DNA of 64,000 nucleotides. Origin: Lacinutrix jangbogonensis. Lineage in GTDB: Bacteria > Bacteroidota > Bacteroidia > Flavobacteriales > Flavobacteriaceae. The stretch is from assembly GCF_000797445.1 (NCBI RefSeq), contig NZ_JSWF01000032.1, positions 1 through 64,000 on the forward strand, written 5' to 3'. The notes under the pieces were generated by a model. It worked only from the letters and a program-made list of their open reading frames with translations. It did not search any database and was not told the origin of the DNA. The position numbers and the translations under genes were made by a program. Of this stretch, positions 1 through 64,000 are shown in pieces; the first letter of the stretch is position 1, and each line of letters opens with the position of its first letter.

Positions 1-774
1 ACTTTAGAAGCTGAGTATTTATTATGTATCAATACTAATGGTACAGAAATTATAAATTCGCCAGTAATAGACACAGGCTTAGATGCTACATTATATACTT
101 TTGTATGGTCATTAGAAGGCATAGTATTACCCGGCGAAACAGGTTCAAGTATAGCGCCAACAAGCGGCGGTACTTATAGTGTTATAGCTACAGATAATGC
201 TACAGGATGTGCAAGTATACCAGTAGACACTTTTGTAACAGTAAGCGAGCCACCAGTAATAGACGCAGAAGTAACAAGCTTAGCCTTTGCAGATCAACAT
301 GATATTGCGGTAACAGCAAGTGCAAGCGATGCTACAAACAACTCCATAGCAATATACGAGTTTAGTCTAGATGGTGGTAGTTGGGAAACCAACGAGCCAA
401 ACGATAGTATGTACACCTTTACAGATGTTGCAGCAGGACAGCACACCATAACAGTAAGAGATAGGATAGGTTGTGGAGAAAGTACAATAACTATTATGGT
501 TATGGATTATCCACATTACTTTACGCCAAATGGTGATGGTTATAATGACACTTGGAATATATCTGCTATTGGTAACCAACCAGATGCTGTGATTTACATC
601 TTCGATCGTTATGGAAAGCTACTAAAACAATTAAGTCCAACAGGTGCAGGATGGAATGGTACTTACAATGGCAATCCAGTACCAACAAGCGACTACTGGT
701 TTACTTTAGAATACAGAGAACCAAGTACAGATGAAAAGAAATCAATACGTGCTCACTTTACATTAAAGAGATAG
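1..774 (+). CDS. T9SS type B C-terminal secreted protein, 3' part only
   Basis: The frame is open from base 1, so the gene starts upstream of the window and only the last 257 codons are visible. The visible part has Ig/PKD-like beta-rich segments with paired cysteines (one ends near DNATGCASIPV). It ends in the gliding-motility-associated C-terminal domain: YFTPNGDGYNDTW, then IYIFDRYGKLL, then GWNGTYNG and YWFTLEY. That order is the hallmark of the type B signal of the type IX secretion system, which carries proteins across the outer membrane and leaves them on the surface or in the medium. The basic end (HFTLKR) also fits. The role of the whole protein cannot be told from this fragment. A strong terminator follows. 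Confidence 0.93.
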   Translation, partial: TLEAEYLLCINTNGTEIINSPVIDTGLDATLYTFVWSLEGIVLPGETGSSIAPTSGGTYSVIATDNATGCASIPVDTFVTVSEPPVIDAEVTSLAFADQHDIAVTASASDATNNSIAIYEFSLDGGSWETNEPNDSMYTFTDVAAGQHTITVRDRIGCGESTITIMVMDYPHYFTPNGDGYNDTWNISAIGNQPDAVIYIFDRYGKLLKQLSPTGAGWNGTYNGNPVPTSDYWFTLEYREPSTDEKKSIRAHFTLKR

Positions 775-804
775 AGAAAGAAAGACAAGTAATATTATAA
801 CTAA

Positions 805-834
805 AAACGCCTGAACTAATGTTCGGGCGTTTTT
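805..834 (+). terminator. Rho-independent terminator of the secreted-protein gene
   Basis: Stem ACGCCTGAAC / GTTCGGGCGT with a TAAT loop and one G-T wobble, followed by a T run. It lies about 30 bases after the stop at 774. Confidence 0.88.
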
Positions 835-951
835 GGTTTATGATTTGTTAGTAATTTTAAATTTAATTCAAAACTGATTTTTAAGCTTACTCGAAAATGA
901 TATCTTTAGTTATCTAAAAGATAATAATCTGATGAAATGGTTTGTTAAAGA

Positions 952-1854
952 TTAACCGTTGATTGCCTCAACTGTATTTACTTTACCTTTTAGCATTTCT
1001 TTTAGCATATTTTCTATACCGTTTTTTAAAGTAAATGTTGATGAAGGACAACCACTACAAGCACCTTGCAAGATAACTTTAACCGTTTTAGTCTTTTCAT
1101 CATAAGAATCAAATTGAATATTTCCACCATCACTAGCAACAGCAGGCTTTATATATTCTTCAAGGATATTAATGATTTCTTTAGAGATGTCGTCTAAGGT
1201 TTCAAAATGTGCTTCAACTTTTTCTATAGATTTTTCTATTACTTCAGGTGCATTTGAAGTAATGATTTCTTTACCATTTTCAATATAAGATCTAATAAAT
1301 TCACGTAGTTCATTTGTAATATCATTCCATTCGGCAACATCATACTTTGTTACAGAAACATAATTTTCATCTATAAAAACACCTTTTACAAAAGGGAAAT
1401 GAAATAATTCTGTAGCTAAAGGAGACGATTTTGCTGTATCTATAGAAGTGAACTCGAAAGCGGTAGTAGCAATTTTTTTATTAACCACAAATTTAATAAC
1501 TCCAGGATTTGGTGTGCTCTCGGCGTAAACGGTAACTGGAATTTTTTTAGGAGCTATATCTTGATTTATAACGATGTTACCGTCATTTAAGTAGTTTTCA
1601 ATTTGTTCGGAAACTTCATTTTGCACATCTGGCCATTCTACAATACCAAAACGTTCAATAGCAATAAAATTACTTGTTATATAAACTTTTTTCACAAAAG
1701 GTAAATAGAATAATTGTTGAGCTAAAGGAGAGGCTTTAGCCTCATCGATATTATTAAATTCGAAACTTTGGTGTTGCGTTATAAATTGATTGACTTCAAA
1801 TTTTAATATTGTAGGATTTGAAGTTTCTTGTGTTGTAATTTTAAAAGTATTCAT
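952..1854 (-). CDS. Nfu/NifU-type Fe-S cluster protein with two N-terminal Nfu domains
   Basis: A 300-residue protein that probably carries and hands over iron-sulfur clusters in the cytoplasm. Residues 1-95 and about 105-195 are two related Nfu N-terminal domains: both have a TPNPxxxKF-like start (TSNPTILKF and STPNPGVIKF), an SPLA segment, an FPFV-like segment and an xxEWxD motif. The C-terminal NifU-like domain (about 220-297) has the cluster-binding pair Cys266 and Cys269 in ACSGCPSS. Classical Nfu proteins have one N-terminal domain, so the tandem copy is a lineage feature or duplication. ATG start at 1854. A TATTTTTG promoter element lies about 20 bases upstream. Confidence 0.9.
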   Translation of the reverse strand: MNTFKITTQETSNPTILKFEVNQFITQHQSFEFNNIDEAKASPLAQQLFYLPFVKKVYITSNFIAIERFGIVEWPDVQNEVSEQIENYLNDGNIVINQDIAPKKIPVTVYAESTPNPGVIKFVVNKKIATTAFEFTSIDTAKSSPLATELFHFPFVKGVFIDENYVSVTKYDVAEWNDITNELREFIRSYIENGKEIITSNAPEVIEKSIEKVEAHFETLDDISKEIINILEEYIKPAVASDGGNIQFDSYDEKTKTVKVILQGACSGCPSSTFTLKNGIENMLKEMLKGKVNTVEAING

Positions 1855-1871
1855 TTTTCAATGTTTTTTTG

Positions 1872-1879
1872 CAAAAATA
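1872..1879 (-). promoter_or_regulatory. Bacteroidetes -7 element for the Nfu gene
   Basis: On the minus strand the sequence reads TATTTTTG followed by C, a full match to TAnnTTTG, 17 bases from the start codon. I see no clear TTTG at -33, so the call rests on the -7 box alone. Confidence 0.5.
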
Positions 1880-2018
1880 CTAAAAGTAAGAAGAGATATC
1901 GATATATTTGATGCAGAAATTGGGCTTTAATAAGTGGGAAAATTTAGCTTTTTTGTTAAATCCTTTTTATCTTCGGAGCTTTAACTTTTTAGACTATAAA
2001 TAATACAAAGTAAATTTA

Positions 2019-2026
2019 TATATTTG
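2019..2026 (+). promoter_or_regulatory. Possible -7 element for the PorP/SprF gene
   Basis: TATATTTG matches TAnnTTTG and lies 87 bases before the preferred ATG at 2114. There is no convincing TTTG partner 18-20 bases upstream. Confidence 0.4.
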
Positions 2027-2113
2027 GCATCTATATAATTTATTCAACAGTTGAGAGTTATAATAGCATTCGCTATACGTTTTGAACCAAAATTTACCTT
2101 GAAAAAAAAAATT

Positions 2114-3124
2114 ATGAGATTACAAAGGTTATTAATATTGGCAATTATAGTGTTTTTTAGCACCCAAATTTCAAGTGCACAAGAAGGACTTCCAGTATAT
2201 TCAGATTATTTAACAGACAACTATTATTTAATTCATCCATCGATGGCTGGAGTAGCTAATTGTTCTAAGGTTAGAATTACAGGACGTCAACAATGGTTTG
2301 GAGACGATGATGCTCCTGCGTTATTGACCGCAAGTATAAATGGTAGAATTGGTGATACTCAATCTGGAATTGGAGGGATAGTATATTCTGACAAAAATGG
2401 TTACCATTCTCAAACAGGAGCATATTTAACGTATGCACACCACCTTATGTTTTCTAGAAGCACATCAGATTTAAACATGCTTTCTTTTGGTTTAAGTCTT
2501 GGCGTAATTCAATATAAATTAGACGAAACTAGTTTTTTACAAGACGGGTTTGACCCTATTATTGCTGGAATAGAGCAATCTGCTACTAATTTTAATGTAG
2601 ATTTTGGATTCTCTTACCATTTATATGATTTTTATGCGCATGCCACTGTAAAAAACCTACTAGAAAATGAAGGTGTAAATTTTAATGAGCAAGGTTTAAG
2701 TTATAACAATTTAAGAACTTATATTATTTCTCTAGGGAATACTTTTAGTAGTTATAATAACGATTGGAGTTTTGAACCTTCAGTAATGTTTATGTATAGA
2801 GATGCAACAGAAGAAGCTTCTTTCGATGTTAACCTTAAAGCATATAAAACAATGGACTTTGGTAAAGTTTGGGGAGGAATCTCTTACCGAAGAAGTTTAG
2901 ATGGTGCTGATTTTGTTGATGGTACTGGAGTAAGTAGCCAAAAATTACAATATATAACGCCACTTTTAGGTGTTAACATGGATGACTTTATGTTTGCTTA
3001 TACCTATAGTTACCAAGCAAATTCTGTAGTGTTTAATAATGGTGGTTTTCACCAAATAACATTAGGGTATAACTTTGGTTGTTCTAAAGAGCGTTACAGT
3101 TGTAATTGTCCAGCAATTAACTAA
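2114..3124 (+). CDS. PorP/SprF family type IX secretion-associated membrane protein
   Basis: A 336-residue outer-membrane protein with a signal peptide (MRLQRLLILAIIVFFSTQISSAQ), then the family opening QEGLPVYSDYLTDNYYLIHPSMAG, and beta-strand-rich sequence to the end. PorP/SprF proteins are thought to help type B cargo reach or attach to the surface and are often encoded next to large cargo genes, which fits the cargo gene at 1-774. I chose the ATG at 2114 because it starts exactly at a signal peptide. The longer TTG start at 2051 would put 21 unlikely residues in front. The Cys-rich end (CSKERYSCNCPAIN) is typical of the family. Confidence 0.9.
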   Translation: MRLQRLLILAIIVFFSTQISSAQEGLPVYSDYLTDNYYLIHPSMAGVANCSKVRITGRQQWFGDDDAPALLTASINGRIGDTQSGIGGIVYSDKNGYHSQTGAYLTYAHHLMFSRSTSDLNMLSFGLSLGVIQYKLDETSFLQDGFDPIIAGIEQSATNFNVDFGFSYHLYDFYAHATVKNLLENEGVNFNEQGLSYNNLRTYIISLGNTFSSYNNDWSFEPSVMFMYRDATEEASFDVNLKAYKTMDFGKVWGGISYRRSLDGADFVDGTGVSSQKLQYITPLLGVNMDDFMFAYTYSYQANSVVFNNGGFHQITLGYNFGCSKERYSCNCPAIN

Positions 3125-3203
3125 ACACAATATATTAAACAAAAGATCATGCAAAAGTCGAATGTCGATGCGCGTCTTTTTTTTTAATTATTAAAGTTTA
3201 GAA

Positions 3204-4379
3204 TTATTTCCAAGTATAGTTTTTAGCTTTGGCTTGAGATTTTATTGCTTTTATCATGGCATTTTCCAATCCGTTGCTGTTGTCTTTATTTGCCTTTAGA
3301 ATATAATCCTTTCGTTTACTGTTTAATTCTTGGATTTTTTGCTGAATTGTATCACGTGCTTTCTTTTTAGTGGCAACATACTTTTTTATTTCTGACGCAC
3401 TTTTGTTTTTAAGTTCCTGAGGTAATTCATTTTCTTGTAAGGTTTCATATTTAAACGCTTTGTCTTTTGAAGCATCTACTAAATCCCAAGACGAATTCTT
3501 ATATAAGTGAGAGCTTTTACTTACTGTTCTGCTCACTGCATTAGCACTGCTGTAACCTTGAGCATTGTTATCTTGTTCGGCTTGTAATTTCATTTTTTGC
3601 CTACCTTGATTACCATATGCTACATAAGTTTTATTAAGGTTGTTGTTTTGTTTTAGAATAGCATTATCATAAGGTGTTGCAACATGAACAGTTTCTTGGT
3701 TATGGTTTATTGCCATATAATCGCCATGAGCTAAATCTGCTCCATTTTTCCAGTAACCAGAAATACCTTGATTGTAATCACCACAAAAAATAGTATTTAC
3801 AGTTACGTCTTTATTATGTGCACGTTTTGAGGCGTCTTTGTAGCTTATTTTTCCTTGAGTAAAAGGTTCGTTTCCAGCAATAAAAATAAATTTCAAATCG
3901 TCGGGATTGTCTTTCCATTTTAATTGATCTAATGCCGTGTTTATTACATATCCGCAATATTCGTTACCGCCTTTTGTAGTTAATGAAAAGAGTTGTTTAG
4001 AAATTTCATCTAAATCATCACTAAATGCTAATACTTGTCTAATGTAACCTTGTTCACTATTTAAATTGTCGTTTCCATATTCGTAAATTGCAATTTCTAG
4101 ATTTGGCTTATCGTTTTTATATTTTGCATAGGATAATTCGTTTACAATTTCCCAAAGTTGTGCTTTTGCTTGATCTATTAATCCATCCATACTATTACTG
4201 GTGTCTAATAGTAATGCCACTTTAATGTATTGCTTGTCTGGTTTTGGAGTTGCTGGATCAATTGTTTCAATAGCTTGGTTTAGAGCCAAACGCTCTGTTT
4301 GCTTTTTATTGTTGGCATTACAAGCCAAAAAGAAAAAGGTTATTAATGCGATTAAGCTGAATTTAAGTGTTGTTTTCAT
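3204..4379 (-). CDS. von Willebrand factor A domain lipoprotein
   Basis: A 391-residue predicted lipoprotein: signal peptide with lipobox FFLAC (Cys20), then a VWA domain from about residue 52. The metal-binding MIDAS motif is DTSNS at 59-63, followed by MDGLIDQAK. Later there is an Asp-rich strand (KFIFIAGNEPFTQG). The C-terminal third (about 270-391) is charged and helical. VWA domains bind protein partners through a divalent metal, but the partner is unknown here. It follows the SIMPL-like gene on the same strand and the two may be co-transcribed. Its start codon lies directly behind a dispersed 90-bp element with a small ORF. Confidence 0.85.
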   Translation of the reverse strand: MKTTLKFSLIALITFFFLACNANNKKQTERLALNQAIETIDPATPKPDKQYIKVALLLDTSNSMDGLIDQAKAQLWEIVNELSYAKYKNDKPNLEIAIYEYGNDNLNSEQGYIRQVLAFSDDLDEISKQLFSLTTKGGNEYCGYVINTALDQLKWKDNPDDLKFIFIAGNEPFTQGKISYKDASKRAHNKDVTVNTIFCGDYNQGISGYWKNGADLAHGDYMAINHNQETVHVATPYDNAILKQNNNLNKTYVAYGNQGRQKMKLQAEQDNNAQGYSSANAVSRTVSKSSHLYKNSSWDLVDASKDKAFKYETLQENELPQELKNKSASEIKKYVATKKKARDTIQQKIQELNSKRKDYILKANKDNSNGLENAMIKAIKSQAKAKNYTWK

Positions 4380-4468
4380 GTGTTTTTATTTAGTATTTTT
4401 TATGGTCACAAGCGTTTTACTATTAATCATGCTCTTAGTTGCCGGCCTTTTTGGCATGCACACTTCTA
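4380..4468 (-). repeat. Dispersed leader element, copy A
   Basis: Between the stop of the SIMPL-like gene and the ATG of the VWA lipoprotein gene. Read on the minus strand, it shares with copies at 34271 and 42942 a CATG-centred motif followed by an A-run, a later AACGCTTGTGACCAT segment (GAACTGCxTGTGAYC in the others) and an A-rich tail ending AAACACATG. The final ATG is the start codon of the next gene. The three copies are similar along their length but far from identical. Confidence 0.65.
4386..4457 (-). CDS. Putative 23-residue leader peptide (copy A)
   Basis: ATG, 22 further codons and TAA, ending six bases before the VWA lipoprotein start codon. It begins MPKRP and ends VTIKNTK. The equivalent ORF in copy C (42946-43017) has exactly the same length, begins MLKT and ends VILKAIK. 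Whether it is translated is unknown. It could be a by-product of a repeat. Confidence 0.3.
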   Translation of the reverse strand: MPKRPATKSMINSKTLVTIKNTK

Positions 4469-5485
4469 GTTTTCTAATTTTAGTTCCTTCACTTTAATCT
4501 CTCCGTCTTTAGACAGTATAAAATATTTGTTTTTTATTACTTCTTTTACCTTTTCTGTAGGTTTTGGTGCTTCAGGTTTCTCTTTATACTGTAGTTTTAT
4601 TTCCATACCTATTTGTGTTAGAGGTTCTACAATAGACGGATTTATTACAATATCATATTCCTTAAAAGACAATGGATCGTAATAATAAGAGGTTTGCTTT
4701 TTTGCTTTAACAACACCTCTCGGCTTTTTTAGTGCTTCAAAAGAAATACTATTAAAAGCTTGATAACTTTTATAGAATTCTCTGGGAAAATGGCAGTATT
4801 TTATGTCTGCTATAGTAGGTTTGTAATGTGTTAAATCGAAACCTAAATCTAAATAAAATTGTTTTTTTTCTTTGAGAATTTTAAGTATTTCGGCTCTCAA
4901 TTTTGTGTAAACAGCTTCTATATTATCAATAAAGTAATCCACTTTTACTAAGTTGTAAATTTCATTTCTTGCACAAGCAGCAAGTATTTTTTCAAACTGA
5001 TTAACTTTCGTAAATTTAATATGTAGGTTTTGTTGTAGCTCGAAACCTTTTGGGACTTCAGTGTACGTTTTGCTAAAGAGTTTTTTCTCAACTACAGTTT
5101 CGTAAACTGGAACAAAGGAAATAACATCTATAATAATATCCTTTCTAAATAGGCCTTGAGCTGCTAGTGTGTTTTTTACACTGTTAACACGTTCATTCAT
5201 TAATTTGTTCGTTTCTTCTGCAGTTTCACCAATTTGAACCAGATTAAAAACAGCTGTATAAGAATCTGCTACAATATTATTAAGTGCTTTTACATCTATT
5301 GTAATTATCGGATTTGGCACTAGGTTGCGCTGTCTAAAAGTATTCATGTTATTTCGATAAGTATTGGCATTACCAAGTGATTTTGCTTGAATAACATTTT
5401 GTCTAGAAATAGTTGCATTACCTCTAATTTGTGAAGATGCAAAAGAGAAGCATAATAAGAAGACTAAGTAAATCGAGTATTTCAT
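4466..5485 (-). CDS. SIMPL/DUF541-like secreted protein
   Basis: 339 residues with a signal peptide (MKYSIYLVFLLCFSFASSQ). Residues about 60-210 look like a SIMPL (DUF541) domain: an opening beta strand (ITIDVKALNNIVADSYTAVFNLVQ), a helix ending LMNERVNSVKNTLAAQG, a strand (IIIDVISFVPVYE) and a following VNQFEKILAA helix. The C-terminus is Lys/Glu-rich. SIMPL proteins are periplasmic or surface proteins of poorly known role. The family call is from overall pattern, so moderate. It is divergent from the sensor kinase gene and shares the intergenic region with the 21-bp-spaced repeats. Confidence 0.6.
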   Translation of the reverse strand: MKYSIYLVFLLCFSFASSQIRGNATISRQNVIQAKSLGNANTYRNNMNTFRQRNLVPNPIITIDVKALNNIVADSYTAVFNLVQIGETAEETNKLMNERVNSVKNTLAAQGLFRKDIIIDVISFVPVYETVVEKKLFSKTYTEVPKGFELQQNLHIKFTKVNQFEKILAACARNEIYNLVKVDYFIDNIEAVYTKLRAEILKILKEKKQFYLDLGFDLTHYKPTIADIKYCHFPREFYKSYQAFNSISFEALKKPRGVVKAKKQTSYYYDPLSFKEYDIVINPSIVEPLTQIGMEIKLQYKEKPEAPKPTEKVKEVIKNKYFILSKDGEIKVKELKLEN

Positions 5486-5502
5486 GTGTTTTTATTTTGA
5501 TG

Positions 5503-5510
5503 TAAACTTA
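5503..5510 (-). promoter_or_regulatory. Possible -7 element for the SIMPL-like gene
   Basis: TAAGTTTA on the minus strand, one base off TAnnTTTG, 17 bases before the start codon. The same octamer lies on the plus strand at 5660 before the kinase gene. The repeat array ends 28 bases upstream of it, a reasonable distance for an activator. Confidence 0.3.
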
Positions 5511-5538
5511 TAAGCAACCTTTTTTAAATAAAAACCAG

Positions 5539-5591
5539 AATGAGTGAACGCTACTTTATAATGAGTAACCTTGGTTTGTAAATGAGTAAAC
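5539..5591. promoter_or_regulatory. Three direct repeats with 21-bp period, likely LytTR operator
   Basis: AATGAGTGAAC at 5539, AATGAGTAACC at 5560 and AATGAGTAAAC at 5581, an exact 21-base period (two helical turns). A fourth half, ACTCATT, lies in the opposite orientation at 5631-5637. LytTR-family regulators (AgrA, AlgR and relatives) bind tandem sites of about 9-11 bp repeated about every 21 bp, and a LytTR regulator is encoded four genes downstream. Binding by that regulator is inference. The array sits between the divergent SIMPL-like and kinase genes. Confidence 0.6.
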
Positions 5592-5683
5592 AATGTCATT
5601 TTCTCTCTGTAATGCTCCAGTTTCGAGACCACTCATTTTATTATGCCAATTAAAGTATGTAAGTTTATCTTTTAGTAAATAAA

Positions 5684-7870
5684 ATGAAAAACATTAAATT
5701 ATATATCAGTTGTATTTTACTTGTTTTGTGCACCATTACTTCGTACGCACAACAAGGTAGCCCTGTTAGTATAAACCAAAACGATAACGATTTTCACGAC
5801 ATTCGTGGCTTAGTGAAGCAGGAAGACTCGCGCGAAGCAATTGAAGACGTTAACGTTCAAGTAAATGGTGGTGCTTATACATCTTCTAATGGAGCTGGAG
5901 AATTTAGAGTGCTTGCAAAAATTGGAGACGAGCTTATTATTAGTCATAAAGATTTTGAGACCATATATTATACTGTAAAAAGTGACGAGCGCATTATTGT
6001 AAACGTTTTAGCAAGAACATCGCATTCCGATGTTAATTTATTTAAACGTAAACAAAACAGTTCGTTTAATAGCTTAATAGATTCCGCATTAGTCTATAGG
6101 AAGAAGTCTGCCGAAAAAAGTATTCAGTTTGTAACAGAGAGTATTAAAATTAGCACATCTGTTAAACAGAATTCCGAAGCCTTCGAAGTATTAGCCGATG
6201 TTTATATGTATTGGAAACAATACGATTTAGCAGTCTCTAATTATAGAATAAGCCTAAATAGTTTTGAGGCTAACGCAGTAGAACTGAAGTTAGGCAAAGC
6301 CTATATGATGAATAATAATTATCAGGAAAGTATTTCGGTTTTAGAGGAATTAAATCAGAAAGAACTTTCTAATTATCAATTGGTTGAGTTAAATGAAGGG
6401 CTTGGTGATGTGTATTATAGAATGAAAGACTACACAAAGTCTGTTGCTTCATATAAAGAAGCATTAAGCATTGCTCAAAAACATTTAATTGCGCCTAAGG
6501 TAACCGACTTAAATTCTAAAATAGCACAAACATTTGATGCCAGTGGTAAAACGGACAAAGCAAAACAATATTTTAGTAACTCCCTTAATTTGGCATCAAA
6601 AGAAAACAAGAAAAGAGCAATTGAAGAGAAAGTTAAAGTTGCCGATTTTAATTATTCTAATCGAAATTTTGATGATGAAATTCGTTTGAGAGAAGAAGCT
6701 ATTTTAGATATAAAAGATATTGAGAGAGATTCTATAATAGATATTGAAAGCGGTTATACCACGCAAAAGCAAAACTATAAGATTGGGAATGCTTTATTTA
6801 TGCAAAAAAACTATGTTGAAGCGATCCCTTATTTTGAAAAAAGTATTTTGGAAGCAGGAGAGCGCGAAGATTTAGTAGTAAAAAAGGACGCTAATAGAAA
6901 GCTGTCTGAAGTATTTGAAGAGGTTGGCGATTTTGAAAATGCAAAAAAAGCGTATAACGAGTATATTAAGTCTGTAGAAGCCCTTTTTGTAAAAAAAGAA
7001 CAACAAATTACAGAGGCTGCGCGTTTCAACAAAAAAATCACAGATAAACAAAACCGTATTACGTCTCTGGAAAGTGATCGTGAACTATCCGAAAGCAGAT
7101 ATAATTTAAACCAGGAGCAAAATAAGAACCAGAAAATAATAATTTATTCGCTTATTGGTGGATTACTATTATTACTTTTTGCAGGTTTTTTAATGTATAA
7201 ATATATTAAGCAGCAACGTTTAGCAAATAATTTGTTAGCTTTAAAATCGTTGAGAAGCCAAATGAATCCGCACTTTATATTCAACGCTCTTAACTCTGTA
7301 AATAGTTTTATTGCCACTAACGATGAGCGTACAGCAAATAAATATTTAAGTGATTTTTCTAAGTTGATGCGAGCCGTTTTAGAAAATAGTGAGCAAGATT
7401 TTATTCCATTGGAAAAAGAAGTAGAATTACTACAATTATACACCAAATTAGAGCATTTTAGATTTCAAGATAAGTTCGACTATACAGTTACAGTAGACGA
7501 AGCGATTGCTATTGAAGAGTATCAAATTCCACCAATGTTACTCCAACCTTATATAGAAAATGCGGTTTGGCATGGATTACGCTATAAAGAAGAAAAAGGA
7601 CAACTTGATATTTCTATTACTAAAAAGAGTAAAGATGAAATTACCATAACCATTACAGATAATGGTATTGGTCGCGAAAAATCTAAAACACTTAAAACCG
7701 AAAACCAACTAAAACAGAATTCCAAAGGCATGGGTAATATTAAAAAGCGTGTGGCTATTTTAAATGAAATGTATAAAGATAAAGTTGATGTTTCTATAGA
7801 CGAATTATATAAAGGACAAACTGAAGTTGATATAGGAACAAAGGTGGTTGTGACTTTGAAAAAGGATTAG
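5684..7870 (+). CDS. LytS-type sensor histidine kinase with carboxypeptidase-regulatory-like and TPR sensor region
   Basis: 728 residues. In order: signal peptide (to about 23), a CarboxypepD-reg-like beta domain (about 38-105, beginning IRGLVKQEDSREAIEDVNV), TPR-like helices (about 130-440), a coiled coil, one membrane helix (about 485-507), then a LytS-type kinase core. The phosphoacceptor is His530 in SQMNPHFIFNALNS. The ATPase domain has the N box (LLQPYIENAVWHG) and the G box (ITDNGIGR). The sensor region should lie in the periplasm and the kinase in the cytoplasm. The partner is surely the LytTR regulator at 8724. The direct repeats 93-145 bases upstream suggest autoregulation. Confidence 0.93.
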   Translation: MKNIKLYISCILLVLCTITSYAQQGSPVSINQNDNDFHDIRGLVKQEDSREAIEDVNVQVNGGAYTSSNGAGEFRVLAKIGDELIISHKDFETIYYTVKSDERIIVNVLARTSHSDVNLFKRKQNSSFNSLIDSALVYRKKSAEKSIQFVTESIKISTSVKQNSEAFEVLADVYMYWKQYDLAVSNYRISLNSFEANAVELKLGKAYMMNNNYQESISVLEELNQKELSNYQLVELNEGLGDVYYRMKDYTKSVASYKEALSIAQKHLIAPKVTDLNSKIAQTFDASGKTDKAKQYFSNSLNLASKENKKRAIEEKVKVADFNYSNRNFDDEIRLREEAILDIKDIERDSIIDIESGYTTQKQNYKIGNALFMQKNYVEAIPYFEKSILEAGEREDLVVKKDANRKLSEVFEEVGDFENAKKAYNEYIKSVEALFVKKEQQITEAARFNKKITDKQNRITSLESDRELSESRYNLNQEQNKNQKIIIYSLIGGLLLLLFAGFLMYKYIKQQRLANNLLALKSLRSQMNPHFIFNALNSVNSFIATNDERTANKYLSDFSKLMRAVLENSEQDFIPLEKEVELLQLYTKLEHFRFQDKFDYTVTVDEAIAIEEYQIPPMLLQPYIENAVWHGLRYKEEKGQLDISITKKSKDEITITITDNGIGREKSKTLKTENQLKQNSKGMGNIKKRVAILNEMYKDKVDVSIDELYKGQTEVDIGTKVVVTLKKD

Positions 7871-7872
7871 AA

Positions 7873-8208
7873 ATGAGAGTTATAGTTTTTTATTTAGTAG
7901 TTTTTATTTTAATATTTAGTTGCAAAGCAGCTAAAGAAAGAAAACAATGTATTGAGTTTGTTAATGGGAAAATTGCTTTAGAGATTAATTCTTTTGAAGA
8001 GTTAAAAACACATATTACAGATGTTGAAAATTATGAAGATTTACTTTGGGTTAAAGATGGCTTAATCTCATCAAAACAAGAAGTTTTAATATTAATAGAA
8101 AACAAAAATGTCCTTACTATACAAAGTATTAAAGGTGCAAACGGAAAAGAAGGGAATAGCGTTATAATAATAACCACAAATCAATGTTTAGAGGAAATTG
8201 AACAATAG
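7873..8208 (+). CDS. Small lipoprotein of unknown function
   Basis: 111 residues with a short signal peptide and lipobox (ILIFSC, Cys17). The rest is a small alpha/beta segment with no motif I recognise; two further cysteines lie at about 25 and 105. It starts two bases after the kinase stop codon, so it is almost certainly co-transcribed with it. The lipoprotein nature and the operon position hint at a link with the kinase's periplasmic sensor, but that is inference. Confidence 0.65.
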   Translation: MRVIVFYLVVFILIFSCKAAKERKQCIEFVNGKIALEINSFEELKTHITDVENYEDLLWVKDGLISSKQEVLILIENKNVLTIQSIKGANGKEGNSVIIITTNQCLEEIEQ

Positions 8209-8212
8209 CAAT

Positions 8213-8713
8213 ATGAAAATTAGAGTTTTAATATTGTTGTCATTTTTTATAATTCTCTGTTGTAAATCAGCAGATAAAGCGACAGTTGTAAACTACAATG
8301 TCAAACTATCAGATTATATAAAAATGTATTCTGAAAAAGGTTTAATTACAAATAATCCTTTAATAATTGTGAATTCAAAACCATACAAGCTGTACTCAGA
8401 ATTAGATAAAGGTGATATAGAATTGATGGAACAACCAGCAAGAAATTATAGTTATTTTAAACAGAAAAATAATTATTTCATTGATAAATTAGGAAAAAGA
8501 GCATATTATGGAATAGTACATATCAAGAGTCGAATTATTTTGTACTGTGGAATTCCTTGTAAAAGAGAATATATTGTAAATGGTAAATTTACTGAAGAAG
8601 AAGAATATTTGGATAAGTATTTTTTACAAAAATTTAAATACCATAACAGCATTTCTAGATTAAAATTAAAAGATAATAATTATGTTTCAATTACTATTGT
8701 TGAAACAAAATAA
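8213..8713 (+). CDS. Second small lipoprotein of unknown function
   Basis: 166 residues. The ATG at 8213 gives a clean lipoprotein signal (MKIRVLILLSFFIILCCKS, lipobox Cys near 17). A TTG five codons upstream is less likely. It opens like its neighbour (MRVIVFYLVV... CKAAK against CKSADK), which may reflect duplication or just a shared signal type. A Lys/Tyr-rich body follows. I know no family. The gene lies four bases after its neighbour and ten bases before the LytTR regulator. Confidence 0.65.
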   Translation: MKIRVLILLSFFIILCCKSADKATVVNYNVKLSDYIKMYSEKGLITNNPLIIVNSKPYKLYSELDKGDIELMEQPARNYSYFKQKNNYFIDKLGKRAYYGIVHIKSRIILYCGIPCKREYIVNGKFTEEEEYLDKYFLQKFKYHNSISRLKLKDNNYVSITIVETK

Positions 8714-8723
8714 CGAATTGCAT

Positions 8724-9461
8724 ATGAAACTAAACTCAATAATAGTAGAAGACGAAGAAATAAGTCGAGAGATCCTTAAAAACTATCTCAAAAAATACTG
8801 TCCAAATGTAAATGTTATTGGTGAAGCTGCGAACATTAATGAAGGCTTAGAATTAATAAGGAATAACGAATTAGATTTAGTATTTCTAGATGTAGAAATG
8901 CCTTATGGTAATGCCTTCGATTTGTTAGATAAAGTTGGCGACAGAGACTTTGAAACCGTTTTTGTAACTGCATACAACAATTACGCATTAGATGCCTTAA
9001 ATGCGCACGCAAGCTATTATTTAATGAAACCTATTGCTATAGACGATTTAATAAAAGCAGTAGATTACGTAGTAGAGATAAAAACCAAAGAAAATGCACT
9101 TCAAGATCAAGTTTTGGTTCCAAAAACGAGTAATAATGTAGCTGGAAAAATAACGATTCCGCAGCAAAATGGTTTTGAAGTTATAAGTACAGCAGATATT
9201 TTGTTTTGCAAAGCCGATGATAATTACACCGAAATCTACCTAAATACCAACAAGAAGACAGTAGTTAGTAAAACACTTAAATATTTTGAGCAAGCATTAC
9301 AGGATTCAAACTTTGCACGTGTGCATAAAAGTTACTTGGTTAACGTTAACGAAGTTGTAAAATATGTAAAAGGAAAAGGAGGAAGTGTAATTTTAAGCAA
9401 CGGTAAGCAAGTAATGGTTTCACCATCTAGAAAATCTGAATTATTATCTTATTTTAAGTAA
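8724..9461 (+). CDS. LytTR-family response regulator
   Basis: 245 residues. Receiver domain 1-120 with acidic pocket EDEE (9-12), phosphoacceptor Asp56 in VFLDVEMP and conserved Lys102 in YLMKPI. A LytTR DNA-binding domain covers about 140-245, with DILFCKADDNYTEIYL, FARVHKSYLVN and the final beta strands. I chose the ATG at 8724, ten bases after the previous stop; the longer frame from 8682 adds an unlikely 14-residue tail inside the lipoprotein gene. It is the expected partner of the kinase at 5684 and the candidate ligand of the 21-bp repeats at 5539-5591. Confidence 0.95.
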   Translation: MKLNSIIVEDEEISREILKNYLKKYCPNVNVIGEAANINEGLELIRNNELDLVFLDVEMPYGNAFDLLDKVGDRDFETVFVTAYNNYALDALNAHASYYLMKPIAIDDLIKAVDYVVEIKTKENALQDQVLVPKTSNNVAGKITIPQQNGFEVISTADILFCKADDNYTEIYLNTNKKTVVSKTLKYFEQALQDSNFARVHKSYLVNVNEVVKYVKGKGGSVILSNGKQVMVSPSRKSELLSYFK

Positions 9462-9535
9462 AATTCCTGCTAATTTTGTAATATTAGTAATGAAAACAAC
9501 CTCAAACAAAGCGAGAAGAAATAATAAATATTAAT

Positions 9536-9574
9536 AAGGAGTCTCATAACTCAAAGTCATGAGATTCCTTTTTT
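9536..9574 (+). terminator. Terminator of the kinase-regulator operon
   Basis: AAGGAGTCTCAT / ATGAGATTCCTT stem with one G-T wobble, an 11-base loop and a run of six T. It separates the regulator from the carbonic-anhydrase-like gene, whose ATG is only 16 bases further on. Confidence 0.85.
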
Positions 9575-9589
9575 CAAAGGAATTAGACT

Positions 9590-10108
9590 ATGCCAATAAT
9601 AAAACCAGTAAACGGAAAATCACCACAATTACCAGAAGATTGCTACATAGCAGAAAATGCAACTATTGTTGGAGATGTACAAGTAGGAAAACAATGTAGC
9701 ATTTGGTTTAATGCCGTTTTGCGAGGCGATGTAAATTATATAAAACTAGGTAATAAGGTAAATGTACAAGATGGAGCAGTCGTGCATTGTACCTATCAAA
9801 AATACCCAACGACTATTGGCAATAATGTATCTATTGGTCACAACGCCATTGTACATGGTTGTACTATTCATGATAATGTGCTTATAGGTATGGGAAGTAT
9901 TGTAATGGATAATTGTGTAATTGAAAGCAATAGTATTGTTGCTGCAGGAGCAGTTATTACGCAAAACACTACTGTAGAATCTGGAAGTATTTACGCAGGA
10001 GTTCCAGCAAAAAAGGTGAAAGACATTAGTAAGGAATTAATAAATGGAGAAATAAACCGCATTGCAGAAAATTATGTAAAATATTCAAGTTGGTTTAAAG
10101 AAGAATAG
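9590..10108 (+). CDS. Gamma-carbonic-anhydrase-like left-handed beta-helix protein
   Basis: 172 residues made of hexapeptide repeats (IGNNVSIGHNAIVHG, NVLIGMGSIVMD), the fold of the YrdA/PaaY/gamma-carbonic anhydrase group, which are trimers with zinc at the subunit interface. The zinc ligands can be placed: His in VVHCTY, then His in SIGHNAIVHG. NAVLRGD and GVPAKKV are family signatures. Reaction (CO2 hydration or thioesterase-like) cannot be decided from sequence. An AAAGGAA sequence 8-13 bases upstream could serve as ribosome site, but it overlaps the tail of the preceding terminator. Confidence 0.88.
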   Translation: MPIIKPVNGKSPQLPEDCYIAENATIVGDVQVGKQCSIWFNAVLRGDVNYIKLGNKVNVQDGAVVHCTYQKYPTTIGNNVSIGHNAIVHGCTIHDNVLIGMGSIVMDNCVIESNSIVAAGAVITQNTTVESGSIYAGVPAKKVKDISKELINGEINRIAENYVKYSSWFKEE

Positions 10109-10154
10109 TTTCTATCAGTATGAAAATTGATGCTGAATCGGTGTCAAAACCTGA

Positions 10155-10508
10155 CTAATCTATTCGGTTTTTTATCTCGCTAATTAATGCTTCACTAGAA
10201 GGGATAGCCTTAATTTTTTTAGACGAAATTAATATAGAGAGATTATCTTCAGTTTTAGACAAAATTATTGGATACTCATATTTTGAATTTGGATACAGTT
10301 TTTCAAATTCATCACTATGGAGAAAATCCATATTTACTGGAGATGATTTTCTAAAATCTTTCCAATGGTTGTTTTCAGAAAGGGTATCAAAAGTAATAGC
10401 ACATAAATTACAATTATAAGTTTTTGGACTAAATATCTTATGCGCAACATCTAAAATGGTATTTCCAATTCCAGAATCAGCATTGTAAACAAAGAGCAGT
10501 TTCTTCAT
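10155..10508 (-). CDS. Conserved hypothetical protein with a Cys-X-X-Cys pair
   Basis: 117 residues, no signal peptide. It opens MKKLLFVYNADSG and has a NCNLCAITF segment with two cysteines three apart, then a charged middle (NNHWKDFRKSS, FLHSDEFEK). I recall similar unnamed proteins in Bacteroidota but no function. The CxxC and the small size could suit a thiol or metal role; that is a guess. It begins one base after the MurI stop on the same strand, so the two are probably one transcript. Confidence 0.7.
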   Translation of the reverse strand: MKKLLFVYNADSGIGNTILDVAHKIFSPKTYNCNLCAITFDTLSENNHWKDFRKSSPVNMDFLHSDEFEKLYPNSKYEYPIILSKTEDNLSILISSKKIKAIPSSEALISEIKNRID

Positions 10509-10509
10509 A

Positions 10510-11292
10510 TTAGAACTCTAAATAATCAACTTCAGACTTTTGTCCGAGAAGTGATTGCATCACTTCTGTCGTCTTTAAATTTATATAAAACGCGTTTCTA
10601 GGTTTTACTGTTTCAATATTTAATAATTGATGTTGTTCTAAAACAGATTGTGTTTGTTTTGCTACGGCCAAGCCAGAATCTATAATTTTAACATGCTTCG
10701 GAAGCAATTTAGTAAGCATTGGAATAAGATATGGATAATGTGTGCAACCTAACACTAAGTAGTCTATGTTAGCTTCAAGCATAGGTTTTAAATAGCTTTT
10801 AAGAAGGGTTTCCATCTCTGTCGAGCCCAACTTACCACTTTCAATTAATTGTACAATACCTTCTCCTATTTGCTCTATAATGGTTATCCCATTAGAATAT
10901 AAATTAGATGTATTGTGAAACAAAGCGCTAGTTAGTGTGCCTTTAGTTGCCAGAATGCCTATAGCTTTTGTTTTTGTGTTTAATGCCGCTGGTTTTATCG
11001 CTGGTTCTATACCAATAAATGGGACACTGTATTTTTTTCTTAAAAGGGTAATAGCATTTGTAGAGGCAGTGTTGCAGGCAACAGCAATAAGTTTACAGTT
11101 TTTTTCTAAAAGGAACTCGGTATTTTTAATACTAAGCGCTATAATTTTGTCTTTACCTTTTGGTCCATAAGGCGCATTAATACTATCGGCTAAGTAAATA
11201 GAATTTTCGTAAGGTAATAATGCGTGAATCTCCTTCCAAATGGAAGTGCCACCAACACCAGAATCGAATATGCCAATAGGTTGTATACTCAT
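10510..11292 (-). CDS. murI: Glutamate racemase
   Basis: 260 residues, the usual length. It converts L- to D-glutamate for peptidoglycan. Signature segments: FDSGVGGTSIW (Asp10 region), AVACNTAS with catalytic Cys73, and LGCTHYP with catalytic Cys183. The cytosolic enzyme is the last named member of the minus-strand envelope block, separated from the Skp/OmpH genes by a strong terminator, so it probably has its own promoter in the short gap or depends on read-through. Confidence 0.96.
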   Translation of the reverse strand: MSIQPIGIFDSGVGGTSIWKEIHALLPYENSIYLADSINAPYGPKGKDKIIALSIKNTEFLLEKNCKLIAVACNTASTNAITLLRKKYSVPFIGIEPAIKPAALNTKTKAIGILATKGTLTSALFHNTSNLYSNGITIIEQIGEGIVQLIESGKLGSTEMETLLKSYLKPMLEANIDYLVLGCTHYPYLIPMLTKLLPKHVKIIDSGLAVAKQTQSVLEQHQLLNIETVKPRNAFYINLKTTEVMQSLLGQKSEVDYLEF

Positions 11293-11310
11293 ATTAGTTT
11301 ATAAAAATAC

Positions 11311-11337
11311 AAAAGCCGACTTAATAAGTCGGCTTTT
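11311..11337 (-). terminator. Terminator of the BamA-Skp transcript
   Basis: Perfect stem AAAAGCCGACTTA / TAAGTCGGCTTTT. It lies after the stop of the second OmpH-like gene (11362) and before murI. Because the stem ends are A and T runs it can act in either direction. Confidence 0.88.
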
Positions 11338-11361
11338 AGTACTATTTGTTTTAGGCTTTTC

Positions 11362-11871
11362 TTAGAACCCTAATTCTTTCTTTACATCTAAAAGTAAGTC
11401 TTTACCTTGAGCCATAATTACGCCTCCACCTTGAGCAGAATCTAACACGTAATCAAAACCTTGAGCTTTTGCTACTTTTAAAATTGCAGCTTTAGCCTTT
11501 TCGGTAATTGGTGTTAAAAGATCTATTTCCTTTTGTTGTAATTGTTTTTGTGCATTTTGAGCATATTGTTGAATAGATTGTTGATCTGTCTGTACTTCAA
11601 CATAGCGCTTCTCGTTTTCTTCTTGAGTTTTTTTAGTTGCTTCTATTTCGTATTGATCAGTTTTAGCTTTTAAGTCTTTTTTCATAGCCTCGATATCAGA
11701 TTGGTAAGTTTTACCAACACTTTCCATATCTGCTTGTGCCTTTATCGTCTCAGGCATAGACTGAATTAACTCAGAGGTATTAATATGAGCAACTTTTGAT
11801 TGAGCATTTGTAAAGCTAGTAGCTCCAAAAAATAATGTTGCTGCAATTAGTAATGTTTTAATTTGTTTCAT
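11362..11871 (-). CDS. OmpH/Skp family periplasmic chaperone
   Basis: 169 residues: signal peptide (MKQIKTLLIAATLFFGATSFTNAQ), a short beta strand (KVAHINTSELIQSMPE), a long coiled-coil hairpin (about 45-125) and a closing strand (GFDYVLDSAQGGGVIM). This is the Skp plan: a trimer whose tentacles hold unfolded outer-membrane proteins on their way to the Bam complex. It sits downstream of bamA and a second OmpH-like gene in the same orientation. Confidence 0.92.
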   Translation of the reverse strand: MKQIKTLLIAATLFFGATSFTNAQSKVAHINTSELIQSMPETIKAQADMESVGKTYQSDIEAMKKDLKAKTDQYEIEATKKTQEENEKRYVEVQTDQQSIQQYAQNAQKQLQQKEIDLLTPITEKAKAAILKVAKAQGFDYVLDSAQGGGVIMAQGKDLLLDVKKELGF

Positions 11872-11908
11872 TTTTAAAATAGTATTTGTCTGTTATAAAT
11901 TATTAATT

Positions 11909-12985
11909 TTAATCGTCTTGATTCTCTTCTATTGGAGCACTTTCTTTCTCTTTCTCTTTCTCTTTTTCTTCTTTTGCTTTCTTACGATCTTCTAAAGTTT
12001 TTTTCCTTTTATCGTCAAGTATTTTTTTTCTAGCTGCTCTATCTGCCAATTTTTTTTGTTTACGTGCTTCTAGAATTTCTTCTTTTGTTTTAGGCACATC
12101 TTCAGTTTCGGCTTTTTTATCTCCAGCTTTTCCTGCTGTACTTGTTTTCTCCGCGGTACTTTCTTCTTTATTTGTTTGCTCCTGGGTAGTCCCTTCGTCA
12201 CTTACTTTTTCCTCAGTACCTTCTTTTAATTTATTTCTAGCCTCTAATTTCTCTTGTTTCAGTTTTTCTCTTGCAGCAATGGCAGCTGCTCTTTTATCTG
12301 CTACTACTTTTTTTCTCGCTTCTACTAAAGCAGCTCTATCAGCTTTTTTCTTATCTAAAGCTAGTTGTCTTGCATCTTTACTTCCGTCAATCTCTACAGT
12401 TACATCTTCTTCTTTAGCTTGTTTCTTCTCTTTTTTAGACTTTAACTGTTTTCTATTAGAAGAGCGCGTTATTGTTCTTAAAACCTGTTCACTTATATCA
12501 AAACGTTCTGCTGAATATAACATAACTACATCTGCAGATTTGTCGAAAATAAAATCGTATTTTTTAGCTTTTGCTATGTCCTGAACAGCCTGAAAAATTT
12601 GATCTTGAACGGGCTGCATAAGTTGTCGCTTTTGGATCATTAAATCTCCATTAGGTCCAAATCGCTTTTGCTGATAATCTAATATCTCCTTTTCTTCAAA
12701 AAAGATATCTTCTTCGCGTTCTTCAATTAATTCTTTAGTTAAAAGCGCTTTCTCGTTATTTAAATTGGTACGCTTTTGTGCTATACCTTTTAATTGTTTT
12801 TCAATATCTTTTTTCCATTTCTGAACTTTTGTTTCTAACTGTGAAGTCGCTTCAGAATATTCAGGAACGTTTTGTAAAATATATTCAGTATCTATATATC
12901 CTATTCTTACGCCACGTCCTTGCGCATAAGATTGAAAAGATAACATTGATACTAGGGTCAATAAAAAAAGAACTTTAAATTTCAT
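11909..12985 (-). CDS. OmpH/Skp-like protein with long charged C-terminal extension
   Basis: 358 residues, about twice the normal Skp length. Residues 1-165 follow the Skp plan (signal peptide, RIGYIDTEYILQNVPEY strand, coiled-coil, KYDFIFDKSADVVMLY strand). From about 180 the sequence is almost entirely Lys, Arg, Glu, Ala, Asp and Thr, with no hydrophobic core and short repeats such as KKADRAA, RKQKKLADRAARKK and KEKEKEKE; it is probably a disordered or single helical tail. Its start codon is 238 bases after bamA. The tail may tether the chaperone or bind peptidoglycan; unknown. Confidence 0.9.
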   Translation of the reverse strand: MKFKVLFLLTLVSMLSFQSYAQGRGVRIGYIDTEYILQNVPEYSEATSQLETKVQKWKKDIEKQLKGIAQKRTNLNNEKALLTKELIEEREEDIFFEEKEILDYQQKRFGPNGDLMIQKRQLMQPVQDQIFQAVQDIAKAKKYDFIFDKSADVVMLYSAERFDISEQVLRTITRSSNRKQLKSKKEKKQAKEEDVTVEIDGSKDARQLALDKKKADRAALVEARKKVVADKRAAAIAAREKLKQEKLEARNKLKEGTEEKVSDEGTTQEQTNKEESTAEKTSTAGKAGDKKAETEDVPKTKEEILEARKQKKLADRAARKKILDDKRKKTLEDRKKAKEEKEKEKEKESAPIEENQDD

Positions 12986-13223
12986 CTGGTTATATTTTAA
13001 TATTTAATAACATAAATTCAAAAAAACCGACAGTTTAAATTGTAATTCTGTCTTATTTCAAATACTATAGTTTTCAAAATAACGAATTTTAATTGTAAAA
13101 ATTTTAATTCTTGAATCAAATCCTCAAATTAATCATTGAAAATATCGTGCCAAAAACATATAGTTAGTAAAATTAGATCATATGTAAATGTCTTTTTTGT
13201 AATAAAAGACCTTGAATTATGTG

Positions 13224-15824
13224 TTAAAATTGTTGTCCGATAATAAAGTGAGTTTCCCATCCATGCTTAACGGTGTTTCCCGGAAGTGGATCGAATCCAT
13301 ATCCAAAATCAATACCTAATAAACCAAATGCTGGCATAAATATTCTAACCCCTAAACCTGCAGAACGTTTTACATTAAATGGGTTATAGTCTTTAAAACT
13401 ATCATATGATCCTCCTGCGTCTAAAAATCCTAAAGCGTAAATTTTGGCCGATTGTTTTAATGTGATTGGGTAACGTAGCTCTAATGAAAATTTGTTATAA
13501 ACTGGAGCACCATCGTTATCTGAAAGCGATTGATTTGGATAACCTCTTAATGCAATAACCTCTCTTCCGTCTAATGCAAATGCGCCTAATCCATCTCCTC
13601 CAAGGAAGAAACGTTCAAAAGGAACAATACCTCGATCTTGATTGTATGCCCCCAAGAAACCAAATTCTATATTCGATTTAAAAACAAATTTACCTATTAG
13701 TTTTGTGTACCATTCAGCTTTAAACTTAATCTTATAGAATTCTAGCCAATTAAAACGTTCTTGATCAATTTGTGATATTCTATTTGAAGCAGCAGTTCTT
13801 TGCTCTATATCGTTAGTAGGATCTCCTATTATAACTTGATTAGCTTCTCTTTCTTCTCTTAAAGCCTCATAATCTGTATCATTAAATAAAGAATAAGGTA
13901 TAGATAATTTTGCTGTAGCAGAAAAACTAGAACCTCCTGTTGGGAATATAGGATCGTTGAAGGTGTTGTTTCTACTTAAACCTAATGTGTAAGATAAGTT
14001 GTTTGAATACCCATCACCAAAAGTAAATAGTCCTGTATTATAATTCTTTAAATCGTAATGCTGAAAACTTAAACCTTGAGATAATGTAAAATAATCATCT
14101 GGGATCGACAAACGCTTTGCTAAACCAAAAGTAATACCTGTAATATTAAAACGTCTGTTTTTATCTGCTCTTCTGGTTTGTTGATCAAATAAAAATTGTT
14201 GTGTCTGCGATAAAGAGGTTGAGAATTGTACTGGTTTTTTGCCTCCCATCCAAGGTTCAGAAAATTGAAAACTATAGGTTCTAAAAAATTGACTGGCTTG
14301 TAAACGTAAAGCTAATTTTTGGCCATCTCCGGAAGGAATAGGCTTATAAGCTTCTTTTTTAAAGATGTCCTTTAGAGAGAAGTTGTTAAAGGATAAACCT
14401 AGTGTACCAATAAATCCTCCTCCTCCATAACCACCTTGTAGTTCAATTTGGCTCGCTCCAGCTTCCACAACACCATATTCTATGTCTATGGTACCATCTT
14501 CTGGACTTGCATTTTTAAACCTAGGATCTATTTGCTCTGCATCGAAGAAGCCTAACTGACTTAATTCACGTACTGTACGTACTACATTTGCTTTACTATA
14601 TAATTCTCCAGGACGTGTTCTTATTTCTCTGTAGATAACATGGTCATTCGTTTTTTCGTTTCCTACAACTGTAATTTTATTAAAATAGGTTGGTTTACCT
14701 TCAATAATTCTAATTTCCATGTCAATTACATTACCATCTGCATTAACTTCTACTGGATTAATTTTAGAAAACAAATAGCCATTATCTTGATAAAGGTTAG
14801 TGATATCATCTCCGTCTGGTCTTGAATTATCTGCTATTCGTTCTTCTAATAAGATACCGTTGTAAGTCTCTCCTTTTTCAATACGTAGTTTACGTTTTAA
14901 ATAGTCGTCGGTATAAACGGTGTTACCTATAAATGTTATATCTCCAAAAGTGTATTTTTCACCTTCTTCAATTTTAATGTTTAAGGTTACTGTTTTAGCA
15001 TTATTAATAATTAAGGTGTCAGAAATAATACGCGCATCTCTGTATCCATTTTCCTTATACTTATCTATTACACTATTTAAATCTTCTTTAAATTCTGCAG
15101 CAATATATTTTGAGCGTTTTAAAATACGAAATGCTTTTTTTTGCTTCGTGTTTTTCATTGCCTTTTTAAGTTTTTTATCACTTAAAATAGAGTTGCCTTC
15201 AAAATTTATTTTGTCAATTTTAACCTTTTCACCTCTATCTACACTTAGCACCATGTTTACTCGTGCATTTTGTAGCGAGTCTTTAACAGTAATAGTATTG
15301 ATATTAACTTTGGTGTTTAAAAAACCTGCTTTTCTGTTTTTACTCTGAATATAATTTTTGGTAGTCGTAATAAGGTTTTCTGTAACCTTTACACCTTCTT
15401 GAAGTTTATTTTCTTTAATTAAAGCTTCTTTTTTACTCTTTTTAACTCCAGTAATTTTTAACTCGTTTAAAGCTGGTAAATCTGCTAGCCTAATTTCTAG
15501 ATAAGCGGCATTACCTTCAACTTTGGATAAGTAAACTTCAATATCACTGAATAGGTTTGTTTTCCATAACTTCTTGATTGCTGTACTTATCTCTTCGCCA
15601 GGAATTAATATTTCATCTCCTTTTTTAAGTTTAGAAAATGTAATAATTGTTTGCTCACTAAAACTAGTATTGCCAACAACTTTTATTTCTGCGATTACAT
15701 ATTTCTCACTATTTTCAAAAGATAATTCTTGTGATTGAGCAAATAAACTTGATAGCACAAAAAGGAGTGCTAATGTGTATTGTGAAAATGTTTTCAATTT
15801 GAATCTCTTAACTAATTTGTTCAC
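13224..15824 (-). CDS. bamA: BamA, outer-membrane protein assembly factor
   Basis: About 866 residues. After the signal peptide (hydrophobic core YTLALLFVLSSLFAQSQ) come five POTRA repeats (about 35-430; for example ITFIGNTVYTDDYLKRKLRIEKGE, ITVVGNEKTNDHVIYREIRTRPGE) and the Omp85 barrel, with the family loop RGYPNQSLSD and C-terminal Phe. It folds beta-barrels into the outer membrane. Start is uncertain: GTG at 15824 (overlapping uppS by 17 bases) and TTG at 15797 both give good signal peptides; ATGs at 15872 and 15932 would overlap uppS by 65-125 bases and add unlikely residues. Neighbours UppS and Skp are classical partners. Confidence 0.94.
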   Translation of the reverse strand: MNKLVKRFKLKTFSQYTLALLFVLSSLFAQSQELSFENSEKYVIAEIKVVGNTSFSEQTIITFSKLKKGDEILIPGEEISTAIKKLWKTNLFSDIEVYLSKVEGNAAYLEIRLADLPALNELKITGVKKSKKEALIKENKLQEGVKVTENLITTTKNYIQSKNRKAGFLNTKVNINTITVKDSLQNARVNMVLSVDRGEKVKIDKINFEGNSILSDKKLKKAMKNTKQKKAFRILKRSKYIAAEFKEDLNSVIDKYKENGYRDARIISDTLIINNAKTVTLNIKIEEGEKYTFGDITFIGNTVYTDDYLKRKLRIEKGETYNGILLEERIADNSRPDGDDITNLYQDNGYLFSKINPVEVNADGNVIDMEIRIIEGKPTYFNKITVVGNEKTNDHVIYREIRTRPGELYSKANVVRTVRELSQLGFFDAEQIDPRFKNASPEDGTIDIEYGVVEAGASQIELQGGYGGGGFIGTLGLSFNNFSLKDIFKKEAYKPIPSGDGQKLALRLQASQFFRTYSFQFSEPWMGGKKPVQFSTSLSQTQQFLFDQQTRRADKNRRFNITGITFGLAKRLSIPDDYFTLSQGLSFQHYDLKNYNTGLFTFGDGYSNNLSYTLGLSRNNTFNDPIFPTGGSSFSATAKLSIPYSLFNDTDYEALREEREANQVIIGDPTNDIEQRTAASNRISQIDQERFNWLEFYKIKFKAEWYTKLIGKFVFKSNIEFGFLGAYNQDRGIVPFERFFLGGDGLGAFALDGREVIALRGYPNQSLSDNDGAPVYNKFSLELRYPITLKQSAKIYALGFLDAGGSYDSFKDYNPFNVKRSAGLGVRIFMPAFGLLGIDFGYGFDPLPGNTVKHGWETHFIIGQQF

Positions 15825-16545
15825 TTGTTTTTCCAAAGCGTCTTTCTCTATTTTGATATTCTGTGATAGCATCACAAAGGTGTTGCTGTGTAAAGTCTGG
15901 CCATAATACTTTTGTAAAATACAATTCTGCATATGCTATTTGCCAGAGCAAAAAATTACTGATTCGCTGTTCTCCACTTGTTCTAATAAGTAGATCCACG
16001 TCTGGTAAATTTTGCGTGTAAAGATGCTCATTAATAATCGATTCGTCAATATTTTCACAAGAAATTATATTATTTTTAACTTTATCGCTTATTTCTTTAA
16101 TAGCATTTAACAATTCTTCTCTAGAACCATAGCTTAATGCCAAGGTTAATGTCATTCTAGTATTGTTTTTTGTATTTTCTATAACCTCATTTAACTCTTT
16201 GTAAACCTTTTTAGGTAGGTTAGAGAGTTTGCCAATAGCGTTTAGTTTAATGTTATTATCTTGAAGTGTTTTTATTTCTTTCTTTAAAGAAGAGACCAAT
16301 AATCGCATTAAAGTATCTACTTCTAATTTTGGTCTGTTCCAGTTTTCGGTTGAGAATGCATATAAAGTTAGGTTCTCTATTCCTAATTGTGCACCAGCTT
16401 CTACAGTTTGACGTACAGATTTTGTTCCATTTTCGTGACCAATAGCACGAATGAACCCCTTCTGTTTGGCCCAACGACCATTACCATCCATAATAATGGC
16501 AACGTGTTTGGGTATTTTACTTGTATTTATTTTACTTGTATCCAA
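15808..16545 (-). CDS. uppS: Isoprenyl transferase (undecaprenyl diphosphate synthase)
   Basis: About 245 residues. It condenses isopentenyl diphosphate into the C55 lipid carrier for peptidoglycan and glycan export. Signature MDGNGRWAKQKG with catalytic Asp20 (from the TTG start), then YAFSTENWNRP, and the C-terminal RTSGEQRISNFLLWQ and YTKVLWPDF-type segments. I place the start at the TTG at 16545: it comes one base after the stop of the DUF6089 gene and five bases after AGGAGG. An ATG at 16581 would add 12 residues overlapping that gene. Confidence 0.93.
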   Translation of the reverse strand: MDTSKINTSKIPKHVAIIMDGNGRWAKQKGFIRAIGHENGTKSVRQTVEAGAQLGIENLTLYAFSTENWNRPKLEVDTLMRLLVSSLKKEIKTLQDNNIKLNAIGKLSNLPKKVYKELNEVIENTKNNTRMTLTLALSYGSREELLNAIKEISDKVKNNIISCENIDESIINEHLYTQNLPDVDLLIRTSGEQRISNFLLWQIAYAELYFTKVLWPDFTQQHLCDAITEYQNRERRFGKTSEQIS

Positions 16546-16546
16546 A

Positions 16547-17242
16547 TTATCCTCCTGGGCAAAAACATGGGTTCCTGCCAAATGTATAAGTTAATGTAAT
16601 ACCTGTGAAGGTGTACCAATCATTGTTATTAACATTTCCAAATGCTTTTCTTTCAAACAGTTCTTTAGAATCTGGAACGCTTCCATCTAATTCATCTGAA
16701 AACGTATAACGCGCTCCTATTTCGAATGCTAGAATAAAATCTGTAGTGACTGCTACTTTATAGCCCAAAACTATAGGTATGCCATAGGCGTAACTTGTAG
16801 ATCCTTCATCTACTATTGTTCCATCGGAATTAAAAAAGAAGTTGTCGTGCTTTGCTACGCTAATACCAGAATAGATATAAGGAGTAGATGGAGATCCTCC
16901 ATTATGAAGATCGAAATCGAAAAACGTAAATTCCATTCCGGCAGAAAGTTCAATAATATTAGTATTAAATTGGAAGCCTCTTTTTTCTCTGCTGGGATCA
17001 TCCGAATTGTTGTCTATACCTTCTAATTCTGTGGAGATTAATGAAATTCTGTAAGAATGTCTCTTGCTTCTGTTCCATTTGTATATGGCTCCAAAAGCTA
17101 GCTGCTTGGGTGCAATATAATCTGTTGCACCTACATCTCCAATAAAGTTACTGCCGCCAACGAAAATACCGAATTCGTTAATTTGTGCACTACTTAATTG
17201 TATGCTTATAAATGCTAATAGTAAAAGCGTTAAATACTTCAT
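16547..17242 (-). CDS. DUF6089 family outer-membrane beta-barrel protein
   Basis: 231 residues with a signal peptide (MKYLTLLLLAFISIQLSSAQ), then INEFGIFVGGSNFIGDVGATDYI, a family opening, alternating beta strands (IYKWNRSKRHSYRISLIS, FNTNIIELSAGMEFTFFDF, PYIYSGISVAKHD) and a C-terminal Cys-rich end (GRNPCFCPGG). DUF6089 genes are regularly found just ahead of uppS and bamA in Flavobacteriia; function is unknown but an outer-membrane role is likely. It is the first gene of the uppS-bamA block and has a TATATTTG element upstream. Confidence 0.9.
   Translation of the reverse strand: MKYLTLLLLAFISIQLSSAQINEFGIFVGGSNFIGDVGATDYIAPKQLAFGAIYKWNRSKRHSYRISLISTELEGIDNNSDDPSREKRGFQFNTNIIELSAGMEFTFFDFDLHNGGSPSTPYIYSGISVAKHDNFFFNSDGTIVDEGSTSYAYGIPIVLGYKVAVTTDFILAFEIGARYTFSDELDGSVPDSKELFERKAFGNVNNNDWYTFTGITLTYTFGRNPCFCPGG
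16551..16556 (-). promoter_or_regulatory. Shine-Dalgarno sequence before uppS
   Basis: AGGAGG on the minus strand, five bases before the TTG at 16545. Such a sequence is rare in this window, as expected for Bacteroidetes. It also encodes the last Pro-Gly-Gly codons of the DUF6089 protein, so it could be coincidence. Confidence 0.45.
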
Positions 17243-17258
17243 TGGTCATCAAAGTTTG

Positions 17259-17266
17259 CAAATATA
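17259..17266 (-). promoter_or_regulatory. -7 element for the DUF6089-uppS-bamA block
   Basis: TATATTTG followed by C on the minus strand, a full TAnnTTTG match, 16 bases from the start codon. No clear -33 TTTG. Confidence 0.5.
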
Positions 17267-17323
17267 ATAAATAAGATTAGCCTGTAATACCTATTTACCT
17301 AATAAAATGACGCTAAACAAATT

Positions 17324-17347
17324 GTTCTTTTTAAATTTAAAAAGAAC
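17324..17347. repeat. 24-base perfect palindrome between nadK and DUF6089 genes
   Basis: GTTCTTTTTAAA joined directly to its reverse complement. On the plus strand it is followed by TTTTGTTTTG, so it could form a terminator-like hairpin, but no plus-strand gene ends here. A second inverted repeat, CACTAA/TTAGTG, lies at 17394-17410. The 241-base gap otherwise holds only AT-rich sequence and the promoter near its left edge. Confidence 0.55.
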
Positions 17348-17483
17348 TTTTGTTTTGAAAACACATCTTATTAGATAGTTGGTAACTAACTTTCACTAAT
17401 TTGGTTAGTGTTTAAAACAGTATTTACGTGAAATTATTGTAAGAATTAATGATTTGTAAGTGATATTAATAAAAAGGAGTTTT

Positions 17484-18359
17484 TTAATTTCTCTTGTCTT
17501 CTCCCCAAAGCAGTTTTTTTCTTAAGGTTGTAAGAAAACTTTCAGAATTTAATTCAACCATATTAATGGTGAAAGGGGCTTTTTTTATAGTAATAATAGT
17601 ATCGTTAGACAAGGTTGCAATTCTTGAGTCTAAAGACACTAAGTAATTATCTTCTCGACCACTTACTTTTAATTCTATCGTTGTGGAGTCTTCGATTACT
17701 AAAGGTCTTGCGCTTAGATTATGAGGAGCAATAGGTGTTAAAACAAAACTTGTAGTATCTGGAGTAATTACTGGTCCAGCACAACTTAAAGAATAACCTG
17801 TTGATCCTGTTGGTGTAGAAATTATTAAACCATCACTCCAATACGATGTTAAAAACTCGCCATTTAATTTGGTTTCAACAGTAATCATAGATGTTGTATT
17901 TTTTCTACTCACGGCAATTTCATTTAAAGCAAAATTTAAATCTTTTATATCACTGTTTTCTGGAGCGGTTTCGATAGATAATAAAGTGCGCTTACTCAAT
18001 GTGTACTCTTTATTATAAATATCTTTTATTGCTTGTTTTATGTTTTCTGGCTGAATAGTTGCTAAAAACCCAAGCCTTCCCGTATTAATTCCAATTATAG
18101 GAATATTTAAATGGTGCACAAAAGTAATGGCTCTCAAAATAGTGCCATCTCCACCAATGCTTACAAGTAGATCGAAGCTTTTATCTAAAGTTTTAAAAGT
18201 TTTATAAACTGATGGATTAGAAAGTTCAGTTTTAATATCATTAAAAAATTCGCTTTCAAGATACAATGAAGCACCTAGCGCTATAAGCTCTTTTGAAAGT
18301 GTCTTTAAAGAGTCTTTAGACTGTTTTTTTGGATATTGACTGTAAATGGCAACCTTCAT
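17484..18359 (-). CDS. nadK: NAD kinase
   Basis: 291 residues, the usual length. It phosphorylates NAD to NADP in the cytoplasm. Motif SIGGDGTILRA has GGDGT at 69-73, and GINTGRLGFLATI, FALNEIAVSR and DGLIISTPTGSTGYSLSCAGP are the family's other conserved blocks. It lies two bases downstream of the CBS-domain gene and is probably co-transcribed with it. In Flavobacteriia this pair often sits opposite pdxJ, as here. Confidence 0.96.
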   Translation of the reverse strand: MKVAIYSQYPKKQSKDSLKTLSKELIALGASLYLESEFFNDIKTELSNPSVYKTFKTLDKSFDLLVSIGGDGTILRAITFVHHLNIPIIGINTGRLGFLATIQPENIKQAIKDIYNKEYTLSKRTLLSIETAPENSDIKDLNFALNEIAVSRKNTTSMITVETKLNGEFLTSYWSDGLIISTPTGSTGYSLSCAGPVITPDTTSFVLTPIAPHNLSARPLVIEDSTTIELKVSGREDNYLVSLDSRIATLSNDTIITIKKAPFTINMVELNSESFLTTLRKKLLWGEDKRN

Positions 18360-18361
18360 AA

Positions 18362-19021
18362 TTATATATTTAGGTATTTGTTTAAATAATCTGAGCGCTC
18401 TTTAAGGCCTATTAAATAACTGTCGTCTTCATGTCCAGATAATACATTATAGCTATAGCGTCTAAAGGTTTGCATAATCTCATTAAGGTTTGCATTACCC
18501 ATTTTTAATGTGATTTGTGCTACATCATTTTCGATTTTAGAAATAAAAGCACCTAATAACTTACCACCGTTAGACTCTACAATTTGGCTAATTTCGCTAA
18601 AAGAATAGTCTGCCATTCCTTTTTCAATAATTAAAACGGCGCCAGCTTCAGAAAAGAAAGGTGTTTCATTAAAAAGACTAATCACATCATTTAATTCATA
18701 ATACCCTAAGTACACATTTTTATTACTTAAAACAGGCATGATATTAGCCGAGTTTTGAGCAAAAGCTTCAAGAACATCTAACCAGTTAGTATCTTCTCTT
18801 ACAAAAAAACCTTCACCAGAATAACGATAGTCTTCAATGGGCTTTTCGCTTTCAAAACAATGTGCGTCGTTTTCAGAAATACAACCTAAATAAACACCTT
18901 CAGCATTTTTAATAGGAATGTGAGAATAGGTTAACTGATTAAACAGCAGCTGGATTTCTTTAACCTTATCCGTATTTAATAATGGTTTTATGTCGTTTAT
19001 AAGGTAATCTAGAAGATTCAT
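18362..19021 (-). CDS. CBS domain-containing protein
   Basis: About 219 residues from the ATG at 19021 (an in-frame start at 19066 would add 15 residues and extend towards the pdxJ promoter). Two CBS modules (about 10-65 and 65-125; VYLGCISENDA, VYLGYYELNDVI) bind adenine nucleotides in other proteins. The C-terminal half (about 135-215; GAVLIIEKGMADYSFSEISQIVESNGGKLL) looks like an ACT-like ligand-binding fold. A sensor of energy state is plausible; the target could be NadK next to it. That link is inference. Confidence 0.85.
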   Translation of the reverse strand: MNLLDYLINDIKPLLNTDKVKEIQLLFNQLTYSHIPIKNAEGVYLGCISENDAHCFESEKPIEDYRYSGEGFFVREDTNWLDVLEAFAQNSANIMPVLSNKNVYLGYYELNDVISLFNETPFFSEAGAVLIIEKGMADYSFSEISQIVESNGGKLLGAFISKIENDVAQITLKMGNANLNEIMQTFRRYSYNVLSGHEDDSYLIGLKERSDYLNKYLNI

Positions 19022-19084
19022 TGTGTGTCTTTCAATTTTATGCAAATTAATTAAAAATAAGAACAATCTCGTGCATCTACTTTG

Positions 19085-19092
19085 TATTTTTG
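19085..19092 (+). promoter_or_regulatory. -7 element for pdxJ
   Basis: TATTTTTG, a full TAnnTTTG match, 37 bases before the ATG. No clear TTTG at the -33 position. Confidence 0.45.
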
Positions 19093-19129
19093 TACTGAAT
19101 TTCTCCTGACTAATTAATACCGATTGAAA

Positions 19130-19843
19130 ATGACAAAATTAAGCGTAAACATAAATAAAATAGCAACTTTAAGAAACTCTAGAGGAGGAGACACGCCAAA
19201 TGTGGTTCAGTTTGCAAAAGATGTTCAACGTTTTGGAGCCGAAGGTGTAACTATACATCCAAGACCAGATGAAAGACATATACGCTATCAAGATGCTTAT
19301 GATTTAAAACCAATTGTTCATACAGAATATAATATTGAAGGGAACCCTATCTCGAAATTTGTAGATATGGTCTTAGAGATTAAACCAACACAGGTAACCT
19401 TAGTGCCAGATAGTATAGATACTTTGACAAGTAATGCAGGTTGGGATACAATTAAAAATAAGAAGTTTTTAACTGAAGTTATTTCAGAATTTAATAGAAA
19501 TAATATTCGCACTTCTATTTTTGTAGATCCAGATCATAAGCAAATTGAAGGTGCCAAAGCTACAGGAGCAGATAGAATAGAATTATATACTGAAGGTTTC
19601 GCTCATCAATATACTTTAGGTAACAAAGACGCTATAAAACCGTATTCGGAATGCGCAGACATTGCAAATAAAATAGGGTTAGGCGTTAATGCAGGACACG
19701 ATTTGTCTTTAGATAATATCAAGTTTTTTAAGCAGAATATCCCAGGGTTATTAGAAGTTTCAATTGGTCATGCTTTAATTTCTGAAAGCTTATACCTAGG
19801 TATTGAAAATGTCGTCAATATGTATTTGAATAAACTGAAATAG
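19130..19843 (+). CDS. pdxJ: Pyridoxine 5'-phosphate synthase
   Basis: 237 residues from the ATG at 19130 (a TTG two codons earlier is less likely). A TIM barrel that joins 3-amino-1-hydroxyacetone 1-phosphate with deoxyxylulose 5-phosphate in vitamin B6 synthesis. Typical blocks: LSVNINKIATLRNSRGG, GVTIHPRPDERHI, TLVPDS, RIELYTE and GVNAGHDLSLDN. Glycine and His at the start and end of the phosphate site are intact. Divergent from the CBS gene. Confidence 0.96.
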   Translation: MTKLSVNINKIATLRNSRGGDTPNVVQFAKDVQRFGAEGVTIHPRPDERHIRYQDAYDLKPIVHTEYNIEGNPISKFVDMVLEIKPTQVTLVPDSIDTLTSNAGWDTIKNKKFLTEVISEFNRNNIRTSIFVDPDHKQIEGAKATGADRIELYTEGFAHQYTLGNKDAIKPYSECADIANKIGLGVNAGHDLSLDNIKFFKQNIPGLLEVSIGHALISESLYLGIENVVNMYLNKLK

Positions 19844-20035
19844 AACTTGATTTTGAAATTGAATTGAGAATCAATTCATGTTCTGAAAAATTGAGGAAAT
19901 AATTAAAAATAGTAGTCACATTAAACTTTGTGATGATTAGTGCAATTCGTGGCTATAATTATCCGAGAAAATAAAAGATAAATTCTCAGTAAATCTCAGC
20001 GTACATTCTGTGAATTTCTGAGTAATAAAAAAGCA
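19844..20035. other. Intergenic region with repeat-like sequence
   Basis: Holds a perfect inverted repeat GAATTGAgaaTCAATTC at 19861-19877, then text such as TTTGTGATGATTAGTGCAAT followed by TCGTGGC, and CTCAGTAAATCTCAGCG and CTGTGAATTTCTGAG. These phrases resemble dispersed intergenic repeats I recall from flavobacterial genomes. No ORF of note and no T-rich terminator. Confidence 0.35.
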
Positions 20036-20809
20036 ATGCAATTACATTCAAACATAATAGGAGAAGGGCAACCATTTCTCATTCTTCATGGTTTTTTAGG
20101 CATGAGCGATAACTGGAAAACCCTAGGTAAACAATTTGCTAAAGCAGGATTTCAGGTGCATTTAGTAGACCAGCGTAATCACGGAAGAAGCTTGCATAGC
20201 AAAGATTTTAATTACGATCTTTTATCTCTAGACTTAAAAGCATATTGTGATATATATAATTTAAAAGATATCGTTTTGCTCGGGCATTCTATGGGAGGAA
20301 AAACAGCTATGCTTTTTTCATCGCAATTTCCCGATTATGTAAAGCAATTAATAGTAGCAGATATTTCTCCTCGTTTTTATCCTATTCATCACGATGCCAT
20401 TTTAGAAGGGTTAAATAGTTTAGACTTTGTAACGTTAAAAAGTAGAGGAGAAGCAGATACGCAACTATCTAATTATGTAAGCGATTATGGAACGCGATTG
20501 TTTTTATTAAAAAACTTGTATTGGGTAGAAAAAGGGGTTTTAGATTTAAGAATAAACCTTGAAGCTCTAGCAGAAAACGTAAGCGAAGTTGGCGAGGCAT
20601 TGCCAGTACATTCAAAATTTGATGGTGAAACACTCTTTTTAAAGGGAGACAAAAGCGAATACATTGGTGTTCAAGATGGAGCCATCATTAAATCACACTT
20701 TACAAATGCTAAAATAGAAACCATTGCAAATGCAGGTCATTGGTTGCATGCCGAAAATCCTAAAGATTTTTATAATGCAGTTATTAATTTTGTAAATTGT
20801 AAAATATAA
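20036..20809 (+). CDS. Alpha/beta-hydrolase (YbfF-like esterase)
   Basis: 257 residues, no signal peptide, cytoplasmic. Oxyanion segment LHGFLGMSDNW, then DQRNHGRS, nucleophile Ser85 in LLGHSMGGKT, and catalytic His in NAGHWLHAENP near 238. This is the arrangement of YbfF-type acyl esterases. Natural substrate unknown. It is followed within eight bases by a small membrane protein on the same strand. Confidence 0.9.
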   Translation: MQLHSNIIGEGQPFLILHGFLGMSDNWKTLGKQFAKAGFQVHLVDQRNHGRSLHSKDFNYDLLSLDLKAYCDIYNLKDIVLLGHSMGGKTAMLFSSQFPDYVKQLIVADISPRFYPIHHDAILEGLNSLDFVTLKSRGEADTQLSNYVSDYGTRLFLLKNLYWVEKGVLDLRINLEALAENVSEVGEALPVHSKFDGETLFLKGDKSEYIGVQDGAIIKSHFTNAKIETIANAGHWLHAENPKDFYNAVINFVNCKI

Positions 20810-20816
20810 TAAAACT

Positions 20817-21164
20817 ATGAATTTAATAATCAGACTTCTATTAAACGCTATTGCAGTATTTGTATTGGCTAATGTTTTAAATGGTGTACATGTAGATGGT
20901 TATGTGTCCGCAATAATTGTAGCAGTTGTATTATCGGTTTTAAATGTTTTAGTAAAACCACTATTAGTTATTTTAACATTACCAATAACCATAGTAACTT
21001 TAGGCTTATTTCTATTAGTAGTTAATGCGCTAATTATTTTGTTAGCAGATAAATTAATTGACGGTTTCTCGGTAGATAATATCTGGTGGGCAATTTTATT
21101 TAGTGTGTTATTATCAATATTGCAATCGTTACTGCAGTCGTTTATGAAAAAGAATAAGAAATAG
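20817..21164 (+). CDS. Phage-holin family IV-like small membrane protein
   Basis: 115 residues with four hydrophobic segments: LIIRLLLNAIAVFVLANVL, YVSAIIVAVVLSVLNVLVKPLLVILTLPITIVTLGLF and IWWAILFSVLLSILQSLL among them. The pattern KPLLVILTLPITIVTLGLF with VNALIILLADKLIDGF is diagnostic of the family once named for mycobacterial phage holins. The proteins are widespread and chromosomal, and their role is unknown; I see no phage genes here. Confidence 0.85.
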   Translation: MNLIIRLLLNAIAVFVLANVLNGVHVDGYVSAIIVAVVLSVLNVLVKPLLVILTLPITIVTLGLFLLVVNALIILLADKLIDGFSVDNIWWAILFSVLLSILQSLLQSFMKKNKK

Positions 21165-21289
21165 TAGACTACCTTACTAAGGCTGTAATCTGTTAGAGAA
21201 CGTTTGTATACAGCAAGCTTTCCAACTTTGTGACTTCCCAAGAGCAATTTTACCTTAACAGAGATCCTGAAATTCAACAAATTAAAAAC

Positions 21290-21320
21290 TTTGATGGAGT
21301 GTAAAAAATTAGTATTTTTG
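21290..21320 (+). promoter_or_regulatory. Promoter of tig
   Basis: TTTG at 21290-21293, 19 bases, then TATTTTTG at 21313-21320: a full match to the Bacteroidetes sigma factor consensus. The expected start lies near 21327, leaving about 30 bases of leader. The -7 box sits inside an inverted repeat, TGGAGTG (21295-21301) and CACTCCA (21321-21327), with flanking A and T runs. Confidence 0.8.
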
Positions 21321-21357
21321 CACTCCATTTTTGGTTACATAAAATAGATTTTTCAAA

Positions 21358-22686
21358 ATGAAAATTACAAGAGAAAATAAAGACGCATTAAATGCTGTAG
21401 TAACGGTGTTAATCGAGAAAGATGATTACGCAACTAAAGTTGAAAAAATCTTATTAGATTATAGAAAAACAGCAAACATTCCTGGATTTAGAAAAGGTCA
21501 TGTGCCAATGGGAATGGTTAAAAAGCAATATGCTAAACCTGTATTAATCGAAGAGGTTAATAAACTTATTCAAGAAGGATTAAATAAATATTTAGCTGAA
21601 GAAAAGTTAGATGTTTTAGGGCAACCATTACCAAAACCTCAAGATGATATCGATTGGGATTCAGATAGTTTTTCTTTTGATTTTGAATTAGGTCTTTCTC
21701 CAAAATTCGAAGTTGATTTAAAAGGGAAAAAAGACATTATACAATATAATATCGTTGCAGACGATAAAATGATTAATGGTCAAGTTGAAAACATCCAAAA
21801 GCAATACGGTAAATTAGTAGCTTTAACAGAGGTTGCTAAAGACAGCGAAATTACAGGAGTTTACAAAAATGAAGCTGAAGAAATAGAAAACACTGTAACT
21901 TTAACTTTAGATAAGTTTAAAGGTAAATCAACAGCAAAGCAATTTGTGGGTGCTAAAGCTGGAGATGTTATTGCGTTAAATACAAAAGGACTTTACGAAG
22001 ACGATCACGAATTAATCCAAGCATTAAAAGTGGAGCACGATAAAGCACATGGTTTAAATATAGAGGTTAACTTTGAAATTACCGAAATAAACAAACGCGA
22101 ACCTGCAGATTTAGATCAAGAGTTGTTCGATAAATTATTTGGAAAAGATGGTGTGAAAACGGTTTCAGAATTAAAAGTAAAGATTAAAGAAGATGCTGAA
22201 AAGCAATTCGTTCAGCAATCAGATCAGAAGTTTTTAAACGACGTTACAGAGCATTTAGTAGAAAATACTAAATTCGATTTACCAGCAGAATTTTTAACAA
22301 AATGGATGCAGTCTGCAGGAGAAAATCCTATGGACGCTGCTACAGCAAAAGAAGAATATATAAAATCTGAAAAAAGTTTACGTTACCAGCTTATCGAAGC
22401 GAAGCTAATGGAAGCTAACGGAATTAAAGTGGATTTTGAAGATGTAAAAGAGAGCGCAAAAGCTATGATTAAAGTGCAAATGGCACAATTTGGTCAAATG
22501 AATCCTAGTGATAAAGAGCTTGACGATATTGCAGCTAGAGTATTATCTAACCAAGAAGAAGTAAAGCGTTTAAGCGAGCAAGTGGTGAGCCAAAAACTAT
22601 TGGGCCTTTATAAAGAAAAAGCAAACGTAAAAACTAAAGAATTAACCTACGATAAGTTTGTTAAAGAAGTTTACGGAGATAAATAA
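21358..22686 (+). CDS. tig: Trigger factor
   Basis: 442 residues. Ribosome-bound chaperone that receives nascent chains at the exit tunnel. The N-terminal ribosome-binding domain has the signature NIPGFRKGHVPMGMVKKQY near 38-56. The middle segment (about 145-250), where the FKBP-type prolyl isomerase domain should be, is divergent: I see none of its usual GDRV/DFxG motifs, so isomerase activity is doubtful. The C-terminal helical domain (about 255-430) is normal. It heads a tig-clpP-clpX cluster, although strong hairpins separate it from clpP. Confidence 0.95.
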   Translation: MKITRENKDALNAVVTVLIEKDDYATKVEKILLDYRKTANIPGFRKGHVPMGMVKKQYAKPVLIEEVNKLIQEGLNKYLAEEKLDVLGQPLPKPQDDIDWDSDSFSFDFELGLSPKFEVDLKGKKDIIQYNIVADDKMINGQVENIQKQYGKLVALTEVAKDSEITGVYKNEAEEIENTVTLTLDKFKGKSTAKQFVGAKAGDVIALNTKGLYEDDHELIQALKVEHDKAHGLNIEVNFEITEINKREPADLDQELFDKLFGKDGVKTVSELKVKIKEDAEKQFVQQSDQKFLNDVTEHLVENTKFDLPAEFLTKWMQSAGENPMDAATAKEEYIKSEKSLRYQLIEAKLMEANGIKVDFEDVKESAKAMIKVQMAQFGQMNPSDKELDDIAARVLSNQEEVKRLSEQVVSQKLLGLYKEKANVKTKELTYDKFVKEVYGDK

Positions 22687-22720
22687 ACCTTCTAACGCCT
22701 TGCCTTTTTAAGGAGTCATG

Positions 22721-22746
22721 GTCTTTAGCTTTTTTTAGCTAAAGAC
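22721..22746 (+). terminator. Hairpin after tig
   Basis: GTCTTTAGCT, six T in the loop, AGCTAAAGAC: perfect ten-base stem 35 bases after the stop. There is no T run behind it, so it may protect the 3' end of the mRNA more than terminate. Confidence 0.5.
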
Positions 22747-22779
22747 AGAAAGGTTGTTTTGTGAATAATCATTATATTT

Positions 22780-22813
22780 AGGCATTGAATTAATTACAAT
22801 TCAATGCCTATTT
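22780..22813 (+). terminator. Terminator between tig and clpP
   Basis: AGGCATTGAATT / AATTCAATGCCT, perfect 12-base stem with a six-base loop, followed by ATTTTAT. Separates tig from clpP, so clpP probably has its own promoter in the following 115 bases. Confidence 0.75.
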
Positions 22814-22927
22814 TATGAGCGTTAAATTCAACTTAAATAGTTTGAAAACCGCCGATTTAACTATACATTTAACGCTTTCTGAATAAATTCAGAAACTAAA
22901 CTAAAATATCAAATTCAAAATATAAAT

Positions 22928-23602
22928 ATGGATTACGGAAAAGAATTCGAAAAATTTGCTATAAAAGATCAAGGAATAAGCAGTACCTACTACGATAAAA
23001 TTATTAGTAGTGTAACACCTCAAAACATGACGCCTTACATTATAGAAGAACGTCAATTAAATATCTCTCAACTGGATGTGTTTTCAAGATTAATGATGGA
23101 TCGTATCCTTTTTTTAGGAACAGGAATAAACGATAATGTTGCTAATATTGTACAAGCACAACTTCTGTTTTTAGAAAGTGTAGACGCTAATAAAGACATT
23201 CAAATGTATATAAACTCTCCAGGTGGAAGTGTATATGCAGGATTAGGTATTTACGATACTATGCAGTTTATTAAGCCAGATGTAGCAACTATTTGTACAG
23301 GAATGGCAGCTTCAATGGGAGCAGTATTGTTATGTGCAGGTGCAAAAGGAAAACGTAGTGGTTTAACACATTCACGTGTTATGATTCATCAACCTTTAGG
23401 TGGAGCACAAGGTCAAGCAAGTGATATAGAAATTACTGCTCGCGAAATTTTAATATTAAAAGAAGAGCTTTATAAAATTATAAGTAAGCATTCAGGTCAA
23501 GATTACGACAAGGTTTACGAAGATAGTGATCGTGATTACTGGATGAAATCTGATAAAGCGAAAGAATACGGAATGATAGACGAGATTTTAGCTCGTAATT
23601 AA
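22928..23602 (+). CDS. clpP: ATP-dependent Clp protease proteolytic subunit
   Basis: 224 residues. Serine peptidase that forms a double heptamer ring. Catalytic Ser129 in GMAASMGA, His154 in RVMIHQP and Asp near 199. The N-terminus is about 30 residues longer than in Escherichia coli, probably a removed propeptide or an axial loop extension typical of the phylum. It is followed 90 bases later by clpX, its unfoldase partner. Confidence 0.97.
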
Positions 23603-23662
23603 AAATATTTAAGCATTAGTGAGTTAAAGGTATCTTGAAAGGTTTAAGTAAAAACTTTTCAT

Positions 23663-23685
23663 TTTTAACTTTTAACTTTTAACTT
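23663..23685 (+). repeat. TTTTAAC heptamer tandem repeat before clpX
   Basis: Three head-to-tail copies of TTTTAAC plus two bases, ending eight bases before the clpX ATG. Such tracts occur in intergenic DNA of AT-rich Flavobacteria. It lies in the clpX leader, where slippage could change spacing. Confidence 0.6.
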
Positions 23686-23692
23686 AGAAAAG

Positions 23693-24925
23693 ATGGCAAA
23701 GGAAGAATTAGAATGTTCGTTTTGTGGTAGGAAAAAGCCAGAAACAAGTTTATTAATAGCAGGTTTAGATGCGCACATATGTGATCGTTGTATAGAACAA
23801 GCACATGGTATTGTTATTGAAGAATCTAAACAAAGTGATAGTACAGATTTGTCTGCAGAGCTTATGTTGCGTAAGCCTCAACAAATAAAAGCGTTCTTAG
23901 ACGACTATATTATTGGTCAAGAACATACCAAAAGAGTTATGTCTGTTGCAGTTTATAATCACTATAAACGTTTATTGCAACCACCAACAAATGATGATAT
24001 CGAGATTCAAAAATCGAATATTATTATGGTTGGAGAAACAGGAACAGGTAAAACCTTAATGGCTAAAACTATAGCAAAAATGCTTAATGTACCTTTAGCT
24101 ATTGTAGATGCCACAGTCTTAACCGAAGCTGGTTATGTAGGTGAAGATGTAGAAAGTATTTTAACACGTTTACTACAAGCAGCAGATTACAGTTTAGAGA
24201 AAGCCGAAAAAGGAATTGTATTTATAGATGAAATAGATAAAATTGCGCGTAAGAGTGATAATCCTTCAATTACTAGAGATGTTTCTGGAGAAGGTGTACA
24301 ACAAGCATTACTTAAATTATTAGAAGGAACAGTTGTAAACGTGCCACCAAAAGGCGGTAGAAAACATCCAGACCAAAAATTTATTGAAGTAGATACTGAG
24401 AATATCTTATTCATTGCTGGAGGTGCTTTCGACGGTATAAATCGCGTGATTTCTAAGCGTTTGAATATGCAAGCAGTTGGTTACAGCGCTTCAATGAGTG
24501 ATAATGTTGTTGATAATGACAATTTATTACAATATATTATTCCTAAGGATTTAAAAGATTTTGGATTAATTCCTGAAATTATAGGTCGTTTACCGGTATT
24601 AACACATATGGATCCATTAGATGGAGAGACATTGAGAGCAATTTTAACCGAACCTAAAAATGCCATTATTAAGCAATATAAAAAACTCTTTTCTATGGAT
24701 GAAATAGAGTTTGATATTACGGATGGTGCTTTAGAATATATAGTTGGTAAAGCCATTGAATATAAACTAGGAGCAAGAGGTTTGCGTTCTCTATGTGAGG
24801 AAATCTTAACAGATGCAATGTTCGAAATGCCAGGAACCGATAGTAATAAATTGACTGTTACTAGAGATTATGCAGAACAAAAATTATCTAAAACTAAACT
24901 TAAGCAACTAAAGGCAGTTTCTTAA
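23693..24925 (+). CDS. clpX: ATP-dependent Clp protease ATP-binding subunit
   Basis: 410 residues. AAA+ unfoldase that feeds tagged proteins to ClpP. N-terminal zinc finger CSFCGRKK...HICDRC (residues 8-33, four cysteines), Walker A GETGTGKT at 114-121, Walker [12 protein letters not shown], pore segment near GYVGEDVE, and sensor region [10 protein letters not shown]. All key residues are intact. A strong terminator follows. Confidence 0.97.
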
Positions 24926-24948
24926 GTTTAAAGTAATAATATAAATTG

Positions 24949-24980
24949 AAGCCTACTTTTTTATGAAGTAGGCTTTTTTA
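24949..24980 (+). terminator. Terminator of clpX
   Basis: AAGCCTACTT / AAGTAGGCTT, perfect stem with seven-base loop, followed by a run of T. The GNAT gene starts 11 bases beyond it. Confidence 0.9.
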
Positions 24981-24990
24981 TTTAAATAAA

Positions 24991-25512
24991 ATGAAACTAT
25001 CAAACTTTAAAAACCCAGAAACAGAAAGAATTGTATTTACCAATTCTAATATGGAAGATGTAGATTTAGTTTTTGCATTACGATCAAGCCCGATTGTTAG
25101 AAAATACATTATGCAACCGTTGTTTACAAAACAAGAGGAAGCAATAGCTCATATTAATAAACTTACTCATTTTTTAGAGGATGACAAATCTATAAGCTGG
25201 ACTTTAACTGATAAGGTTTTAAATGAAAAAATAGGCAGTATTTGTTTGTGGAATTTTTCGGAAGATAGAAAAACAGCTGAGGTTGGTTACGATTTGTTGC
25301 CTGAGTATTTTAGAAAAGGTTACATGTCTGAAGCAATACAGGCCGTCATTCAATTTGGTTTTAAAGCCCTTAACTTAAATACAATTGAAGCCTTTACTCA
25401 TGTGGATAATGAAAGTTCTAAGGCTCTTTTGGTTTCAAATAGATTTGTGTTGCAACAGGAAAGAGAGGATCCAGGTTTCCCAAAGAACAGGATTTATACT
25501 ATACATATTTAA
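24991..25512 (+). CDS. GNAT family N-acetyltransferase (RimJ/RimL type)
   Basis: 173 residues covering one GNAT domain. Opening TERIVFTNSNMEDVDLVFALRSSP, core strand SICLWNFSEDRKTAEVGYDLLPEYFRKGYMSEA with the acetyl-CoA loop RKGYMSEA, then NLNTIEAFTHVDNESSKALLVSNRF. RimJ/RimL relatives acetylate ribosomal protein N-termini or small molecules; the substrate here is unknown. Convergent with the GH3 gene. Confidence 0.87.
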   Translation: MKLSNFKNPETERIVFTNSNMEDVDLVFALRSSPIVRKYIMQPLFTKQEEAIAHINKLTHFLEDDKSISWTLTDKVLNEKIGSICLWNFSEDRKTAEVGYDLLPEYFRKGYMSEAIQAVIQFGFKALNLNTIEAFTHVDNESSKALLVSNRFVLQQEREDPGFPKNRIYTIHI

Positions 25513-25521
25513 TACCCTTTA

Positions 25522-25540
25522 CTGTCCTCGTCGAGGGCAG
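25522..25540. repeat. Small inverted repeat between convergent genes
   Basis: CTGTCCTCG / CGAGGGCAG with one mismatch, followed by TCGAGACC. It resembles the short GC-rich intergenic repeats at 32453 and 49799 (GCGCAGTCGAAG type), and may aid termination of both flanking genes. Confidence 0.45.
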
Positions 25541-25556
25541 TCGAGACCTAATATTT

Positions 25557-27071
25557 TTAAGTATTCAGTTTTATTAACTCCTCAATATAATCTCGAGTAT
25601 TCGATAAGCGCGGTACTTTATGTTGCCCTCCAAGCTTGTTGTTTTGTTTCAACCAATCATAAAAAAGTTTTGTTCTCGCGATATTAATTTTTGGCTTATT
25701 TAAAGTCATGTTATTATAACGTTTCGCTTCGTAATCCGAATTTAGAGATTTTAGTGCATTGTCAAATAATTCATTAAAATAGTCGATGTCCTTTGGTGGC
25801 GTTTTAAATTCTATTAGCCACTCGTGAGCGCCTTTTTCTTTGCCTTCCATAAAAATTGGGGCAGCTGTATAATCTACAATCTCACTCTTTGTTTTCTTAC
25901 AGACTTTCTTTAAGGCATCTTCTGCATTTTCAATAATGAGCTCTTCTCCAAAGGCATTAATGTGGTGCTTTGTTCTTCCTGAAACTTTTATTCTATACGG
26001 TGAAACGGAAGTGAAACGTACAGTATCACCAATTTTATAACGCCATAAACCAGCATTTGTAGTAATAATTACTGCGTAATTTTTACCTTTTACGACTTCA
26101 CTTAGTGGAATAACACGTTCGTTTGGAGTGGCATGTGTTTCCATTGGAATAAACTCATAGTAAATGCCATAATCTAACATTAATAGCAATTCGCTAGAAC
26201 CGTTTCTATCCTGAATAGCGAAAAAGCCTTCCGAAGCATTATAGATTTCATAATATTTAAAATCTTTCTTTGGTAAAATGTTTTTGTATTGCTGTTGGTA
26301 CGGATTAAAACTTACGCCTCCATGAAAGTAAACTTCCAGATTTGGCCAGACCTCAAACAACGAAGTCTTTTCGGTTTTGTCTAAAACAGTATTAAGTAGC
26401 ACAAGTATCCAAGACGGTACACCTGCTAAACTGGTAACGTTTTCATTTATAGTCTCGTTTACAATAGCAGCCATTTTGGTTTCCCAATCGCTCATTAAAG
26501 ATACTTTGTTGCTTGGCGTACTACTAAATTCAGCCCAAAACGGCATATTATCTATTAAAATAGCACTTAAATCTCCAAAAGCAGTTCCGTTTTCTTTGTA
26601 TAATTCTTTACTGCCTCCTAGTCGTAAGCTCTTTCCTGTAAAGAGTTGTGAATTTTCATTATTATTTAAATACATACACAGTAAATCTTTACTTGCAGCA
26701 TAATGACAATCCTCTAAAGAGTCTTGACTCACTGGTATAAATTTGCTTTTTGCACTAGTTGTTCCGCTAGATTTAGCAAACCATTTTATGGGTGAAGGCC
26801 AAAAAATATTGTTTTCTCCTAATCGAGAACGTTCAAATAAATCTTGATAACCTTCATAGTTTTTTACTGGCACTCTATTGGCATATTCAGCGTAGGTTTT
26901 TATAGAAGAAAAGTCGTATTGTTTTCCAAATTCAGTGTCTTTAGCCGTTTCTATTAAACTAAAAAGTAGTTCTTCTTGTACTTCGTTTGGGTACTTTAAA
27001 AACAAATCGATTTGGTGAAACCGTTTCTTTAAAAACCAAGAAGCGATAGAATTTACTAAAGGGATTGGCAT
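25557..27071 (-). CDS. GH3-family adenylate-forming ligase
   Basis: 504 residues, the normal size for a GH3 protein. GH3 enzymes activate a carboxylic acid with ATP and join it to an amino acid; the best known are plant auxin enzymes, but bacterial members are common and their substrates are unknown. Nucleotide motifs: KSSGTTSAKSKFIPV near 110-125, YNASEGFFAIQD near 280, and YKIGDTVRFTS near 345. Cytoplasmic, no signal peptide. Single-gene unit, divergent from the DUF2797 gene. Confidence 0.88.
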   Translation of the reverse strand: MPIPLVNSIASWFLKKRFHQIDLFLKYPNEVQEELLFSLIETAKDTEFGKQYDFSSIKTYAEYANRVPVKNYEGYQDLFERSRLGENNIFWPSPIKWFAKSSGTTSAKSKFIPVSQDSLEDCHYAASKDLLCMYLNNNENSQLFTGKSLRLGGSKELYKENGTAFGDLSAILIDNMPFWAEFSSTPSNKVSLMSDWETKMAAIVNETINENVTSLAGVPSWILVLLNTVLDKTEKTSLFEVWPNLEVYFHGGVSFNPYQQQYKNILPKKDFKYYEIYNASEGFFAIQDRNGSSELLLMLDYGIYYEFIPMETHATPNERVIPLSEVVKGKNYAVIITTNAGLWRYKIGDTVRFTSVSPYRIKVSGRTKHHINAFGEELIIENAEDALKKVCKKTKSEIVDYTAAPIFMEGKEKGAHEWLIEFKTPPKDIDYFNELFDNALKSLNSDYEAKRYNNMTLNKPKINIARTKLFYDWLKQNNKLGGQHKVPRLSNTRDYIEELIKLNT

Positions 27072-27114
27072 ATATTTTTGGTATATTTAGAGACTAAAAA
27101 TAACACTTTTTTTT

Positions 27115-27909
27115 ATGACTTACCAAGGCGTGCTAACAAAAATGGCAACAGAGTTTTCTAGCCCTATTCAATATTATTTAGTTTTCGAAAACGATTTTAT
27201 TAATATGAATCAGTTGCTTAATAAAACTTTAAAATTTCAATTTGTTAGGCATCAATGTTTAAACTGTAGTTTAAACAAGCCTATTTTTAGACAAGGTTTT
27301 TGTAAAAGTTGTTTTTTCGATATTCCTCAGGCTGCAGATTGGATTATGCGCCCAGAGTTAAGTACAGCGCATTTAGATAAAGAAGATCGCGATTTGGAAT
27401 ACGAAAAGAAAGTGCAACTAAAACCGCATATTGTGTATCTAGCCAATTCTAGTAATGTAAAGGTTGGTGTAACTCGAAAAACCCAAGTACCAACACGTTG
27501 GATAGATCAAGGCGCTCACGAAGCTATAGAAGTTGTAGAAGTGCCTAATCGTTATCTTGCAGGGATTACAGAAGTTGCTTTAAAAGCTTATGTGGCAGAT
27601 AAAACCAATTGGCGTACCATGCTTAAAAATGAAGTAGTGGATGAGAGTTTAGTGGAATGGAAAGACAAGTTGAAACAATACATTCCCGCTGAAGCTCAAG
27701 ACTATTACATTGAAAACAATAGTGAAACACAAATAGAGTTTCCAGTATTGTCTTATCCTGTAAAACCAAAAAGTTTAAATATTGAAAAAGCAGGCTCTTT
27801 TACTGGTGTCTTAAAAGGTATAAAAGGACAGTATCTTATTTTTGAAGATGATACTGTTTGTAATGTTCGCGGAAATGAAGGGAAAGTGGTTAGTATTGAG
27901 ATTGTTTGA
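27115..27909 (+). CDS. DUF2797 domain protein
   Basis: 264 residues. A putative zinc cluster lies at 45-70 (RHQCLNCSLNKPIFRQGFCKSCFF, four cysteines in two CxxC pairs). The central part has HIVYLANSSNVKVGVTRKTQVPTRWIDQGAHEAI, a strongly conserved block that resembles a GIY-YIG-like or T5orf172-like fold (YLxxSxxxKVGVT). The C-terminus is a small beta domain (GSFTGVLKGIKGQYLIFED). Function unknown; nucleic acid binding is a reasonable guess. Confidence 0.82.
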   Translation: MTYQGVLTKMATEFSSPIQYYLVFENDFINMNQLLNKTLKFQFVRHQCLNCSLNKPIFRQGFCKSCFFDIPQAADWIMRPELSTAHLDKEDRDLEYEKKVQLKPHIVYLANSSNVKVGVTRKTQVPTRWIDQGAHEAIEVVEVPNRYLAGITEVALKAYVADKTNWRTMLKNEVVDESLVEWKDKLKQYIPAEAQDYYIENNSETQIEFPVLSYPVKPKSLNIEKAGSFTGVLKGIKGQYLIFEDDTVCNVRGNEGKVVSIEIV

Positions 27910-28056
27910 TTTTTTGGAATTCAACAGTGGGTAAGAAGTTTTTCGTTAGTCAATAATACAATGTTCTGATTAATACATTTGGCTTCTCTTGCTTAAAGAA
28001 TAAAGAAACCAACTCCTAATCCAATTCCAATTACACTATTTTTAAATTCTATATTT

Positions 28057-28308
28057 TTATTTTACTGGAATTACAATCACATTCGTCCACATTAAAATTA
28101 GAAAGACGAAAGTCATAACTCCAAGAATAAAATTTAATATATTTTGTTTTGTCTCCGAAAAGAACCAATTTGATTTATTAACTAATTTTGGATTACGCTT
28201 TTCTAATCTACTTTTAAGACAGTTATTATTACATTTTGATATTATTTTGAGAAGGAAGAAACTCAAAACAAACATTAAAGTAAATCCAATTTTAATTTTT
28301 AACTCCAT
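28057..28308 (-). CDS. Small two-helix membrane protein, unknown
   Basis: 83 residues with two membrane segments (IGFTLMFVLSFFLLKII near 6-22 and ILNFILGVMTFVFLILMWTNVIVI near 57-80) joined by a basic, Lys/Asn-rich loop with two close cysteines. I know no family. The AT-rich surroundings and lack of a clear promoter make it a modest call. Confidence 0.5.
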   Translation of the reverse strand: MELKIKIGFTLMFVLSFFLLKIISKCNNNCLKSRLEKRNPKLVNKSNWFFSETKQNILNFILGVMTFVFLILMWTNVIVIPVK

Positions 28309-28390
28309 TTTTAAATGTGTATCAATACATTATAAACCAAGTGCATGCTCTAAATATAAAACGTCTAATAATTTTAAAACACCACAAACC

Positions 28391-28421
28391 AAAAAAACCT
28401 CGCATTCAAAGAATGCGAGGT
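28391..28421 (-). terminator. Terminator of rpsU
   Basis: On the minus strand ACCTCGCATTC / GAATGCGAGGT with a three-base loop, then seven T. It lies 27 bases after the bS21 stop codon. Confidence 0.92.
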
Positions 28422-28447
28422 CTGTATATAATGTGGTAGAAAAAGTC

Positions 28448-28642
28448 TTAAACGTTTTCTGCGTCTCTTAATCCTTGGATATAAGCTGCTTTTTGAATTT
28501 GACGACGGCGTGTTACAGAAGGCTTAGTGAAGTGTTGACCTTCTCTTAAATTCTGCATTACTTTAATGTTACGGTGTTTTCTTTTGTAACGTTTTAATGC
28601 TCTTTCTATATTTTCTCCGTCTTTAATCTCTATTCTTAACAT
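28448..28642 (-). CDS. rpsU: 30S ribosomal protein bS21
   Basis: 64 residues, very basic: IKDGENIERALKRYKRKHR, then RRRQIQKAAYIQGLRDAENV. bS21 sits near the 3' end of 16S rRNA; in Flavobacteriia it is known to help hide the anti-Shine-Dalgarno sequence and to control its own mRNA. The tyrosine at 54 (KAAYIQ) is in the position linked to that masking. In this copy the 20 bases before the ATG hold no AGGAGG, so the SD-based control described for some relatives is not evident. Confidence 0.96.
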   Translation of the reverse strand: MLRIEIKDGENIERALKRYKRKHRNIKVMQNLREGQHFTKPSVTRRRQIQKAAYIQGLRDAENV

Positions 28643-28678
28643 ATGTATATATTATGTGTATTCTTAAAATTCAGGTTG

Positions 28679-28709
28679 CAAATATAAGTTTAACTTTTAA
28701 TTTAAACAA
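28679..28709 (-). promoter_or_regulatory. Promoter of rpsU
   Basis: On the minus strand TTG, 20 bases, then TATATTTG followed by C: a good Bacteroidetes promoter, with the -7 box about 37 bases before the ATG. Confidence 0.7.
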
Positions 28710-28894
28710 TAGACTTCTGCTATTTTTATAATTTATTTTAATAATGTTCAATATTAATCAATATTATAAAGTCAAAGATTAATAATTCAAAGGTTTTAAG
28801 CGTTTTCACACAACACTAGTCTCCATTTTAAAATTAGTTTTACTGTTAGTCTATATCGATACAGTCAAATCTTGGTTCTTTGTATCTATTATAT

Positions 28895-31570
28895 TTAGTC
28901 CTTTTTCTTCTTCTTTTTGCCAAATAATCCGCCTAAAACATCTTTTACAATAGTTCCGGTTTGCTTAGTAGAATCTTTTGTTGCGTTTGGGTCTTTAGTA
29001 TTTCCGCTAGAAAAAACATCGTTTATTACATCTTTTACTTGAGGAGTAGTTTGAGTGTTAGTACTATCGTTTGCCGTTTGGTTGCCACTATTAATGCCTA
29101 ATAAATCTTTAATTTTATCTTCTCCATCGTTAAGTAGTTTTTGCTTTTGTATTTCTATAAGCTGCGTTGTTAAATTCTGTACACCGCTCGATAAATCAGT
29201 TTTTACATTTGGGCTAGTAAATGTTCCTGTTAAATTTGCAGTTACAGGAATGGTAATATTGTTAACAGCGTTATCGTTTATTTTTCCAATAAGTCTATTT
29301 ACTTCTCCTCCTAAATATTTTGCAGGCACATTAAAAACAACATTGTAATCCATGGATGTATCGAACCCGTGAGCACCGCCAACTGTAATCCCAATATCTT
29401 TATACTTTATATCTATTGGTGCAATATTTACACGGCCATTTTCAAATTTTATTGCTGTTTTTAAATCTTTTAAATCTAGTTTTTCGAAATCTATAAAATT
29501 TATTTTACTTGTTAATGCATCAAATACTGCAGCGTTTTTGGGTTCAATTTTAGTGGTTAGCAATTCGGCTAAGGCATCACCCGAAACAGAATTAATAATA
29601 GGTGTGAAATCATCTCCTAACGTTCCGTTAACAGAAATGACACTATTCAATTTGCCTTGTAATACGCTTGCAATGGGAGCCATGTTTTTGAGTAAGTCTA
29701 AATCTTTAAAAGATTGAGAAATATCGAAATTAGTCATACCCAAATTCATGCTAAACGTTGGTGTTTTACTTTTGGTATCGACTACGCCAGTCATCTTTAG
29801 GTTTCCGCCAAATAACTCTGAAGTTACGTTTTGTAAATTCGCTTTTTCATCAGCAATTAATAACTTTCCTTTAACGTTTGTAAGCGTTAAATTATCGTAA
29901 ACCACGGTTTTTGCATCTGCAGTAATGGTGCAGTCTAAAAATGCAGGAATTTTAAGGGCGTCGTTTGTTTCTGTGCTTTGGTTTACAGGTTTTTCACTGC
30001 CGCCTTCTACCATAAAATCACTAACAAGAAAATTACTTGAAGCCACATTAAAGTTTCCTTTTAACGTCTTATCAATTAATAGAAAACCTAGTAAGTTCGT
30101 CATGGTTCCAGTGGCATTTAAATCTGTTTTCCCAGTAGTTGCTTTAAAGTTCTCTAAAGCTATAATGCCAGGTTTAAAATTTATATTGGCTTGTGAAATA
30201 TTTAGCGGATTAACAATGTCTACAGACGAAAAAATAAAATCATTAACGCTAACATTTCCGTTATTTTTTATGCGGTCGTAAGCATTCGTTTCAATGGCAT
30301 TCATATCGAAACTAGTGTTTAATTTTGCTTTAATTATACCACTTAATTCGTTTTCGAGAGCAATAGGGTATGCTTTTGTAATGTTAGCTAAATTTAAAAC
30401 ACCATCAATATTGGCATTTATAAGCATGTTTTTTGTTAAGTTCTTTATCACTGCAGACGATTTAAAGGCGTCTTCGTCAATTGTAAAATTGAGTGTTTTT
30501 AAATCTAAAAAGGTGTCATCTATATTACCGGTTGTATTTTTTATAGCAGCATTAATACTAATGTTTTCAACTCGTTTTGGTAGGTCTGGATATTTAAATG
30601 AAGCATTGTTAGATAAAATATGAATATCTAGAGTTGGAATAGTTGTTTCAGAAACCAATCCTTTTACCTTCCCGCTTACTTTAAAGTTTCCGGTAGTTTC
30701 AACACCACTTATGTTTTTAGAATAGGATTTAGGTACTATGGCTAATAGGTCTTTAAAATCGGAACCCGGGTTTTCAAAAGAAAGGTCGATATTCTGACCT
30801 TTTTCGACCATTTGCACATGGCCTGAAAATTCTAAGGGTAATTCATTTATAAGGCCTTTGTTTTCTTTAAAAGTGTATTTGTTATTTTCTAAATCAAGAC
30901 CAATTGATGCTTCTAATTTTATACTGTTATTACTCAAGTATTCGGTACTGTCAATACTTAATGTCACATTAGCCTCGCTTTTTGTTTCTAGTTCTGAAAC
31001 ACTTTCAGAAAACGTTCCATTACCAGAATGTGCTAATTCCGTAAGACTAAACTTTGTGTTGTTGCCTTCGTCTAAATAAGTTATAGCGCTTTTAGTGATT
31101 GCATAATCTTCTATACTTAGCTTAAATCCTTCACTTTTTTGAGTGTTAGAAGTTGTTTTTTCTTGCGCTTTAGCAATATTGTAATTAGCGTCTCCAAATT
31201 TGTTAATTTTTAAATTAACTAAGGCTTCATTTATGTAAATTGAATTTATGACTATTGGACCTTCATCTGCTTTTTTGAAAAGCTCTTTTATAGACATGTC
31301 AAAGGATAGCGACTTTACACTAGCAAGAGTTTCGTCTTTAAAAGGCTCAAAATTAGTTATAGTTAATGCGTCTACGGTAACATTAGCCTGTGGAAAACTA
31401 CTTAAAAAACTTAAGCTAACATCGGCAAACTCAACTTTAGCATTTACATTATCATTAATAAGGTTGCGTACCATATCTTTTATCTGATTTTGAAAAATAA
31501 ATGGTGCAACTAATAAAAGTGTAACTATAATTAATACGGTTATACCGGTGATTTTTAATATTTTCTTCAT
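28895..31570 (-). CDS. AsmA-family inner-membrane protein
   Basis: 891 residues. One N-terminal membrane helix (ILKITGITVLIIVTLLLVAPFIF), then a very long periplasmic part rich in beta strands. Near the N-terminus VKSLSFDMSIKELFKK and IYINEALVNLKIN are typical AsmA blocks; the C-terminal AsmA-like domain (about 570-810) has AVFDALTSKINFIDFEKLDLKDLKTAIKFENGRVNIAPIDIKYKDIGITVGGAHGFD. AsmA relatives are now seen as bridge-like lipid carriers between the two membranes. The tail (about 815-891) is Asn/Thr/Lys-rich and ends in a lysine cluster (KKKKKKD). Confidence 0.9.
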   Translation of the reverse strand: MKKILKITGITVLIIVTLLLVAPFIFQNQIKDMVRNLINDNVNAKVEFADVSLSFLSSFPQANVTVDALTITNFEPFKDETLASVKSLSFDMSIKELFKKADEGPIVINSIYINEALVNLKINKFGDANYNIAKAQEKTTSNTQKSEGFKLSIEDYAITKSAITYLDEGNNTKFSLTELAHSGNGTFSESVSELETKSEANVTLSIDSTEYLSNNSIKLEASIGLDLENNKYTFKENKGLINELPLEFSGHVQMVEKGQNIDLSFENPGSDFKDLLAIVPKSYSKNISGVETTGNFKVSGKVKGLVSETTIPTLDIHILSNNASFKYPDLPKRVENISINAAIKNTTGNIDDTFLDLKTLNFTIDEDAFKSSAVIKNLTKNMLINANIDGVLNLANITKAYPIALENELSGIIKAKLNTSFDMNAIETNAYDRIKNNGNVSVNDFIFSSVDIVNPLNISQANINFKPGIIALENFKATTGKTDLNATGTMTNLLGFLLIDKTLKGNFNVASSNFLVSDFMVEGGSEKPVNQSTETNDALKIPAFLDCTITADAKTVVYDNLTLTNVKGKLLIADEKANLQNVTSELFGGNLKMTGVVDTKSKTPTFSMNLGMTNFDISQSFKDLDLLKNMAPIASVLQGKLNSVISVNGTLGDDFTPIINSVSGDALAELLTTKIEPKNAAVFDALTSKINFIDFEKLDLKDLKTAIKFENGRVNIAPIDIKYKDIGITVGGAHGFDTSMDYNVVFNVPAKYLGGEVNRLIGKINDNAVNNITIPVTANLTGTFTSPNVKTDLSSGVQNLTTQLIEIQKQKLLNDGEDKIKDLLGINSGNQTANDSTNTQTTPQVKDVINDVFSSGNTKDPNATKDSTKQTGTIVKDVLGGLFGKKKKKKD

Positions 31571-31585
31571 TGAAAAGTTTTGTTT

Positions 31586-31610
31586 TCATTCCCAACTAAG
31601 GTGGGAGTCT
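31586..31610. repeat. REP-like inverted repeat, copy 1
   Basis: TCATTCCCAACTAAGGTGGG and AGTC: same plan as the CATTCCTGCGAAGGCAGGAA elements at 49730 and 53443, with variant arms. Lies between the AsmA gene and the queuosine transporter gene, both on the minus strand. The remainder of this 164-base gap shows only another weak hairpin (GTTCC/GGAAC). Confidence 0.45.
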
Positions 31611-31734
31611 TTTTTATTTCTTGTTCCATAATTTGGGAACAGAAACTTAAATTAGTTTTGTTAAGTATAGTATTTACGTGCAATCTAAGTATTTAGATGT
31701 GTTATAAAAGTTTTTAATAAAAATTTAGCATTTG

Positions 31735-32439
31735 TTAAAGGATATCGAGCTCTTCATTTACTTTTAAATTGTATGTTTTTCTAAAAATAGACACTCCTAA
31801 ATATAGCAGTGGAGTATCAAATAATGCTACTAAAACTTTAAAAAGGAAACCACTTATAAGCAAGCCTTTAAAACTGCCCCAATCAATAATACCAAATGAA
31901 CATAATAAGAATAACACAGAAAAAGTATCTATAAATTGAGAGAACCAAGTCGAAAAATTATTACGTAACCATAAATGTTTCCCTTTAGTTACGCGTTTCC
32001 AGAAATGGTAAATTTGAATGTCTATAAATTGAGCAAACAAATAGGCTGTCATGCTCGCGAAAACAGCAATAGATGAAGCTCCAAATACATTGTGAAATGT
32101 TTCATCTTTAATAGGAGAGTTGCTAATTGCAGGAGCAAAATCTGCAACTAAAATAATTAGTAATGAAAAAAAAGAAGCAAAAACTCCAGCAATAACCACA
32201 TCGTTAGCTCTCTTTTTTCCATAGATTTCACTTATTAAATCGGTAATTAAAAAAGTGATTGGATATGGTAAAATCCCAACTGATATTTCAAACAAGCTAA
32301 AACCAAAGACTTTAAGATTAAAAGGATACCAGTAAAAAAACTTCTGAAAAATTAAATTAGAAACGACCAAGGACGTGATAAATAGAGCGCCTAAAAGAAG
32401 ATAAATACGTTGGGCTTTGAGTTTGTTTTGAGAGGTCAT
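31735..32439 (-). CDS. Queuosine precursor transporter (YhhQ family)
   Basis: 234 residues with six membrane helices. Family blocks: GFSLFEISVGILPYPITFLITDLISEIYGKKRANDVVIAG, then MTAYLFAQFIDIQIYHFWKRVTKGKHLWLRNNFSTWFSQFIDT. YhhQ proteins import 7-cyano/7-aminomethyl-7-deazaguanine for tRNA queuosine. Other queuosine genes are not in this window. The lysine-rich start (TSQNKLKAQR) is cytoplasmic. Confidence 0.9.
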   Translation of the reverse strand: MTSQNKLKAQRIYLLLGALFITSLVVSNLIFQKFFYWYPFNLKVFGFSLFEISVGILPYPITFLITDLISEIYGKKRANDVVIAGVFASFFSLLIILVADFAPAISNSPIKDETFHNVFGASSIAVFASMTAYLFAQFIDIQIYHFWKRVTKGKHLWLRNNFSTWFSQFIDTFSVLFLLCSFGIIDWGSFKGLLISGFLFKVLVALFDTPLLYLGVSIFRKTYNLKVNEELDIL

Positions 32440-32452
32440 TATAATGTTAAAG

Positions 32453-32486
32453 TGTCATACTGAGCGCAGTCGAAGAATCTTCGAAA
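32453..32486. repeat. GCGCAGTCGAAG-type dispersed repeat with palindrome
   Basis: TGTCATACTGAGCGCAGTC, then TCGAAGAATCTTCGA, the latter a seven-base inverted repeat around one base. The same core occurs in opposite orientation at 49799-49822. Confidence 0.55.
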
Positions 32487-32571
32487 GGCTTTCATTAAAT
32501 TCGTTAATAAGTTCTTTAAGTAAATATAAAGGAAACCATTTACTTTTAGTTATTTTGCTTTCCCGTTTAAA

Positions 32572-33720
32572 ATGGAATTACAAAAAGTTTACATATCTAT
32601 AGGAAGCAATAAAGGCGACAAATTCAATAATTTGCAAGCGGCTGTAAATGCTGTGCACTTAAAAGTTGGGACCATTAAAATAATTTCTAAAGTTTTTAAA
32701 ACACCGGCTTTGGGTTTTGAAGCAGATGATTTTTATAATGCATGCTTGTTAGTTGAAAGCTGTTTAGAACCTAGTGAAATTCTTAATGAATTATTAGCAA
32801 TAGAAACTAACCTTGGAAGAGTTAGAACTAAAAAAGAAGGTTACGAGTCAAGAACTATAGATTTAGATATTTTATTTATAGATGACCTATTAATCGATAC
32901 AGAAACTTTAAAAGTACCACATCCAGAATTACACAATCGTAAGTTTGTTTTAGAGCCTTTGCAGCATATTGCTTCTAAGTTGAAGCACCCAGTATTAGAA
33001 AAAGTAATTTCTATTTTATTGCAAGAGTGCGAAGATAAAAGCATTTTAGAATCTATTAATATCTGGTTAAAAAACCCAAGTAAGCAGTACGATTTTTCTA
33101 AATATAATTACATAGCTATTGAAGGGAATATTGGAGCAGGGAAAACTAGTTTGGCTACAAAAATTGCTCAAGATTATAATGCAAAACTAATTTTAGAGCG
33201 TTTTGCGGATAATCCATTTTTGCCTAAGTTTTATGAAGATGCGCAACGTTATGCCTTTACGTTGGAGATGTCTTTTCTTGCAGATCGTTACCAACAAATT
33301 AGCGATGATTTATCGCAGCTCGATTTGTTTAAAGATTTTATAGTGAGTGATTACGATATTTTTAAGTCGTTAATATTCTCTAAAATTACGCTACACCAAG
33401 ACGAGTTTAAATTATATAGAAAGTTATTCTATTTAATGTATAAAGATATTGCAAAGCCAGAATTGTATGTTTATCTGTATCAGAATACAGAACGCCTTCA
33501 AGAAAATATTAAGAAACGTGGAAGGGATTATGAGCAAAATATAGACGATGAGTATCTCGAGAAAATAAACTCAGGCTATTTAAGTTTTCTTAAAAACCAG
33601 ACCGACCTTAATGTTAAAATAATAGATATTTCAGATCGCGATTTTGTTAAAAACCGAGAAGATTATTTATTTATCTTAGATGCTATTTGTTCTTACGATC
33701 CAAAGGCTTCTGCCAAATAG
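32572..33720 (+). CDS. folK: Fused HPPK (FolK) and deoxynucleoside kinase
   Basis: 382 residues with two domains. Residues 1-140 are HPPK, which pyrophosphorylates 6-hydroxymethyl-dihydropterin in folate synthesis: SIGSNKGDK, ETNLGRVRTKKEG, SRTIDLDILFIDD and VPHPELHNRKFVLEPL. Residues about 178-380 are a deoxynucleoside kinase with P-loop EGNIGAGKTSLA (about 184-194), ERFADNPFLPKFY and the LID-like RLQENIKKRGRDYEQ. The fusion is characteristic of Bacteroidota and joins folate and nucleoside salvage. The 3' end overlaps the convergent lipoprotein gene by 38 bases. Confidence 0.95.
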   Translation: MELQKVYISIGSNKGDKFNNLQAAVNAVHLKVGTIKIISKVFKTPALGFEADDFYNACLLVESCLEPSEILNELLAIETNLGRVRTKKEGYESRTIDLDILFIDDLLIDTETLKVPHPELHNRKFVLEPLQHIASKLKHPVLEKVISILLQECEDKSILESINIWLKNPSKQYDFSKYNYIAIEGNIGAGKTSLATKIAQDYNAKLILERFADNPFLPKFYEDAQRYAFTLEMSFLADRYQQISDDLSQLDLFKDFIVSDYDIFKSLIFSKITLHQDEFKLYRKLFYLMYKDIAKPELYVYLYQNTERLQENIKKRGRDYEQNIDDEYLEKINSGYLSFLKNQTDLNVKIIDISDRDFVKNREDYLFILDAICSYDPKASAK

Positions 33721-34270
33721 CTTCACCTTTAGTGCTAGACATTGGTGGTAAACCTTTTCTACCTCGAATATGCCATAAAATATATTCTTTTTTAAATTCT
33801 ATTATTCTACCAGCTTTATGTTCTGTATTTACTAAGGCTTCAACTTCAGTAAAATATGCTTTAGGTGTATATGTAAAAACGATGTAAGCTTTAGATTTTG
33901 GAGCACCTAATCTTCTATTATTTGGAAAACCATAATCGTTGGTGAGGTCTATTAGTAATTTGGTGTTCAGGCTATCGTTAACTTCTAAAACACTCCAAAT
34001 GCTATCTACAGATTTTTGGTAAATAGGGTAGGTTAAAGCGTCTAAATACTGTCTTTTAAAACCCTCAGATTTAGAAAATGTGTTTTTATTAACTCCAAAT
34101 TTTTTATCAATAGTATTAAAATGAAGCCTAACGTTTTGGTCTAACTGATAAATAGAATCTACAGTTTTATTTAAAAACACTTTATCTGCTTCGGTTAGAT
34201 TGTATTTGTTTTTTGTACAACCCAAAATAGTGGTTAGTAAAACGACTACTAGTAGAAATTTTAATTTCAT
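33683..34270 (-). CDS. Lipoprotein of unknown function
   Basis: 195 residues with a lipoprotein signal (MKLKFLLVVVLLTTILGCTK, Cys18). The mature part is helical at first (NLTEADKVFLNKTVDSIYQLDQNVRLHFN) and ends in an alpha/beta segment (KSKAYIVFTYTPKAYFTEVEALVN, YILWHIRGRKGLPP). No family that I recognise. Its tail overlaps folK-dNK by 38 bases in the opposite direction, so the two mRNAs are antisense at their ends. Its start lies behind copy B of the dispersed leader element. Confidence 0.72.
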   Translation of the reverse strand: MKLKFLLVVVLLTTILGCTKNKYNLTEADKVFLNKTVDSIYQLDQNVRLHFNTIDKKFGVNKNTFSKSEGFKRQYLDALTYPIYQKSVDSIWSVLEVNDSLNTKLLIDLTNDYGFPNNRRLGAPKSKAYIVFTYTPKAYFTEVEALVNTEHKAGRIIEFKKEYILWHIRGRKGLPPMSSTKGEAIWQKPLDRKNK

Positions 34271-34362
34271 GTGTTTGTATTTATTGTTTTTTAATGGTCA
34301 CAGGCAGTTCGCAATTCATCATTTCTTTGAGAGGTAAAGACTTTGAACATGTTCGTTTCATA
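34271..34362 (-). repeat. Dispersed leader element, copy B
   Basis: Fills the gap between the TrmH-family gene and the lipoprotein gene. On the minus strand: AAACGAACATGTTCAAAG (with the ten-base palindrome GAACATGTTC), then GCGAACTGCCTGTGACCATT, then an A-rich tail running into ACACATG, the next start codon. It aligns with copies A and C. In this copy the small frame is broken by one base relative to the other two: ATG at 34350 gives a 19-residue ORF (to 34291), and a second ATG at 34322 opens the frame that ends VTIKKQ at 34281. Confidence 0.6.
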
Positions 34363-34367
34363 TAAAT

Positions 34368-34907
34368 TTAAGATTTTAAAGTATTTAATTTCGAAAATAA
34401 ATCCCAGACCACTACACCACAACTCACAGAAATATTAAGAGAATGTTTAGTGCCAAATTGAGGGATTTCAATAACAGCATCACTTTTCGAAACCACATCT
34501 TGAGCAACACCTTTTACTTCGTTTCCAAAAACCAAAGCATATTTTGTGTTGTTTTCAAGAGTAAAGTCGTTTAAGAGTGTTGCGCTTTCGGCTTGTTCTA
34601 TTGATATGACTTTTACACTTTCAACTTTTAACTTTTCAACCACTTCAAGTGTGTTTTTAGCATATTCCCAATCAACAGTATCAGTGCTGCCTAATGCTGT
34701 TTTGTGTATGTCTTTATGTGGTGGTTTTGCGGTAATGCCACAGAGATAAATTTTTTCAATTAAAAAGGCATCACTAGTTCTAAACACAGAGCCAATATTG
34801 TTTAAACTTCTTATATTATCTAGAATAATAATAATAGGCGTTTTGTTGGCTTTTTTAAAACCATCAACATTTAATCTTTCGAGTTCACTATTTTTTAGTT
34901 TACGCAT
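34368..34907 (-). CDS. TrmH/SpoU-family RNA methyltransferase
   Basis: 179 residues, a single SPOUT domain without an N-terminal RNA-binding extension. Motifs: IIIILDNIRSLNNIGSVFRTSDAFLIEKIYLCG, ALVFGNEVKGV and IEIPQFGTKHSLNISVSCGVVVWDL, which together make the trefoil-knot SAM site. Substrate is probably a tRNA or rRNA 2'-O site; which one cannot be told. Confidence 0.9.
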   Translation of the reverse strand: MRKLKNSELERLNVDGFKKANKTPIIIILDNIRSLNNIGSVFRTSDAFLIEKIYLCGITAKPPHKDIHKTALGSTDTVDWEYAKNTLEVVEKLKVESVKVISIEQAESATLLNDFTLENNTKYALVFGNEVKGVAQDVVSKSDAVIEIPQFGTKHSLNISVSCGVVVWDLFSKLNTLKS

Positions 34908-35064
34908 ACAAAATACCTCGTCTTTGCAAGGAGTTTAAGGCGTGGCAATGTTTTAAATTGAACCGCTTATTGTTTTGTGAATAATTAAAAATAACTAAAG
35001 TGAAATTGACTTCAAAAAAATCAATATTTAGTTACATTGCAAACTTACTTAAAAACTAAATTCT

Positions 35065-37677
35065 TTGGCAGCAAAAACTAAAAAAGTAACACCATTAATG
35101 AAGCAATATAATGCTATAAAAGCAAAGTACCCTGATGCTTTGTTATTGTTTCGTGTTGGCGACTTTTATGAAACTTTTGGTAGCGATGCTATAAAAGCAG
35201 CAGGGATTTTGGGTATTACTTTAACAAAAAGAGGAGCAGGAAGCGCAAGTGAAATAGAACTTGCTGGTTTTCCACACCATTCTATAAACACGTATTTGCC
35301 TAAGTTAGTAAAAGCGGGAGAGCGTGTTGCAATTTGCGATCAATTAGAAGATCCAAAACAAACCAAGAACATCGTAAAACGAGGTGTAACAGAGTTGGTT
35401 ACTCCTGGAGTTGCATTTAATGATGAAGTACTGCAGTCTAAAACCAATAATTTTTTATGTTCTGTGTATTTCGGAAAAATAACTATTGGAATTTCATTTT
35501 TAGATATTTCGACAGGTGAGTTTCTAACAAGTCAAGGGAATCAAGAATATATAGACAAGTTACTCCAAAACTTTAATCCAAGTGAAGTGCTTGTGTCTAA
35601 ACAAAAACGCTTGCATTTTAACGATTGTTTTGGTAGTGATTTTCACACCTTTAATTTAGAAGATTGGGTATATCAAACAGATTATGCAAACGAAACCTTA
35701 CTAAAGCATTTTAATACAAAATCGTTAAAAGGCTTTGGGGTAGAGGATTTAAACGAAGGTATTATTGCTTCGGGTTCTATTCTTCATTATTTAGCCGAAA
35801 CACAACATAATAAATTACAGCATATTACTTCAGTCTCTAGAATAGCTGAAGATGAATATGTTTGGATGGACCGCTTCACTATTAGAAATTTGGAGCTTTA
35901 CAATTCAACCAATAATAATGCAGTAACCTTGCTGAATGTTATAGATAAAACGAGTTCTGCAATGGGAGGACGTTTATTAAAACGTTGGTTAGCGTTACCA
36001 TTAAAGAATGTTGAAAAAATAAAACAACGTCACGAAGTGGTGTCTTTTTTTAAGAACAATAAAAATGTGCATCATAAAATTCAAGATCACATAAAAAGTA
36101 TTGGTGATATTGAACGATTAATTTCTAAAGTAGCAACTGGAAAGGTTAGTCCTAGAGAAGTTATTCAGCTTAAAAACTCTTTAGGGGCCATAGTTCCAAT
36201 TAAGTCTTTGTCATCAAGTAGTGATAATGAATCTTTAAAAATTATTGGAGATACTTTGCAAAGTTGCGATGTCCTTCGAGATAAAATTAAGCATACATTA
36301 AGCGAAGAAGCTCCAGTAAATGTTTTAAAAGGAAATACTATTACTGAAGGTTTTTCGACAGAGTTAGATGAACTTAGAGGATTATCAACTTCAGGTAAGA
36401 ATTACCTGGACCAAATGCTTAAAAGGGAAAGTGAGCGAACGGGTATTACCTCTCTCAAAATCGCATCAAATAACGTTTTTGGTTATTATATAGAAGTGCG
36501 AAATACGCATAAAGACAAAGTGCCAGAAGAATGGATTAGAAAACAAACTTTGGTTAATGCAGAGCGCTATATTACAGAGGAGTTAAAAGAATACGAAGGA
36601 AAAATTTTAGGAGCTGAAGAACGTATTCTTGCTATCGAACAGCAATTGTTTTCAGAACTAGTGACTTGGTTGCATCAATATATCAAGCCTGTGCAGCAAA
36701 ATGCACATTTGATTGGTCAATTAGACTGTTTGTGTGGTTTTGCGCAATTGGCAAAAGATAATAAATATGTATATCCTACAATTGACGATTCTCACGATTT
36801 AGAAATTAAAGATGGTCGACATCCAGTAATAGAAAGGCAATTACCAATTGGTGAAGCATATATTGCCAACGATTTGTTCTTAGATAGAACAGCGCAACAA
36901 ATAATAATGATTACTGGCCCAAATATGTCGGGTAAATCTGCAATATTGCGACAAACAGCGCTTATCGTTTTGTTAGCCCAAATAGGAAGTTTTGTGCCAG
37001 CAAAAAGTGCACGAATTGGTTTAGTGGATAAAATTTTTACTAGAGTAGGAGCAAGTGATAATATTTCCATGGGAGAATCTACTTTCATGGTAGAAATGAA
37101 TGAAACCGCCTCTATTCTTAATAATATGTCTGAGAGAAGTTTAGTGCTCTTAGATGAAATTGGAAGAGGGACAAGCACATACGATGGTATTTCTATTGCT
37201 TGGGCAATTAGTGAATATTTACATGAGCATCCAGCAAAAGCCAAAACCTTATTTGCAACACATTATCATGAGCTTAATGAAATGACAGAAACATTTAGTC
37301 GTATAAAAAACTTTAATGTTTCAGTAAAAGAGTTAAAAGACAATGTTCTTTTCTTAAGAAAATTAGTCGAAGGTGGTAGCGAGCACAGTTTTGGAATTCA
37401 TGTTGCAAAATTAGCAGGAATGCCACAACAAGTATTGCATCGTGCTAATAATATTTTAAAGAAATTAGAAAAATCACATTCAAGCGAAGAACTTACAGAA
37501 AAGGTGAAATCGATAAAAGACGATATGCAATTAAGTTTCTTTAATTTAGACGATCCAATACTAATTCAAATAAAAGAAGAGATATTATTAACTGATATTG
37601 ATACACTTACACCAGTCGAAGCGCTAATGAAATTAAATGAAATTAAGCGCATGTTGGTGAAGACACAAAAGGCATGA
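35065..37677 (+). CDS. mutS: DNA mismatch repair protein MutS
   Basis: 870 residues. Mismatch-recognition motif GDFYETFG near 33-40 (the Phe-X-Glu that inserts at the mismatch), connector and lever domains, and ATPase with Walker A GPNMSGKS (618-625), [14 protein letters not shown] (Walker B) and FATHYHEL. The start is a TTG at 35065: it gives the conserved [18 protein letters not shown] opening; the first in-frame ATG (35098) would cut it to MKQYN. No mutL nearby, as usual in Bacteroidota. Confidence 0.96.
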
Positions 37678-37707
37678 AAAATTATTTAATTATTTTTATA
37701 AAAATAC

Positions 37708-37737
37708 TTTGGTATTTGTAAAAAAGACTTAAATTTG
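37708..37737 (+). promoter_or_regulatory. Promoter of the tRNA pair
   Basis: TTTG at 37708-37711, 18 bases, TAAATTTG at 37730-37737: full consensus, with the first tRNA starting at 37777. It lies just behind mutS. Confidence 0.75.
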
Positions 37738-37776
37738 CAACCGCAATAGTAATATTGCTCGTTCATATAAAAGACT

Positions 37777-37848
37777 GCGAAAGTAGCTCAGGGGTAGAGC
37801 ATCACCTTGCCAAGGTGGGGGTCGCGGGTTCAAATCCCGTCTTTCGCT
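37777..37848 (+). tRNA. tRNA-Gly (GCC)
   Basis: 72 bases. Acceptor arms GCGAAAG / CTTTCGC with discriminator T. D arm AGCTC-AGGGGTA-GAGC. Anticodon stem-loop ACCTT-GCC-AAGGT, anticodon GCC. T arm CGGGTTCAAATCCCG. No encoded CCA. Confidence 0.97.
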
Positions 37849-37904
37849 CTGAGACATTTTATTTAAAATAAATTCCAACTTTGTGCTGTTAAAAGCCTTA
37901 GTAT

Positions 37905-37988
37905 GCTGAAGTGGTGGAATTGGTAGACACGTTGGACTTAAAATCCAATGTCCCTTGGGACGTACGGGTTCAAGTCCCGTCTTCAGTA
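37905..37988 (+). tRNA. tRNA-Leu (TAA)
   Basis: 84 bases with a long variable arm (TGTCCCTTGGGACG) as expected for a class II tRNA. Acceptor GCTGAAG / CTTCAGT with a G-T first pair and discriminator A. Anticodon loop CTTAAAA gives TAA. T arm CGGGTTCAAGTCCCG. No encoded CCA. The first acceptor pair G-T is slightly unusual. Confidence 0.95.
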
Positions 37989-37994
37989 CAGATG

Positions 37995-38025
37995 AAAAGC
38001 CGAAACGTAAGTTTCGGCTTTTTTG
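37995..38025 (+). terminator. Terminator of the tRNA pair
   Basis: AAAAGCCGAAAC / GTTTCGGCTTTT with a four-base loop and a T run, seven bases after the tRNA-Leu end. Confidence 0.92.
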
Positions 38026-38181
38026 TTTTTTAAAAATCAAGTAATACTTGCATTCAAAGAGCTGTTTTTAAAACCAAATGCTCCACCTTTTAATCAGTTT
38101 CAATTGAATATGTTGATATGTAACTCGAAGAAGTCAACTCCTTTACAGCTGCGTAACAAGTAACTTAAAAATATAACGCAT

Positions 38182-38214
38182 AAAAAAATCGCCTAAATTA
38201 ATTTAGACGATTTT
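38182..38214 (-). terminator. Terminator of the alanine-rich lipoprotein gene
   Basis: On the minus strand AAAATCGTCTAAAT / ATTTAGGCGATTTT with one wobble, ending in a T run, about 28 bases beyond the stop at 38242. The rest of the gap 38026-38181 shows no gene. Confidence 0.8.
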
Positions 38215-38241
38215 AGTAAATTAAATATTTTTAGATAAAAT

Positions 38242-38697
38242 TTATAATTTACCTGCTCCTTTTTTAAGTGTATTAGCTGCGTCTTTAACACCACCCTTAG
38301 TAGCGTCAACTCCTTTTTCAGTACCTTCTTTCACTTTGTTTACGGCATCTTTAGCTCCATCTTTTAGGGCATTAGCTCCGTCTTTAATAGCGTCTCCAGC
38401 AGCATCAACAGCATTCTCAACAGCATCACTTGTTGCTTCTACAGCGTCTCCAGTGGCATCAACTGCATTTCCAGCAGCATCAACAGCATTCTCAACAGCA
38501 TCACTTGTTGCTTCTACAGCGTCTCCAACAGCTTCACTAGTGTTTTCAACTGCATCACCTGCAGTCTCAACGACATTGTCAACAGCATCAGTAGCATTCT
38601 CTAACGCATCTCCAGTTTTTTCGGCTTCTTCTCTACATGACGTAAACGTAACGCTTAGTGCTAATAATAAGACAGCGCTTAATAATAATTTTTTCAT
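38242..38697 (-). CDS. Alanine-rich repetitive amphipathic lipoprotein
   Basis: 151 residues. Lipoprotein signal MKKLLLSAVLLLALSVTFTSC (lipobox Cys), then almost wholly repeats of the form D-A-V-E-x-x-x-D-A (GDAVENTSEAVGDAVEATSD, ENAVDAAGNAVDATGDAVEA), ending in Lys-rich helix (KEGTEKGVDATKGGVKDAANTLK). The pattern predicts a long amphipathic helix like LEA-type stress proteins or coiled coils. A 58-base stretch occurs twice, 75 bases apart (38395-38452 and 38470-38527), so 25-residue units were duplicated recently. Role unknown; membrane-anchored stress protection is a guess. Confidence 0.85.
   Translation of the reverse strand: MKKLLLSAVLLLALSVTFTSCREEAEKTGDALENATDAVDNVVETAGDAVENTSEAVGDAVEATSDAVENAVDAAGNAVDATGDAVEATSDAVENAVDAAGDAIKDGANALKDGAKDAVNKVKEGTEKGVDATKGGVKDAANTLKKGAGKL
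38395..38527 (-). repeat. 75-base tandem repeat inside the alanine-rich gene
   Basis: Two identical 58-base stretches (38395-38452 and 38470-38527) offset by exactly 75 bases, that is 25 codons in frame. Copy number can be expected to vary between strains. Confidence 0.85.
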
Positions 38698-38810
38698 TTG
38701 TTTAGTGTTTAAATTAATTCAGATGGTAAAAATACTATTTTGTTAACTAATTTTAACACTTTAAAATAGAGTTTTTTAACATGTTATCGCTGATGTGCTA
38801 ATACTTCAGT

Positions 38811-40046
38811 TTAAATACACAAGAATCGTAATATTTGGTCTACTGCACCTTTGTTTTTGTTTATAAAATTAAAATTACTTAAACCGTATTCTGTCCTAAC
38901 AGTTTTGTTTGTAACGAATAAATTTAAATTTTTATTGAGTTGTTCTTGATTAGAAATAGAAAGTAAACCTTTATTTTTAATCATAGCTTTAGCTTCAGGA
39001 AATTTTTCGTGGTTTTTACCAATAATAATAGGAACACCAAAAACAGCAGCTTCTAATGTATTATGTAAACCTGTAGTTCCCATTGCTCCTCCAATATAAG
39101 CAATATCTGCATAGTTGTAAACTTTAGTTAATAAACCAATAGTGTCTAATATTAGAACTTGTTTAGCTTTAAGTGATTGCTTGTCCTTCTCGGAAAATAA
39201 AACGCAAGTTTTAGAAATACTACGTTTTAAATTTTCAATTTGAGTTGTTTTAATATTATGAGGAGCGATAATAAACTTGGTAGAATTATTAGCTTTTTCG
39301 TTAATATATTTTACAATTAGTTTTTCGTCTTCAGGCCAAGAACTTCCAATTACTATACACAAGCTATCTCCTTTAAATTCTGAAACAAAATCTAAAGTGT
39401 TGTCTTGTAGTAATTGGTTTGATACTCTGTCAAACCTAGTGTCACCGGAAACTGTAACATTATTATATTCTATTTCTTCTAGAAGTATTTTTGATGCTTC
39501 ATTTTGAGTAAAAATATGTTCAAAAGCAAATAAAGCAGATTTTGTTTCTTTACCATACCATTTGAAAAAAGATTGGTTTTTCCTAAATACAGCTGAAATT
39601 AAAATGGCTTTCAACTGCCTTTTTTTTAATTCATTTAAAATATTAGGCCATATTTCATACTTTACGAAAACAGTTAGTTCAGGACGTACTAGATCTAAAA
39701 AACGTTTAGCATTTACTTTAGTGTCAAGAGGAAGGTATATTACTACATCTGCAAAAGGCGCATTTTTTCTTATCTGGTAACCAGAAGGAGAAAAAAAGGA
39801 AAGAATTATTTTATGTTTTGGATACTTTTTCCGTAGTGCTGTAAAAACCGGTAAACCTTGCTCGTATTCACCTAATGAAGCACAATGAAACCATAACGTT
39901 TTATCGTTTGCTGCTATACTTGTTTGTAGTGTCTTAAATGTTTCAGTACGCCCTTTAACTCCAAGTTTTATTTTAGCGTTAAAAAGCGCAACAATTTTTA
40001 GTATAAAACTGGCAATATAAATTCCAAATAAGTACAAAAAGTTCAT
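38811..40046 (-). CDS. waaA: 3-deoxy-D-manno-octulosonic acid transferase
   Basis: 411 residues with an N-terminal membrane anchor (FLYLFGIYIASFILKIVALF). GT-B glycosyltransferase that puts Kdo on lipid A at the inner membrane. Family blocks: WFHCASLGEYEQGLPV, VIYLPLDTKVNAKRFLDLVRPELTVFVKYEIWPN, VIGSSWPEDEKLI, AYIGGAMGTTGLHNTLEAAVFGVPIIIGKNHEKFPEA. Divergent from the DegT gene. Confidence 0.95.
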   Translation of the reverse strand: MNFLYLFGIYIASFILKIVALFNAKIKLGVKGRTETFKTLQTSIAANDKTLWFHCASLGEYEQGLPVFTALRKKYPKHKIILSFFSPSGYQIRKNAPFADVVIYLPLDTKVNAKRFLDLVRPELTVFVKYEIWPNILNELKKRQLKAILISAVFRKNQSFFKWYGKETKSALFAFEHIFTQNEASKILLEEIEYNNVTVSGDTRFDRVSNQLLQDNTLDFVSEFKGDSLCIVIGSSWPEDEKLIVKYINEKANNSTKFIIAPHNIKTTQIENLKRSISKTCVLFSEKDKQSLKAKQVLILDTIGLLTKVYNYADIAYIGGAMGTTGLHNTLEAAVFGVPIIIGKNHEKFPEAKAMIKNKGLLSISNQEQLNKNLNLFVTNKTVRTEYGLSNFNFINKNKGAVDQILRFLCI

Positions 40047-40116
40047 TTTTAAAAATGCTTTGCGCTAAAATACATAATTCATTGTTTAGCATTTACGAAT
40101 TTTGTAATTTCGTTAT

Positions 40117-41274
40117 ATGAAAAAAATACAAATGGTTGACTTAAAAGGTCAATATGCAGAAATAAAGGAAGTTGTAAATAATGCTATCCAAGAAGTGATA
40201 GATACTGCTAGCTTTATAAATGGGCCACAAGTAAAAGCATTTCAAAAAAACTTAGAAACCTATTTAGATGTAAAGCATGTAATACCTTGTGCAAACGGGA
40301 CGGATGCTTTGCAAATAGCTATGATGGGTTTGGGTTTAAAACCTGGTGATGAGGTTATTACTGCCGATTTTACTTTCGCTGCAACTGTAGAAGTCATTGC
40401 GCTTCTAAACTTAACACCAGTTTTAGTAGATGTAAATCCAGACGATTTTAATATAAATATAGAAGCTGTAAAAAAAGCAATTACGCCAAAAACAAAAGCC
40501 ATTGTTCCTGTACATTTATTTGGGCAATGTGCTAATATGGAGGCGTTAATGGCTTTAGCAAAAGAGCATGATTTATATGTGATAGAAGATAATGCGCAAG
40601 GAATTGGTGCGAAACATACAAATAGTAAGGGTGAAAAAGCCATGTCAGGAACTATAGGCCATGTAGCCTCAACTTCTTTTTTTCCATCTAAAAATTTAGG
40701 CTGTTATGGAGATGGAGGCGCAATTTTTACTAACGATGATGATTTAGCACATATAATAAGAGGTATTGTAAACCATGGCATGTATAAGCGTTATCATCAT
40801 GATGTGGTTGGTGTAAACTCTCGTTTAGATTCTATTCAGGCAGCAGTTTTAAATGCAAAATTACCACATTTAGACACCTATAACATTGCGCGTAGAAATG
40901 CAGCAAGAGCTTATAATAAGGCGTTTGCAAACCATCCAAAGATTACGACGCCAAAAACGGTTAATGGATGCGAAAGTATTTGCGATACATGCGATTGCCA
41001 CGTATTTCATCAATATACTTTAAAAATACAAAATGCGGATAGAGATGCATTGGTTCAACACTTAAACGATAATAATATTCCTTGTGGTGTATACTATCCA
41101 ATTCCGTTGCATAATCAAAAAGCATATTTAGATTCGCGGTATAATGAAGCCGATTTCACAGTAACAAACCAACTAGTAAAAGAAGTTATTTCGTTACCAA
41201 TGCACACGGAATTAGACAAAGAGCAAATTGATTTTATTACAAAAACCGTAATAGATTTTATAGATAATAATTAA
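40117..41274 (+). CDS. DegT/DnrJ/EryC1/StrS sugar aminotransferase
   Basis: 385 residues, PLP enzyme of the sugar-aminotransferase family. Typical blocks: VDLKGQYAEIKEVVNNAIQEV, CANGTDALQIAMMGLGLKPGDEVITADFTFAATVEVI, then Asp in VIEDNAQGIGA and the PLP lysine Lys192 in SFFPSKNLGCYGDGGA. A Cys-rich segment CESICDTCDCHVFHQYTL (about 288-305) is not seen in all relatives. It amino-transfers a nucleotide 4-keto- or 3-ketosugar for surface polysaccharide; the sugar is unknown. Kdo transferase and GalE flank it. Confidence 0.92.
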   Translation: MKKIQMVDLKGQYAEIKEVVNNAIQEVIDTASFINGPQVKAFQKNLETYLDVKHVIPCANGTDALQIAMMGLGLKPGDEVITADFTFAATVEVIALLNLTPVLVDVNPDDFNINIEAVKKAITPKTKAIVPVHLFGQCANMEALMALAKEHDLYVIEDNAQGIGAKHTNSKGEKAMSGTIGHVASTSFFPSKNLGCYGDGGAIFTNDDDLAHIIRGIVNHGMYKRYHHDVVGVNSRLDSIQAAVLNAKLPHLDTYNIARRNAARAYNKAFANHPKITTPKTVNGCESICDTCDCHVFHQYTLKIQNADRDALVQHLNDNNIPCGVYYPIPLHNQKAYLDSRYNEADFTVTNQLVKEVISLPMHTELDKEQIDFITKTVIDFIDNN

Positions 41275-41287
41275 ATTTTTGGCGAGT

Positions 41288-41354
41288 CTTTTGGCTTTTA
41301 ATGGCCAAAAGTTAGGCTGTTCACTATATCTTTTTTGCAGTAAAAGCAAAAAAG
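41288..41354. repeat. Twin hairpins in the DegT-galE gap
   Basis: Hairpin 1: CTTTTGGC (41288-41295) / GCCAAAAG (41304-41311). Hairpin 2: CTTTTTTGC (41330-41338) / GCAAAAAAG (41346-41354), followed by GATGCCGTTTCCACCC. The second half resembles a dispersed flavobacterial repeat. Hairpin 1 may end the DegT mRNA. Confidence 0.5.
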
Positions 41355-41419
41355 GATGCCGTTTCCACCCTTCTCGTAAGATTAGAAGCAATATTAAAAT
41401 TAAAGTTTAAATTATAAAA

Positions 41420-42445
41420 ATGTCAAAGATATTAGTAACTGGAGGATTAGGATATATTGGTTCGCATACAGTTGTAGCACTCCAAGAAGCCGGGTTTAAA
41501 GTAATAATTGTAGATAATTTATCTAACTCCTCTGTAAAAGTGTTAGAAGGTATAGTTGCTATTACTGGGGAAACACCAGCGTTCGAAAATTTCGATTTAA
41601 GAGATAAGCAAAACACTACTGCCTTTTTTAAAAGGCATAAAGATATTACGGGTGTTATTCATTTTGCAGCAAGTAAAGCAGTAGGCGAGAGTGTAGAGAA
41701 CCCTTTATTGTATTACGAGAATAATATAAATACCTTAATTTATTTACTTCAAGAACTAAGTAAAAAAGAAAGTTCAAATATTATTTTCAGTTCGTCTTGT
41801 ACTGTATACGGTCAAGCAGATGTAATGCCAATAACAGAAGAAGCTCCAATAAAACTAGCAGAATCTCCTTACGGAAACACTAAGCAAATAGGAGAGGCTA
41901 TACTAAAAGATACTTGTAAAGCAAATCAAAATTTTAATGCTATTGCTTTGCGTTATTTTAATCCTATAGGTGCACATAGATCTGCAAAAATAGGAGAGTT
42001 GCCAATTGGAGTGCCTCAAAATTTAGTGCCTTACATTACGCAAACTGGAGCAGGAGAACGTGAACAATTATCTGTGTTTGGAGATAATTATCCAACAACA
42101 GATGGAACCTGTGTTCGCGACTATATTCATGTTGTAGATATAGCAAATGCGCATGTAATAGCGCTTCAGCGATTATTAAATAAAAAGCATAAAAGTAATT
42201 TTGAAGTCTTTAATTTGGGAACAGGAACAGGAAGTACTGTTTTAGAAGTTATTAAGTCTTTTGAGCGTGTTTCTAATCAAAATTTAAATTACAAAATTGT
42301 GGATAGACGAGAAGGAGACGTTATCTCTGCTTTTGCAGATACTAAAAAAGCAAATACAGTTTTAGGCTGGAAAGCAAAATCGTCTCTAGATGACGCCATG
42401 CAATCTGCATGGAAGTGGCAACAAACAATAAAATCTAAACTCTAA
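41420..42445 (+). CDS. galE: UDP-glucose 4-epimerase
   Basis: 341 residues, Rossmann SDR. NAD motif TGGLGYIGS (7-15), VDNLSNSS, FAASKAVGESV, catalytic Ser-Tyr-Lys with Tyr151 and Lys155 in SPYGNTK, and the C-terminal RRAGDVISA-like RREGDVISAFADT. Interconverts UDP-glucose and UDP-galactose for surface sugars. Convergent with lspA, 10 bases apart. Confidence 0.96.
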   Translation: MSKILVTGGLGYIGSHTVVALQEAGFKVIIVDNLSNSSVKVLEGIVAITGETPAFENFDLRDKQNTTAFFKRHKDITGVIHFAASKAVGESVENPLLYYENNINTLIYLLQELSKKESSNIIFSSSCTVYGQADVMPITEEAPIKLAESPYGNTKQIGEAILKDTCKANQNFNAIALRYFNPIGAHRSAKIGELPIGVPQNLVPYITQTGAGEREQLSVFGDNYPTTDGTCVRDYIHVVDIANAHVIALQRLLNKKHKSNFEVFNLGTGTGSTVLEVIKSFERVSNQNLNYKIVDRREGDVISAFADTKKANTVLGWKAKSSLDDAMQSAWKWQQTIKSKL

Positions 42446-42455
42446 AAACAGTTTT

Positions 42456-42941
42456 TTAAGCTTTTTTCTTTTTAAAATTTCCTAAAATAAGTAATCCCAT
42501 TCCTACCATTACAGACATATCTGCAATATTAAAAATACCTGTTCTAAACACACCGCCTAAATCTATGTGCCAGAAGTCTGTTACTTGCCCATAAAGTACG
42601 CGGTCATATAAATTAGCCATTCCACCACCAATAATACAGCAGAAACCAATAAGAGAGAATCTATCTAGAGTTTTGTCTCTAAAAACATGGAAGAGCACTA
42701 ATGTTAATACAACTATTGGTAAAACGTTAAGCAGTATTATTTTAAGAATAGGATTAAAATCACTTCCTAAACCTAAAAAAGCACCTTCATTCTCTACGTT
42801 GTGTAAGGTGAAATAATCACCAAAAATTTCAGTTCTACTATATGCCGCAACATTTGCTCTAACCCAAAACTTAGAGATTTGGTCTATTGCAATATTAAAA
42901 ATAATAAGTAAAACAATAAATAGTGTTCTGTTGTTTTTCAT
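42456..42941 (-). CDS. lspA: Lipoprotein signal peptidase
   Basis: 161 residues, four membrane helices. Catalytic aspartates in GGGMANLYDRVLYG and FNIADMSVMVG. Cuts the signal peptide of prolipoproteins before the modified cysteine. It sits behind copy C of the dispersed leader element. The small ORF in that element ends only four bases before the lspA start codon. Confidence 0.96.
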   Translation of the reverse strand: MKNNRTLFIVLLIIFNIAIDQISKFWVRANVAAYSRTEIFGDYFTLHNVENEGAFLGLGSDFNPILKIILLNVLPIVVLTLVLFHVFRDKTLDRFSLIGFCCIIGGGMANLYDRVLYGQVTDFWHIDLGGVFRTGIFNIADMSVMVGMGLLILGNFKKKKA

Positions 42942-43029
42942 GTGTTTATTTTATTGCTTTTAGGATCACATGCAGTTCGCTATAAATAATCCCTATAGGT
43001 AATACTGTTTTTAACATGTACGTTTTATA
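42942..43029 (-). repeat. Dispersed leader element, copy C
   Basis: Lies between the fabD stop codon and the lspA ATG. On the minus strand: AAAACGTACATGTTAAAAAC, then TAGCGAACTGCATGTGATCC and an A-rich tail into ACACATG. Aligns with copies A (4380) and B (34271). Confidence 0.65.
42946..43017 (-). CDS. Putative 23-residue leader peptide (copy C)
   Basis: ATG, 22 codons and TAA, the same length as the copy A ORF at 4386-4457. It begins MLKTVLP and ends HVILKAIK. The stop is four bases before the lspA start codon, so translational coupling is possible. Translation is unproven. Confidence 0.3.
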   Translation of the reverse strand: MLKTVLPIGIIYSELHVILKAIK

Positions 43030-43030
43030 A

Positions 43031-43924
43031 TTATGAGGCACTTTCGATTATTGCAGAAGCAGTTTGCGCTTCTCTATTTATTTTCTTTACTAAACCTTGT
43101 AATACTTTTCCTGGGCCAACTTCTGTGAAAAGAGTAGCACCATCTGTTATCATTTGCTCTACAGATTGTGTCCAACGTACAGGAGCTGTTAATTGCGAAA
43201 TTAAATTCGCTTTAATTTCTGCTTCATTTATAATAGCACTTGCAATTACGTTTTGATAGATAGGACAATTTGGTTTGCTAAAAGTAGTATTCTCTATTGC
43301 TGCAGCCAATTCTTCGCGAGCAGGCTCCATCATTGGAGAATGAAATGCGCCACCAACGGGCAATACTAAAGCGCGTCTTGCTCCAGCTTCTTTCATGTTC
43401 TCACAGGCTCTATTAATAGCTTCAATTTCTCCAGAAATAACTAATTGTCCAGGACAATTATAATTTGCAGCCACCACAATACCTTCGGTATCGTTACATA
43501 TTTTTTCAACGATGCTATCTTCTAAACCTAAAACAGCAGCCATCGTACTTGGTTGTATTTCACAGGCTTTTTGCATAGCTAAAGCACGTTGTGATACTAG
43601 GCGTAATCCATCTTCAAAAGTTAAAGCACCATTAGCTACAAGTGCAGAGAATTCGCCAAGAGAATGTCCTGCAACCATATCTGGTTTAAAACTTTCTCCT
43701 AAAGTTTTGGCTAGAATAACAGAATGTAAAAAGATAGCTGGTTGTGTTACTTTAGTTTCTTTTAAAGCTTCAGCTGTACCTTCAAACATAATGTCTGTTA
43801 TGTTGAATCCTAGGATGTCATTGGCATCTTCAAATAAGTGTTGTGCTTCTGGTGAGTTTTCGTATAAATCTAAGCCCATTCCTGAGAATTGAGCGCCTTG
43901 ACCTGGAAATATGTATGCTTTCAT
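43031..43924 (-). CDS. fabD: Malonyl CoA-acyl carrier protein transacylase
   Basis: 297 residues from the ATG at 43924, the conserved MKAYIFPGQGAQFSGMG opening; a start 17 codons earlier adds a hydrophobic tail without family support. Nucleophile Ser88 in GHSLGEFSAL, later His in GGAFHSPMM. It loads malonyl groups on ACP to start fatty acid elongation. Confidence 0.96.
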   Translation of the reverse strand: MKAYIFPGQGAQFSGMGLDLYENSPEAQHLFEDANDILGFNITDIMFEGTAEALKETKVTQPAIFLHSVILAKTLGESFKPDMVAGHSLGEFSALVANGALTFEDGLRLVSQRALAMQKACEIQPSTMAAVLGLEDSIVEKICNDTEGIVVAANYNCPGQLVISGEIEAINRACENMKEAGARRALVLPVGGAFHSPMMEPAREELAAAIENTTFSKPNCPIYQNVIASAIINEAEIKANLISQLTAPVRWTQSVEQMITDGATLFTEVGPGKVLQGLVKKINREAQTASAIIESAS

Positions 43925-43980
43925 TGGTTTAATTTTGAATGGCAAAAATAAGAATAAATTATTAATAAGATACAAGCTTC

Positions 43981-43998
43981 GTTCCGAAGCTTCGGAAC
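43981..43998. repeat. 18-base perfect palindrome upstream of fabD
   Basis: GTTCCGAAGC joined to its complement TTCGGAAC, 57-74 bases before the fabD ATG. It is GC-rich for this genome. Either a repressor site or a short dispersed repeat. A hairpin AGCAAAG / CTTTGCT lies at about 44080-44097, just after the stop of the upstream gene. Confidence 0.55.
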
Positions 43999-44102
43999 TG
44001 TTAGATATAAGAATCTAGAGCTAATTTTGGTGGGATCTAATTTTCTTTTTAATACAAGAGCGTTTTTCTTGTTTCTATTAGCAAAGCGGTCTTTGCTCTA
44101 TA

Positions 44103-45659
44103 TTATAACCCAACCACAGCAGCTTCAGCACAGCGTTCGCCATCCATTGCTGCACTTATAATGCCACCAGCATAACCACCACCTTCTCCACAAGGAAATA
44201 AATTTGAAATTTCTGGATGTTCTAAAGTATCAGTTCTTGGAATATTAACAGGAGAAGAAGTTCTAGATTCTACACCAATAACATTCGCTTCTTCTGTATA
44301 ATAACCGTTCATTTTTCTTCCAAAAGCTTCGAATCCTTTGCGTAATCTACTACCAATTAGTTTTGGTAATAAGGAATGCAAGGGCGCGCTATTTAAACCT
44401 GGTTGGTAAGAGGTGTCGTTTAAAGAACTTGATAATTTACCTTCCACAAAATCTGTTAAACGTTGTGCTGGAGCAGCTTGTGTTCTTCCTCCTGATGTAA
44501 AAGCAATACGTTCTAAATTTTTCTGGTATTCTAAGCCTTTTAAAGCCCCAAACTGCTCGTATTTTAGAATGTCTTTATCAACATTAATTTCTACTACAAT
44601 TCCAGAATTGGCAAATTTATTATTTCGTCTTGATGGGGACATGCCATTAACAACAACTTCACCACTTGCTGTTGCTGCTGGAACAATAAATCCTCCAGGA
44701 CACATACAAAAAGAATACACTCCGCGGTCTTTTACTTGTTGCACCAAACTGTATGATGCTGCTGGTAACAATTCGTTTCGGTCTCCAGAACAATGGTATT
44801 GAATTGAGTCTATAATATGTTGTGGATGTTCTACACGAACTCCCATGGCAAAAGATTTTGCTTTTAGAGCAATTTCCTTTTTATCTAATAAATAGAAAAT
44901 ATCTCTAGCGGAATGACCGGTAGCAAGAATAACACGTTCTGTTGGTATTTCATTGCCATTTTGAAGAACTACAGATTCTATTTTTTTATTTTTAATATTA
45001 AAGTCTGTAACACGTGTTTCAAAATGAACTTCTCCGCCGTATTCTATAATGTTCTCACGAATATTCTGAATGATTTTTGGTAATTTATTTGTGCCAATAT
45101 GAGGATGTGCGTCTATAAGAATCTGATCTGTAGCACCATGAAACACTAAGTTTTCGAATATTTTTCTAACATCACCTCGTTTTAAACTTCTAGTATAGAG
45201 TTTTCCATCGCTGTAAGTTCCTGCGCCTCCTTCTCCATAACAATAGTTAGAATCTTCGTTTACTATATGATCTTGGTTGATTGCTTTTATGTCACGCCTG
45301 CGATCTTGAACATTTTTACCACGCTCCAAAACAATAGGCTTGTAACCCAATTCTATACAGCGTAAAGCCGCCCACATTCCTGCTGGACCAAAACCAATGA
45401 TGTGAACAGGTTTGGCTTTTGATACGTTTTTATAATCGAATTGATAGTCGGATTTTTCTGGTAATGCTTCTTTTATATAAATTGCCAATTTATAATTAAG
45501 AATAATTTTTGGCTTTCTGGCATCAATAGATTTACGCAGTACTTTTATTCCTGTAATATCTGTTTTAGGAATACTTAAATACTGAGCCGATTTTATCAGC
45601 AATATATCACTACGTTCTTCATCTTTTAATGTTAATCGAAGTTGGATGTCTTTTACCAT
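44103..45659 (-). CDS. FAD-dependent oxidoreductase (COG2509-like)
   Basis: 518 residues. FAD motif IIGFGPAGMWAALRCIELGYKPIVLERG near 88-115, then CYGEGGAGTYSDGKLYTR, VILATGHSARDIFYLL and the end FPCGEGGGYAGGIISAAMDGERCAEA. The layout matches the uncharacterised FAD dehydrogenases of COG2509. The N-terminal 80 residues form a small alpha/beta domain of their own (TGIKVLRKSIDARKPKIILNYKLAIYI). Substrate unknown. Confidence 0.9.
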   Translation of the reverse strand: MVKDIQLRLTLKDEERSDILLIKSAQYLSIPKTDITGIKVLRKSIDARKPKIILNYKLAIYIKEALPEKSDYQFDYKNVSKAKPVHIIGFGPAGMWAALRCIELGYKPIVLERGKNVQDRRRDIKAINQDHIVNEDSNYCYGEGGAGTYSDGKLYTRSLKRGDVRKIFENLVFHGATDQILIDAHPHIGTNKLPKIIQNIRENIIEYGGEVHFETRVTDFNIKNKKIESVVLQNGNEIPTERVILATGHSARDIFYLLDKKEIALKAKSFAMGVRVEHPQHIIDSIQYHCSGDRNELLPAASYSLVQQVKDRGVYSFCMCPGGFIVPAATASGEVVVNGMSPSRRNNKFANSGIVVEINVDKDILKYEQFGALKGLEYQKNLERIAFTSGGRTQAAPAQRLTDFVEGKLSSSLNDTSYQPGLNSAPLHSLLPKLIGSRLRKGFEAFGRKMNGYYTEEANVIGVESRTSSPVNIPRTDTLEHPEISNLFPCGEGGGYAGGIISAAMDGERCAEAAVVGL

Positions 45660-45734
45660 GTTGCGAAATTAGGGAAAAATGGTGGGATTATTTGAGAAGT
45701 GAGTTTTGAGTTAGATATATTAATCTGCACGGCG

Positions 45735-47948
45735 TTAGTTGAATCTTTTTAATTCATCTTTTACGGTTATTACTTTTATGTGATTGGCTTCAAATTTTCC
45801 AAGATAAATATCTAATGCTTTTAAATAATACTCTTTAGCAGTCTCAAACTGGTTTTCTTTTATATAAAGATTCCCATAAGCCATATAAGTATCTGCGAAA
45901 ATATCATGTTTAGGATTAAAGAATTTTTTGTTGGTGTTGATCGATTTTGTTAACATTTTCTCTGCTTCTTTTAGTCTTTTTTGGTCTAGTTTTAGGTTCC
46001 CATAATTTAAATATACAATTGCTGTAAAAGGATGTTTTTCTGTAAATATTTCTTTGTGTAATTTTAATGTTTTAGTGAATAATGAATCTGCTTTTTTATA
46101 TTCTTTTTTAGATGTCATTAATAACCCTAGTCCATTTAAAGCGATAGCAGAAGAAGCACTATTTTCTAAATTAAAGGTCTTATTAATATCTATAGTTTTT
46201 CTATAAAGAGAATCGGATCTTTTATATTTCCCAATGTAATAGTTAACATATGCCGCATTATTTAATAAGTTTGTTATTGATGGACTTTCAAGGTCTACAA
46301 ATTGTTTTGAGATAGACAATGAAGCGTTAGAATGTGTTTTTGCTTGATTAAACTTTGCTAGAATTAGTTCAAGGTCAGCTAGGCTAGAAAGAATTGCTGA
46401 CATTTTCCAATTGTCTTCTCCTATAGCGTTAGTATAGGATTCAAGTACTTGAAAATACTTTGTTTCAGATTCCTGATATTTACCTTGAATTTTATCTAAT
46501 TGCGCATCAATTTTAAGATAATTAGCAAAGCGTTCACTATTTTTTCCATAGTTTTTTATTGTAATATCTATTCCCTTGTTTAAGCTAGTTCTTGCCTTAT
46601 CGTATTGAGCTAGGGCTATTTTTGCTTGTGCTAATAATAGGTTGTTTTTTGCTATATTTTGATTTGTAGGTTCAAGAAATTTGTTATAACATTCTAGGCA
46701 TTCAGTATAAACGTTATTGGCTTGAGTATATTTATTTATCTTATATAGATAAATTCCATAATATAGATTTATGTTACAAAAGTTAATTGTAGACTTATTT
46801 ACTAGTTTATATGTTTTATCTATATAAAGCTTAGCTTGTTTTAAGCTGTCTGTTCGAAAATTATTTTTTATCAGAGCGCGATAATTTTTAATAATACCTT
46901 TCTTATTATTTCTATTTATAGTATCCCTTTCAAGTATTCTAATAGCACTTTTAAAAAGTAAGTTTGAATATTCAATTTCTCCTTGATTAGACATTGATTT
47001 ACCATAATTACTATAAAAAACAGCTGCTTCACTATCAATAGTATCTTTAATAAATTCATATTGATTTATTGCTTCGGCAAAAAGTGAATCTGCAAACTCA
47101 TAATTATTGAGCTCTCTATAGCAAAGTGCAAGTGAGTTCTTGGAGTATATTTGTTGAATTTTCCAATATTCAGATTTACGTTGGTATTTATTAAGTGAGC
47201 TCTCAGATTTTAAGTAGTAATTTAAAGCTAGTTCATATTCCTCCTTATTAAAATAATCGTCAGCTTTGCATTTATAGGCATTATACAATCGGCTATACGT
47301 TCCGCTTACTTTCCAAAGCTCATTATTATCATTTAAAGAATCCTCTATTGAAATACCAAGCCAAGCCTTTCCTTCTTCATTTGCTTTTAAGCCATTTTGG
47401 ATTGCTCTATCGCATTCGCCTTTATCCAGGGCATCATCACATTCTTCCACATAATCGAACATTCGTAAATTATTTTGAATATAATCATGTCCGTTATTAA
47501 GTGCGTAAAGAATGCTTCTATAGGGTTTAAAGTTAATTGAAGTGTATGTGAAAAATGAGGTTATTATTAATATAACTAAAGAACGGACAACTAGTAATTT
47601 AATATTTTGAAGGTCAGTTTTAGCTTTTCTATATAGAAATAAATACCCTAATAAAAACACAAATAATAATCCATTTGCAACGGGTAAAAAATAGTCATAG
47701 TCTACTTTATTTATCCTAATTAGAAAAGGTAAATTGAACAATGAAGACGCTAGCGCAATACCTGATATTATAGAGATAGCTTTTTTGTTTTCTTTTGCTT
47801 TAAATAGCCAATAACCGCCAATAAGATAAGAGAGACATAATAGCCAAGTAGAAAGCGCAAACAATACTCTGTCACCAGGAATCACTAATAATTGAAGCAG
47901 GAAAGAAACCCCGAAAATGAATAATAAAATTTTCTCGTATTGTTTCAT
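45735..47948 (-). CDS. TPR-repeat membrane protein
   Basis: 737 residues. About 150 N-terminal residues hold five hydrophobic helices (KILLFIFGVSFLLQLLVIPG, LFALSTWLLCLSYLIGGYWLF, ISIISGIALASSLFNLPFLI, LPVANGLLFVFLLGYLFLY, LLVVRSLVILIITSFFTYTSI). The rest is a chain of TPR-like helices, at least 12 (for example ALNYYLKSESSLNKYQRKSEYWK, AEKMLTKSINTNKKFF, AKEYYLKALDIYLGKFEANH). TPR arrays bind proteins; no enzyme domain follows, unlike in the kinase at 5684. A scaffold or sensor role is inferred. Confidence 0.82.
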   Translation of the reverse strand: MKQYEKILLFIFGVSFLLQLLVIPGDRVLFALSTWLLCLSYLIGGYWLFKAKENKKAISIISGIALASSLFNLPFLIRINKVDYDYFLPVANGLLFVFLLGYLFLYRKAKTDLQNIKLLVVRSLVILIITSFFTYTSINFKPYRSILYALNNGHDYIQNNLRMFDYVEECDDALDKGECDRAIQNGLKANEEGKAWLGISIEDSLNDNNELWKVSGTYSRLYNAYKCKADDYFNKEEYELALNYYLKSESSLNKYQRKSEYWKIQQIYSKNSLALCYRELNNYEFADSLFAEAINQYEFIKDTIDSEAAVFYSNYGKSMSNQGEIEYSNLLFKSAIRILERDTINRNNKKGIIKNYRALIKNNFRTDSLKQAKLYIDKTYKLVNKSTINFCNINLYYGIYLYKINKYTQANNVYTECLECYNKFLEPTNQNIAKNNLLLAQAKIALAQYDKARTSLNKGIDITIKNYGKNSERFANYLKIDAQLDKIQGKYQESETKYFQVLESYTNAIGEDNWKMSAILSSLADLELILAKFNQAKTHSNASLSISKQFVDLESPSITNLLNNAAYVNYYIGKYKRSDSLYRKTIDINKTFNLENSASSAIALNGLGLLMTSKKEYKKADSLFTKTLKLHKEIFTEKHPFTAIVYLNYGNLKLDQKRLKEAEKMLTKSINTNKKFFNPKHDIFADTYMAYGNLYIKENQFETAKEYYLKALDIYLGKFEANHIKVITVKDELKRFN

Positions 47949-47997
47949 TTCATTTTATAGTGTGTTGGCATCTCAATTTTACACAAAGTTAGTTTAG

Positions 47998-48885
47998 CTA
48001 ACTCCTTTCATAAGTTATAAACGAAAATGCATGATTATGGTGCTCATCTTTATCATTTACTTTACTTGCTGTTTCTTTCCATTCCTTCATGTTGATTTTT
48101 GGAAAAAAGGTGTCCGCGTCGAAAGTTGAGTGTACACGTGTCAATTCAATTTTAGAAGCAAAAGGCATGGCTTGTTTATAAATTTCTCCTCCACCAATAA
48201 TAAACGGTTGACTATCGCTGCTTGCCGCATCTATTGCGTCTTCTAAAGAGTTTACAAGTAAAACGCCAGCAGGAATTTGGTAATTTTTTTGTCTTGAAAT
48301 TACAACGTGAGTTCTATTTGGTAATGGTTTTGGAAAGCTTTCAAACGTTTTACGTCCCATAATAATATGGTGTCCAGAGGTAAGGGCTTTAAAGTGTTTA
48401 AGGTCGTCTCGTAAATGCCAGATCAGGTCGTTATCTTTTCCTATCTCGTTATTTTCTCCGGCAGCAACAATCATAGTTAAATTTTTATGAGGTTTAGTCG
48501 TAGTCGTAGTTTCTAATTCAGGCATAATGATGGTGCTTTTTAAAGCAGCAATTTTATCTTGTTGCTTGGCTACTAACTTTTCTATTTGTGCTTTTTCCCA
48601 ATCTTTACCCATAAATTTATTAGTTATAAATACATTGAAGGCATGATATAAAAAGAAAAACAACCATACAGAAACAGCGATAACAAACCAGTCTAATCCA
48701 AAGATTTTGAAATCTTTTCCAATGCCTAAGATTGTATTTGCTAGAATTAAAAATATGGCGCCAATTAAGAAGATAACAAAGTGTGTGTATAATACTTTTT
48801 TTTGTTTTATCCGTCGTTGGGCATTTTCTATTAATGCAAATTGCTCTTGATCTATTTGAGGTTTTTGTTTCTTTTTTCCGAACAT
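47998..48885 (-). CDS. folA: Dihydrofolate reductase with N-terminal 2TM domain
   Basis: 295 residues. Residues 15-115 are a 2TM domain: AQRRIKQKKVLYTHFVIFLIG, then WFVIAVSVWLFFFLYHAFNVF and FMGKDWEKAQIEKL. A Thr-rich linker (TTTTTKP, about 126-132) leads to DHFR, 135-295: TMIVAAGENNEIGKDNDLIWHLRDDLKHFK, IIMGRKTFESFPKPLPNR and FIIGGGEIYKQAM. It would anchor DHFR at the cytoplasmic face of the membrane. Normal DHFR is soluble and 160 residues long. It follows thyA by 13 bases, the metabolic partner that makes dihydrofolate. Confidence 0.93.
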   Translation of the reverse strand: MFGKKKQKPQIDQEQFALIENAQRRIKQKKVLYTHFVIFLIGAIFLILANTILGIGKDFKIFGLDWFVIAVSVWLFFFLYHAFNVFITNKFMGKDWEKAQIEKLVAKQQDKIAALKSTIIMPELETTTTTKPHKNLTMIVAAGENNEIGKDNDLIWHLRDDLKHFKALTSGHHIIMGRKTFESFPKPLPNRTHVVISRQKNYQIPAGVLLVNSLEDAIDAASSDSQPFIIGGGEIYKQAMPFASKIELTRVHSTFDADTFFPKINMKEWKETASKVNDKDEHHNHAFSFITYERS

Positions 48886-48898
48886 AATTTTTTATTTT

Positions 48899-49723
48899 TT
48901 ATACGGCTACTTTACCTTTAATATGTGGATGCGGATTGTAATCTTCCAAAGTAAAATCTTCAAATTTGAAATCGAAAATATTTGTAATGTTTGGATTTAG
49001 TTTCATTTTAGGTAATGCTCTGCAATCGCGAGACAATTGTAATTCTAATTGCTCTTTATGGTTGTTGTAAATATGTGCATCTCCAAACGTATGGATGAAT
49101 TCTCCTGCTTGGTAGCCACAAACTTGAGCCATCATCATAGTAAATAATGCATAAGAAGCAATGTTGAAAGGTACGCCTAAAAAGATGTCTGCGCTGCGTT
49201 GGTATAATTGACAAGATAATTTACCATCTGCTACATAAAACTGAAAGAATGCGTGACAAGGCGGTAAAGCCGCTTTTCCATTTGCAACGTTCTCACTAAA
49301 TGATTTTGAAGTATCCGGTAATACTGAAGGGTTCCATGCAGAAACCATCATACGTCTACTGTTTGGGTTGTTTTTTAGGGTTTCAACTACTTCTTCAATC
49401 TGGTCTACTTCATCACTGTTCCAATTACGCCATTGGTGACCATAAACTGGGCCTAAATCTCCGTTTTCATCTGCCCAGGAGTTCCAAATTTTAACACCAT
49501 TTTCTGTAAGGTAATTAATGTTTGTATCCCCTTTTAAAAACCAAAGTAATTCGTAAACAATAGATTTTAAGTGTAATTTTTTTGTGGTAACCATTGGGAA
49601 GCCTTGGCTTAAATCAAAACGCATTTGGTGCCCGAAAACACTTTTTGTTCCTGTTCCAGTTCTGTCTCCTTTTTCGTTTCCGTTCTCTAAAACGTGTTTT
49701 ACTAATTCGTGGTATTGTTTCAT
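48899..49723 (-). CDS. thyA: Thymidylate synthase
   Basis: 274 residues from the ATG at 49723 (a start three codons earlier is unlikely). Methylates dUMP to dTMP and yields dihydrofolate. Nucleophile Cys156 in [11 protein letters not shown], then [24 protein letters not shown], and GDAHIYNNH. The C-terminus KGKVAV is the usual closing end. Operon with the 2TM-DHFR gene. Confidence 0.97.
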
Positions 49724-49729
49724 AGTACA

Positions 49730-49752
49730 CATTCCTGCGAAGGCAGGAATCT
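49730..49752. repeat. REP-like inverted repeat, copy 2
   Basis: CATTCCTGCGAAGGCAGGAA and TCT, a CCTGC-GAAG-GCAGG stem, directly upstream of thyA. Same family as the longer form at 53443-53507 and variant at 31586. Confidence 0.65.
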
Positions 49753-49798
49753 TATTTATTTTAAATTCTAAAGCGCGTTCAAAAATTATGCAAATATA

Positions 49799-49822
49799 GT
49801 GCTTCGACTGCGCTCATCATGA
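49799..49822. repeat. GCGCAGTCGAAG-type dispersed repeat, second copy
   Basis: GTGCTTCGACTGCGCTCATC and ATGA, the reverse complement of the 32453 element's core. Confidence 0.5.
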
Positions 49823-49874
49823 TAAAATTTATCAGCGATTAAAAATAGAAAATATAGGATTCATTTTAAATGAA

Positions 49875-49927
49875 TTTACAGCTCTAAATATTAAAAGTTA
49901 TTAACGTTTAATATTTAGAGCTGTAAA
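49875..49927. repeat. Long perfect inverted repeat between nupC-like gene and thyA
   Basis: TTTACAGCTCTAAATATTAAA (21 bases in two parts: TTTACAGCTC and TAAATATTAAA) and its exact complement, separated by 11 bases. It would give a strong hairpin on either strand. It lies immediately on the thyA side of the terminator at 49933. Confidence 0.7.
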
Positions 49928-49932
49928 ATAAG

Positions 49933-49968
49933 AAACGCTCATAGCAATAGTTTGTTACGAGCGTTTTT
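49933..49968 (-). terminator. Terminator of the nucleoside transporter gene
   Basis: AAACGCTC / GAGCGTTT with inner wobble pairs on the minus strand, followed by CTTATTTTA. It lies about 52 bases after the transporter stop. Confidence 0.7.
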
Positions 49969-50020
49969 AAATACTAATGTATTTCTATTTATTAGAAGAT
50001 TTCTGTCTTCTCGGAATTTG

Positions 50021-51754
50021 TTATCCTATTATCATTCCAGCAATTGTTGCCGAAATTAGAGAAGCAATAGTTCCACCAATTAATGCTTTCATTCCAAATT
50101 TTGAAAGTTGTTTACGCTGTCCTGGAGCTAAAGAGCCAATACCACCAATTTGTATTCCAATAGAGGCGAAGTTTGCAAATCCACATAACATATACGTTGC
50201 CATGATAATTGATTTCTCATACGTTAAATGCGTTGCATTTGCTACATTTTTAAGTTCTGCTAATTGTATATAACCTATAAACTCACTTGCGGCTAATTTA
50301 ATACCCAAAAGTTGCCCCATTAATGCCATGTCTTCTTTAGCAACACCAATTAACCACATTAGTGGAGCAAAAACGTATCCTAAAATAAATTCTAGGGATA
50401 AACTATCGTATGGCGTATTTGCCGCAATTACATCATTTAACGACGTAAAATGCCAATTTATGCTTAATGCTTCTATCGAAAAGCCGTTAAATCCGGCAAC
50501 GCCACCTAATATCCCGTTTAGCATAGCTATAAAAGCTACAAAAACCAGTAACATTGCTCCAACATTTACTGCTAGTCTTAGGCCTTCTGTTGTTCCATTT
50601 GCAATAGCTTCAAGTATATTAGATCCAATCTTTTCTTGTGATACTTTAACATCTGTATTTATTTCTTCGGTTTGAGGAAATAGTATTTTTGAGATAACAA
50701 TTGCACCTGGTGCTGCCATTACAGATGCTGCCAATAGGTGCTTTGCATAAAAGAGTTGTAAGGCTTCATCTTCTCCTCCTAGAAAACCAATATATGCTGC
50801 TAATACTGCTCCTGCAACAGTTGCCATACCGCCAATCATGACGAGGAGTATTTCGGACTTATTCATTTTTTCTAAATAGGCCTTTATTAAAAGAGGAGCT
50901 TCCGTTTGTCCTAAAAATATGTTTCCTGCTACACTTAAACTTTCAGCTCCAGAAATACCTAGTATTTTCGTTAGTAATAAACCCATTAGTTTTACTACTT
51001 TTTGAATAATACCCAAATAAAATAATACTGATGTTAGAGCAGAAAAGAAAATGATAGTAGGTAACACTTGAAAAGCAAAAATAAATCCAAAAGAATTCAC
51101 ATCTAACATACCGCCAAATAAGAATTCGCTTCCTGCTTGTGTGTAACTTAGGATTTCAATAAAGCCTTTACCAATAAACTCGAATATTGTTTTTACAAAA
51201 CCAACTTTTAAAACGCCAACTGCTATTATTAACTGTAAAATTAAACCTAAACCTACAGTTTTCCAATTGATGCCTTTACGATTACTACTAAACAAAAAGG
51301 CAACAAATAATAGCGTAATCATTCCTAAAACACCTCTCCAAAGACTTCCTATTGAAAAACCTTGACTTGGGATTATTTTATCTGCATTGGAATTTGATGT
51401 TTCAGCTATTGCTGCAGTTGTAGAAGGAACTTTCCTTAATGCATTATATTTGTAAGTTGAAATGTTGTCTTTAAAGACTAAAGTAGAATCTGTAAGTTCA
51501 GCTATTTTATAGCGTTTAATAGAATTTAGAGAGTCGTTATAATAAAAAACTAATAAATTATTTTGGTACAAATAATCACCGCTTATTTCTTGATTAGATT
51601 TATTCGCAAATGTAAATTCACTATTATCGAATTTTAAGCTGCTATATTGAATTGTATCAGTTTGAGAGACCCATTTCTTTTCTAAATCTTGACTAAAAGA
51701 TGTTGTTATTCCAAAAAACACAGCTGCAATAGCTAATAGTAAACTTTTAATCAT
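50021..51754 (-). CDS. Concentrative nucleoside transporter with N-terminal periplasmic domain
   Basis: 577 residues from the ATG at 51754. The CNT core (about 145-575) has the family blocks SLSVAGNIFLGQTEAPLLIKAYL, MIGGMATVAGAVLAAYIGFLG, LAASVMAAPGAIVISKILFPQ and the end FGMKALIGGTIASLISATIAGMIIG. CNT proteins import nucleosides with Na+ or H+. In front there is a signal-like sequence (MIKSLLLAIAAVFFGITTSFSQ) and a 100-residue beta-rich, lipocalin-like segment, not part of the usual CNT family. A longer in-frame start at 51802 overlaps the upstream gene. Confidence 0.9.
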   Translation of the reverse strand: MIKSLLLAIAAVFFGITTSFSQDLEKKWVSQTDTIQYSSLKFDNSEFTFANKSNQEISGDYLYQNNLLVFYYNDSLNSIKRYKIAELTDSTLVFKDNISTYKYNALRKVPSTTAAIAETSNSNADKIIPSQGFSIGSLWRGVLGMITLLFVAFLFSSNRKGINWKTVGLGLILQLIIAVGVLKVGFVKTIFEFIGKGFIEILSYTQAGSEFLFGGMLDVNSFGFIFAFQVLPTIIFFSALTSVLFYLGIIQKVVKLMGLLLTKILGISGAESLSVAGNIFLGQTEAPLLIKAYLEKMNKSEILLVMIGGMATVAGAVLAAYIGFLGGEDEALQLFYAKHLLAASVMAAPGAIVISKILFPQTEEINTDVKVSQEKIGSNILEAIANGTTEGLRLAVNVGAMLLVFVAFIAMLNGILGGVAGFNGFSIEALSINWHFTSLNDVIAANTPYDSLSLEFILGYVFAPLMWLIGVAKEDMALMGQLLGIKLAASEFIGYIQLAELKNVANATHLTYEKSIIMATYMLCGFANFASIGIQIGGIGSLAPGQRKQLSKFGMKALIGGTIASLISATIAGMIIG

Positions 51755-51758
51755 AAGG

Positions 51759-52370
51759 TTATCGTTTAGAAATTTCGTCTCGAATTTTAGCTGCTGTTTC
51801 ATAATCTTCGTTTGCTACAGCTTCTCCAAGTAGGTTGTTTAATTCTTCTAAAGAGTGTGAGTTATAATCTTCTGAATCAACAAGTTCTAGTTCTTCGTTT
51901 ATAATATCTTCAATTAATATACTATCATCTTCCTCATTTTCATCCTTATTAGGATCTGCTTTTAAATAGATTCCTGCTTTATCTAAGATGTTTTTATAAG
52001 TAAAAATTGGAGCTTGAAAACGAAGCGCTAGAGCAATAGCATCACTAGTTCTAGCATCTATTATTTCTTCAATTTTATCGCGTTCGCAAATAAGACTCGA
52101 ATAGAAAACACCATCTACCAATTTATGGATGATCACTTGCTTTACAACAATATCAAATCTATCAGCAAAATTTTTAAACAAATCGTGAGTAAGTGGCCGC
52201 GGTGGGCGAATTTCTTTTTCAAGAGCGATTGCAATAGATTGCGCTTCGAAAGCGCCAATTACTATTGGTAATTTGCGTTCGCCATCTACTTCATTTAATA
52301 TTAAAGCATACGCGCCATTTTGGGTTTGGCTGTACGATATTCCTTTTATTTTTAGTCTAACTAAACTCAT
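51759..52370 (-). CDS. Bifunctional nuclease (DUF151) with UVR motif
   Basis: About 203 residues from the ATG at 52370; an in-frame TTG upstream lies inside the etfA terminator. The DUF151 core (about 1-130) has PIVIGAFEAQSIAIALE, PRPLTHDLFKNF and ERDKIEEIIDARTSDAIALALRF. Acidic linker, then a C-terminal UVR/UvrB-UvrC motif (LEELNNLLGEAVANEDYETAAKIRDEISKR). DUF151 proteins act as RNase/DNase in plants and bacteria. It is four bases ahead of the nucleoside transporter gene, which suggests a nucleic-acid breakdown and uptake link (inference). Confidence 0.9.
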   Translation of the reverse strand: MSLVRLKIKGISYSQTQNGAYALILNEVDGERKLPIVIGAFEAQSIAIALEKEIRPPRPLTHDLFKNFADRFDIVVKQVIIHKLVDGVFYSSLICERDKIEEIIDARTSDAIALALRFQAPIFTYKNILDKAGIYLKADPNKDENEEDDSILIEDIINEELELVDSEDYNSHSLEELNNLLGEAVANEDYETAAKIRDEISKR

Positions 52371-52385
52371 AAATATATTAATCAA

Positions 52386-52441
52386 AAAAAAGCGGTTAAT
52401 GTAAATTGGAATATATACCAAATAGCATTAACCGCTTTTTT
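52386..52441 (-). terminator. Terminator of the etf operon
   Basis: AAAAAAGCGGTTAATG / CATTAACCGCTTTTTT, 16-base perfect arms around a 24-base spacer. It works for the minus strand etfA mRNA ending at 52463. The long spacer is unusual. Confidence 0.78.
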
Positions 52442-52462
52442 ACGAGCACAATTTATAAAAAA

Positions 52463-53425
52463 TTAAGCGTTTGCGGCTTTAAATGCTTTTAATTTTTCAA
52501 TAAGTGCAGGTACAACTTCAAAAGCATCACCAACAACACCATAATCTGCTGCCTTAAAGAAAGGTGCTTCTGGATCTGTATTAATAACTACTTTTACTTT
52601 AGAGGCGTTAATTCCTGCTAAATGTTGGATTGCTCCAGAAATTCCAATGGCAATATATAAATTAGACGCTACGGGTTTACCTGTTTGTCCTACATGTTCT
52701 CCGTGAGGTCTCCAACCTAAGTCTGAAACTGGCTTTGAGCAAGCAGTTGCAGCTCCAAGAACTTCTGCTAATTCTTCTATCATTCCCCAATTTTCTGGTC
52801 CTTTCATTCCACGACCTGCTGAAACTACTATTTCTGCATCTGCAATAGTTACCTTATCTGTTGCTCTGTCTATTGATTGCACCGTTACTCCAGATTCTGG
52901 AAGTGCAGGAGCGAAGTCTTCAGCTGAAGCGCTTCCACTATTTTCAACCAATCCAAATGAGTTATTAGAAACTCCAACTACTTTTATAGCTGTATTAATG
53001 GTCGTTATGTTAAATGCTTTGTTTGTAAAAGCGGTACGTTTTACTGTAAAAGGAGAAGTGCTTGACGGTGCTTCCATGACGTTTGAAGCGTATCCTGCAT
53101 TTAGACCTATTGCTAAAATAGGGGCTAAATATTTACTATCTGCGCTTTGGCTAACCACAACTACTTGTGCATCTTCTTTTTCTGCAGCTTGTTTTATAAC
53201 TGCTGCATAAGATTTTGCATTGAATTTTTCTAAAGCTGAATTTGAAATATTCAATACTTTATCTACGCCATAATTTCCTAATTCGCTTGTATCTGTTGCA
53301 TTAACTGTAACAGCTGTTACAGTAGTTCCTAATTGGTTTGCTACTGCTTTGGCATAAGAAGCAACCTCTAAGGCTGTTTTCTTAAATTTCCCGTTTTCTG
53401 ATTCTGTATATACTAAAACTGACAT
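52463..53425 (-). CDS. etfA: Electron transfer flavoprotein subunit alpha
   Basis: 320 residues. FAD-binding C-terminal domain with AEIVVSAGRGMKGPENWGMIEELAEVLGAATACSKPVSDLGWRPHGEHVGQTGKPVASNLYIAIGISGAIQHLAGI and KVVINTDPEAPFFKAADYGVVGD. Passes electrons from acyl-CoA and other dehydrogenases to the quinone pool. Downstream of etfB, with an 85-base gap that holds a REP-like inverted repeat. Confidence 0.96.
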   Translation of the reverse strand: MSVLVYTESENGKFKKTALEVASYAKAVANQLGTTVTAVTVNATDTSELGNYGVDKVLNISNSALEKFNAKSYAAVIKQAAEKEDAQVVVVSQSADSKYLAPILAIGLNAGYASNVMEAPSSTSPFTVKRTAFTNKAFNITTINTAIKVVGVSNNSFGLVENSGSASAEDFAPALPESGVTVQSIDRATDKVTIADAEIVVSAGRGMKGPENWGMIEELAEVLGAATACSKPVSDLGWRPHGEHVGQTGKPVASNLYIAIGISGAIQHLAGINASKVKVVINTDPEAPFFKAADYGVVGDAFEVVPALIEKLKAFKAANA

Positions 53426-53442
53426 AATTTTTTATTTTTTTT

Positions 53443-53507
53443 GTCATTCCTGCGAAGGCAGAAATCTATATTATTAGCTTGTGGATTTCTGCATACGCAG
53501 GAATGAC
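53443..53507. repeat. REP-like inverted repeat, copy 3 (long form)
   Basis: GTCATTCCTGCGAAGGCAGA and AATC, 17 bases, then GATTTCTGCATACGCAGGAA and TGAC: 24-base arms with two mismatches. It lies within the etfB-etfA gap, inside one operon, which is an unusual place for a large hairpin. Confidence 0.75.
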
Positions 53508-53510
53508 AAA

Positions 53511-54257
53511 CTATATTACTTTAGCCTCGTTGTGTAATAGGTTCACTAACTCGTCTAAATTACCTGCATCTACCAGAGTAACTGCTCCTTTAGGTTCTGG
53601 CTTTTCAAATTTAATAGAAGACGTTTCAGTTTCCGTGACACTAGCTTCAACAACATTTAAAGGTTTTTTACGAGCCATCATAATTCCTCTCATGTTTGGA
53701 ATACGTAAATCGCTTTCTTCAACTAGACCTTTTTGTCCACCAATTACTAAAGGTAAACTTGTAGCAACGGTTTCTTTACCACCATCAATTTCTCTAACAG
53801 CTATTGCGCTTGTGCCATCAATTTCTAAGCTAATACAGTTGGTAACAAAATTTGCTCCTGTTAATTCAGAAAGCATTCCTGGAACCATTGCTCCATTGTA
53901 ATCAATAGATTCACGACCAGCAATTACTAAATCGTATCCACCATCTTGAACTACTTTTGCTAATTCTTTAGCCACTTGAAAACCGTCTTTAGCTTCTGTA
54001 TTTACTCTAATTGCTGCGTCTGCACCAATAGCTAAAGCTTTACGCAAAGTTGGTTCTGTTTCTGCGCCACCAACATTTACAACAGTTACACTTGCACCTT
54101 GCTTTTCTTTAAACCACATAGCACGCGTTAAACCAAACTCATCATTTGGATTTATTACAAATTGAACACCATTGGTGTCGAACTTAGAATCTCCATCTGT
54201 GAAATTAATTTTCGATGTAGTGTCTGGAACGTGACTTATACATACTAAAACTTTCAT
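53511..54257 (-). CDS. etfB: Electron transfer flavoprotein subunit beta
   Basis: 248 residues. MKVLVCISHVPDTTSKINF opening, NPNDEFGLTRAMWFKE, DLVIAGRESIDYNGAMVPGMLSELTGANFV (AMP/nucleotide region) and the recognition loop LPLVIGGQKGLVEESDLRIPNMRGIMMARKKPL. Forms the Etf heterodimer with EtfA. Divergent from the E1 beta gene. Confidence 0.97.
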   Translation of the reverse strand: MKVLVCISHVPDTTSKINFTDGDSKFDTNGVQFVINPNDEFGLTRAMWFKEKQGASVTVVNVGGAETEPTLRKALAIGADAAIRVNTEAKDGFQVAKELAKVVQDGGYDLVIAGRESIDYNGAMVPGMLSELTGANFVTNCISLEIDGTSAIAVREIDGGKETVATSLPLVIGGQKGLVEESDLRIPNMRGIMMARKKPLNVVEASVTETETSSIKFEKPEPKGAVTLVDAGNLDELVNLLHNEAKVI

Positions 54258-54439
54258 ATTTTTTATAATTAAATTAAGACTATTTCTTTTGTGAAGCCTA
54301 GAACTATAACGATATCGTTAATTTTTAGTTTAATGCTTCTTTTTTCAGGGTACGAAGATAATTGTTTTATTCTAAAAAAGTGCTATGCATGCATAGTAAA
54401 ATTTAAATAAAAACTGCTTTATTAGTTTAGAGTTATTCT

Positions 54440-54447
54440 TATTTTTG
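54440..54447 (+). promoter_or_regulatory. -7 element for the E1 beta gene
   Basis: TATTTTTG, a full TAnnTTTG match, 20 bases before the ATG at 54468. No TTTG at -33. Confidence 0.45.
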
Positions 54448-54467
54448 TGTTTCAATTTCAAAGTAAT

Positions 54468-55445
54468 ATGAAGACAATTCAATTTAGAGAAGCTATATGT
54501 GAAGCCATGAGTGAAGAAATGCGTCGTGATGAAAGCATTTACCTAATGGGAGAAGAAGTAGCAGAATATAATGGTGCATACAAGGCATCTAAAGGGATGT
54601 TAGACGAATTTGGAGCTAAGCGTGTTATAGATACGCCCATTGCTGAGCTTGGTTTTGCTGGTATCGCCATAGGTTCTACAATGACAGGTTGCAGGCCAAT
54701 TGTAGAGTATATGACCTTTAATTTCTCCTTAGTTGGTATTGATCAAATTATTAATAATGCTGCAAAAATTAGACAAATGTCTGGTGGGCAACTTAAGTGC
54801 CCAATTGTTTTTAGAGGTCCAACAGGATCTGCTGGGCAATTAGGAGCAACGCACTCCCAAGCTTTCGAGAGTTGGTTTGCGAATACTCCAGGCTTAAAAG
54901 TAGTTGTGCCATCTAATCCTTACGATGCTAAAGGACTATTAAAGGCTGCAATTCGTGATGATGATCCTGTAATTTTTATGGAAAGTGAGCAAATGTATGG
55001 AGATAAAGGTGAAGTGCCAGAAGGAGAATACACAATCCCATTAGGTGTCGCAGAAATTAAAAGAGAAGGAACAGATGTCACAATCGTTTCTTTTGGTAAA
55101 ATAATAAAAGAAGCTTACAAAGCTGCAGACGAATTAGCTAAGGAAGGTATCTCTTGCGAAATAATTGATTTACGTACTGTTAGACCTTTAGATAAAGAAG
55201 CCATATTAAAGTCTGTTAAGAAAACAAACCGTTTGGTTGTTTTAGAAGAAGCTTGGCCATTTGGAAACGTCTCTACAGATATAACATATATGGTACAAGC
55301 AGAAGCTTTCGATTACTTAGATGCTCCAGTTGTAAAAATAAATACAGCAGATACTCCTGCACCATATTCACCTGTATTATTAGCAGAATGGTTACCAGAT
55401 TATACAGAGGTAATTAAAGCTGTTAAAAAGGTAATGTACAAGTAG
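54468..55445 (+). CDS. pdhB: 2-oxoacid (pyruvate) dehydrogenase E1 beta subunit
   Basis: 325 residues from the ATG at 54468; a TTG/ATG-like longer frame from 54447 is inside the promoter. Thiamine-diphosphate-dependent E1 beta: FREAICEAMSEEMRRDESIYLMGEEVAEYNGAYK, TPIAELGFAGIAIGS, GGQLKCPIVFRGPTGSAGQLGATHSQAFE, PVIFMESEQMYGDKGEVPE and RTVRPLDKEAILKSVKKTNRLVVLEEAWPFG. The best match is the pyruvate enzyme type. The alpha subunit is not adjacent; elsewhere in Flavobacteriia pdhA and pdhC are often separate from pdhB. Confidence 0.93.
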   Translation: MKTIQFREAICEAMSEEMRRDESIYLMGEEVAEYNGAYKASKGMLDEFGAKRVIDTPIAELGFAGIAIGSTMTGCRPIVEYMTFNFSLVGIDQIINNAAKIRQMSGGQLKCPIVFRGPTGSAGQLGATHSQAFESWFANTPGLKVVVPSNPYDAKGLLKAAIRDDDPVIFMESEQMYGDKGEVPEGEYTIPLGVAEIKREGTDVTIVSFGKIIKEAYKAADELAKEGISCEIIDLRTVRPLDKEAILKSVKKTNRLVVLEEAWPFGNVSTDITYMVQAEAFDYLDAPVVKINTADTPAPYSPVLLAEWLPDYTEVIKAVKKVMYK

Positions 55446-55521
55446 AATAAAAAAAATAGTTTTGATATTAAGCTTCATTAGCACAATTGTTGATGAAGTT
55501 TTTTGTTTATATTCGATTCTT

Positions 55522-58020
55522 ATGAAAAAGTACTTTTTATTATTAATATGCTTCGGAAGTCTTTCCGCGTTAGCGCAAACTAAAGTTAGTGGTCATGTGT
55601 ATGATGACACTAATTCGCCAGTTCCTTATGTTAATATTTATTTTGAAGGCACAAGTATAGGCACAATTACAGACGAGAATGGTACTTATTACTTAGAGGA
55701 TGATGAGACACATGAAACTATTGTGTATTCATTTATAGGTTTTCAAACCCAAAAAGTAACGTTAACAAAAAAGGTGAATTACAAGTTTGATATTGCTCTT
55801 CTTGAAGATGCAGCTACGCTTCAGGAAGTCGTGCTTGTCTCTGGGAAACAGCCAAAAAAGAATAATCCTGCAATAGATATATTGCGAAAAATTTGGGAGA
55901 ATAAAAGAAGGAATGGTTTAAAACAATACAAGCAATATAAATACGATAAATACGAAAAAGTAGAGTTCGATTTAAACACTATTGATAGTGCAACTATTAA
56001 AAGTAAATTATTTCGCGGAATGGAATTTGTTTTCGAGCAAGTAGATACCTCGAAAGTAACTGGTAAAACGTATTTACCAATGTTTATTAATGAATCTTCT
56101 GCCGAGGTTTATGGAGACAATATTATAAACGAAAAGCGTGAAATTTTAAAAGGAAATAAAAATTCTGGTTTTAGTAATAATCAAGTAATAATTGATTTTG
56201 TTGACGATTTATATAGCGACTACGATATCTACAATAACTATTTAAAATTCTTCGATAAGAGTTTTACGAGTCCAATTTCTAGAACAGGAATTCAAACCTA
56301 TAACTATGTGCTGGCAGATAGTTCTTTTATAGACAACAAATGGTGCTACAATATTATTTATTATCCACGTCGTAAAAACGAATTAACCTTTAAAGGTGAT
56401 TTTTGGGTTGCAGATACCACGTTTGCGATTAAGAATATTAATTTACAAGCTTCTAAAAGTGCTAATATAAATTGGGTTAAGGAAATATATATTGAGCAAG
56501 AATTCGATGTTTTAAACGATTCTACATTCTTGATAAAGCGTGATTATTTCATGTCTGATTTTGCTTTTAATAAAAAGGAAAAATCTCAAGGTATTTATGG
56601 TAAACGCACAACTTTGTACGATAACTATAAGTTTAATGAAAAGAAAGATGCTAAATTCTATAAAGAAAAAATTTATAGTTTTGATGAAGATCTATACAAT
56701 CAAGATGAAGCTTTTTGGGATAAAAACAGAATGGAATCTTTAAGTAAAGACGAAAAAGGTGTTTATGTAATGTTGGACTCTTTAAAGAATACCAAGAAAT
56801 TTAAACGACTTTATAATTTAGGAAGTATTCTAGCTTCGGGCTATGTAGAGTTCGATGAGTTGAATCTCGATTATGGACCTATTTTCTCAACTTTTGGCTT
56901 TAATGAAGTAGAAGGTGTTAGAATTAGAGGAGGCGGAAGAACCTATTTTGGACAGAACGATTTATGGCGTTTAGAAGGTTTTGTAGCTTATGGTTTTAAA
57001 GACGATAAATTTAAATATGGTATTTCTGGAAAATGGTTAATTGATAAGAAAAATCGATTGATTATTTCTGGTGGTAATAGAAGAGATGTCGAGCAAATTG
57101 GAGCAAGTTTAACCAGCTCTACAGATGTTTTAGGACGAAGTTTTGCATCTTCATCTGTTGTTAATACAGGTGTTAATGATAAATTAACCAATGTTAATTT
57201 AACGACAGCAGCAATAGAAGTAGAGCCATTACGTAACTTTATTACACGTATAAGTGGTACTTATAAAACACTAGAATCTGCATCTCCAACTTTTAGTTTA
57301 GATTATTATATTGATGCTTCTCAAACCACAACTAAATCGGAAATTAAACAGTTTGAAACAGCTTTGTCTTTATCTTACTTTCCAAAACGTGAAATGACTG
57401 GTTTTGGTGTAGAACGCAGAACTAAGAATGATGACTTTGCAAGAATTTTTGCTCAAGTTACTGTTGGAGATCCTAGTCTGTTTAATAGTGATTTCGATTA
57501 TCAAAAACTACAATTTTCATATTATCAGCCTTGGGCTTTAGGTGGGTTTGGGCGTTTAACCACAAGTATAGAAGTTGGTAAAACATTTGGGAAAATCCCG
57601 TTAGGTTTAATGAGTGTGGTACCAGGAAACCAGAGTTACTTTTCAATATATAACACATTCTCAAACTTAGATTTTTATGAGTTTGTAACAGACCAATATG
57701 CAACGCTTCACGTAGAGCATAATTTTAATGGACGTTTATTTTCAAGAATCCCTTTACTTAAAAAATACAACCTTAGAGCTATTCTAGGATTTAGAGGCGT
57801 TATGGGTAATATATCACAACAAAACAGAGATATTAATGCTTCTGGTTTAGCTTATGTAGCTCCAAGTAAAGAAGCGTATTATGAATACAGTGTTGGCATT
57901 GGTAATATTTTTAAAGTGTTTAGAATAGACTTTAACTTTAGAGGAAACTATTTAGACCCAGTATTGAATCCCGAGGCTAGAAAATTTGGAATTACCGGAA
58001 GTTTTGGATTTTATTTTTAG
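55522..58020 (+). CDS. DUF5686 family outer-membrane protein with carboxypeptidase-like domain
   Basis: 832 residues from the ATG at 55522, which begins a clean signal peptide (MKKYFLLLICFGSLSALAQ). Residues about 22-110 are a CarboxypepD-reg-like domain (KVSGHVYDDTNSPVPYVNIYFEGTSIGTITDENGTYYLE), then the DUF5686 body with the conserved PAIDILRKIWENKRRN and a C-terminal beta barrel ending in ITGSFGFYF, a Bam-type C-terminal phenylalanine. Role unknown; outer-membrane location is safe. It may share the pdhB transcript (76-base gap). Confidence 0.9.
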   Translation: MKKYFLLLICFGSLSALAQTKVSGHVYDDTNSPVPYVNIYFEGTSIGTITDENGTYYLEDDETHETIVYSFIGFQTQKVTLTKKVNYKFDIALLEDAATLQEVVLVSGKQPKKNNPAIDILRKIWENKRRNGLKQYKQYKYDKYEKVEFDLNTIDSATIKSKLFRGMEFVFEQVDTSKVTGKTYLPMFINESSAEVYGDNIINEKREILKGNKNSGFSNNQVIIDFVDDLYSDYDIYNNYLKFFDKSFTSPISRTGIQTYNYVLADSSFIDNKWCYNIIYYPRRKNELTFKGDFWVADTTFAIKNINLQASKSANINWVKEIYIEQEFDVLNDSTFLIKRDYFMSDFAFNKKEKSQGIYGKRTTLYDNYKFNEKKDAKFYKEKIYSFDEDLYNQDEAFWDKNRMESLSKDEKGVYVMLDSLKNTKKFKRLYNLGSILASGYVEFDELNLDYGPIFSTFGFNEVEGVRIRGGGRTYFGQNDLWRLEGFVAYGFKDDKFKYGISGKWLIDKKNRLIISGGNRRDVEQIGASLTSSTDVLGRSFASSSVVNTGVNDKLTNVNLTTAAIEVEPLRNFITRISGTYKTLESASPTFSLDYYIDASQTTTKSEIKQFETALSLSYFPKREMTGFGVERRTKNDDFARIFAQVTVGDPSLFNSDFDYQKLQFSYYQPWALGGFGRLTTSIEVGKTFGKIPLGLMSVVPGNQSYFSIYNTFSNLDFYEFVTDQYATLHVEHNFNGRLFSRIPLLKKYNLRAILGFRGVMGNISQQNRDINASGLAYVAPSKEAYYEYSVGIGNIFKVFRIDFNFRGNYLDPVLNPEARKFGITGSFGFYF

Positions 58021-58028
58021 TACAGTAT

Positions 58029-58072
58029 AGAATACAACAAAGGCTTCCATTTGGAAGCCTTTGTTGTATTCT
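58029..58072. terminator. Bidirectional terminator between convergent genes
   Basis: AGAATACAACAAAGGCTTCC-A, two T, then the exact complement TGGAAGCCTTTGTTGTATTC-T: 21-base perfect arms. The core resembles the terminator at 61869. Confidence 0.9.
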
Positions 58073-58092
58073 ATTGCTTTATAATTTTAACT

Positions 58093-59889
58093 CTAAAATG
58101 AAGTGGCAATATTTAATGTTAACCCAGTATTTTCAGGCACAATTCTACAAACACCTCCAACACATAGAAGACCACCACGTTGTCTTCCATAATTTACAGC
58201 AATACGCGTCGCTCCTTTTGTATAACTACCACCGGCATTATAGTAATGCGCTTTTGTTTCAGTACTAAATTCGTTGTCGTTGCCATAATCATAAATGTCT
58301 GTCACGTAAAAAGCTAATCTTCTACTTGCAACGTACTCTAAAGTTCCTCCAACCCAGTTTTTTCTATCTTCTTTTGTCCATAGGTGTTGTCCTTCTATTC
58401 TAAAAGAGCGTCCGTTGCCTAATTTATGTGTAACATCTGCAATTACAATCTGAGATTTTATATTTCCATCTGTACCTAAATTACCTCCTAAAGCAACACC
58501 TTTGTCAACAATAGAATTGATGTAAGTAAAAATAGATGACCAGTTTTTAGATATTTTTTTTCTTACTTCAAAATTGAAATCTCTATTTAAGCGTTTGCCA
58601 AATTTTAAAAACTCAGCTGTATAGGTGGATTCTGCTTGGTCAAATTCTGCATCTAATAAAGCCCAATACGCAAAATTAGCAGTAAATTTTGTGCCATATT
58701 TACCACCTAAAGCAGAGCCTTTTTTAAAGTTATAGAAGATATCTAAATTGTTTCCTATTTCACCAGCTTGACCACCAAAATTTTGTAAAAACAAACCAGG
58801 TTGAACATTATAGATGTAAATATTTGCCAGAGAATAATCTTGTTGCTTCGTTAATGTTGGTAAGTAATTTACGTTTTGCATGTTAAATTGAAACTCTAGA
58901 GTAGAAATATCGGCGGCATTACGTTCTGCTGTAAAAACCATGTTTTCCATACGTCTAAAAGTAGTGCTAATCCCTAATCCTCTTTTACTATATCCTGCAG
59001 TAAAAAGAAGTGCGTTACCATCAAAATATTTACCTTCAATAACACCTGTTCCCGGCAGTGCAGGAGGAATAAAAGAAACATCTTCTCCTTTTAAAGCGTA
59101 TTCTGTTTTAAAGTAAACGTTTCCAAAATCTACATCTAGTCTAGCTGAATAAGAATTAATCATTTCTGGGAAATCTGTAGTGTCAAAAATATTTGTTGGA
59201 TCAACATTATCTATGGGAGCTGTGAAATCTTCTTTTTTTCCAACATAACTTAAACCTAAATTTAAACGGCTAAAGCCTTTGATTTCTAATATTTTTGTGA
59301 AATCAATATTGGTATCAATACCAAAAATATCACTTTCTGAAACATCAAATGCAATACGTTGTTGTCCATATATTGCTGTAACATCTATGTAATCTGTAGG
59401 TGTGTATTTAATGCGTCCACCTCTTAATGCAGTATTTAAACCAAGTTGTCTTTCTTCAAAAGCGCGTAGTAATAAACCACTACCAAATTGCTCGTAAAAA
59501 TAGCCTGCCGTTATGTCTAACTTTTTATTTCTAAAGTTAGCATAATAGGTTGCTATTTGAGTATCGTTATATTCTGGATAGTAATTAATAAGTGGCAAAG
59601 GTTCGTAGCTTTCTGCTTGAAAACCAACTGTAAAATTATCTAAAAAACTATAATCTAAGCGCAAGTAGCTATTAACTCTAACGTGCTCATTTTTTACGTC
59701 AAATTGAGATAACGGATCTTCAAAAGGGCCTAATGTAGCATCGTTAGTGTACCATTGTGCATTGGACTCTAGATTGCCTGAAAGGTTATTTGAAAATTGA
59801 TTAAATACAGAATTGTTTTCTGTGTTACTTTCTTGTGCAAAAACTAATATAGGAAGTGTTAGCAAAAATAAAATTGCGGTTTTTTTCAT
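58093..59889 (-). CDS. DUF6029 family beta-barrel protein
   Basis: 598 residues with a signal peptide (MKKTAILFLLTLPILVFAQ). Beta-barrel pattern throughout: LDYSFLDNFTVGFQAESYEPLPL, FRNKKLDITAGYFYEQFGSGLLLRAFEERQLGLNTALRGGRIKY, RLAFYVTDIYDYGNDNE, ending in Phe (NIATSF). Near the C-terminus two cysteines lie five apart, Cys576 and Cys581 (LLCVGGVCRIVP). It is followed by a TlpA-type oxidoreductase and divergently by an Omp28-like protein, an arrangement repeated in Flavobacteriia. Function unknown. Confidence 0.88.
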   Translation of the reverse strand: MKKTAILFLLTLPILVFAQESNTENNSVFNQFSNNLSGNLESNAQWYTNDATLGPFEDPLSQFDVKNEHVRVNSYLRLDYSFLDNFTVGFQAESYEPLPLINYYPEYNDTQIATYYANFRNKKLDITAGYFYEQFGSGLLLRAFEERQLGLNTALRGGRIKYTPTDYIDVTAIYGQQRIAFDVSESDIFGIDTNIDFTKILEIKGFSRLNLGLSYVGKKEDFTAPIDNVDPTNIFDTTDFPEMINSYSARLDVDFGNVYFKTEYALKGEDVSFIPPALPGTGVIEGKYFDGNALLFTAGYSKRGLGISTTFRRMENMVFTAERNAADISTLEFQFNMQNVNYLPTLTKQQDYSLANIYIYNVQPGLFLQNFGGQAGEIGNNLDIFYNFKKGSALGGKYGTKFTANFAYWALLDAEFDQAESTYTAEFLKFGKRLNRDFNFEVRKKISKNWSSIFTYINSIVDKGVALGGNLGTDGNIKSQIVIADVTHKLGNGRSFRIEGQHLWTKEDRKNWVGGTLEYVASRRLAFYVTDIYDYGNDNEFSTETKAHYYNAGGSYTKGATRIAVNYGRQRGGLLCVGGVCRIVPENTGLTLNIATSF

Positions 59890-59922
59890 GTCAAAAATTG
59901 GTTGATTGTTGGAATTGTAGGT

Positions 59923-60402
59923 TTAAGAATGTTTTTTTATTTCTTCAAATAGATCGTCTTCAGCACCAGGAGTGTAGCCAGAATGTCTGTAAACAATTTT
60001 TCCGTTCTTAATAATTAGAGTAAGTGGTACTGTTGCTGCTCCTAATTCTCGCTTTAAATCATTATTGGTATCTAAAAGAATATCAAAATCCCATGCTTTT
60101 CCATTAACTAATGGCTTTACACGACTAACTGTTCTAGAATCGTCTACAGAAACCGCATATACTTTTACATTGGTTTCATCTTGCCAATCTGTATACACAT
60201 CGTTTATGGCATCTAATTCGTTTTTGCAAGGCACACACCAAGTTGCCCATAGTGAGACAACTATTAGATCGTTGTCTTTGCTAATTTTTTGTAAAGTGGT
60301 TGCAGTGCCATCTAAAGTTTTAATTTCTGCTTTAGGTAATGTTTGTTGAGCAGAAAGATTGAGGCTCATTGCGGCAACGAATATAAAAATGAATTGTTTC
60401 AT
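59923..60402 (-). CDS. TlpA-family thiol-disulfide oxidoreductase
   Basis: 159 residues with a signal peptide (MKQFIFIFVAAMSLNLSAQQ). Thioredoxin fold with active site WATWCVPCK (Cys56, Cys59) and cis-Pro region ATVPLTLIIKNGKIVYRHSGY. Probably a periplasmic reductant or cytochrome/outer-membrane-protein maturation factor. It is 33 bases upstream of the DUF6029 gene on the same strand, and divergent to an Omp28-like gene that also has CxxC. Confidence 0.93.
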   Translation of the reverse strand: MKQFIFIFVAAMSLNLSAQQTLPKAEIKTLDGTATTLQKISKDNDLIVVSLWATWCVPCKNELDAINDVYTDWQDETNVKVYAVSVDDSRTVSRVKPLVNGKAWDFDILLDTNNDLKRELGAATVPLTLIIKNGKIVYRHSGYTPGAEDDLFEEIKKHS

Positions 60403-60543
60403 GGGGAATTGTTAAATTTTTGATAAAATTAGTGTTTTTTTTGTTGAATGTTTTAATAAATAAGTTATAAATTGCGGACTTCATTTAAAAAGTCACAATT
60501 ATGTGGCTCTTTATCATTTAACAATAAAAACATCCCAACAAAA

Positions 60544-61848
60544 ATGAGAGTTAAAAATTTTTTAAAAGAGTTAGCAGTATTGTCCTTTGTGGTTTTTGCA
60601 TTTGCTTGTAGTTCTGATGATGGAAATGGTGAAGGTAGTGGAAGTGGAGGTGGATCTGCATCAGCCAGTTCTATAACGGTTGAAGGAAACGTCTCTACTA
60701 TTTCTGTTGGCGAATCTGTAACATTTGGTGTTGTTAATAATCAAGGAGTAGATATTACATCTAGTTCAGTGTTTACAATTGATGGAACGGTCATTACAAA
60801 CCCTTATACATTTGATACTTCTGGAACCTTTGTAGTTACGGCAACAAATGGAACTTTTACAAGCTCTACTACAATAGTAGTAGGAGTAGCAACAGTACCT
60901 ACTGCTTTAATAATGACTACAAATGTAAATGATTTTTGGTTTGATGACGGTAGTGCTTCGTTTGTAGTAACTGACGATTTGGGTAATAACGTAACAGCAC
61001 TTGTAGTGTATACTGCGGAGTCTGGTACATTAACTAATCCTGCTGTTTTTGCAAGTGCAGGTACTTACAATGCTATAGCAACTTATACATTGGCAGATAA
61101 TACTACAATAACGTCTAATACTGTAGTTCTAAACGCTGTTGCATCTACGCATACAACTAAGGTAATGATTGAAGACTATACTGGAACATGGTGTGGATAT
61201 TGCCCAAGATTAGCAACTGCTTTAGAAAACGTGGTTAACCAGAATGCTAATGTTATACCCGTTGCAGTGCATGATGATAGCCAAATGGAATTCCAATATG
61301 TTAATCAAATGGCAAACACTTTTGGTGTTACTGGTTTTCCAACAGGGAAAGTGAATAGAACTATTGAGTGGAATGAATCTACTAATCAACCTATTAGTTA
61401 TTTAAGTACGAGACAACACATGGGATTAGCAATAAACTCTTCTCTTTCGGGTAATTCAATTACTGCGGAAGTGAAAGTTCATTACGATTTAAAGATAGGT
61501 TATGCTAATAGAATTGTAGTTTACTTATTAGAAAACGGGTTGGTTTATAACCAAGTAAATTACTATAATGGAGATACTTCTAGTGAATGGTACCAAACAG
61601 GTAATCCAATCGTAGGTTTTGTACACGATCATGTTGCACGTACTGTTTTTACAGATATATTTGGTGATGTAATTCCTGCTGCAGATGCAAATACAGGAAG
61701 TACTTATACAGCGAATTATAATTTAACTGTTCCCTCAAGTGTGCAAAACACAGCGAACTTAGAGTTAGTTGCATTTGTTGTAGGGACAGATAATAAAGTA
61801 TTAAATGTTCAAAAAGCATCTTTAGGAGAGAATAAAGATTTCGACTAA
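60544..61848 (+). CDS. Omp28-related lipoprotein with thioredoxin-like CxxC domain
   Basis: 434 residues from the ATG at 60544. Lipobox AFAC (Cys22) followed by SSDDGNGEGSGSG, an acidic tail after Cys like those that send Bacteroidetes lipoproteins to the surface. Two Ig-like segments of about 80 residues (SITVEGNVSTISVGESVTFGV, and ALIMTTNVNDFWFDDGSASF) precede an Omp28-like domain with thioredoxin-type motif YTGTWCGYCPRL (Cys217, Cys220). Omp28 proteins are outer-membrane adhesin-like proteins. A longer frame from 60472 starts at a TTG and is not supported. Confidence 0.9.
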   Translation: MRVKNFLKELAVLSFVVFAFACSSDDGNGEGSGSGGGSASASSITVEGNVSTISVGESVTFGVVNNQGVDITSSSVFTIDGTVITNPYTFDTSGTFVVTATNGTFTSSTTIVVGVATVPTALIMTTNVNDFWFDDGSASFVVTDDLGNNVTALVVYTAESGTLTNPAVFASAGTYNAIATYTLADNTTITSNTVVLNAVASTHTTKVMIEDYTGTWCGYCPRLATALENVVNQNANVIPVAVHDDSQMEFQYVNQMANTFGVTGFPTGKVNRTIEWNESTNQPISYLSTRQHMGLAINSSLSGNSITAEVKVHYDLKIGYANRIVVYLLENGLVYNQVNYYNGDTSSEWYQTGNPIVGFVHDHVARTVFTDIFGDVIPAADANTGSTYTANYNLTVPSSVQNTANLELVAFVVGTDNKVLNVQKASLGENKDFD

Positions 61849-61868
61849 TATTTGTTTTAATGTCTATA

Positions 61869-61902
61869 TAAAAAAGGCTTCCATTTTGGAAGCCTTTTTT
61901 TG
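61869..61902 (+). terminator. Terminator of the Omp28-like gene
   Basis: AAAAAAGGCTTCCA / TGGAAGCCTTTTTT with two loop bases and a T run. Same GGCTTCCA core as at 58029. Confidence 0.9.
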
Positions 61903-62204
61903 TTGGTTTAAAAAGATTAGTACTTTAGAACTAATATTGTTACTGAATCAGAAGAAGCTATTGTTTCTTTTAACTCAATTTGTTTCAAAAGTATTTGCAC
62001 TAAGCGTGTTGTTTGGTGTAACTCACTCTTTGTTAAAGTTGTGTTTTCTTAAGTTAAAGTAACGTGTGTTTCTCTGTAAACTATCCTGTGTCTAGTGTTA
62101 AAGGGAATTGTTGTTTAAAGTTTTAGACGACCTTTAAATTACATGAGAAACAAATCCGGTTTACCGTAAGGAATCCCAAGGCAGATCCAAAGTTATGTTT
62201 TTTG
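61903..62204. other. 302-base gap without a gene
   Basis: No ORF of note. It holds a short inverted repeat CGGTTTACCG at 62157-62166 within ATCCGGTTTACCGTAAGG, flanked by CATGAGAAACAAAT and AATCCCAAGG. The rest is AT-rich. It lies 3' to both flanking genes. Confidence 0.5.
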
Positions 62205-64000
62205 TTAATTTTCAGGTAATTGTTCCTGAATACTAAAGGTGCTTAAGTTTAAAAAGTTTCCGGGATGGGAAAGTGTGTTTTGTAAAATATATGGAGTATC
62301 TGGTGTTGTGCCAGTGTACTGTGTGTCCCCATTCATATTTACATCACTTAAATTGTAACCATTAACAATGTAAGTAGGTAGATTTAAAAAATTCCCTACA
62401 GCGTTTAGCGCATCAGATAGAATACTAGGCGAGTCAGGGTTTGTGCCAGAATACTGTATAACGGTATCACCATTTACATTTCCTGCCCACATTGCTACTT
62501 TATTAGTTGGTACTCCAAATGTAGTTTGAGCATTTGTGCCAAATGTAATTTGGTTATTAGCATCTGTAAAATCTACAGTAGTCGCAATTCTAGATAAAGG
62601 AATCGCTGTATTAGACATCATAGCCAGGTGATTTCTTTGTTTTACGGCTACAAAATAACTGTTTGCTGGGATGTTATTAAATGGAAGATTAGAGATGCCA
62701 TCTAGATTTACAATGTCGCCATCTCTTTGTAATAATGCTGATTGACTAGCAATTATAGTTGTATTACTAGTAGCATCACGAAGTTCAACAAAAACCCAGT
62801 CTACAATAGCGTTATTTCCAGTTGCACTTAGCACAGAAGCGGGAATAGTTAAGCCATCACTATAAGGACTTGTAGTTGGTATTATTCCTGCTACACGTAA
62901 ATCGTCTCTCATCATGTTATCTGTACTTCCTAATAAAGCGCCTTGTAAATAAGCTTTACTAGCCAGACTTGATCTAATAATTATTTCGTCTAAAGCAAAG
63001 TTAACATTTGCACTAGTTAATGTTACGTGGCCTTCATTGTCGTCTGGCATATACCAAGCATCAAAAGGTGTTACGTTTGTAACGGTAAGTGATGACGTTG
63101 TTAGGTTATTTGGAACGTGAAACCAATCAATTTCTCCATCATTTTCTAAAGCCATAGCACTAACTGTAGGGATAAAGTTAAAGAAATCGGTTTGTAAGCC
63201 TGCTAGAAACCCAATAATTAATGGGTCTGTTCCTAATGATCCTGTTAGTCCTCCAATATTAAATAAACCTCCGGAAGCAGCATCTACACCGTTAGAAAAT
63301 GATTCTGATTGTACTGCAGCGCTGGCGCTAAAGTCACAAAAACATAAAAATGGAGCGTCTATATCTATGGAGCCTGTAGTATTTTGTAGTCCAGCAAGAG
63401 GTGTAAAACGAGCTGTAAAATCACCATCAGCAGATGTTAAGCCAGAACCAATAACTAAATTATCAACATTTAAAGCTAAGAAATCTGGAGCAATGTCCAT
63501 TCCGTTTTTGTCTTGATATGGACTACCGATTCCGCTACCGTTAATCATAGATGCTTTTCTTAAGTTTTCTGGAAAACCAGAAGCAGTTAAGTTTTTTAAG
63601 CCACTCATACCGTCTAATCCATTGAAAAATATATCGTTCCATGGATGTTTTTGAGGTAACATTAAAGCTGTGTCAAAATCTGTTCCAGCAGTAATATGCG
63701 CATCAAAATGATCTACTAACATTTGTTTAGCAGCAGGAGATCTTAAAAAATCATCCACTAAAGGTCTAAGTGCTTCTAAACTTTGGTCTCCAGCGAAACC
63801 GCCTAATTGCAAGCCATAAGCCATTTTGTTAAATAAGTATTGAAATCCAATGGGCACATTAGCGCCATTGTGAGGAGAATCGAAAGATAGCCATAAACGC
63901 GTTTCATGAGCCTCATTTTGGTTTTCCATAAAGTTTAATGCATAGCGTGAAATTAACCCGCCCATACTCGGTCCAATCACAACATTTTCTTCAGTTCCTA
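62205..64000 (-). CDS. Secreted alpha/beta-hydrolase-like protein, C-terminal part
   Basis: The 5' end lies beyond base 64000; frame is open from the window edge (EENVVIGPSMGG). Visible: 597 residues. The nucleophile elbow GPSMGGLISRYAL and LSFDSPHNGANVPIGFQYL belong to a PGAP1/lipase-like hydrolase. The middle is beta-rich. The last 98 residues hold two dockerin-like repeats (GNVNGDTVIQYSG and DVNMNGDTQYTGTTPDT, each followed by a helix and FLNLPT/FLNLST), ending in QEQLP. This C-terminal repeat is known from secreted flavobacterial proteins. Probably exported and calcium-binding. Substrate unknown. Confidence 0.85.
   Translation of the reverse strand, partial: GTEENVVIGPSMGGLISRYALNFMENQNEAHETRLWLSFDSPHNGANVPIGFQYLFNKMAYGLQLGGFAGDQSLEALRPLVDDFLRSPAAKQMLVDHFDAHITAGTDFDTALMLPQKHPWNDIFFNGLDGMSGLKNLTASGFPENLRKASMINGSGIGSPYQDKNGMDIAPDFLALNVDNLVIGSGLTSADGDFTARFTPLAGLQNTTGSIDIDAPFLCFCDFSASAAVQSESFSNGVDAASGGLFNIGGLTGSLGTDPLIIGFLAGLQTDFFNFIPTVSAMALENDGEIDWFHVPNNLTTSSLTVTNVTPFDAWYMPDDNEGHVTLTSANVNFALDEIIIRSSLASKAYLQGALLGSTDNMMRDDLRVAGIIPTTSPYSDGLTIPASVLSATGNNAIVDWVFVELRDATSNTTIIASQSALLQRDGDIVNLDGISNLPFNNIPANSYFVAVKQRNHLAMMSNTAIPLSRIATTVDFTDANNQITFGTNAQTTFGVPTNKVAMWAGNVNGDTVIQYSGTNPDSPSILSDALNAVGNFLNLPTYIVNGYNLSDVNMNGDTQYTGTTPDTPYILQNTLSHPGNFLNLSTFSIQEQLPEN

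Follow-up and report, generated by a model that had tools for sequence, protein, structure and literature searches.

The DNA between a SIMPL-domain gene and a divergent histidine kinase gene carries three short boxes in strict helical phase, which raises two questions: which protein would read this array, and which promoter would it serve? The features below are numbered on the window, that is, the whole stretch of 64,000 nucleotides analysed.

3204-4379, minus strand: VWA-like lipoprotein gene adjoining the SIMPL gene and probably in its operon (VWA_2, E 0.00033, under the curated cut-off); found in 68/80 loci
4466-5485, minus strand: SIMPL-domain gene (Pfam), predicted main target
5539-5601, plus strand: predicted operator of three 21-bp units, with boxes at 5539-5549, 5560-5570 and 5581-5591; conserved
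5684-7870, plus strand: histidine kinase gene (Pfam); the product has TPRs and, at its N-terminus, a weak CarboxypepD_reg-like match
8724-9461, plus strand: gene of a response regulator with a LytTR domain (Pfam), the proposed operator binder; found in 80/80 loci

The repeat array

The AATGAGT-type boxes of the 64-kb window start at 5539, 5560 and 5581, exactly 21 bp apart, as a first, sequence-only reading of this DNA had stated. They read AATGAGTGAAC (box 1, 5539-5549), AATGAGTAACC (box 2, 5560-5570) and AATGAGTAAAC (box 3, 5581-5591), box 2 having one mismatch to AATGAGTnAAC. The signal is carried only by the 21-bp spacing, single boxes not being unusual: the window holds six copies of AATGAGT on the plus strand and two on the minus strand, and AATGAGTnAAC with one mismatch shows no excess there (7 found, 7.3 expected). 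An AATGAGT triple at 21 bp appeared in none of 300 first-order resamples of the window, and a single 21-bp pair arose across all 300. No further exact 7-mer triple with an equal spacing of 15-35 bp was found elsewhere in the window, nor any in 10 resamples. In the 4.0-Mb genome (46 contigs), the exact pair AATGAGT-N14-AATGAGT occurs twice, both times within this array. The same reading had noted an opposed ACTCATT at 5631. The copy is present in the window, but as a fourth element it was rejected, only 3/79 homologous loci having an exact copy 75 bp or less from the kinase start.

Genes around the array

The SIMPL gene (start 5485) diverges from the plus-strand kinase gene, and the VWA-like gene lies downstream of SIMPL. 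The kinase is a 728-residue protein with PF06580 (E 1.2e-23), HATPase_c (E 4.1e-6) and TPR matches; the CarboxypepD_reg-like match at its N-terminus falls below the cut-off. The regulator (245 residues, ATG at 8724) combines a receiver domain (PF00072, E 2.1e-19) with a LytTR domain (PF04397, E 1e-19), so that a LytTR regulator is indeed encoded in the adjacent operon, as first read. A regulator of this make-up and a His_kinase plus HATPase_c core are those of a LytS/LytTR two-component system. Strict LytS kinases, however, have a 5TM-5TMR_LYT plus GAF input domain, according to the excerpts available of PMC5552118. The kinase has no such Pfam match at E <= 0.001, and TPRs instead, and is therefore not a LytS in the strict sense; the early label "LytS-type" holds for the catalytic core and fails for the membrane sensor, for which there is no Pfam match. 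The regulator's best NCBIfam match is BtsR (NF008677, E 2.8e-32), and its assignment as a BtsR equivalog was rejected at 112 bits against a cut-off of 246. NCBIfam gave no name for SIMPL, VWA or three of the targets tried.

Two small lipoprotein-like ORFs (7873-8208 and 8213-8713, plus strand) separate the kinase and regulator genes, with relatives in 4/80 and 2/80 of the loci described below; among these loci the kinase-to-regulator distance ranges from 4 to 934 bp. The window also holds two tRNA genes (37777-37848 and 37905-37988, plus strand).

Conservation upstream of kinase homologues

Conservation was followed in 80 named loci of Flavobacteriaceae that encode a kinase homologue (the best 80 of 211); the closest named relatives of the kinase are from Lacinutrix. 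The regulator is encoded in all 80 (71-95% identity), VWA in 68 and SIMPL in 41, some contigs ending early. The best 21-bp box pair matches at least 12 of 14 positions in 63/80 loci, against 0.5% of 1600 resampled regions, and at least 13 in 54/80, against 0.06%. A cut at 10 of 14, which 79/80 kinase-upstream regions pass, is too lenient, since 26% of resampled regions pass it too; the weakest pairs, in six of the 80 loci, lie at 8-10 of 14. With a leave-one-out matrix of 64 columns all 80 loci score above the maximum of 400 resampled regions, scores that are inflated by kinship among the loci. Resampled upstream regions were used in place of kinase-coding windows, which make a generous null. 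The third box, not used for setting the register, matches at least 5 of 7 positions in 49/79 loci, with a mean match of 4.81 versus 2.07 at other offsets. Box spacing is 21 bp in 81 pairs and, second commonest, 42 bp in 25 pairs. Locus L137 was left out of the 79-locus counts; it has a weak match to model R1 (next section; E 0.02) farther upstream. The repeats upstream of orthologous kinase genes, whose comparison the first reading had proposed as a check, are thus conserved.

Across genera, the boxes are kept while the spacers diverge. This pattern, the recurrence of the motif at unrelated promoters and the empty count of triples in the resamples make a chance or neutral tandem repeat scarcely credible, even in AT-rich intergenic DNA where single boxes are common.

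Sites elsewhere in the genome

A genome search for box pairs with two mismatches returned mostly noise (35 and 54 matches, versus 30 and 38 for the reversed pattern), and it also brought out a longer shared unit, roughly AATGAGTnAACnnTACTTTTn, in tandem upstream of other genes. Model R1 was built from nine rows of eight own-genome loci. It recovers these loci at E < 2e-5, which is circular because they are its training set; the following match (0.05) also lies in the window array. Within the genus, the kinase occurs in 12/12 relatives, all with an R1 match just upstream (E 7.7e-8 to 0.031), and each of the 12 has a best R1 match of E <= 1.1e-6. The SIMPL gene is found in nine of the 12 and in the own genome, each time with an upstream site.

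Model R2, trained on 38 kinase-upstream arrays of other genera, provides an independent test of the own genome, with the following matches.

Window, 5537-5599: E 4.1e-9
C24:37388: E 1.5e-10
C24:35438: E 3.3e-8
C24:31186: E 4.7e-6; new relative to R1, about 59 bp before a CarboxypepD_reg/vWF_A gene
C19: E 9.6e-6
C31:10253: E 4.7e-4
C28: E 0.003
C31:7325: E 0.13, weak
C14:63930: E 0.32, weak

The motif with a 21-base period, for which a genome-wide scan had been suggested, thus stands at nine promoters or loci of the own genome, the window array included. Three of the arrays lie within about 6 kb (C24:31186-37450), before genes of the VIT/VWA-CarboxypepD_reg-plug type. A further possible array was seen at C35:171434-171490 (minus strand; R2 E 0.006). 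Candidate sites at C12:62198 and C14:313169 were rejected as coding sequence, and R2 matches at C36, C37 and C39-C42 (E 0.07-0.12) as copies of a repeated stretch.

Co-occurrence with the kinase-regulator pair

The survey covered 149 family genomes of 148 genera, with thresholds of E <= 1e-90 for the kinase and E <= 1e-65 for the regulator. Both proteins are found in the same 79 genomes, encoded side by side. At E <= 1e-3, R2 finds sites in 63 of the 79 pair-positive genomes and in none of the 70 pair-negative ones; at E <= 0.01 the figures are 71/79 and 8/70, all these counts ignoring phylogeny. Among the 139 R2 matches listed (E <= 1e-3), 48 are at the kinase and 91, in 46 genomes, elsewhere. 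These 91 weigh most, because R2 was trained on kinase-upstream arrays, and none of them is in a pair-negative genome. Sixteen pair-positive genomes have no site at E <= 1e-3, fourteen of them with kinases of 44-57% identity; drift explains the missing sites only in part, since other genomes with kinases of 42-52% identity have matches.

These observations strongly favour the proposal, already made from the sequence, that the array is a LytTR operator: it very probably belongs to the regulator encoded at 8724, whose partner is the TPR-type kinase at 5684. Alternatively, some other regulator, of the LytTR or another class, could bind the array and have the kinase-regulator pair as just one of its targets. 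The genome does hold 24 LytTR matches (23 over the cut-off), and co-occurrence was computed for the window's pair alone. This is nevertheless improbable, as kinase-distant sites are confined to pair-positive genomes, the array adjoins the pair in every one of the 80 loci, and among the LytTR genes the window's alone has a strong site within 5 kb.

Promoter geometry and direction

Geometry was examined at 68 sites, 8 from the own genome and 60 from relatives (the best 60 among the matches listed). An opposite-strand ORF lies near 55 of them, its start 30-100 bp away in 53 and 55-65 bp away in 39; the other two, with starts 188 and 207 bp away, were left out of the ORF counts. The sites face away from the gene served. 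In the direction of that gene, a T-run comes after ACTCATT and then TAnnTTT at a fixed offset of 35, where at least 4 of 5 positions match in 62/68 sites, versus 0-18 at 29 other offsets tested; the operator would thus precede its target's core promoter. In flavobacteria, the sigma-A box at -12 to -5 reads TAnnTTTG (PMC9723704, in the part available), which would place the near operator box at about -41 to -51 of putative start sites. For the window, this gives the following elements.

5503-5510, minus strand: leftward -7 element TAAGTTTA of the SIMPL gene (TAnnTTT at offset 35), putative start near 5498
5530-5534, minus strand: putative T-run in place of the -33 element of the leftward promoter
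5660-5667, plus strand: TAAGTTTA, -7 element of the rightward kinase-operon promoter, putative start near 5672; 54/79 loci have an exact copy 75 bp or less from the kinase start

A fixed distance to TAnnTTT, with the array facing away from the gene, is as it would be for an activator operator. Repression seems unlikely: some LytTR regulators, such as PlnD, are repressors according to literature excerpts, but the boxes here lie upstream of the putative -33 region and keep one fixed phase. The T-run, moreover, differs from the TTTG that is the consensus of a strong -33 element.

The direction of the operator and its distance to the -7 box make the divergent SIMPL-VWA promoter the best-fitted target. 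Counted from TAAGTTTA at 5660-5667, the boxes stand at about -81 to -133 of the putative kinase start, and autoregulation is the weaker claim. The first reading had put these two in the reverse order, with an autoregulatory operator that may also control SIMPL and VWA; its second part is now the better fitted, and its first likely holds, with less certainty. In a tentative alternative, the operator would serve the divergent gene (SIMPL or VWA) alone, its closeness to a kinase operon that is not autoregulated being incidental. Standard geometry is indeed found only leftward, and in the five loci that lack both SIMPL and VWA (L124, L143, L156, L169 and L171) the array tends to score somewhat lower than in the rest (p 0.056; L151, at a contig end, left out of the comparison). 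Yet these five loci keep the array, with scores of 27-51 against a null maximum of 4.1, and three of them (L156, L169 and L124) are low for the leftward -7 box. Genome G022 likewise lacks a clear leftward -7 box, yet its array is strong (E 9.0e-6); the opposite ORF there, 207 bp away, we take to be MutS-like. Control of the SIMPL-VWA promoter together with autoregulation is therefore retained as the preferred reading.

Predicted protein targets

Of the 53 opposite-strand ORFs, 23 form one linked group and eight are SIMPL genes, the rest falling into smaller groups. Members tested in the group of 23 carry CarboxypepD_reg-type domains, with VIT, VWA, plug and TPR domains in the long ones. Pfam domains of representative targets are VIT, VWA, CarbopepD_reg_2, Plug, MG2, Por_Secre_tail, TonB_C and a Tox-MPTase3-like domain, and 40/53 ORFs pass a crude signal-sequence test. 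The picture is of a predicted regulon made up mostly of envelope proteins. Two tandem paralogous lipoprotein-like genes at L010:7420-9225 and 10360-12246 (plus strand) have a near-identical operator copy each and no Pfam match. In a relative, an operator-linked lipoprotein-like gene (L216:1804-3459, minus strand) harbors a Tox-MPTase3-like metallopeptidase domain (E 2.6e-9).

A predicted structured RNA downstream of the operator

An opposite-strand ORF is missing at 13 of the 68 sites, nine of which share a downstream sequence. In its fold, a closing stem that ends in a U-run encloses inner hairpins. The RNA model R3 has one match in the own genome.

C19:157544-157685 (L013:5045-5188), plus strand: predicted structured RNA of about 140 nt, R3 E 6.5e-33

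R3 matches at E < 1e-6 were found in 8/12 genus relatives and in genomes G017 and G020. In the family, 15/149 genomes have R3 matches; 14 of these also encode the kinase-regulator pair, G042 being the exception. The RNA set consists of 27 members (L013, L253, L255-L264 and L267-L281); L265, on the opposite strand of L255, and L266 were left out (E about 0.006). Two-sided changes occur in 30/35 pairs and 91.1% of cells pair in an alignment that was fitted to the structure, the first, unfitted alignment of 9 sequences giving 14/35. Across 500 shuffles none of these measures was attained, and the signal is lost when the partners are slid out of place.

Upstream of the closing stem, at 13-74 nt, 13/27 members have an R2 match oriented as expected; nine of these members were originally found via the operator. 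Among the 18 members found by R3 alone, four (L256, L263, L276 and L279) have the operator, two (L267 and L278) a weaker or farther R2 match, and 12 none, so that the RNA would be wider than its control by the operator. Rfam 15 gave no match over the RNA in the 23 members scanned (E up to 5 / up to 1), the close genus members L255, L257, L258 and L261 lying outside the scan. Separately, the window carries an Rfam Flavo-1 RNA (41306-41387, minus strand, 51.1 bits), another copy of which is at L276:2946-3011.

Proposed mechanism and significance

In the model that we propose, an envelope signal would lead the kinase to phosphorylate the regulator. The phosphorylated regulator would bind two to three 21-bp units on one helix face, just upstream of the -33 region, and activate a sigma-A (TAnnTTTG) promoter. 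The leftward SIMPL-VWA promoter would have the standard geometry, and the same array, its nearest box 81-91 bp before the putative kinase start, would probably autoregulate the kinase-regulator operon. Similar arrays would form a regulon of mostly envelope proteins and the structured RNA.

A broader view, to which we give about even weight, is that roughly half of the sampled Flavobacteriaceae genera have one ancestral envelope-sensing kinase-LytTR pair, whose phased operator would drive surface proteins (SIMPL, VIT/VWA, CarboxypepD_reg-plug and MG2-domain proteins) as well as a new structured RNA in several genera, hence a post-transcriptional arm. A two-component system of 79/149 sampled family genomes thereby receives a concrete predicted operator and a predicted regulon. 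The SIMPL domain, whose function is unknown, is placed in this predicted regulon with other envelope proteins, which makes the system's role testable. The analysis also brought up a structured RNA with strong covariation and, in the 23 members scanned, no Rfam match.

Comparison with known systems

Literature searches found no print record of the motif, the regulon, the RNA target or the system, and the open PMC literature no LytTR operator in Bacteroidota. LytTR sites, as described in the available part of PMC4847170, share no consensus; they consist of at least two repeats, each 9-11 nt long, separated by spacers of 11-13 nt. The array fits this description, with a 10-nt core (AATGAGTnAA), an 11-nt spacer, a period of 21 and three units.

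The YpdB operator at yhjX of Escherichia coli resembles it in having a LytTR regulator and a direct repeat, GGCATTTCAT, whose period, as counted on the quoted oligonucleotide, is 21 bp; YpdB binds these repeats cooperatively (excerpts of PMC4847170). It differs in having two units rather than three, another sequence and another kinase type. BtsS/BtsR of gamma-proteobacteria is likewise a kinase-regulator pair with conserved motifs in target promoters (PMC5552118, in part). BtsS, however, has a membrane sensor where the kinase here has TPRs, and no transporter target was seen among those predicted here. At agr P2/P3 of Staphylococcus aureus, AgrA also uses direct repeats upstream of a promoter, with one array between divergent promoters. 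An AgrA LytTR dimer occupies two direct repeats, the proximal one centred near -60 (PMC4227749, as far as available), whereas the proximal box here would lie at about -41 to -51 of the leftward start; phylum, signal and sequence differ as well. For the RNA, Rfp18 of Flavobacterium offers a parallel as a flavobacterial, strongly folded sRNA with at least three stem-loops (PMC9723704, in excerpt); compared by description only, the two could be related or distinct. Operators of LytTR regulators with repeats of this kind are thus already known elsewhere, and it is the predicted regulon and the predicted RNA target that are new.
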